A stretch of 22,555 nucleotides of DNA from a virus, in IMG/VR virus record IMGVR_UViG_3300042569_000185, positions 1 to 22,555 of that record. One strand, written 5' to 3'. Positions 1 to 22,555 of the stretch are shown here, one piece after another. Each line of letters opens with the position of its first letter. The first letter of the stretch is position 1. Under the pieces are notes generated by a model. That model did no database searches. It saw only the letters and a list, made by a program, of their open reading frames with translations, and was not told the DNA's origin. Both the position numbers and the translations under genes were made by a program.

Positions 1-11
1 TACGGGAAATA

Positions 12-512
12 ATGGCAGAGGCTTTATTCATAACTAGAGATGATATCGTAAAATTTACTGCGATGAACGGAAACACGGACGTGGACAAATTTATTCAATT
101 CGTTAAAATCGCTCAGGATATCCACATACAAAATTACTTAGGTTCTAAACTATTCCAAAAGCTCCAAGCAGATATCATTGCAGGAACACTTACAGGTAAC
201 TATGAGTCTTTGGTTGTTTCATTTGTGAAGCCTATGTTAATCCACTGGGGAATGGTGGAGTATCTTCCTTTTGCAGCTTACACAATCGCAAACAAAGGAG
301 TTTACAAACATTCATCTGAGAACGCAGAGAACGTAGATAAAAACGAAGTTGACTATCTATTAGAAAAGGAACGTAACATAGCTCAACACTACACACAAAG
401 GTTCATTGATTACATGAGCTTTAACAATAACTTGTTTCCTGAATATCGTTCAAACAAGAACAACGACATCTTCCCTGATTCAATGAACAATTACACAGGT
501 TGGTATATATGA
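12..512 (+). CDS. Head-tail adaptor-like structural protein (DUF6712-like)
   Basis: A 166-residue soluble, helix-rich protein without signal peptide or membrane segment. Its size and the pattern of an N-terminal helical part, a central 'PMLIHWGMVEYLPFA' stretch and a C-terminal Tyr/Asn-rich tail resemble a family of phage structural proteins common in Bacteroidota phages (DUF6712 by recollection), thought to sit at the head-tail connection. The start is supported by a TAATG junction: TAA at 10-12 ends an upstream gene whose last codons (tac ggg aaa) lie at the window edge, and the ATG at 12-14 shares its A. The gene ends in an ATGA overlap with the next small gene. Family assignment is from general resemblance only; the role in the neck is inferred from family and from the neighbouring fibre gene. 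Confidence 0.6.
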   Translation: MAEALFITRDDIVKFTAMNGNTDVDKFIQFVKIAQDIHIQNYLGSKLFQKLQADIIAGTLTGNYESLVVSFVKPMLIHWGMVEYLPFAAYTIANKGVYKHSSENAENVDKNEVDYLLEKERNIAQHYTQRFIDYMSFNNNLFPEYRSNKNNDIFPDSMNNYTGWYI

Positions 513-607
513 AAAAACGGATTAAACTTTACAAACCAAAAGAAACTAACGTGGAGAAACTTCGTGTTTTTCTCGCTAAACTAAATAAAAACGAAAATGG
601 CAAATAG
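509..607 (+). CDS. Small basic hypothetical protein (32 aa)
   Basis: A 32-codon frame, rich in Lys and Arg (starts MKKRIKLYKPKETNVEKL, ends KNENGK). It starts in an ATGA overlap with the structural gene upstream and its end overlaps the start of the fibre gene by 11 bases. This tight chaining is the junction style used throughout the phage and fills an otherwise empty 84-base gap, which is the main reason to accept it. No recognisable domain. It could be non-coding spacer. Confidence 0.45.
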   Translation: MKKRIKLYKPKETNVEKLRVFLAKLNKNENGK

Positions 608-1541
608 TAATGGTTGGGGAGATGGTGCTGCCAACAACGCAATAGGTTGGGGACAAGGTGCTAATAATAACATCGGTTGGGGAGATTCTCACACTAAGTC
701 AAATGCAGGATTAACTGACATCGTAGGAATTACTACGGATGCTGATGCAAGTGCTTTTATTACTGCAGCTGCTATTACTAACACTTTAGAACAAACTGCA
801 ATAGATACTCTTGTTAAGGGCCTAAAAACAGATGGCATTTGGGACAAGATGAAAGCCATTTATCCATTTGTTGGAGGTTCTGCTTCTACTCATAAATTCA
901 ACCTTAAAGATCCAAGAGATTTAGACGCTGCATTTAGATTAGTGTTTACAGGTGGATGGACACATAATGTTAACGGAGTTACTGCAAATGGGGTTAATGC
1001 GTATGCAGATACAAAATATGTGCCTTCTGTCAATAATGTTTTATCTGATTATTCTTCATTGTCAATTTACTCAAGAACTAATTCAATTTCTGTTTCTCCT
1101 GATATACAGATTGACATGGGTGTAAATCAATTTAGTACACCTACAGGAGCATTTATGTTATTCACTGGATATAATTCAGTCAACCAATTAGCAGGATTTC
1201 AATCTGATTTTCCAAATGCTTTTACATATGGTTTTTACGGTTCACAAGGTGCTAATACAAACACTACAGGTTTTTACACAGGTACTGCTAATTCTGTAAA
1301 TAATCAGGTTTACAAAAACGGTACTTTAATTACTCAAAACACATTTGCAAAAGTTACAACAAGAACATCTCCAACAATAGCTTTATTTATTGGAGCTGAT
1401 AATTATAATAATAATGCGAGAAGATATTCAGTAAAAAACTACGCATTTGCTCACATTGGTAAGTCATTAACAAGCACAGAAGTTTCTAACTTAAATACAC
1501 GAGTTCAAGCATTCCAAACAGCATTATCAAGAAACGTATGA
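597..1541 (+). CDS. Receptor-binding or tail fibre protein, GWG repeats plus LamG-like domain
   Basis: A 314-residue structural protein. The N-terminus carries three copies of a GWG-x-GA-x-NN motif (GWG at residues 6-8, 17-19 and 27-29), a repeat I associate with the N-termini of flavobacterial phage structural proteins, where it may be the attachment segment. The C-terminal half (about 135-314) is rich in Asn, Thr, Ser and aromatic residues with alternating beta-strand character. It ends in a pattern (YSVKNYAFAHIGKSLT, then an AFQTAL tail) typical of concanavalin/LamG-like modules in phage fibres. This suggests binding to surface glycans. It sits just before holin and endolysin, a common place for host-recognition proteins. 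No ACACGRA heptamer occurs in it, unlike most structural genes here, which fits a swapped module. Exact receptor unknown. Confidence 0.65.
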   Translation: MANSNGWGDGAANNAIGWGQGANNNIGWGDSHTKSNAGLTDIVGITTDADASAFITAAAITNTLEQTAIDTLVKGLKTDGIWDKMKAIYPFVGGSASTHKFNLKDPRDLDAAFRLVFTGGWTHNVNGVTANGVNAYADTKYVPSVNNVLSDYSSLSIYSRTNSISVSPDIQIDMGVNQFSTPTGAFMLFTGYNSVNQLAGFQSDFPNAFTYGFYGSQGANTNTTGFYTGTANSVNNQVYKNGTLITQNTFAKVTTRTSPTIALFIGADNYNNNARRYSVKNYAFAHIGKSLTSTEVSNLNTRVQAFQTALSRNV

Positions 1542-1753
1542 TACAAATAGCATTATTAACAGAAGTAGAAAAAGATTTATTAGTAGGGGTTCAATACACG
1601 GATGATTCTTATTACAACCCTATTCAAGATGCTTATGATGATTGGGTTATTTCACTTGAGGAAGTAAACGGAACAACTAACCCTGATACGATGTGGGTTA
1701 AAGAATTAAACTTAATTACTTACGTTCCTAAAACTCCAGTAGATGAAATCTAA
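1538..1753 (+). CDS. Hypothetical acidic protein downstream of fibre gene
   Basis: A 71-residue acidic protein beginning MIQIALLTEVEKDLL and containing DDSYYNPIQDAYDDW, with several Trp and Tyr. It overlaps the fibre gene by 4 bases (ATGA) and the holin gene by 11 bases, so it is probably translated in the same operon. Small acidic proteins following fibre genes are sometimes fibre-assembly helpers, but nothing in the sequence proves that. No membrane segment or known motif seen. Confidence 0.6.
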   Translation: MIQIALLTEVEKDLLVGVQYTDDSYYNPIQDAYDDWVISLEEVNGTTNPDTMWVKELNLITYVPKTPVDEI

Positions 1754-2168
1754 ACTTAGTCTTTTAGTTTTCTCAATCTTTACAATCTTAACACCTGTAA
1801 AGCCACTTGTAATAATTGCAATTTTAGCAATCATTTTAGATACGTGTTTCGGCATTTGGCGTTCAGTTAGAAAGTCAGGATGGAAGTCAATACGTTCACG
1901 TAGACTATCTCACACGATTTCTAAGACACTTTTATATAGTGGAGCTATCGTTTTTGTGTTCTTGTTAGAAAAGTACGTTATAGCAGATATTCTTGCACAT
2001 TTCATTGCAATTGATTTATTACTTACAAAAGCGTTTACTTTCTTCTGCGTTTACACGGAGATAAAAAGTATTAACGAAAGTTACTTTTCAGTAACAGGAG
2101 TTAACGTATGGGACAAATTCATTAAATTAGTCAAACGATCAAAAGAAACATTGGAGGATTTAAAATGA
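1743..2168 (+). CDS. Phage holin
   Basis: A 141-residue membrane protein with about three hydrophobic segments (roughly residues 5-35 as one long or two short spans, 60-78 and 83-103) and a basic cytoplasmic loop (WRSVRKSGWKSIRSRR) after the first. The 'LDxxFGIW' turn followed by a basic loop is typical of the phi29/toxin-secretion holin superfamily (PF05105-like), as far as I recall it. Holins accumulate in the inner membrane and open at a set time to release or activate the endolysin. The gene overlaps the amidase gene by 4 bases (ATGA), giving a holin-endolysin-spanin order that supports the call. Confidence 0.8.
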   Translation: MKSKLSLLVFSIFTILTPVKPLVIIAILAIILDTCFGIWRSVRKSGWKSIRSRRLSHTISKTLLYSGAIVFVFLLEKYVIADILAHFIAIDLLLTKAFTFFCVYTEIKSINESYFSVTGVNVWDKFIKLVKRSKETLEDLK

Positions 2169-2812
2169 AATTAGACATCAGTAAAATCAAACAGGTTCGT
2201 TTAAAAGACAATCAGTTTTTTAAAGAGGAATCACCAAAGACACAAATCTATTTACACCATACTGCAGGTAATGGAAATGCAGAAGGAGTTAGCAGATATT
2301 GGAACTCTAACGAAACACGAATTGGAACTGCTTTTGTAATCGGAGAAGATGGAACTATTGTTCAATGTTTTTCTTCTAAGCACTGGGGATGGCATCTAGG
2401 TATTGACAATCAAGACTTCGCAGTTAACGGAGCAAAATATGTTAATCTTAATAAATGCTCTGTAGGGATTGAAGTTTGCAATTGGGGTTACTTGAAGAAA
2501 AAAGGAGATAAGTATTATAACTATGCAGGAGGCGTTGTAAATCCTGCAAACGTAACAGAGCTTGATAAACCATTCAAAGGCTTTAAGTTTTGGTATAAAT
2601 ACTCAGATGCTCAGATTGAGTCACTACGTCAACTTGTAGAATATCTGTGCGAAACATACGACATTCCTAAAGATTATCGTTCAGAGATTTGGGGAATTGA
2701 TAAGGAAGCCTTTAAAAACACGAAAGGAATCTTTACACACAATTCAGTTCGTAAAGACAAAAGTGATATGTACCCATGTCCAAGAGTGATTAAAATGCTT
2801 GAGAATTTATGA
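2165..2812 (+). CDS. Endolysin, N-acetylmuramoyl-L-alanine amidase (Amidase_2)
   Basis: A 215-residue zinc amidase that should cut the bond between N-acetylmuramic acid and L-alanine in peptidoglycan. Residues 29-35 (YLHHTAG) hold the first zinc ligand, His31. The family pattern continues with GTAFVIGEDGTIVQ, HWGWHLG and SVGIEVCNWG. The second and third ligands are His192 (FTHN) and Cys205 (YPCP), matching the H...C spacing of T7-lysozyme-like amidases. There is no signal peptide, so export depends on the holin. The middle part (about 110-150) is longer than in minimal T7-type enzymes. Start by ATGA overlap with the holin; end overlaps the spanin start. Confidence 0.88.
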   Translation: MKLDISKIKQVRLKDNQFFKEESPKTQIYLHHTAGNGNAEGVSRYWNSNETRIGTAFVIGEDGTIVQCFSSKHWGWHLGIDNQDFAVNGAKYVNLNKCSVGIEVCNWGYLKKKGDKYYNYAGGVVNPANVTELDKPFKGFKFWYKYSDAQIESLRQLVEYLCETYDIPKDYRSEIWGIDKEAFKNTKGIFTHNSVRKDKSDMYPCPRVIKMLENL

Positions 2813-3243
2813 GGTGGCTGATTGTAGCTTTATTACTTAGTTCATGTACTGCTCATTATCACGTGATGAGAGCCATGAAGAAAGGTTACAAATGCGATGA
2901 AACAAGCGACACAATCCAAGTTTCAACAATAGACTCAATTCCGTACATTCTAAGAGACTCAATTTATTGGGAGAAGGTAATTGTTCAGAAAGATACAATA
3001 GTGCGTTACAAGCGTTCCTACGTGCCTAAAACACGATTTCAGACAAAGATTGAATATCGCTACAAAACTAAATACGTAAAAGCTGAAGCTCAGAAAGTAA
3101 AATACAAGAATAAGTACATCACAAAAACAAAAGTAAATTGGCTATTTGTGATTATTGCATTCATATTAGGGATATTAGTTAAGTTTACATTCAATGAAAC
3201 CTTTAGAAGTAGGTTACAACTTCTCACTAAACTTTACAAATAG
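2809..3243 (+). CDS. Candidate unimolecular spanin (lipoprotein with C-terminal TM)
   Basis: A 144-residue protein with an unusual double-membrane architecture. The N-terminus is a short signal with a lipobox, L10-S11-S12-C13, predicting lipidation at Cys13 and outer-membrane anchoring. Residues about 14-108 form a charged, Lys/Tyr-rich periplasmic segment with strand-like alternation (RYKTKYVKAEAQKVKYKNKY). Residues 109-124 (VNWLFVIIAFILGILV) form a transmembrane helix followed by a short basic tail. An N-terminal lipid anchor plus a C-terminal inner-membrane span is the architecture of u-spanins (T1 gp11 type), which fuse inner and outer membranes at the last lysis step. Position directly after holin and amidase supports this. 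The call rests on architecture and context, not on sequence similarity. An alternative is a generic phage lipoprotein. Confidence 0.65.
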   Translation: MRWLIVALLLSSCTAHYHVMRAMKKGYKCDETSDTIQVSTIDSIPYILRDSIYWEKVIVQKDTIVRYKRSYVPKTRFQTKIEYRYKTKYVKAEAQKVKYKNKYITKTKVNWLFVIIAFILGILVKFTFNETFRSRLQLLTKLYK

Positions 3244-4278
3244 ATGGGTAATTTCAGACCGAGAATCAGTCACGAAGAATTTGATGTTGTTAAGCAATAC
3301 AGAGCAATTAAACGTGAATCAAATGAGTTAGGTTTAGATGATAGTGATGTAAAACACGGATGGTTAAAATCTAAAAACGCTTCATTGTTCTTTAAAAATC
3401 CGAACTTTAAACAAGCGGAGGAAGTAAATTACAAGGAATTACAGGATTTAATATTACAAGATATCCGTGATTTCAAACCTGAATATCCAACAATATTTCG
3501 TAATCCGTCAACTGATGGACACTTATTAGTAGTTGATCCTGCTGACATCCACATAGGTAAGTTATGCGATGCTTTCGAAACAGGTGAGGACTACAACAAT
3601 CAAATTGCAGTAAAACGTGTTAAGGAAGGCGTTCAAGGAATCTTAGATAAAAGCTCAGGCTTTAACATTGATAAAATATTATTCATTGGAGGAAATGACA
3701 TTCTTCATATTGATACTCCTAAAAGACAAACCACTGGAGGAACACCACAGGACACAGACGGGATGTGGTACTCTAATTTTCTAATCGCAAAAAAACTTTA
3801 TGTTGACATCTTGGAATCTTTGCTATCTGTCGCTGATGTGCATTTTACTTTCAATCCATCTAATCATGATTACACACACGGATTTTTTCTTGCTGATGTT
3901 ATTCAGACGTGGTTTAAAGATTGTGATAACATTACTTTTGATTGTTCTATTGCTCATCGCAAAGGGTTCTTATATGGAAAGAATCTAATCGGAACTACTC
4001 ACGGAGACGGAGCAAAAAAAGCAGACTTACCTTTGTTAATGGCAACTGAGTTCCCTCACGAATGGAGCTTATCTAAACACAGGTACGTTTATACGCATCA
4101 TATTCACCATAAAGAAAGTAAAGATTTCATTGGGGTTACTGTTGAATCATTGCGATCACCTTCAGCGACAGACTCATGGCATCACAGAAACGGATATCAA
4201 CACGCTCCGCAAGCAGTTGAAGGTTTTTTACATCACAAAGATTTTGGTCAAGTTGCTAGATTAACTCACATCTTTTAG
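3244..4278 (+). CDS. Calcineurin-like metallophosphatase
   Basis: A 344-residue enzyme with the metallophosphoesterase signature in order: D101-I-H103, G149-G-N-D152, N207-H208-D209, H253 (THGD) and a His cluster 285-289 (HHIHH). These are the expected two-metal ligands. The N-terminal 80 residues before the catalytic domain form a charged helical extension (VVKQYRAIKRESNELGLDD) that could bind DNA or a partner. Family members act on phosphodiesters, from nucleic acids to nucleotides; the substrate here is unknown. The gene starts directly after the stop of the spanin gene (TAGATG) and is the last gene before a terminator. Placement after lysis genes is odd for a DNA-processing enzyme. Confidence 0.82.
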   Translation: MGNFRPRISHEEFDVVKQYRAIKRESNELGLDDSDVKHGWLKSKNASLFFKNPNFKQAEEVNYKELQDLILQDIRDFKPEYPTIFRNPSTDGHLLVVDPADIHIGKLCDAFETGEDYNNQIAVKRVKEGVQGILDKSSGFNIDKILFIGGNDILHIDTPKRQTTGGTPQDTDGMWYSNFLIAKKLYVDILESLLSVADVHFTFNPSNHDYTHGFFLADVIQTWFKDCDNITFDCSIAHRKGFLYGKNLIGTTHGDGAKKADLPLLMATEFPHEWSLSKHRYVYTHHIHHKESKDFIGVTVESLRSPSATDSWHHRNGYQHAPQAVEGFLHHKDFGQVARLTHIF

Positions 4279-4286
4279 TATATTTG
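4279..4286 (+). promoter_or_regulatory. Possible -7 box TATATTTG right after the phosphatase gene
   Basis: TATATTTG fits the Bacteroidota -7 consensus TAnnTTTG. A weak -33 candidate (GTTG, 4252-4255) lies 23 bases upstream, which is longer than the usual 19-21. Transcription from here would run only some 55 bases into the terminator at 4321-4348, so it would make a very short RNA or reflect chance in AT-rich DNA. Confidence 0.3.
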
Positions 4287-4320
4287 TGATCTCATAGTGA
4301 AATTTAGTTTTTGTATTAGA

Positions 4321-4348
4321 GGGTTAGCAGCAATGTTAACCCTTTTTT
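4321..4348 (+). terminator. Rho-independent terminator after lysis module
   Basis: GGGTTA (4321-4326) pairs with TAACCC (4337-4342); the inner G-T and C-G pairs extend the stem to 8. It is followed by six T (4343-4348). It lies 42 bases after the stop of the metallophosphatase gene and should end the structural and lysis transcript. Confidence 0.8.
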
Positions 4349-4385
4349 CATGCTATAACCTTATTATTTAAAATATTTTTAAGGT

Positions 4386-4439
4386 TTTACCCTTATTTTG
4401 TTACAAGAATGTAACATTTTTACCCTTGTTTTGTTACAA
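4386..4439. repeat. 21-bp direct repeat pair with overlapping palindrome (operator or origin candidate)
   Basis: The copies at 4386-4406 and 4419-4439 share TTTACCCTTxTTTTGTTACAA with a single A/G difference and start 33 bases apart, close to three helical turns. The end of copy 1 also forms a perfect interrupted palindrome, GTTACA (4400-4405) - 4 bases - TGTAAC (4410-4415), and a third GTTACA half-site occurs in copy 2 (4433-4438). Helically phased repeats plus a dyad about 115 bases upstream of the early promoter look like protein-binding sites, for a repressor, activator or replication initiator. The DnaA-like or HTH proteins of this phage are possible partners; that is inference. Confidence 0.65.
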
Positions 4440-4528
4440 TTTACACTTCATCGGGTATAAATTTTTCCTAGTAAAATCAAGGGTTTTAAAAATAATTGTA
4501 AAAAAGTTTAAAAAAATTGTTGAAAAAG

Positions 4529-4559
4529 TTTGGTGGTTCAGAAATAGTCTTTATATTTG
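4529..4559 (+). promoter_or_regulatory. Early promoter, Bacteroidota type
   Basis: TTTG (4529-4532), a 19-base spacer, then TATATTTG (4552-4559). This matches the Bacteroidota housekeeping consensus TTTG-N19-21-TAnnTTTG at every defined position. Start of transcription would be about 4565-4570, giving a short A-rich leader before the ATG at 4594. It is the only promoter in the window with both boxes intact, so it probably uses unmodified host RNA polymerase early in infection. Confidence 0.82.
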
Positions 4560-4593
4560 TATATAATTAATTCACAAACAAAAATTAAACGCT

Positions 4594-4944
4594 ATGAAAA
4601 TTTCAGCAAAACAAATCGAAAAAGGAATGACAATCAAAGTTTCTAACATTTCTAATCGTACAGAATTTTTTACAAATGCTATTAATGGAGTTGTAGGTTA
4701 CGGAATTCATTCAGAAGACGAAAAAAATTACATGAAAGAATGTATTTCAAATGGTAATGTACTTTACGTTAAAAATGGCAATATCACTAATTCTTCTCCT
4801 ATCGTTAATATTTTAGGAATTCAATTAGGTGAATCAAATGGCGCTTATCACAATAACAAATTATTTGTAAATAATGAAATGGTTTTGATTACAGACAAGG
4901 GAAATATGATTATTTCAACAAGACAGAAAGTAGAGTTAGTATAA
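4594..4944 (+). CDS. Early protein of unknown function
   Basis: A 116-residue protein, the first gene behind the strong early promoter. It is rich in Asn, Gly, Ile and Val with a beta-strand pattern (opening KGMTIKVSNIS, later VNNEMVLITDKGNMIIS) and has two Cys at most. No known motif was recognised. Its promoter-proximal position and the lack of any structural context suggest an early host-takeover or regulatory protein, as inference only. The start fits an A-rich leader (aaaattaaacgct) without a Shine-Dalgarno site, which is normal in Bacteroidota. Confidence 0.75.
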   Translation: MKISAKQIEKGMTIKVSNISNRTEFFTNAINGVVGYGIHSEDEKNYMKECISNGNVLYVKNGNITNSSPIVNILGIQLGESNGAYHNNKLFVNNEMVLITDKGNMIISTRQKVELV

Positions 4945-4949
4945 TAAAA

Positions 4950-4974
4950 CGAGGGGTGCGACTCGGTAACGCAC
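4950..4974 (+). promoter_or_regulatory. GC-rich hairpin or mini-pseudoknot in 4944-4980 leader
   Basis: In the only gap of the early gene chain, GTGCG (4956-4960) pairs with CGCAC (4970-4974) around a 9-base loop. The loop holds CTCG (4962-4965), which can pair with CGAG at 4950-4953, giving an H-type pseudoknot ordering. It stands out as GC-rich in AT-rich DNA, 5 bases before the next start codon, without a U tract. It may be an RNA-processing, translational-control or stabilising element. Confidence 0.4.
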
Positions 4975-4979
4975 ATTTT

Positions 4980-5102
4980 ATGAAAGCAAGTAAATTAATA
5001 ACTAAAGAACAACGATGTAAAATGTATGGTGAATGGATTAGATTAAAGCTCAATCACAAATACACCTTTGAACAATTTTTAACAAAAACTATTAAGCTAT
5101 GA
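4980..5102 (+). CDS. Small basic early protein (40 aa)
   Basis: A 40-residue frame beginning MKASKLITKEQRCKMYGEWI and ending EQFLTKTIKL. Basic and helix-forming. It starts just after the hairpin at 4950-4974 and ends in an ATGA overlap with the next small gene, which makes it part of the early chain. No domain recognised. Confidence 0.55.
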   Translation: MKASKLITKEQRCKMYGEWIRLKLNHKYTFEQFLTKTIKL

Positions 5103-5263
5103 AAAAACAAGAAATGATTAACTTAATTATGTTAGAAGAGCAGCAGCTTTGGAAAGACGTAATGAATTGTAAAGAAACATTTGGAGAAGCACATCGAATC
5201 ACGCAAGATGCATTGCGTAGATGGGGTGCAGTTTGTGAACTTGTAAAAAAATTAGGACTATGA
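5099..5263 (+). CDS. Small helical early protein (54 aa)
   Basis: A 54-residue frame beginning MKKQEMINLIMLEEQQLWKD and ending VCELVKKLGL. It is predicted to be mostly amphipathic helix, with two Cys. Both ends use ATGA overlaps (5099-5102 and 5260-5263), so translation is likely coupled to its neighbours. Function unknown. Confidence 0.6.
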   Translation: MKKQEMINLIMLEEQQLWKDVMNCKETFGEAHRITQDALRRWGAVCELVKKLGL

Positions 5264-5445
5264 AAAATAGAAATGAAGTATTAGATTTATTAATGCCAGT
5301 AGCATTATTTTTAGTTGTTATGATATTCTTTATTGCAACGCGACCAAACTACATTAAAGAGGATAAAATCATTGAGGATATTCCTGTACACGTTCAATCA
5401 CCTGTGCTAGAAAAATACGGAGAACTAATCACTAAAAACAAATAA
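5260..5445 (+). CDS. Small single-pass membrane protein (61 aa)
   Basis: 61 residues with one hydrophobic segment (about 9-27, LLMPVALFLVVMIFFIA) after a short charged N-terminus (MKNRNEVLD), then a polar C-terminal tail of about 34 residues. No lipobox or cleavage site is evident. It is the first of three small membrane proteins outside the lysis cassette. Early small membrane proteins in phages often act in superinfection exclusion or alter the host envelope; that role is a guess from context. Confidence 0.62.
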   Translation: MKNRNEVLDLLMPVALFLVVMIFFIATRPNYIKEDKIIEDIPVHVQSPVLEKYGELITKNK

Positions 5446-5446
5446 G

Positions 5447-5785
5447 ATGAACTTTGAAATATTAGATTATAAGATGCTATCTTTTCGCATTGAGATTCAA
5501 TATCTGTACGGAGATTATTACTATACCGTTCTATGCGACTTTGAATGGGCAGATGAATGTACAAGCAATTACATTGACTTTACTATTACTCCTTTATCAG
5601 GTACGTTTTTCCATAGCAAAACAGGCGAAGTAGGAGACATTGAAATAACGGAAGAATACACTACTTTCCTACAGGATAAACTTAAGGAATATAGAAACAA
5701 TACACTTTGGTTATCTGAAGAGATACAAGAAAAGATGCAAGATTTAGATATGAACGAACAAGATTGGAGCTATTATGGTATTTAG
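5447..5785 (+). CDS. Hypothetical acidic early protein
   Basis: A 112-residue strongly acidic protein rich in Tyr, Trp and Phe (LYGDYYYTVLCDFEWADE; C-terminus QDLDMNEQDWSYYGI). The start lies one base after the previous stop (TAAGATG). High negative charge with aromatic clusters recalls DNA-mimic or inhibitor proteins such as anti-restriction factors, but no family could be named and this is speculation. The first half looks beta-rich and the second helical. Confidence 0.68.
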   Translation: MNFEILDYKMLSFRIEIQYLYGDYYYTVLCDFEWADECTSNYIDFTITPLSGTFFHSKTGEVGDIEITEEYTTFLQDKLKEYRNNTLWLSEEIQEKMQDLDMNEQDWSYYGI

Positions 5786-5903
5786 ACTACAACGAATGAT
5801 TCAATTTTGGACAAGAAAGAATCAGCACGAACACATCAGAGGAACATTTAACGAGGAACTCTACAAACGAATTTGTGAAATTAAATTTAATCAAAAGTTA
5901 TGA
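5775..5903 (+). CDS. Small basic early protein (42 aa)
   Basis: 42 residues, beginning MVFRLQRMIQFWTRKNQHEH and ending CEIKFNQKL, basic and helical. It overlaps the preceding gene by 11 bases and joins the following one by ATGA (5900-5903), which supports translation as part of the chain. No recognised domain. Confidence 0.5.
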   Translation: MVFRLQRMIQFWTRKNQHEHIRGTFNEELYKRICEIKFNQKL

Positions 5904-6145
5904 CACCAAAAGAAACAGCAGAGTTTATTTTAGATGAATGCTATAGATTGGAATTAGAAACGGTTTACTATGGCGTTAATAATTATTTAGCTAAGAAATT
6001 TTGTTCAATTGCAATAGAGGCTGGATTAGAATTTGAAAAAAAAATAGTTGAAGATTTAAAAAATCTATGCAAAGAAATGAATAGGGAATTTAAGTTCGAG
6101 GGTTATTTTTGGGATGAAGTTAAACAAGAAATAGAAAAATTATGA
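5900..6145 (+). CDS. Hypothetical helical early protein (81 aa)
   Basis: 81 residues, acidic overall and predicted all-helical (MTPKETAEFILDECYRLELE, then CSIAIEAGLEFEKKIVEDLK and a Phe/Trp-containing end). ATGA overlaps at both ends. Small helical proteins with 'TAxELVxxxY' starts are widespread in Bacteroidota phages, but I cannot assign a role. Confidence 0.65.
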   Translation: MTPKETAEFILDECYRLELETVYYGVNNYLAKKFCSIAIEAGLEFEKKIVEDLKNLCKEMNREFKFEGYFWDEVKQEIEKL

Positions 6146-6243
6146 GTTACAAAAGAGAAGAAAACTACAGAGCTTCCATGCTTGGAATAGCAGTCAGTTT
6201 AACAATAGGAGCATTATTAATCTTAGTAAATTTAATATTATGA
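6142..6243 (+). CDS. Micro membrane protein (33 aa)
   Basis: Thirty-three residues: a polar N-terminus (MSYKREENYRASM) followed by one hydrophobic helix (about 14-33, LGIAVSLTIGALLILVNLIL) running to the C-terminus. Flanked by ATGA overlaps on both sides (6142-6145, 6240-6243), which makes it more credible than its length alone would. Function unknown. Confidence 0.55.
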   Translation: MSYKREENYRASMLGIAVSLTIGALLILVNLIL

Positions 6244-6416
6244 AATACAAATTAACATACAAAATAGGACTTGCAGTAGTTCAGGAATGGATCTTTACAT
6301 CAAAGAGTTTAGCTTACTGGAAAAAGATGGATTTAATTGAAACAGGTCGTTTTAACATGGGCAGTTTTGAAATCGAACAATTTGATGTTTTAAATTGGAA
6401 CAAAAAAATAACATGA
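6240..6416 (+). CDS. Small hypothetical protein (58 aa)
   Basis: 58 residues (MKYKLTYKIGLAVVQEWIFT start, VLNWNKKIT end), mixed charge, aromatic-rich. ATGA junctions at 6240-6243 and 6413-6416 tie it to its neighbours. No family recognised. Confidence 0.55.
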   Translation: MKYKLTYKIGLAVVQEWIFTSKSLAYWKKMDLIETGRFNMGSFEIEQFDVLNWNKKIT

Positions 6417-6655
6417 AACAATGCTTTAAATGTCGCAGGATGCTTTCACTGGATGAATACACGGAGAACAAAAGAGGATATACTTTAAAAACTGACATGG
6501 GTAAAAACAGAGTTTGTAAGATATGCAACTTTGATTCAGCAGTCAGAAAAAAAAGCCTTGTTTCGTATAACTATGATCAAGGTAAATTTGAAGTAATTAA
6601 TTTTAATAACATTGGAGAAGTTGGAGAATACTTTGAGAAAAATAAACTGATATGA
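6413..6655 (+). CDS. Zinc-ribbon protein
   Basis: 80 residues with two CxxC knuckles, C4-F-K-C7 and C35-K-I-C38, 27 residues apart, forming a probable zinc ribbon. The text around them (CRRMLSLDEYTENK ... RVCKIC) resembles small HNH-associated or RNA-polymerase-type zinc fingers seen in many phages. I chose the ATG at 6413 instead of the in-frame one at 6395 because it creates the same ATGA junction used by all neighbours and puts the CxxC right at the N-terminus, as usual. No nuclease residues are present, so it is likely a nucleic-acid or protein-binding module. Confidence 0.7.
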   Translation: MKQCFKCRRMLSLDEYTENKRGYTLKTDMGKNRVCKICNFDSAVRKKSLVSYNYDQGKFEVINFNNIGEVGEYFEKNKLI

Positions 6656-7053
6656 ATCAAACAATAGAAAAAGTAAAGACAATCATTAAACGTGATGAAC
6701 TAAATTTAAAAACACGGAAACAAGAAATTGTGTACAAAAGAGCTTATTTAATGCACGTATTGAGATGTCAACATATGACATTTTACAAAATAGGTGATTT
6801 ATTTAACCTTGATCATTCAACTGCAGTTTATCAATGTAAAATGGTTAACCGTTATTTAAACGAAATCAAAGATCCAGTGTATATTAATTTAATTCAGGAA
6901 TATTTAGAAGAGTTTGAAGATATAAAGCATATCAAAGTTGAATACAATTTGGCTAAAGATGTGTTACAATGTCGAAATCTACATGATATTAAAATCATCA
7001 AAAAACGAATTATAGAAAATAAATATGATATTGATGCAACCTTTTTAGAATAA
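6652..7053 (+). CDS. DnaA domain IV-like DNA-binding protein
   Basis: 133 residues. The first 75 residues match the C-terminal DNA-binding domain of DnaA: a helical N-terminal part (KQEIVYKRAYLMHVLRC), then HTH residues 46-68 with the signature L53-D-H-S-T-A-V59, equivalent to the R/L-D-H-[ST]-T-V of DnaA. There is no AAA+ ATPase. The remaining residues are helical and unassigned. Such stand-alone DnaA-type HTH proteins occur in Bacteroidota phages and probably bind DnaA-box-like sites, either to direct replication or to hold host DnaA away from the phage origin; both are inference. ATGA start. It ends the early chain just before a new promoter. Confidence 0.75.
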   Translation: MNQTIEKVKTIIKRDELNLKTRKQEIVYKRAYLMHVLRCQHMTFYKIGDLFNLDHSTAVYQCKMVNRYLNEIKDPVYINLIQEYLEEFEDIKHIKVEYNLAKDVLQCRNLHDIKIIKKRIIENKYDIDATFLE

Positions 7054-7060
7054 GATTCTT

Positions 7061-7068
7061 TATATTTG
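7061..7068 (+). promoter_or_regulatory. -7 box TATATTTG upstream of candidate structured RNA
   Basis: TATATTTG matches TAnnTTTG exactly and shares the flanks of the early promoter (tttaTATATTTGt). No TTTG is found at the -33 position; only a T run (7042-7046) is near. Transcription should begin about 7073-7078, immediately before the first pseudoknot strand, so the RNA would start cleanly with the structure. Confidence 0.6.
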
Positions 7069-7074
7069 TGAATG

Positions 7075-7163
7075 AGTTGGCTCGACACCATAAACTCAAA
7101 AGGAATTATTAACCCTTGTATTGAAACGAAAGTCGAGCCTCGTGGATATGCAGGGGTTTTTTA
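7075..7163 (+). ncRNA. Candidate pseudoknotted leader RNA or small RNA
   Basis: Two long interleaved helices. Helix 1: GGCTCGAC (7079-7086) with GTCGAGCC (7132-7139), 8 perfect pairs. Helix 2: 7111-7121 (AACCCTTGTAT) with 7148-7158 (ATGCAGGGGTT), 11 pairs including two G-U. The strand order 1-2-1'-2' is that of an H-type pseudoknot with loops of 24, 10 and 8 bases. Helix 2 runs straight into six T (7157-7162), so it doubles as an intrinsic terminator stem. Only if the helices are mutually exclusive in time would helix 1 act as switch. Either a riboswitch/attenuator for the nucleotide cassette starting at 7179, or a free small RNA of about 90 bases. I could not match it to a known RNA family. 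Confidence 0.65.
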
Positions 7164-7178
7164 TTTAAATTAATTTAT

Positions 7179-7442
7179 ATGAATATTTTAGAAAAAGCAA
7201 ATGAAATTGTAAATCTTCGATCAGAAGAAAAAGAAAGAGAGTACGGACCTTTTATAGAAGGTATGGAAAGATCCGCTAAAATTTTAAGTGGAATGACAGG
7301 GGATGAAATTGATGCGTCATTTATGTATAAAGCACTAATAGCATTAAAACTTTCAAGAGAGTCGTACAATCACAAAGAAGATAATTTATTAGACGCTGTA
7401 GCGTATTTAGGAAGTTTAAATAATTATTACAATGAAAAATAA
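7179..7442 (+). CDS. Small all-helical protein (DUF6378-like), possible nucleotide hydrolase relative
   Basis: 87 residues, predicted all-alpha. The C-terminal half, YKALIALKLSRESYNHKEDN followed by LLDAVAYL, resembles a phage family of unknown function (DUF6378 as I recall). The E-D-x3-D-A-x2-Y pattern recalls the metal-binding helix of all-alpha NTP pyrophosphohydrolases (MazG/dUTPase-2 superfamily). It is the first gene behind the structured leader and overlaps the ThyA-fold gene by 11 bases; a MazG-like gene follows, so a nucleotide-pool role is reasonable. The catalytic claim is inference from pattern and context. Confidence 0.7.
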   Translation: MNILEKANEIVNLRSEEKEREYGPFIEGMERSAKILSGMTGDEIDASFMYKALIALKLSRESYNHKEDNLLDAVAYLGSLNNYYNEK

Positions 7443-8073
7443 ATTTAAAAATGCAGAGGAAGTATTTAAACATTATTACGATTTAATTAGTAATGAAGGT
7501 TTGAACAACGGTAACACACATTCTATTTTTAATTGTGGTTTTTACATTGAAAATCCATTAGACAATGAAGTGACATTAGCATTTAGAAAGTGGAATAAAA
7601 ATTACGCAAATTTCGAATGGGAATGGTATTTAAGCGGAGATCCAGATGCTACTGAAATTGCAAAAAGAGCACCTATTTGGTTAAATCATATGGATGAAAA
7701 TGGTTTAGTTCGTTCTAATTATGGTTGGCAATGGTTGAGAAAAAACCAATTAAAAATGGTTATTAATAAACTTGCCAGTAATAAAGACACAAGACAAGCA
7801 GTTATTTCTATTTACGACGGTAAAGAAATAGGTTGGTATGAAAATGATACTCCATGCACTTTATCAATACATTTTCAAATAATAAATAACTTACTGTGCA
7901 TGACAGTTAATATGAGATCAAATGACTTATGGTTTGGTTTCTGCAATGATCAATATTGCTTCAGTAAACTTCAAGAAATGGTTTCTAAAGAATTGAAATT
8001 AGAAATTGGATGGTATTATCACTTTACATCAAACATGCATTTATACAACAACTATTTAAATAAAAACAAATGA
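7432..8073 (+). CDS. ThyA-fold enzyme, candidate dCMP hydroxymethylase
   Basis: 213 residues of the thymidylate synthase superfamily, which transfers a one-carbon unit from methylene-tetrahydrofolate to C5 of a pyrimidine nucleotide. Visible sites: YG-Q-W (98-101), DTR (119-121), catalytic Cys142 in DTPC, MRSND (161-165) and the H203-L-Y205 dUMP-site motif. ThyA normally continues G-V-P-F-N, where Asn177 (E. coli) reads uracil. Here the ungapped match is F-C-N-D, putting Asp173 at that place. Asp there, and the string MRSND-x2-FGF-x-ND, match T4 dCMP hydroxymethylase (gp42) as I remember it. That suggests dCMP as substrate, giving 5-hydroxymethyl- or 5-methyl-dCMP. The enzyme stops just after HLY and lacks the usual C-terminal closing segment. 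A gap of one residue would restore Asn172, so plain thymidylate synthase is the alternative. Confidence 0.8.
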   Translation: MKNKFKNAEEVFKHYYDLISNEGLNNGNTHSIFNCGFYIENPLDNEVTLAFRKWNKNYANFEWEWYLSGDPDATEIAKRAPIWLNHMDENGLVRSNYGWQWLRKNQLKMVINKLASNKDTRQAVISIYDGKEIGWYENDTPCTLSIHFQIINNLLCMTVNMRSNDLWFGFCNDQYCFSKLQEMVSKELKLEIGWYYHFTSNMHLYNNYLNKNK

Positions 8074-8372
8074 AACTAACAAACGAATTTGAACCAATTA
8101 GAATTTGGGCAACAGAAAAAGGAATTTTAACAAAAGGAGATATTAAAACTCAATATGTTAAATTTCAAGAAGAAGCAGGAGAACTTGCAAAAGCAATTAT
8201 CAATAATGACAATGCTGAAATAATTGATGCAATTGGAGATTGTATCGTTGTATTAACCTCGATAGCTAGATTCAATGGTACAGACATTGAAGAATGTATC
8301 AATAGTGCATACAATGTTATTGCAAAAAGAAAAGGATCAATGGTTAATGGAAGCTTTATAAAACAAAAATAA
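8070..8372 (+). CDS. MazG-like nucleotide pyrophosphohydrolase
   Basis: 100 residues, a single all-alpha NTP-PPase domain. The metal-binding pattern is clear: E31-E-A-G-E35 (residues about 31-35) on one helix, then E-I-I-D-A-I-G-D on the next (about 50-57). These enzymes cut (d)NTPs to monophosphate and pyrophosphate. Phage members can remove unwanted dNTPs; T4 gp56 dCTPase belongs to the same superfamily. Directly downstream of the dCMP-enzyme candidate (ATGA overlap, 8070-8073), it could supply dCMP or clear dCTP. Substrate is inferred from context only. Confidence 0.82.
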   Translation: MKLTNEFEPIRIWATEKGILTKGDIKTQYVKFQEEAGELAKAIINNDNAEIIDAIGDCIVVLTSIARFNGTDIEECINSAYNVIAKRKGSMVNGSFIKQK

Positions 8373-8373
8373 T

Positions 8374-8793
8374 ATGAGAACGTACTTAGCAAAAATTAGA
8401 ATTCCTGAAGAAATTAAAAATGAATCAACAGGATCAATTGGTGAAAAAGTATTTGAATTATGGTTTAAGTACAATTATGCAGATGAACCATTGTTTAAAC
8501 AGTCAGCAGATAGAGATTTTCAAAAAATAGATTTTGCTGATCACAAAGGTTACACATATCAAATAAAAGCTACAAAAGCAAAAACATATACGTTTAATTG
8601 TGAAATAGAGTACGCTAATGAGTATTTAAACTCTGAGCTGTACGTTTTTATTCAAATGGATGAAAAGTATGCTTATATTGAACCTATATGCAAAAAGGAA
8701 GATGTATTAGTAAAACTTAAGAAATCATTTATTGAGGATAAAAAATGCTTTTTATATATTAGCGATCTTTTTCAACAAAAACTATTTATATGA
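8374..8793 (+). CDS. PD-(D/E)XK-like nuclease candidate (Mrr-type motif)
   Basis: 139 residues. The order of motifs fits the restriction-endonuclease fold: E24 in a first helix (GEKVFELWFK), D53 in a strand (KIDF), then Q63-I-K65 (YQIKAT), that is D-x9-Q-x-K as in Mrr-like nucleases, followed by more strands and helices. The first two strands surround a polar loop (DHKGYTY). It sits after the ThyA-fold and MazG-like genes and ends in an ATGA overlap with the replication initiator. It may digest host or competing DNA, possibly sparing modified phage DNA; that is inference. It lacks a second domain for DNA specificity, so it could act with a partner or be a non-nuclease member of the fold. Confidence 0.58.
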   Translation: MRTYLAKIRIPEEIKNESTGSIGEKVFELWFKYNYADEPLFKQSADRDFQKIDFADHKGYTYQIKATKAKTYTFNCEIEYANEYLNSELYVFIQMDEKYAYIEPICKKEDVLVKLKKSFIEDKKCFLYISDLFQQKLFI

Positions 8794-9407
8794 GCGGCTG
8801 GATAAAAATACATAGACAGATTTTAGAGTGGGAATGGTACTCAGATAATAATTCGTTTCGTGTTTTTATGCATCTTATTTTAACGGCTAACCATAAGAAA
8901 AAGCGTTACAAAGGAATAGAACTTAAAGCGGGTAGTGTAATTACTTCCCGCGATATTCTAGCTTATCAAACAGGCTTAACAGTACGCCAAGTGAGAACAG
9001 CACTAAACAAGTTAAAAATGACCAACGAATTGACCATCAAAACTAACTCGCAAGGAACTGTAATTGAAGTAGTTAACTATGAGAAATATCAGCTACAGTC
9101 CAGCGAAATGACCAACGAAGGACCAACGAGTGACCAACAAGTGACCAGTAACAAGAAGGATAAGAAAGAAAGAAGTATATTTATACCTCCAAATTTTAAT
9201 GAAATTCTAGAATATTGCATGCAAAATAATGTTGAAGTTGACGCTAATAAATTCATTAACTTTTACGAATCAAAAGGATGGATGGTAGGTAAAAACAAAA
9301 TGAAAGATTGGAAAGCTGCAATAAGAAACTGGAGCAAGCCAACACAACAAGAAATGATTTATGATCCTTTAGTGGAAAAAGCAAGACAAAATGGATATAT
9401 TAAGTAA
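8790..9407 (+). CDS. Replication initiator-like winged-helix protein (DnaD-type)
   Basis: 205 residues. The N-terminal 95 residues (GWIKIHRQILEWEWYSDNNS, then VFMHLILTANHKKK, GSVITSRDILAYQTGL and VRTALNKL) match the widespread phage initiator winged helix. A variable Ser/Thr/Gln linker (about 103-128) is followed by a C-terminal helical part (about 145-180, FYESKGWMVGKNKMKDWKAA), the end that is typical for DnaD/DnaT-like helicase-loading proteins. It precedes the helicase gene, with a 17-base overlap. Expected role: recognise the origin and recruit the helicase. If the origin lies within the coding sequence of the initiator, as in lambda O, the reiterated 'gaccaacga/gaccaacaa' tract (about 9019-9145) inside it could be iterons. 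Confidence 0.82.
   Translation: MSGWIKIHRQILEWEWYSDNNSFRVFMHLILTANHKKKRYKGIELKAGSVITSRDILAYQTGLTVRQVRTALNKLKMTNELTIKTNSQGTVIEVVNYEKYQLQSSEMTNEGPTSDQQVTSNKKDKKERSIFIPPNFNEILEYCMQNNVEVDANKFINFYESKGWMVGKNKMKDWKAAIRNWSKPTQQEMIYDPLVEKARQNGYIK
9019..9148 (+). repeat. Short GACCAACGA-like repeats inside initiator gene (iteron candidate)
   Basis: Within the linker-coding part of the initiator gene, 'tgaccaacga' or close variants (tgaccaacgaa, tgaccatcaa, tgaccaacgaa, ggaccaacga, tgaccaacaa, tgaccagtaa) recur at about 9019, 9032, 9109, 9120, 9131 and 9141, all on the same strand. The last four are spaced 10-11 bases, one helical turn. This resembles the iteron block inside lambda-type O genes, where the initiator binds its own coding sequence. 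The reading frame changes between copies, so it is not only a peptide repeat. Confidence 0.5.
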
Positions 9408-10326
9408 AGGTAGTTCGCAGCAGTATTTGCTCGACTACAAAGCAGGTAGAATAAAACAAGGTTTAGGTTTAGAATGTTCATTAGATGATAATCTTCGATA
9501 CAAACCAAAACAGCTTAACATAATTCTTGGGCATGATAACGTAGGAAAAACTTATTGGATTAATTGGTATTTTCTTTCTCTTGCATTAAAACATGATATT
9601 AAGTTTATAATATGGTCTGGTGAAAATCAATACGGTCAGATCTTGCGAGACATGATACAGATTTACTCTGGCAAACCTTATAAAGAATTAAATGAGCAAC
9701 AAATTTTATCTTACTCAACTTACATAGAACAGTTTTTTGATTTTGTAGATAACAGCAAGCTTTACAAACCGGCTGAGTTATTTGAGATATTTAAAAAGTC
9801 AGATGCTCATGCTTGTTTGATTGATCCATACACTGGACTTGATAGAGAAATGGGTTACGAAGGCAATTATAAGTTTTTGAACGCAGCACGTCAATTTGTA
9901 AATGAAACAGGTAAGTCAATCTACATAAACACGCATCCTAACACGGAATCAGGAAGAGCAGGAAACTTATACCCTGATCAACACATGTGGAAAGGTCATT
10001 TGAAACCTCCGATGAAAGATCACATCGAAGGCGGAAAAGCATTTTTAAATCGTTGTGATGATATGTTTGTAATTCACAGATTAGTAAAACACGAAACAAT
10101 GAGATTTGTAACTTTGATATCAGTTGAGAAAGTAAAGGACACGGACACAGGTGGAAAGATTACTGCATTAGATGATTTTATTATGTGCGATTTCAATAAC
10201 GGATTAGGATTTACAATCAACGGAAATGATCCATTAAAACCGTTTAGACCTAAAGCACCAACTCAGGCAAAGATTACAATGGTAGAACAGAAAATTAATG
10301 CATTAAAAAACACGGAATGGACATAG
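9391..10326 (+). CDS. RecA-fold helicase/ATPase (DnaB-like)
   Basis: 311 residues with a RecA-type core. Walker A G47-HDNV-G52-K53-T54, Walker B-like hydrophobic strand ending in Asp (HACLIDPYTG, about 141-150), a strand ending in Thr-His (SIYINTHPN) as sensor, and a DDMFVIHR strand. There is no primase or zinc domain and the N-terminal domain of host DnaB is missing, so this is the short phage-type replicative helicase, or a Sak4-like RecA relative. Location straight after the initiator favours helicase. A short Pro-rich C-terminal tail (RPKAPTQAK) may bind partners. The start at 9391 lies inside the initiator end. Confidence 0.8.
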   Translation: MDILSKGSSQQYLLDYKAGRIKQGLGLECSLDDNLRYKPKQLNIILGHDNVGKTYWINWYFLSLALKHDIKFIIWSGENQYGQILRDMIQIYSGKPYKELNEQQILSYSTYIEQFFDFVDNSKLYKPAELFEIFKKSDAHACLIDPYTGLDREMGYEGNYKFLNAARQFVNETGKSIYINTHPNTESGRAGNLYPDQHMWKGHLKPPMKDHIEGGKAFLNRCDDMFVIHRLVKHETMRFVTLISVEKVKDTDTGGKITALDDFIMCDFNNGLGFTINGNDPLKPFRPKAPTQAKITMVEQKINALKNTEWT

Positions 10327-10613
10327 GACTAAAACTACTTTACATCAAAGGACTGATACAAAAGAACATTTGGAAAGTCAAACTAACAAGGGAAGAGTTG
10401 CAGGAAAAGAAGCCTGAAGCATTAGCTTACATCAACGGAGCTAAGGACACTGAGAACGACTTAAAGCAAGTGCAGTTAGCAATAGTTGAGCTTGAAACAG
10501 AACTACGTTTACACGGACGAGAAATCAACAGATGTCTGCATATAAACGGAGAATTAAAGAAAAGAATAGAGGAATTAGAACACGAACTTAAATTTAAAAA
10601 CGTAGAATTATGA
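10317..10613 (+). CDS. Small coiled-coil protein
   Basis: 98 residues. Residues about 45-97 form a heptad-patterned coiled coil (LKQVQLAIVELETELRLHGR, then ELKKRIEELEHELKF). Overlaps the helicase by 10 bases and the next gene by ATGA. The C-terminus, ELKFKNVEL, resembles that of the 55-aa coiled-coil gene at 13656 (ELNFRKNTVEL), which suggests a common origin. Probably an oligomerising accessory of replication; function unknown. Confidence 0.65.
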   Translation: MDIGLKLLYIKGLIQKNIWKVKLTREELQEKKPEALAYINGAKDTENDLKQVQLAIVELETELRLHGREINRCLHINGELKKRIEELEHELKFKNVEL

Positions 10614-10864
10614 GAAAAGAGCACAAACTAGTTGCACTATGTGCAGTATTACCAGTATTAGCAGATTGGATTGAAGATTTAAACGACCAATCAGTATTTA
10701 AACAAGACCTAAAGCGTAAAGCAAATATGTTTATGCAGGAAATTAGACGAGTAGATGACCAAGTTTTAAGGATTTACGGAGAGAACCGAGAGCAAATCTA
10801 TGAGCAACAAGTTGACTTGCAGATTAAGTTTCGTCAATTTGTAGAATCTATAATTGTAGACTAA
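10610..10864 (+). CDS. Hypothetical helical protein
   Basis: 84 residues, all-helical (LVALCAVLPVLADWIEDLND, then KANMFMQEIRRVDDQVLRIY and a Gln/Arg-rich end). I have the impression of similar proteins beside helicase and NinG genes in other Bacteroidota phages, so a replication accessory is plausible. It begins by ATGA and its TAATG end is shared with the NinG-like gene. No catalytic motif. Confidence 0.65.
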   Translation: MRKEHKLVALCAVLPVLADWIEDLNDQSVFKQDLKRKANMFMQEIRRVDDQVLRIYGENREQIYEQQVDLQIKFRQFVESIIVD

Positions 10865-11382
10865 TGCCAAGATGTAAGCATTGCAAACAAAAGTTTGAGC
10901 CTATCAGATTTAATCACAAATACTGCCTAGCTGATGAATGCATCAAAGCATTTGTAGCTGAGGTAAAAGAGAAGACTTGGAAGGAAACAAAAACACGAAT
11001 GAAAACAGAGTTAAAAACTACACAAGATTGGTTAAAGGAAGCTCAGACAATATTTAATCAATATGTAAGGTTTCGGGATTCTGGTTTAAACTGCATATCG
11101 TGTAACTTACCACCAAAGAAAAAGAACGCGGGACACTATTTTAGTTCTGGTGGACATTCAAACGTAAGGTTTGACCTAGATAACGTTCACTTACAATGCG
11201 AAGCGTGTAACACGTTTTTAAGTGGTAACCTTCTTAACTACCAGATAGGAATCGAAAAGCGAATCGGCGCAGACAGATTAATCGAACTTCAAGGACGCGC
11301 ACACCTTACGAAAAAATGGACTATTGACGAGTTAAAAGAATTGATAAATATTTACAAAAAAAAATGTGCAGAATTAAAATAA
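10864..11382 (+). CDS. ninG: NinG/Rap-like recombination endonuclease (HNH-type)
   Basis: 172 residues covering the whole lambda NinG pattern. N-terminal zinc cluster C4, C7, C21, C26; linker helix; second cluster C77-x2-C80; then the catalytic core AGHYFSSGG (89-97) and DNVHLQCEACN (106-116), with C112 and C115, and SGNLLNYQIG. NinG (Rap) resolves recombination intermediates such as D-loops and Holliday junctions, so it fits with the ERF annealase and exonuclease that follow. It is the last gene before the promoter at 11387 and starts by a TAATG overlap. Confidence 0.85.
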   Translation: MPRCKHCKQKFEPIRFNHKYCLADECIKAFVAEVKEKTWKETKTRMKTELKTTQDWLKEAQTIFNQYVRFRDSGLNCISCNLPPKKKNAGHYFSSGGHSNVRFDLDNVHLQCEACNTFLSGNLLNYQIGIEKRIGADRLIELQGRAHLTKKWTIDELKELINIYKKKCAELK

Positions 11383-11386
11383 GTGT

Positions 11387-11394
11387 TATATTTG
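11387..11394 (+). promoter_or_regulatory. Promoter -7 box for recombination genes
   Basis: TATATTTG between the NinG stop and the ERF start, with TGTG (11365-11368) 18 bases upstream as an approximate -33 element. The leader from about 11400 is A-rich (aacaaaaactaattttatg), matching Bacteroidota translation starts. Confidence 0.65.
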
Positions 11395-11416
11395 CATATA
11401 AACAAAAACTAATTTT

Positions 11417-11926
11417 ATGAAAAATCTATTTAAAGCGTTGGCAAATTTCCAGCAAGAAGTCCCAGTAATTCACAAAGCTACGCAAGGTTACGGCTATTCT
11501 TATTCGGACTTACCGAAAATCTTTAGTGTTATTAATCCGTTACTAAAAAAACACAGACTAGGATTTACTCAGTTGATTAACGACACTAATTTAGTTACGT
11601 GTTTATTTCACGTAGAAAGTGGCGAAACAATCGAAAGCACTACAGCTATTCCACAGAACGTAGCTTTAAAAGGTATGAACGATTTCCAAGTTATGGGGTC
11701 AGCTATTACTTACGTACGTCGTTACGCTATCAGTTCAATGTTAGGATTAGTAACCGACAAAGATACGGACGCAAGCGGTGAACAAATAAAGAAATTACCT
11801 ACCATAGACGCTAAACGATTCCAAAGCGCTATCGAAGCTATCCAAGCGGGTAAATACACACGTGAAGAACTAGAGTCTAAGTTCGCATTAACAGAAGGTC
11901 AAACCGATTTAATTAACGCGCTATGA
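11417..11926 (+). CDS. ERF-family single-strand annealing protein
   Basis: 169 residues. ERF hallmark segments: GYGYSYSDLPKIFSVINPLL (24-43), the beta segment with GFTQLI, and G94-SAITYVRRYAISSMLGL-V112-TDKDTDA. Proteins of this family (P22 Erf) form rings on ssDNA and pair complementary strands. The C-terminal 40 residues form a small helical region. It has its own promoter and an ATGA link to the exonuclease, which is the usual annealase-exonuclease pair (a functional analogue of lambda Bet-Exo). Confidence 0.88.
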   Translation: MKNLFKALANFQQEVPVIHKATQGYGYSYSDLPKIFSVINPLLKKHRLGFTQLINDTNLVTCLFHVESGETIESTTAIPQNVALKGMNDFQVMGSAITYVRRYAISSMLGLVTDKDTDASGEQIKKLPTIDAKRFQSAIEAIQAGKYTREELESKFALTEGQTDLINAL

Positions 11927-12603
11927 ATACTTTTAAAATTAGATGCTCTGCTATAGGAAAAATTATGAGTAGTCCGAGAAACAAATCGGAGTTACTTAGT
12001 CAAACTGCAAAGACTTACATCCACGAATTAGTCTTACAAGATAAATACGGAATTAGAAAAGAGTTCAGTTCACGTTACACTGACAAAGGAAACGAAGTAG
12101 AAAACGAATCAATCAACTTAGTAAACGAAGTTTTAGACGTTGGATTTATTTACAAGAATGAGGAGTTTTACGAGAATGATTGGATTACAGGTACACCCGA
12201 TGTAAACACAAACGAAGTTCTTTTAGATGTAAAATCAAGTTGGGACGGTACTACATTTCCATTCTTTGAGACTGAGATTCCTACAAAGGATTATTACTAT
12301 CAGTTGCAAGGCTATATGTGGCTAACAGGCAAACAACAATCAATGCTTTGTTACTGCCTTGTTGATACACCTCAACTAATGGTTGAAGATGAAGTAAGAC
12401 GCGCACACTGGAAACTTAATCTAATGGAGGAAAGTTTGGATCTAAGAGATGAAATACAGAAAAAACATATCTTTAGCCACATTCCAAAGAACAGACGTGT
12501 GAAAGTATTTTATGTACAGAAAGACGAAGCAGTCATTGAACGAATCAAGGAGCAGGTAGAGCTTTGCAGAGAGTATTATAACACTTTAATTAATTTCTTA
12601 TGA
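11923..12603 (+). CDS. YqaJ/lambda-exo-like 5'-3' exonuclease
   Basis: 226 residues. PD-(D/E)XK core: helix with E58/E60 (DKGNEVENE), ITGTPD93 and D102-V-K104 (LLDVKSSWD), then a YQLQGYMWLTG helix (126-136) found in YqaJ-type recombinases. The enzyme should resect double-stranded DNA ends to give 3' tails for the ERF partner immediately upstream (ATGA overlap). C-terminal third is helical and basic. Confidence 0.85.
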   Translation: MNTFKIRCSAIGKIMSSPRNKSELLSQTAKTYIHELVLQDKYGIRKEFSSRYTDKGNEVENESINLVNEVLDVGFIYKNEEFYENDWITGTPDVNTNEVLLDVKSSWDGTTFPFFETEIPTKDYYYQLQGYMWLTGKQQSMLCYCLVDTPQLMVEDEVRRAHWKLNLMEESLDLRDEIQKKHIFSHIPKNRRVKVFYVQKDEAVIERIKEQVELCREYYNTLINFL

Positions 12604-12809
12604 GTGTATTAGAATGGTTATTAAACAACTTAATTTCAGAGCCAATTTCAGAAAATGATTTTAAACATAATTCAATGTTATGGGATAAAGCACAAGAATA
12701 CGAAACGCAACAATTAGAACAAGCGTATTTCGATGGTACTAATTTTGAAACTAATGGATTTGGTAATGATGCAAGTAAATATGTTAGACAACTAAAAAAC
12801 GAATTATGA
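12600..12809 (+). CDS. Hypothetical protein (69 aa)
   Basis: 69 residues, acidic, helical N-terminal half (MSVLEWLLNNLISEPISEND, then KAQEYETQQLEQAYFDGTNF) and a polar end. ATGA junctions on both sides. No family recognised; perhaps an accessory of the recombination genes by location. Confidence 0.6.
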   Translation: MSVLEWLLNNLISEPISENDFKHNSMLWDKAQEYETQQLEQAYFDGTNFETNGFGNDASKYVRQLKNEL

Positions 12810-13042
12810 ACCAACAAATAGAAGACCAAATAGTATTACGTGTTTTAGCACGTTTTAACGAACGTTCGCAAGTCGGAATAAACAAGTATAACACAACACT
12901 TGAAAGAACTGACCTAACTACCTTAGAATGGCTTACACACCTGCAGGATGAACTTATGGATGCAACCTTATACGTTGAACGTCTAAAAGACGAAGTAAAA
13001 AAGTTAGAAGAAGTAATTGAGTTTTACCATGAAAACCATTAA
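12806..13042 (+). CDS. Hypothetical protein with dATP/dGTP diphosphohydrolase-like N-terminal pattern
   Basis: 78 residues. The string ERSQVGINKYNTTLERTDLT followed by TLEWLTHLQDELMDATLYVE matches a conserved phage segment in which a 'G..KY...' turn precedes an E-L-x-D-A-x2-Y helix. This resembles the PF18909-type domain of dATP/dGTP diphosphohydrolases, and the ExxD helix of MazG-like enzymes. Here it is short and may be structural only. C-terminal helix is charged (RLKDEVKKLEEVIEF). Start ATGA, end overlaps the next membrane protein. Confidence 0.6.
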   Translation: MNQQIEDQIVLRVLARFNERSQVGINKYNTTLERTDLTTLEWLTHLQDELMDATLYVERLKDEVKKLEEVIEFYHENH

Positions 13043-13292
13043 GATGAAATATCCAATTATTTTTTTAAGCGCATTAATCATTGAAATCTGCTCTACGTTT
13101 TACGTTCATTATATCTCAGAAAGTAATGCGTTAGGAATGGTTACCTTTGCTTTTGTCGGGCCGTTTCTTGGATTACCTTTTGCTGGATATATGGTAGAAT
13201 CAAAACTATGGAGCGAACGTATTAAAATGGCTTTTGCTTTAGCGTTTGGTTATGTTGCGGGTGCTTTAATAGTAGTAAATGTAATCAGATGA
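13029..13292 (+). CDS. Small membrane protein with three hydrophobic segments
   Basis: 87 residues from ATG 13029 (82 from the alternative ATG 13044, which lies one base after the previous stop). Hydrophobic stretches: about 8-27 (YPIIFLSALIIEICSTFYVH), 33-55 (LGMVTFAFVGPFLGLPFAGY) and 66-85 (MAFALAFGYVAGALIVVNVI). It looks like a phage multipass membrane protein; not in the lysis cassette. Function unknown, possibly superinfection exclusion. Confidence 0.65.
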   Translation: MKTIKMKYPIIFLSALIIEICSTFYVHYISESNALGMVTFAFVGPFLGLPFAGYMVESKLWSERIKMAFALAFGYVAGALIVVNVIR

Positions 13293-13471
13293 AAATAGTA
13301 ATAGAACAATACGACCACAAAATAACATACGAAGTTCCACACAATGACGTAAGCATGGAAGAAATGTTAGAAATACTCGAACGACTATTAAAAGCAACTG
13401 GTTATGTATTCAGCGGAAAACTTGAAATAGTGGATATTGATGAAATGCTAAAACAAATCAATAAAGGATAA
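13289..13471 (+). CDS. Small acidic hypothetical protein (60 aa)
   Basis: 60 residues (MKIVIEQYDHKITYEVPHND), a beta-hairpin then a helical end (EEMLEILERLLKATGYVFSG), ending DEMLKQINKG. A strand-strand-helix protein of this size is common in phage genomes as an unassigned family. ATGA start. The stop lies at an imperfect palindrome (GTGG at 13472, CCAC at 13485). Confidence 0.6.
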   Translation: MKIVIEQYDHKITYEVPHNDVSMEEMLEILERLLKATGYVFSGKLEIVDIDEMLKQINKG

Positions 13472-13488
13472 GTGGCAATTTTTACCAC
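13472..13488. promoter_or_regulatory. Imperfect palindrome GTGG-N9-CCAC
   Basis: GTGGCAATTTTTACCAC: four outer pairs, one mismatch, two A-T pairs. It has no T tract, so it is not a terminator, and no promoter box follows. Possibly a binding site or chance. Low weight. Confidence 0.25.
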
Positions 13489-13526
13489 ATATCTTAAATA
13501 GAAATGATAACTAAACAACAAGAACA

Positions 13527-13631
13527 ATGAAAGAGAAAACACTAGCAATTATCGTAATGTTCCTAGTTTTAGGAATGATAGCACTTGTAGGAACTGCAAT
13601 AGTATCACAGATATTTAAAGGTTCATTTTAA
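13527..13631 (+). CDS. Micro membrane protein (34 aa)
   Basis: 34 residues with one hydrophobic helix (about 6-27, LAIIVMFLVLGMIALVGTAI) and a polar end (SQIFKGSF). Preceded by an A-rich leader (aacaagaaca) typical for starts here. Similar in size to the 33-aa membrane protein at 6142. Not linked by overlap to neighbours. Confidence 0.5.
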   Translation: MKEKTLAIIVMFLVLGMIALVGTAIVSQIFKGSF

Positions 13632-13655
13632 GTAACTAACCAAATAGTAACATAT

Positions 13656-13823
13656 ATGAAAGCATCAGAAATACTAAAGGAAGTAATAATTGAGTTAACT
13701 ATGGAAATTGCCGAAAAGCATTCTAAGATAAACCAACTAAGAGATGAGATTAACGATTTAAAAGTTGAAAACAGAAAGCTTAAAAGCGAATTGAACTTTA
13801 GAAAAAACACAGTAGAATTATAA
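13656..13823 (+). CDS. Small coiled-coil protein (55 aa)
   Basis: 55 residues with a continuous heptad pattern (ILKEVIIELTMEIAEKHSKI, then INDLKVENRKLKSEL). The C-terminal ELNFRKNTVEL resembles ELKFKNVEL of the 98-aa protein at 10317. Free-standing start with an A-rich leader. Likely oligomerises; partner unknown. Confidence 0.58.
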   Translation: MKASEILKEVIIELTMEIAEKHSKINQLRDEINDLKVENRKLKSELNFRKNTVEL

Positions 13824-13849
13824 ACGTAAACAATAAAATCAAATATACA

Positions 13850-14080
13850 ATGGAAAACAAGTTAAACACTGGAGCAATCTTCAAAAACACGAATAAGAAA
13901 GCTGAGAATCATCCCGATTACAAAGGAAAAGTAAACGTAAATGGTAAAGAAATGGAGGTTGCCTTATGGGTAAAACAAGGTAAAGCAGGATCATTCTTCT
14001 CTGCAGCGTTCTCAGAGCCTTATGTAGCTCCAGTGAGCGAACCAATTAGAAAAGTAGATAACGATGATTTTCCGTTTTAA
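13850..14080 (+). CDS. Candidate phage single-strand DNA-binding protein with SSB-like tail
   Basis: 76 residues. The core (TGAIFKNTNKKAENHPDYKG followed by KVNVNGKEMEVALWVKQGK) is a short beta-rich domain, reminiscent of phage proteins described as SSB- or DUF736-like. The C-terminus, V-D-N-D-D-F-P-F, matches the acidic DDD-I-P-F tail by which SSB proteins recruit DNA-repair and replication enzymes. It lies among ERF, exonuclease and NinG genes. The tail is direct evidence; OB-fold membership is inferred and needs structure prediction. It starts behind an A-rich leader and ends at a TAATG junction. Confidence 0.68.
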   Translation: MENKLNTGAIFKNTNKKAENHPDYKGKVNVNGKEMEVALWVKQGKAGSFFSAAFSEPYVAPVSEPIRKVDNDDFPF

Positions 14081-14301
14081 TGTACATTGATGAAGGAGGA
14101 TTGCGAAAGCAATTGGAGATGTTGCTTCGTACCAAAACACGAAACCAAATCGTGCAGGAGATAAAGTCAAACACAGGTAAGTTTCATCAATACCAAATAG
14201 ATAAATTCCTACAAGGTAAAGACGTAACACTTTGCACAGTTATCAAGTTAGATAATTATGTTAGCAGAGAGATTTACTTAAACAATTTAGAGCCACTTTA
14301 A
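14080..14301 (+). CDS. Small HTH-like DNA-binding protein
   Basis: 73 residues. Region 17-58 (RTKTRNQIVQEIKSNTGKFH then QYQIDKFLQGKDVTLCTVIK) has the helix spacing of a Cro/CI-type helix-turn-helix, with 'QYQIDKFLQGK' as recognition-helix candidate and 'LCTVIKLDNYV' as the last helix. It starts at a TAATG overlap and its stop is inside the terminator stem at 14291, so it is the last gene of its operon. Could be the repressor of the early/middle region; the helices are inferred from pattern only. Confidence 0.62.
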   Translation: MYIDEGGLRKQLEMLLRTKTRNQIVQEIKSNTGKFHQYQIDKFLQGKDVTLCTVIKLDNYVSREIYLNNLEPL

Positions 14302-14316
14302 CAGGTGGCTTTTTTA
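14291..14316 (+). terminator. Rho-independent terminator after recombination module
   Basis: AGCCAC (14291-14296) pairs with GTGGCT (14305-14310) around an 8-base loop that contains the stop codon of the HTH gene (14299-14301). It is followed by a T run (14310-14315). This should separate the recombination operon from the sigma/packaging operon. Confidence 0.82.
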
Positions 14317-14356
14317 TTGTTAATAACTTTTTAGCAACGTGATTAAATTTTCATCG

Positions 14357-14364
14357 TAAATTTG
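14357..14364 (+). promoter_or_regulatory. Promoter -7 box for sigma-factor operon
   Basis: TAAATTTG matches TAnnTTTG and is 15 bases upstream of the sigma gene start. Only a T run (about 14328-14333), not TTTG, lies near -33. Immediately follows the terminator, so it is the likely start of the sigma-packaging transcript. Confidence 0.6.
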
Positions 14365-14379
14365 ATTAGAATTTAACCA

Positions 14380-14910
14380 ATGGAATTATTAACCAAAGTT
14401 TCAAGTCAGCACAAAGAGTGGGTAAAAATAGTTACTACATTTGGAACAGACTACCCTGAAGACGTAGTGCAGGAAATGTATCTAAGGGTGCATAAATACG
14501 GACAGAAAGAAAAAGTATTGAATGAATCAGGAGAAGTGAACTTGTTTTACATTTGGAGTATTTTACGAAATATTTGTGGTGATTTAAACAAAAGTAAAAA
14601 GATAGAGTTTATATCAATAGAATGTTTACATACGTTAACCAGTGAGAATGATCACGTAGAAAAACACGAAGCATTTGATAGAATTGAATATTTAATTGAG
14701 GAAGAAACAAAGACATGGCATCACTACGACAAGATGTTATTTGATATCTACAGAAATAGTAATTTATCAATGCGTAAATTAGCAAAGGAAACAAACATAA
14801 GTCTAACATCTATTTTCAACACCTTGAAGAATTGCAAAGAAAGGATTAAAGAAAATGTTGGAGAGGACTTTGAGGATTACTTAAATAACGAATTTGAACT
14901 AATAAAATAA
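14380..14910 (+). CDS. Phage RNA polymerase sigma-70-family-like factor
   Basis: 176 residues with the two-domain plan of ECF-like sigma factors. Region 2: PEDVVQEMYLRVHKY (26-40) and YIWSILRNICGDLNKSKK (57-74), matching the 2.2/2.3-2.4 helices. A linker of about 50 residues. Region 4: LSMRKLAKETNISLTSIFNT (129-148) plus LKNCKERIKE, a typical HTH for the -35/-33 element. It would direct host core RNA polymerase to phage promoters, probably middle or late ones, and fits its place right before terminase and tail genes. The weak -33 boxes at 7061, 11387 and 14357 compared with the perfect one at 4529 are compatible with a second specificity. Region 2 is short, so the assignment is good but not certain. 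Confidence 0.75.
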   Translation: MELLTKVSSQHKEWVKIVTTFGTDYPEDVVQEMYLRVHKYGQKEKVLNESGEVNLFYIWSILRNICGDLNKSKKIEFISIECLHTLTSENDHVEKHEAFDRIEYLIEEETKTWHHYDKMLFDIYRNSNLSMRKLAKETNISLTSIFNTLKNCKERIKENVGEDFEDYLNNEFELIK

Positions 14911-14913
14911 ACA

Positions 14914-15093
14914 ATGATATTTAAAAATATATTAGAAGTTTTAGAAGCTGAGTTAGAAAGGCGAATTGAACGCTCAAAAGATAATTACAGGCTTTTTTGT
15001 GACCAAGAAAGAATTAATAAAAAGCTTATAGCAGAAAACGAAATGCTCAGAAAGGATTTAGCAGAATTAAGTAAAGAACACTTTAAAAAATAA
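14914..15093 (+). CDS. Small coiled-coil protein (59 aa)
   Basis: 59 residues, highly charged with heptads (NILEVLEAELERRIERSKDN, then RINKKLIAENEMLRKDLAEL). Starts 3 bases after the sigma stop (TAAACAATG) and stops 3 bases before the next gene, so it is in the same operon. Possibly an accessory that binds the sigma factor; only location suggests it. Confidence 0.6.
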   Translation: MIFKNILEVLEAELERRIERSKDNYRLFCDQERINKKLIAENEMLRKDLAELSKEHFKK

Positions 15094-15096
15094 ACA

Positions 15097-15471
15097 ATGG
15101 AAAAACGAACATCAAAAAAGAAAGCTGAAGGATTAGGAGATACAGTAGAACAAGTATTAGAAGCAACTGGTATTGCAAAGGTAGCTAAATTCCTAATGGG
15201 AGAAGATTGCGGATGTGATGCACGTAAAGAGAAACTCAATGCAATGTTTCCATACAATAAACCTGAGTGTCTAACAGAAGACGAATACAACTACTTAAAA
15301 GAAAGTCAGGTATTATTTAAACCAAGCATTAGACCAACAGAGCAGGAAGCTATCTTAGATATTTACAACAGAGTTTTTCATGTACGCAGAGAACCAACAT
15401 CATGTGCAAGTTGCTTGAGAGAAATCATTTTAAAGATGCAAAAGGTTTTCAACGAATACGAAACTGCATAA
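15097..15471 (+). CDS. Cys-rich phage protein (DCGCD family), possible zinc binder
   Basis: 124 residues. A basic N-terminus (MEKRTSKKKAEG), then LGDTVEQVLEATGIAKVAKF and a conserved GEDCGCDARKEKLNAMFPY; later CASCLREIILKM. Cys pairs at about 38-40 and 103-106 could bind a metal. The string D-C-G-C-D-x-R-K-E-x-L-N-x-x-F-P-Y is familiar from Bacteroidota phages just upstream of terminase genes. Function unknown; a role in packaging is guessed from place. Confidence 0.68.
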   Translation: MEKRTSKKKAEGLGDTVEQVLEATGIAKVAKFLMGEDCGCDARKEKLNAMFPYNKPECLTEDEYNYLKESQVLFKPSIRPTEQEAILDIYNRVFHVRREPTSCASCLREIILKMQKVFNEYETA

Positions 15472-15478
15472 ACACGAA

Positions 15479-15667
15479 ATGAGATATTACTTAGTAGATC
15501 ACGGTAAAGAGATGTTAGAAGCTGCTAATGCAGTAACAGACCATTTAACTAAGTTAGGATGTCACTATGTAGTTTATCTTACAGATGCAGACGGTTTAAT
15601 GTGCGTTGAGGAGATAGACGAAAATGAATTTTTAGACCACTTTAAAAAATACAAAAACACGAAATAA
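15479..15667 (+). CDS. Hypothetical protein (62 aa)
   Basis: 62 residues, alpha-beta pattern (MRYYLVDHGKEMLEAANAVT, then YVVYLTDADGLMCVEEID), acidic, ending FKKYKNTK. Lies between the Cys-rich protein and TerS, separated by 7 and 3 bases. No domain recognised. Confidence 0.62.
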   Translation: MRYYLVDHGKEMLEAANAVTDHLTKLGCHYVVYLTDADGLMCVEEIDENEFLDHFKKYKNTK

Positions 15668-15670
15668 CTA

Positions 15671-16096
15671 ATGGCACAAAAAGGAAGACCTAAAAACGTA
15701 CAGAGTGAAGAACAAATGTACGAGATGTTCAAAGCATACAAATCACACGTAAAAGAAAACCCACGTTACAAGTATGTAATGAACCAAAGAAGCGGAGACA
15801 TGATAGCAGAACCACTTGAATGTCCTCTTACTTTAGAAGGCTTTGAGATTTACGTTCTCAATAAGTTTGGCTTTCACGTAGAGCAGTATTTTAAGAATCA
15901 GGATAAACTTTACCAAGATTTCATTCCCATCTGTACACACATACGCAAGGAAATCCGCAGAGACCAAATCGAAGGTGGCATGGTTGGACAATACAACGCA
16001 TCAATTACACAACGTCTGAACGGATTAACAGAGAAAGTAGAAAGCACAATTGTAACAGAACAACCATTGTTTCCTGATGTCAAGGATGAAAATTAA
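15671..16096 (+). CDS. terS: Terminase small subunit
   Basis: 141 residues. The N-terminus (GRPKNVQSEEQMYEMFKAYK) and the C-terminal helix IRRDQIEGGMVGQYNASITQ with RLNGLTEKVEST are characteristic of the terminase small subunits (terminase_3/DNA-packaging type) of Bacteroidota phages. The middle (PLTLEGFEIYVLNKFGFHVE) resembles the HTH linking to DNA. It recognises the packaging site and activates TerL. The two are separated by a small frame (16086) and both in the same orientation. Assignment by motif recollection plus TerL adjacency. Confidence 0.78.
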   Translation: MAQKGRPKNVQSEEQMYEMFKAYKSHVKENPRYKYVMNQRSGDMIAEPLECPLTLEGFEIYVLNKFGFHVEQYFKNQDKLYQDFIPICTHIRKEIRRDQIEGGMVGQYNASITQRLNGLTEKVESTIVTEQPLFPDVKDEN

Positions 16097-16331
16097 GTGT
16101 ACATCCAAAAGAGATTTTAAAAAGATTTTGACTGCTATGATTAAAGCAAGTGCATTCAAACCTAATAACAAAGGCTGGCATTTTTATGCAGCGAGTAACT
16201 TTGATTGTGGCATTAACAATTACAAAGGGTATGATGTAAACTTTATTCCTGTTGGTTATTTAGGTTTAAAAAGTGGTTATATATATCTAACACAAAAATT
16301 GGATGTTCAAGAGAACTACAGCAATAAATAA
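16086..16331 (+). CDS. Hypothetical protein between TerS and TerL (81 aa)
   Basis: 81 residues from ATG 16086 (84 from 16077). It begins MKIKCTSKRDFKKIL, is basic, and contains GWHFYAASNFDC and PVGYLGLKSGYIYLTQKL. It overlaps TerS by 11 bases and TerL by 29 bases. An extra gene between TerS and TerL is unusual. Lack of ACACGRA and a different codon feel suggest an inserted accessory gene, but a spurious frame cannot be excluded. Ribosomal-protein-like or nucleic-acid-binding (basic, beta-rich), function unknown. Confidence 0.5.
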   Translation: MKIKCTSKRDFKKILTAMIKASAFKPNNKGWHFYAASNFDCGINNYKGYDVNFIPVGYLGLKSGYIYLTQKLDVQENYSNK

Positions 16332-17463
16332 AATCTTAGCGTTAAAAAAACGAATCAAGATAATTCAAGGTGGAACATCAGCAGGTAAGACCTTTGGTAT
16401 TCTTCCTGTATTAATTGACCGATGTACTCGCTATCCTAACTTAGAAGTTTCGGTTGTAGCTGAATCAATACCACATTTGCGAAGGGGTGCATTAAAAGAC
16501 TTCATCAAAGTGATGAGGTGGACAGGTCGGTATATTGAAGACCGATTCAATAAGTCTCTTCTAAGATACGAGTTTGGCAACGGTAGTGTAATGGAGTTCT
16601 TCTCAGCAGACGATGCATCTAAACTCAGAGGAGCAAGAAGAGACGTGCTTTATATCAACGAGTGTAACAATGTTTCATTCGAATCTTACAACGAGCTTTC
16701 AATTCGTACAAAGAAAGAAGTCTATTTGGACTTTAACCCTGCTAATGAGTTTTGGGTACACAAGGAACTGAAAGACGAACCTGATTCAGATTTCATAATC
16801 TTAACCTACAAAGACAACGAAGCTCTTGATGAATCAATCGTAAGCCAAATTGAAAAGAACCGTGAGAAAGCAGCAACGAGTTCTTATTGGGCAAATTGGT
16901 GGAGGGTTTATGGACTTGGAGAAATAGGAAGCCTTGAGGGCGTCATCTTCAACAACTGGAAAACGATTGATACAATACCTGCTGAAGCAAAGTTAATAGG
17001 AATAGGATTAGACTTTGGTTACACGAATGATCCAACATCAGCGATTGAAGTATACAACTACAACGGACAAAGAATAGTAAACGAAATCTGTTATAGAACA
17101 GGAATGGTAAACTCTGATATTGCAAACGTACTGCCGAATCACGTTACTATCTATGCTGATTCCTCAGAGCCTAAATCAATCGAAGAGATTAGAAGATTCG
17201 GAAAGATGATTAAAGGCGTAACAAAAGGAGTTGATTCAATCAAGTTTGGTATTGACGTAATGCAAAGACAAGAATACTTAGTTACCAGTGCAAGTACAAA
17301 CCTAATCAAAGAGCTTAGAAGCTATTGTTGGAGTCTAAAGAAAGACGGAGATAAAACAAACATTCCTATTGATCATTACAATCACGCTATTGATGCATTA
17401 AGATACCATGAGATGGAAACACTCGGTTTAAAAAAGAACTATGGACAATACAACATCAGATGA
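16303..17463 (+). CDS. terL: Terminase large subunit
   Basis: 386 residues, full length. ATPase: Walker A G23-GTSA-G28-K29-T30, SVVAESIPHLRRGALKDFIK, Walker B VLYIN-E120 with the catalytic glutamate. RNase-H-like nuclease: D237 in GLDFGYTND, D286 in IYADSSEP, and D357/D364 in DHYNHAIDALRYH. It drives DNA into the prohead and cuts it. The sequence is of the Bacteroidota-phage TerL group (Terminase_3/6). Its start lies inside the preceding small frame; the ATG at 16303 gives the usual FKRTTAINKILAL start. Its C-terminus overlaps the next gene by 23 bases. Confidence 0.93.
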   Translation: MFKRTTAINKILALKKRIKIIQGGTSAGKTFGILPVLIDRCTRYPNLEVSVVAESIPHLRRGALKDFIKVMRWTGRYIEDRFNKSLLRYEFGNGSVMEFFSADDASKLRGARRDVLYINECNNVSFESYNELSIRTKKEVYLDFNPANEFWVHKELKDEPDSDFIILTYKDNEALDESIVSQIEKNREKAATSSYWANWWRVYGLGEIGSLEGVIFNNWKTIDTIPAEAKLIGIGLDFGYTNDPTSAIEVYNYNGQRIVNEICYRTGMVNSDIANVLPNHVTIYADSSEPKSIEEIRRFGKMIKGVTKGVDSIKFGIDVMQRQEYLVTSASTNLIKELRSYCWSLKKDGDKTNIPIDHYNHAIDALRYHEMETLGLKKNYGQYNIR

Positions 17464-17623
17464 TTTACCAATGATGAAACGAGTAGTTGAGGATTACATC
17501 TATCAGCGTACAGGAAAACGGATTGTAATAGTGTTCGATGATGTCATGATGATACGCAGGCACTTTCAGATGCTAACTGCAGCATTCGACATAATACAGG
17601 TGCAACAAAACAAGAATAAATAA
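17441..17623 (+). CDS. Small protein after TerL (60 aa)
   Basis: 60 residues (MDNTTSDDLPMMKRVVEDYI start; RIVIVFDDVMMIRRHFQML). Alternating beta-strand and helix pattern. Overlaps TerL by 23 bases. A small protein at this position recurs in related phages to my recollection, but I cannot name it. Function unknown. Confidence 0.6.
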   Translation: MDNTTSDDLPMMKRVVEDYIYQRTGKRIVIVFDDVMMIRRHFQMLTAAFDIIQVQQNKNK

Positions 17624-17634
17624 GTTTATAAAAT

Positions 17635-18402
17635 ATGAAGTTAGAAATCAACGTACCTTCTAATCTAAGTGAGATTCCACTTAAACACTATCAGGACTTC
17701 CTAAGAGTTCAGGCAGATTCCAACGATGAAGAATTTGTTGCTCAGAAGATGATAGAAATTTTCTGTGGCATTCCATTAACAGACGTAGTTAAAATGAAGC
17801 TAAAGAGCTTGAATGAGCTAATAGCACACTTTACAAAGTTATTCTCAGAGAAACCTGAGTTTAAAAGAACGTTTGAAATTAAAACTGAACAAGGCAAAAT
17901 TGAATTTGGATTTATTCCTGAATTAGAAGAAATTTCATTTGGTGAATATATTGATTTAGAGAATCATCTTACAAGTTGGGATAGTTACCACAAAGCAATG
18001 GCGGTTATGTATCGTCCAATTGTGAAAACACGAAAGGATAAATACGACATCTTACCATACGAACCAAACAAAGACTTCCAAGAGTTAATGAAATTCGCTC
18101 CTTTGGATGTAGTAATAGCAAGTTCTCTTTTTTTTTGGACTTTAGGAAACGAGTTGTTACAGGCTACCCTGAACTATTTGGAGAAGCAGATGAAGAAGGA
18201 CAAGAATCTGTCAACGACTTTTCAGAAACAACTCAATTTGCAAAACGATGGGGATGGTATCAATCAATATATGGACTCGCTAAAGGAGACGTTACTAAGT
18301 TCGATGCAATCACCGAGCTTAGACTTACTAAATGTCTCACCTATCTCACCTTCGAAAAGCAAAAAAACGAAATCGAACATAGACAATTCCAACGTAATTT
18401 AA
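17635..18402 (+). CDS. Tail assembly chaperone-like protein, zero-frame product
   Basis: 255 residues without shift. The N-terminal two-thirds (MKLEINVPSNLSEIPLKHYQ; EISFGEYIDLENHLTSWDSY; AMAVMYRPIV) belong to a Bacteroidota-phage family that sits at the head of tail genes. At 18127 the frame runs through CTT TTT TTT TGG, a U9 slippery tract (18128-18136). After it the frame continues for another 88 codons (WTLGNELLQATLNYLEKQMK) to TAA at 18402, 8 bases before the stop of the -1 frame. Homologous chaperones (lambda G/GT) make two products by frameshifting; here the two tails overlap nearly completely, which is very unusual. Function as a tail chaperone is inferred from the frameshift arrangement and its position before tail genes. 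Confidence 0.7.
   Translation: MKLEINVPSNLSEIPLKHYQDFLRVQADSNDEEFVAQKMIEIFCGIPLTDVVKMKLKSLNELIAHFTKLFSEKPEFKRTFEIKTEQGKIEFGFIPELEEISFGEYIDLENHLTSWDSYHKAMAVMYRPIVKTRKDKYDILPYEPNKDFQELMKFAPLDVVIASSLFFWTLGNELLQATLNYLEKQMKKDKNLSTTFQKQLNLQNDGDGINQYMDSLKETLLSSMQSPSLDLLNVSPISPSKSKKTKSNIDNSNVI
18128..18136 (+). promoter_or_regulatory. U9 slippery site for -1 frameshift
   Basis: Nine T follow C18127. In the zero frame codons are CTT TTT TTT TGG; the heptamer T-TTT-TTT at 18129-18135 fits the X-XXY-YYZ rule for -1 slippage and leads directly to TTG GAC TTT AGG in the other frame. A nine-base T run also allows slippage by RNA polymerase, so the exact mechanism is open. Confidence 0.7.
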
Positions 18403-18410
18403 AAAGATGA
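18129..18410 (+). CDS. Minus-1 frame extension of tail chaperone gene
   Basis: The -1 frame is open from 18042 to TGA at 18410, with no ATG between 18042 and the slip site, so it is most likely entered by frameshift from the gene at 17635. After the slip the product gains 91 residues (starting LDFRKRVVTGYPELFGEADE, containing RWGWYQSIYGLAKGDVTKFD and ending FQRNLKR). WGWY-x-IYGLA-x-GD is a conserved phrase I recall from Bacteroidota phage proteins. The fusion would be about 258 residues, nearly the length of the zero-frame form. Its TGA forms an ATGA junction (18407-18410) with the next gene, as everywhere else in this genome, while the zero-frame stop does not. Function: probable GT-like tail-chaperone tail. 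Confidence 0.7.
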   Translation, partial: FFLDFRKRVVTGYPELFGEADEEGQESVNDFSETTQFAKRWGWYQSIYGLAKGDVTKFDAITELRLTKCLTYLTFEKQKNEIEHRQFQRNLKR

Positions 18411-19057
18411 TAGGATTTTACGAGGTACTGAACAAACTGAAATGGCACTTTGACAATGATCAAGTTGTTAACTCAGTTACACAAGGAGATATCTTTCAGG
18501 TTGACCTAAACAAACAAACTATTTTTCCATTGACTCATATCATGGTAAATAGTTCAACGCTACAATCAAACACACAGACCTTCAATGTGTCTATTCTTGC
18601 AATGGATATAGTTGATATTTCTAAATCAGAGGTAACGGATGTATTCCAAGAGAACAATAATGAGCTTGATGTATTAAACACACAACACGCAGTTTTAAAT
18701 CGTTGTTATCAGCAAATGTTACACGGTAACTTATGGGATGTTCAGTTTGTGGTTTCAGGAGAACCAAGTTTAGAACCATTTACAGAAAGATTCGAGAACT
18801 TGTTAGCAGGTTGGACGATGACTTTCGATGTTACGATTCCAAACGACATGACAATTTGCGATACTGGAAGTTACACACCTTTCTGTTCTCCTTCATACGT
18901 TGTAAACACGGACGCAAGTTATACTGCAACAGTACAAAGTGGAAGCACATTAACTCTACCTGATACAACCTTTAACGTATTAATTGATGATGTTCAAGTA
19001 GCATCAGAAACTTATCCAACTTTAAGCAATCAAACAATAAACATAGTATGGCAATAA
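18407..19057 (+). CDS. Putative tail protein
   Basis: 216 residues, beta-rich. N-terminal part (MIGFYEVLNKLKWHFDNDQV, then VNSVTQGDIFQVDLNKQTIF) and a later region with several NTF and VDI strands followed by a Thr-rich, Ser-rich C-terminus (SYTATVQSGSTLTLPDTT). The first 150 residues recall the short 'tail terminator-like' fold of phage tails, but I cannot confirm the family. It starts by ATGA with the -1 frame of the tail chaperone and overlaps the fibre gene by 10 bases. Confidence 0.62.
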   Translation: MIGFYEVLNKLKWHFDNDQVVNSVTQGDIFQVDLNKQTIFPLTHIMVNSSTLQSNTQTFNVSILAMDIVDISKSEVTDVFQENNNELDVLNTQHAVLNRCYQQMLHGNLWDVQFVVSGEPSLEPFTERFENLLAGWTMTFDVTIPNDMTICDTGSYTPFCSPSYVVNTDASYTATVQSGSTLTLPDTTFNVLIDDVQVASETYPTLSNQTINIVWQ

Positions 19058-19965
19058 ATGTTAACATCCCTAGTCAATTCAGGGAGTATGCAAATCTAGC
19101 TGCTTTTCCTGCTACAGGAAGTGCTAAGATTTTGTATGTAGCGAAAAACACGAACAAACTCTATAGATGGGATACATCAGCTTACGTTGAAGTAAGTGCA
19201 TCTGCAGCCTCATCTTGGGGAAACATCACAGGTACTTTATCTAATCAAACAGATTTACAAAGTGCAATCAACGGAAAGCAAGATACTTTAGTTTCAGGAA
19301 CTAACATTAAGACGGTTAATTCAACTTCTATTCTTGGAAGTGGAGATTTAGCAGTTCAAGATACACTCGTTTCAGGAACTAACATTAAAACAATCAACGG
19401 TAGTTCAGTTTTAGGTAGTGGAGATTTAACAATTAGTGGTGGTGCGAGTGGTATTCACGCTTTGTTAAAACTAACAACGGGACAACAAACAAGTCCAGCA
19501 GTTACTGCTACAACAATGAACAGTACAGCATTGATTGCAAATAGATTAATATCTTTGCCATTCATTCCAAATCAAACATTTACTTGTTCAAATTTGTACA
19601 TAAACGCGGGTACAACTGTTGTTGGTGGTCTTGGTAGGATTTTAATTTATTCAGATGTTAATGGTATACCTACAACAAAACTTTATGAGTCAGCAGATTT
19701 GGATTTGTCCATTGCCGGAATAAAAACTGCAACTACTTCGTTTACATTTACTCAAGGGACAACGTATTGGTTGACAATTCATGCAAACTCAAATAATAGT
19801 GTTAGTTCATTAGGTGTTGGTTCTCTTATGTTAGTGCGAACAAATGGAGTAAGTCAAGTTGGTGGATATGGTGGTAGCGCAACTTTTGGAAGCGCACCAA
19901 CTACATATCCGAGTTTAATTTTTTTAACTTCAACAATTCCTTGCGTATTTATAACAGCATCTTAA
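19048..19965 (+). CDS. Repeat-containing tail fibre or decoration protein
   Basis: 305 residues, Ser/Thr/Gly/Asn-rich beta protein. After a short N-terminal module (MAINVNIPSQFREYANLAAF; YVAKNTNKLYRWD) come two tandem 26-residue repeats starting at Gln78 and Gln104 (QDTLVSGTNIKT-x7-ILGSGDL type), a motif common in trimeric phage fibre shafts. The C-terminal 170 residues (ILIYSDVNGIPTTKLYESAD, TYWLTIHANSNN) look like a jelly-roll or carbohydrate-binding domain. A tail fibre for host contact is likely. Its position inside the tail module, apart from the fibre gene at 597, implies a separate fibre. Confidence 0.65.
   Translation: MAINVNIPSQFREYANLAAFPATGSAKILYVAKNTNKLYRWDTSAYVEVSASAASSWGNITGTLSNQTDLQSAINGKQDTLVSGTNIKTVNSTSILGSGDLAVQDTLVSGTNIKTINGSSVLGSGDLTISGGASGIHALLKLTTGQQTSPAVTATTMNSTALIANRLISLPFIPNQTFTCSNLYINAGTTVVGGLGRILIYSDVNGIPTTKLYESADLDLSIAGIKTATTSFTFTQGTTYWLTIHANSNNSVSSLGVGSLMLVRTNGVSQVGGYGGSATFGSAPTTYPSLIFLTSTIPCVFITAS
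19279..19434 (+). repeat. 78-bp tandem repeat (2 copies) in fibre gene
   Basis: Two adjacent 78-base units, 19279-19356 and 19357-19434, in frame. They share blocks such as 'tttcaggaactaacattaa' and 'agtggagattta'. Third-position differences outside the blocks show the copies are diverged, so the duplication is old. Confidence 0.75.
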
Positions 19966-19976
19966 AACATATAACC

Positions 19977-20132
19977 ATGCCACAATTAAGAAACGAAATT
20001 TACGATGATAACGGATTAGTCCGAGTTGAGTTCATCGAAGTAGAAGAACCAAGTCAAGAAGAACTTATTGCTCAAAAGGAAGCAGAGTTACTTGCTATGT
20101 ACAATGAACTGAAAGCTCTTAAAGGAGAATGA
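19977..20132 (+). CDS. Small acidic protein in tail module (51 aa)
   Basis: 51 residues: MPQLRNEIYDDNGLVRVEFI followed by a Glu-rich helix (SQEELIAQKEAELLAMYNELKALKGE). I chose ATG 19977 over an in-frame upstream ATG at 19941 that lies inside the fibre gene, because 19977 follows the fibre stop by 11 bases. Ends in an ATGA overlap. A possible fibre-tip or assembly helper. Confidence 0.6.
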   Translation: MPQLRNEIYDDNGLVRVEFIEVEEPSQEELIAQKEAELLAMYNELKALKGE

Positions 20133-20638
20133 AGCAAGAGGAGTTACAGAAAGAGCTGAACAAGTTCCGTGATTACGTTGTAAGTCAGGCAAAGTCTAAC
20201 TTAACACGTCAACGAAAGAACTCGTCTAAGAGCTTATATAACTCTATCAAGGGTAATGTGAAAGCCATGCCTAATTCATTCTCTATGAACTTTGAAATGA
20301 ATGAATACGGATTCTATCAGGACAAAGGGGTTAGTGGAGTAAAGAAAAAGTACAACACGGATTTCAAGTACACTAACAAGATGCCTCCTGCGAAAGCATT
20401 TGATAAATGGATTGTTAGAAAAGGATTAGCTCCAAGAGATAAAGGAAAGTTTCAAAGTAGAAAATCTTTGTCTTACCTGATAGCAAGATCAGTTTATATA
20501 AACGGAATCAAACCTAGTTTATTCTTTACAAAACCATTTGAGAAGGCTTACAAGCGTTTACCTAATGATTTAGTTGAAGCATTCGGATTAGATGCAATAA
20601 AATTATTTAACACAACAACATTTCCTAAACAAAAATAG
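20129..20638 (+). CDS. Putative tail/neck protein
   Basis: 169 residues, very basic (36 or so Lys/Arg). Central conserved piece MNEYGFYQDKGVSGVKKKYN followed by DFKYTNKMPPAKAFDKWIVR and SLSYLIARSVYINGIKPSLF. The 'YGFYQDKG-V-G' and 'YLIARSVYINGIKP' phrases recall phage proteins of the HK97 gp10-like / neck group ('A-R-x-I-x-x-x-G' ends). Likely a tail-completion or head-tail joining protein. Start ATGA, end directly followed by the next ATG (TAGATG). Confidence 0.68.
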   Translation: MKQEELQKELNKFRDYVVSQAKSNLTRQRKNSSKSLYNSIKGNVKAMPNSFSMNFEMNEYGFYQDKGVSGVKKKYNTDFKYTNKMPPAKAFDKWIVRKGLAPRDKGKFQSRKSLSYLIARSVYINGIKPSLFFTKPFEKAYKRLPNDLVEAFGLDAIKLFNTTTFPKQK

Positions 20639-21685
20639 ATGGCAATTTTCGCACGTTCACCTTACATTTTTACAATAAACGAAACAGGACAAACTGCTTC
20701 GATGATACAGATATTTCTTTGGAATGGGAATACTACTCCAATGCCTAGTTCACCTGCTTACACGTTAAGTAAACAAATACCTTCGTCAAGTTCACCTGCT
20801 ACTTATTACGACCTTTCACCTTACATCAGGGAGTTTATCAATCACAATACGTTACAAACAATCACAACAAGTAACGCAGTAACTCCTGCTGCTCAATGGT
20901 GTTGGATAGGATTAAAAACTTTTAAGAAAACAACAGGTGGTTTTGTTCAGTTTGGTTCAACACTTACTTACAGATGTTACGAAGGTTACGGAAATTATAC
21001 GGATGGAGCGAATCCTGATTTAGGAAGAGTTCATTTGACTGCAGGAACTTACAACTATTATTTAGATGGTAGCGGTAACACAGGACACTTGACTATTGAA
21101 AACATTTCAGGAGATTCTATTAAATGGACAAATCTTTCAACAGGAGCTTCTACAACTTCAAGTTTAGGAACTGCAAATGTACAGGACTTTCCAAGAGTTT
21201 ACTCAACGTATTTAAGTGCAGGAAATCTAGTAGAAATAATCAACGGAGGAAGTACAATATGGAGTGCAACTTTTCAACCTAAAGACGAATGTAAATACAC
21301 ACCTGTAAGATGTGACTTCGTTAACAAGTTTGGAGCATGGCAAACTGAGTGGTTTTTTAAAGCAAGTAACAATTCAATCAGCGTTGAAAACACGGAGTAT
21401 AATTTAATGCCTGCAACCTATCCTAGTTATAACATTCAGGAAGGACAAAGAAAAGTCTTTAACACGAACGCAAAAACACAAATCAAGGTAAATACTGATT
21501 GGGTTAACGAAAGCTACTCACAAGTGATTACAGAACTAATGTTAAGCGAAAGAATCCTATTAGACAAATCTCCAGTGAAGATAAACACGAAATCAACTGA
21601 GCTATTCAAAAGCATAAACACACACATGATTAATTATCAATTGGAATTTGAATATGCTTACGACTTAATTAACTCAGTAGTCTAA
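20639..21685 (+). CDS. Tail structural protein, beta-rich
   Basis: 348 residues. Almost all beta-strand, rich in Thr, Ser, Asn, Tyr (SPYIFTINETGQTASMIQIF, then YDLSPYIREFINHNTLQTIT; CRYEGYGNYTDG; EDECKYTPVRCDFVNKFGAW). No membrane segment or signal peptide. Two Cys near 220-226 (EC-KYTPVRCD). It resembles the tail proteins that follow the neck gene in Bacteroidota phages; a tail tube, distal-tail or baseplate role cannot be separated by eye. Its stop forms a TAATG junction with the next gene. Confidence 0.65.
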   Translation: MAIFARSPYIFTINETGQTASMIQIFLWNGNTTPMPSSPAYTLSKQIPSSSSPATYYDLSPYIREFINHNTLQTITTSNAVTPAAQWCWIGLKTFKKTTGGFVQFGSTLTYRCYEGYGNYTDGANPDLGRVHLTAGTYNYYLDGSGNTGHLTIENISGDSIKWTNLSTGASTTSSLGTANVQDFPRVYSTYLSAGNLVEIINGGSTIWSATFQPKDECKYTPVRCDFVNKFGAWQTEWFFKASNNSISVENTEYNLMPATYPSYNIQEGQRKVFNTNAKTQIKVNTDWVNESYSQVITELMLSERILLDKSPVKINTKSTELFKSINTHMINYQLEFEYAYDLINSVV

Positions 21686-22555
21686 TGAACAGAAAAGTAC
21701 AAGTATACATAGAAGGACAAAGACTTGAATTATTCAACGATGAGCAGATTCAGGTTACTTCAACGCAACAGAACGTCTCAGACATTTCAAAGACTTACAC
21801 GGACTTTTCACAGAGCTTTACCGTTCCTGCTTCAACTTACAATAACGCTATCTTTCAGCACTTTTATCAGAGTGATGTTAATTCGACTATTGATCACAAC
21901 CTGAGAAGGAATGCGTTTATTGAAATTGATTTAACTTTCTTCAGACGTGGAAAGATTCAGATTGAAAAAGCGAACCTAAAAAACGGAAAAGCAGAAAGCT
22001 ATACGGTAAGTTTTTACGGAGATGGAAAGACGTTACTAGATTACTTTGGAGAAGATTTATTATCTGATTTAGATTACACACCTTTGAATCATGAGTACAC
22101 AGGTGACGAAGTGAGAACACGAATCCTAGATGGTACAAATTCGTATGATGTAAAATATCCTTTAATTAGCTCTAAAAGAATATGGACTTACACAGGACAA
22201 ACACCAACAACAATTACTCCAAGTTGGTTAACGATTCCAACAAGCAGTTCTAATGATATTCATCACACAAGCGGACATATTCACTATCAAGAGTTATTTC
22301 CTGCAGTTAGAGTTCAAAAAATATTTGAGCAGATTGAAGCTAAATACGGGGTAACATTTAGCGGAAACTTTCTTAGTGACGATAGATTTAGTAAACTTTT
22401 CTTGTGGTATAAAAACAAGAACGAAATGCAAATAATGTCTGAATCTTATTTAGTAGATTTTCAGACAGTAACTCCTGCTTACATAACATATGATTTAACA
22501 GGAGCATTTGACACATCATTAGATACTTTACACATTCAAGAAATTTCAGGTGTGT
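21685..22555 (+). CDS. Tail protein, partial at right edge
   Basis: Open from the ATG at 21685 (TAATG with the preceding stop) to the window end, at least 290 residues. Begins MNRKVQVYIEGQRLELFNDE then QIQVTSTQQNVSDISKTYTD and FSQSFTVPASTYNNAIFQHF. This 'I-S-K-T-Y-T-D-F-S-Q-S-F-T-V-P' segment is a recurrent N-terminal phrase of Bacteroidota phage tail-tip (distal tail/baseplate-like) proteins. The remainder is beta-rich with GDGKTLLDYFGEDL and an IFEQIEAKYGVTFSG helix. Incomplete, so length and C-terminal domains are unknown. Confidence 0.7.
   Translation, partial: MNRKVQVYIEGQRLELFNDEQIQVTSTQQNVSDISKTYTDFSQSFTVPASTYNNAIFQHFYQSDVNSTIDHNLRRNAFIEIDLTFFRRGKIQIEKANLKNGKAESYTVSFYGDGKTLLDYFGEDLLSDLDYTPLNHEYTGDEVRTRILDGTNSYDVKYPLISSKRIWTYTGQTPTTITPSWLTIPTSSSNDIHHTSGHIHYQELFPAVRVQKIFEQIEAKYGVTFSGNFLSDDRFSKLFLWYKNKNEMQIMSESYLVDFQTVTPAYITYDLTGAFDTSLDTLHIQEISGV

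Follow-up and report, generated by a model that had tools for sequence, protein, structure and literature searches.

The gene and its probable role

The stretch of viral DNA analysed here, termed the window, is positions 1 to 22,555 of IMG/VR record IMGVR_UViG_3300042569_000185. On its + strand lies a large terminase gene (16303..17463; PF04466, 2.4e-13; PF17288, 4.3e-11), the syntenic neighbour of the locus of interest, and 3′ of it a gene whose zero-frame reading begins with the ATG at 17635 and ends with the stop at 18400-18402 (17635..18402, + strand; 255 amino acids in the list of open reading frames), residues 1-167 being an N-domain and the remaining 88 codons a zero-frame tail. At the end of the N-domain part are nine consecutive Ts (18128..18136, + strand), with C on the 5′ side and GGACTTTAGG on the 3′ side. 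They are read in the zero frame as CTT (18127-29) TTT TTT TGG, and contain the heptamer T-TTT-TTT at 18129-18135. The first-pass annotation took this heptamer to be in phase for −1 slippage, and saw two long frames open beyond it; direct reading bears this out, there being 88 codons past the run in the zero frame, ending at 18402, and 91 in the −1 frame, ending at 18410. The −1-frame tail after the slip (18129..18410, + strand) reads FFLDFRKRVVTGYPELFG...WGWYQSIYGLAKGD...LKR, with its stop at 18408-18410. That frame is open from 18042 and, as was also claimed, lacks an ATG, the sole classical start-like codon near the run being the TTG at 18135; its stop overlaps the start of the next gene (18407..19057, + strand; 216 amino acids, phrog_30964) as ATGA, the ATG of that gene being at 18407. 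The third (+1) frame is shut two codons past the run by a TAG (18143..18145, + strand). From these frames the predicted products are one of 255 amino acids by zero-frame reading and one of 258 by slippage, with 167 amino acids in common. Compared with a relative, G004, the window is without tape measure, protease, capsid and portal genes (the comparison being made at its 22555 end and at 1-512), and so we regard it as a fragment of a genome of ~30 kb.

What kind of protein is involved? The zero-frame protein matches phrog_32199 and, weakly, phrog_166 'tail protein' (13 of 39 members, the best at 8.5e-5), the latter being the one named function that Pfam, PHROGs and NCBIfam gave for either the −1 tail or the zero-frame protein. 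The match to Pfam Phage_TAC_7 is sub-threshold (E 0.065), and a viral fold library returned relatives, including P12024S, together with, weakly (E 0.24), a predicted tail assembly chaperone. The N-domain showed no detectable homology to either lambda gpG or P2 gpE, a sequence search of the PDB gave nothing, and a fold search against the PDB with the −1 domain and with the full zero-frame model yielded no match. In the AF2 model the N-domain is well defined (residues 11-165, pLDDT ~88) and the slip falls within a long helix, 157-188, after which the zero-frame tail is poorly modelled, pLDDT dropping to 33 along it; modelled alone, the −1 tail is helical (pLDDT 71). A slippery site in phase, followed by a long open −1 frame, is present, as expected of a tail-assembly chaperone gene, and slip site and −1 tail are conserved across divergent phages. 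Two features of lambda G/GT are missing, the early zero-frame stop (here there are 88 codons, in the window) and, in G004, a position directly before the tape measure gene. In that relative, which has the same gene order, terminase, chaperone-like gene, virion genes and tape measure gene (its product phrog_9483, 2.9e-12) run in one direction; the gene follows terminase, and the tape measure gene is not directly after it but ~6 kb downstream. Judged by architecture and weak profile matches, tail-assembly chaperone function is likely. The original designation as a tail-chaperone gene thus retains the slip architecture and the profile matches on its side, with gene order counting against it. As homology to the lambda and P2 proteins was not detected, and in view of that gene order, we describe the gene as working like a G/GT chaperone rather than placing it with those genes by descent.

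Conservation of the run and selection on the overlap

Relatives were gathered in several ways. Two protein scans of viral contigs gave a close set of 87 distinct genes with 64-100% identity, chosen by protein similarity and without selecting for T9. A distant set, likewise not selected for T9 and with relatives at ~25-50% identity, came from a scan starting from Nonlabens phage P12024L (29% identity) and a Flavobacterium MAG, and a pooled set comprises 221 distinct complete loci selected for having T9. Run length, on which the first-pass annotation had hung the distinction between dual coding and an ordinary indel, is T9 in 86 of the 87 close relatives and T10 in one; both frames are open in this set, and the two stops are 8 nt apart in nearly all of its members. 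All the distant relatives inspected, P12024L included, have both a run of T9 or T10 and a conserved −1 tail. In the 95.7 kb single-coding part of the same gene from the 221 phages, runs of A or T never exceed seven. So the comparative check on homologues that had been proposed finds both the T run and the two frames conserved.

The two tails differ in how constant they are. Among the 221 T9-selected loci the −1 tail stays within 80-93 codons, its FFL-F-R and WGWY being invariant across relatives at ~25% identity; the zero-frame tail spans 16 to 90 codons, with lengths of 16, 25, 39, 55, 62, 79 or 84 in relatives elsewhere, those of 16-25 being found in a few only. The earlier proposal of two equally long tails therefore holds in the clade of the window and does not extend beyond it, where zero-frame tails of 16-84 codons accompany −1 tails of 80-93. 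Given these ranges, the pair of full-length tails is best seen as one extreme of a lambda-G/GT-like arrangement. The +1 frame shuts after two codons in 220 of the 221, the ATGA overlap of the −1 stop with the next gene recurs in 138, and in many relatives a −1-frame stop codon is immediately 5′ of the run.

Several individual relatives merit mention. In one lineage (L332-L336) the T9 run is retained with its codon phase shifted (GGT TTT TTT TTG), alongside a 25-codon zero-frame tail and an 80-codon −1 tail, and apparent T8 slip sites among pattern matches were rejected, being T9 in another codon phase. G001 (C1:14865-15323) and G005 (C1:20633-21088) have a shorter gene following the chaperone, a match of ~153 amino acids with an internal TAA where it is 216 elsewhere. 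Flavobacterium phage 6H has a distant homologue (L355 10048-10927, − strand; hhalign E 6e-5) which ends at TGTTTTTTCTATAG; the next 304 nt are an unannotated gap containing open frames, and it seems likely that this locus too has a frameshift or an indel. The sole match among genome contigs, JACMPO010000165.1 of a Flavobacterium sp. MAG (L149), is a prophage or phage contig, pointing to Flavobacterium as a host group, and the phage group, P12024L with its uncultured relatives, probably infects Bacteroidota.

Substitutions were counted on a tree of 81 aligned genes. Upstream of the overlap there are 2.8/1.7/12.6 changes per site at the three zero-frame codon positions, and in the overlap 1.6/4.5/3.0; the T run has zero. 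At fourfold sites the contrast is between 15.4 changes per site upstream and, in the dual-coding stretch (18137..18402, + strand, in the window), 4.2 for the −1 frame (p 6e-5) and 1.6 for the zero frame (p 3e-5), with the next gene back to normal at 14.5 for third positions and 19.0 for fourfold sites. The zero frame is most strongly constrained over the first 40 codons past the slip, the last third being dominated by the −1 frame. A second clade, with tails of 77-84 codons, repeats the suppression (3.1 vs 0.28, p 3.5e-5), while a third, with tails of 61-63 codons, goes in the same direction more weakly and without significance. A caveat to the suppression is that the −1 frame on its own, past the zero-frame stop, also seems somewhat slow, the stretches concerned being short. 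Since fourfold-site changes are lower in both frames of the overlap than in its flanks, these substitution patterns show both tails to be under purifying selection. The idea of a dual-coding region, for which suppression of synonymous change had been the suggested check, is sustained for each of the two frames.

Origin of the two endings

We consider it probable, on the comparative grounds just given, that, by a −1 slip, two proteins sharing one 167-residue N-domain are made from the chaperone-type gene of this phage group. Normal reading would yield the 255-residue protein with the zero-frame tail, and slippage at T9, U9 in the message, the 258-residue one with a different, helical tail of 91 residues; that slippage occurs, and its rate, we infer. 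By analogy with lambda gpG/gpGT, the N-domain would coat the tape measure protein and the −1 tail would recruit the tube protein, the zero-frame tail perhaps being an addition to the abundant form that is peculiar to this family.

At what level would the slip occur? U-UUU-UUU is in its own right a good site for ribosomal slippage, and slippage by the ribosome at T9/U9 is the reading to which we incline, if with some reserve. A serious contender, to which we would give somewhat less than an even chance, is that RNA polymerase, slipping on T9, inserts one extra U, so that ordinary translation of a pool of U9 and U10 mRNAs provides both proteins. A run of at least nine A or T of conserved length is a mark of programmed transcriptional slippage, and T9 is such a run. 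Its entire length is kept, beyond the heptamer. The final position of the heptamer can change without altering either protein (TTT/TTC, TTG/CTG) and yet is unchanged in the 81 genes, TTC being absent there though it accounts for 37% of Phe codons. The lineage with T9 in the other codon phase retains the run, though this is a single event. A stimulatory RNA structure was not found: the search for a downstream stem-loop or pseudoknot gave no compensatory pairs and z-scores of −0.9 to +1.6. Polymerase slippage thus stays in contention because of the conserved length, the phase-shifted lineage and the lack of a stimulator. Homopolymer runs are used for it in Shigella mxiE and Yersinia tssM3, the latter with nine As (PMC5009743; PMC4256274). 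However, lambda-type chaperone slip sites are established as ribosomal (PMC5009743), and the T-run heptamers of SPP1 and P2-like phages are described as translational (PMC6316719; PMC3931495). The complete proposition for the polymerase, of chaperones of 255 and 258 amino acids arising by its slipping on an invariant T9, with 88 codons selected in two frames, is offered tentatively.

Whichever machinery slips, could the long zero-frame tail be a passive by-product, just the −1 fusion and the common N-domain mattering? The tail does fall to 16-25 codons in some relatives, its conserved GDGI-QYM is the shadow of WGWYQSIY, and its last third resembles out-of-frame Ser/Lys-rich sequence and is predicted to be disordered. 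However, when either protein of the window and its close relatives was recoded synonymously, the other frame was open over the overlap in at most ~0.1% of 5,000 trials, so that, given the −1 protein, the probability of zero-frame openness is ≤ ~0.001. Changes synonymous in the −1 frame are also suppressed ~3-fold. Nearly all of these would alter a zero-frame residue, and only ~10% would create a zero-frame stop. We judge a passive tail to be unlikely.

Much less probable still is independent expression of the −1 frame, as a gene with a separate start or by coupling to upstream translation. The TTG at 18135, at the end of T9 in the window, might be taken as its start, and in the P12024L record the −1 frame is annotated as starting at an internal ATG, but the conserved FFL-F-R segment starts within T9, and 88 of the 221 relatives have TTA at the end of the run, with no ATG, GTG or TTG before it nor any start within the 12 codons that follow. 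Since those 88 lack start codons, and others have a stop directly before T9, an independent start is improbable; for most relatives this survey of start codons rejects it. As for an indel, from sequencing or assembly, that has split a single continuous gene, T10 in contigs L093 and L337 does make N-domain and −1 frame continuous, but T9 with both frames open recurs in more than 200 distinct sequences from many samples and also in an isolated phage genome, which rules it out as a general cause and leaves it a negligible chance for the locus. The two T10 contigs are either natural fused variants or assembly errors.

Relation to known systems

In lambda-type chaperone frameshifts the shift usually appends a tail to a protein that would otherwise stop at once. 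Lambda gpG/gpGT resembles the present case in a −1 slip near the end of the chaperone gene and in one N-domain with two C-terminal forms; it differs in gene order, in the lack of detectable homology and in its short zero-frame tail, which, just as the first-pass annotation had remarked, stops soon after the slip, by measurement 5 codons past GGGAAAG compared with 88 here. P2 gpE/gpE+E′, with its T6G site and membership of the Phage_TAC_7 group, shares a T-run slip and an overlapping −1 frame, but its zero frame ends 6 codons past the slip, again there is no detectable homology, and the E of 0.065 is the only profile link. Shigella mxiE and Yersinia tssM3 also derive two C-terminal forms from a homopolymer run, but they are not phage tail genes and depend on RNA polymerase slippage.

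A true homologue is at hand in Nonlabens phage P12024L gp40/gp41 (29% identity), with the same C+T9 site, the same terminase neighbour and a −1 tail with KWGWY. It differs in having a zero-frame tail of just 25 codons and so is nearer lambda. Genes 40 and 41 (L002 3001-3695; JQ823123.1 23946-24640) look like one frameshifted gene with T9 at the slip; in the record the frameshift is unannotated, and gene 41 is listed as a separate short gene.

A literature search found no report on this chaperone-like gene family, and we know of none. A long zero-frame tail past a T-run slip does have a precedent in SPP1, where slippage at UUUUUUC gives, from a 112-aa common N-part, gp17.5 of 173 aa (a zero-frame tail of ~61 aa) and gp17.5* of 297 aa (PMC6316719). 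The likeness, one of architecture, lies in the common N-part, the T-run slip and the overlap of a long zero-frame tail with a long −1 tail. Here, in contrast to SPP1, the 88-codon zero-frame tail covers almost the whole −1 tail and the run is an invariant T9. What appears to extend the precedent is this near-complete overlap, with selection measured, from aligned genes, in both frames.

What follows for these phages? Gene callers miss such a frameshift, the P12024L record being an example. An invariant T9 without a stimulator makes the question of ribosome or polymerase testable by simple reporters, and should polymerase slippage be true, the chaperone ratio would be set at transcription. Because the alternative ending is long and selected, dual coding in dsDNA phages has here a clean natural example, and the zero-frame tails, graded from 16 to 90 codons alongside a constant −1 tail, let one trace directly how an overprinted tail grows.
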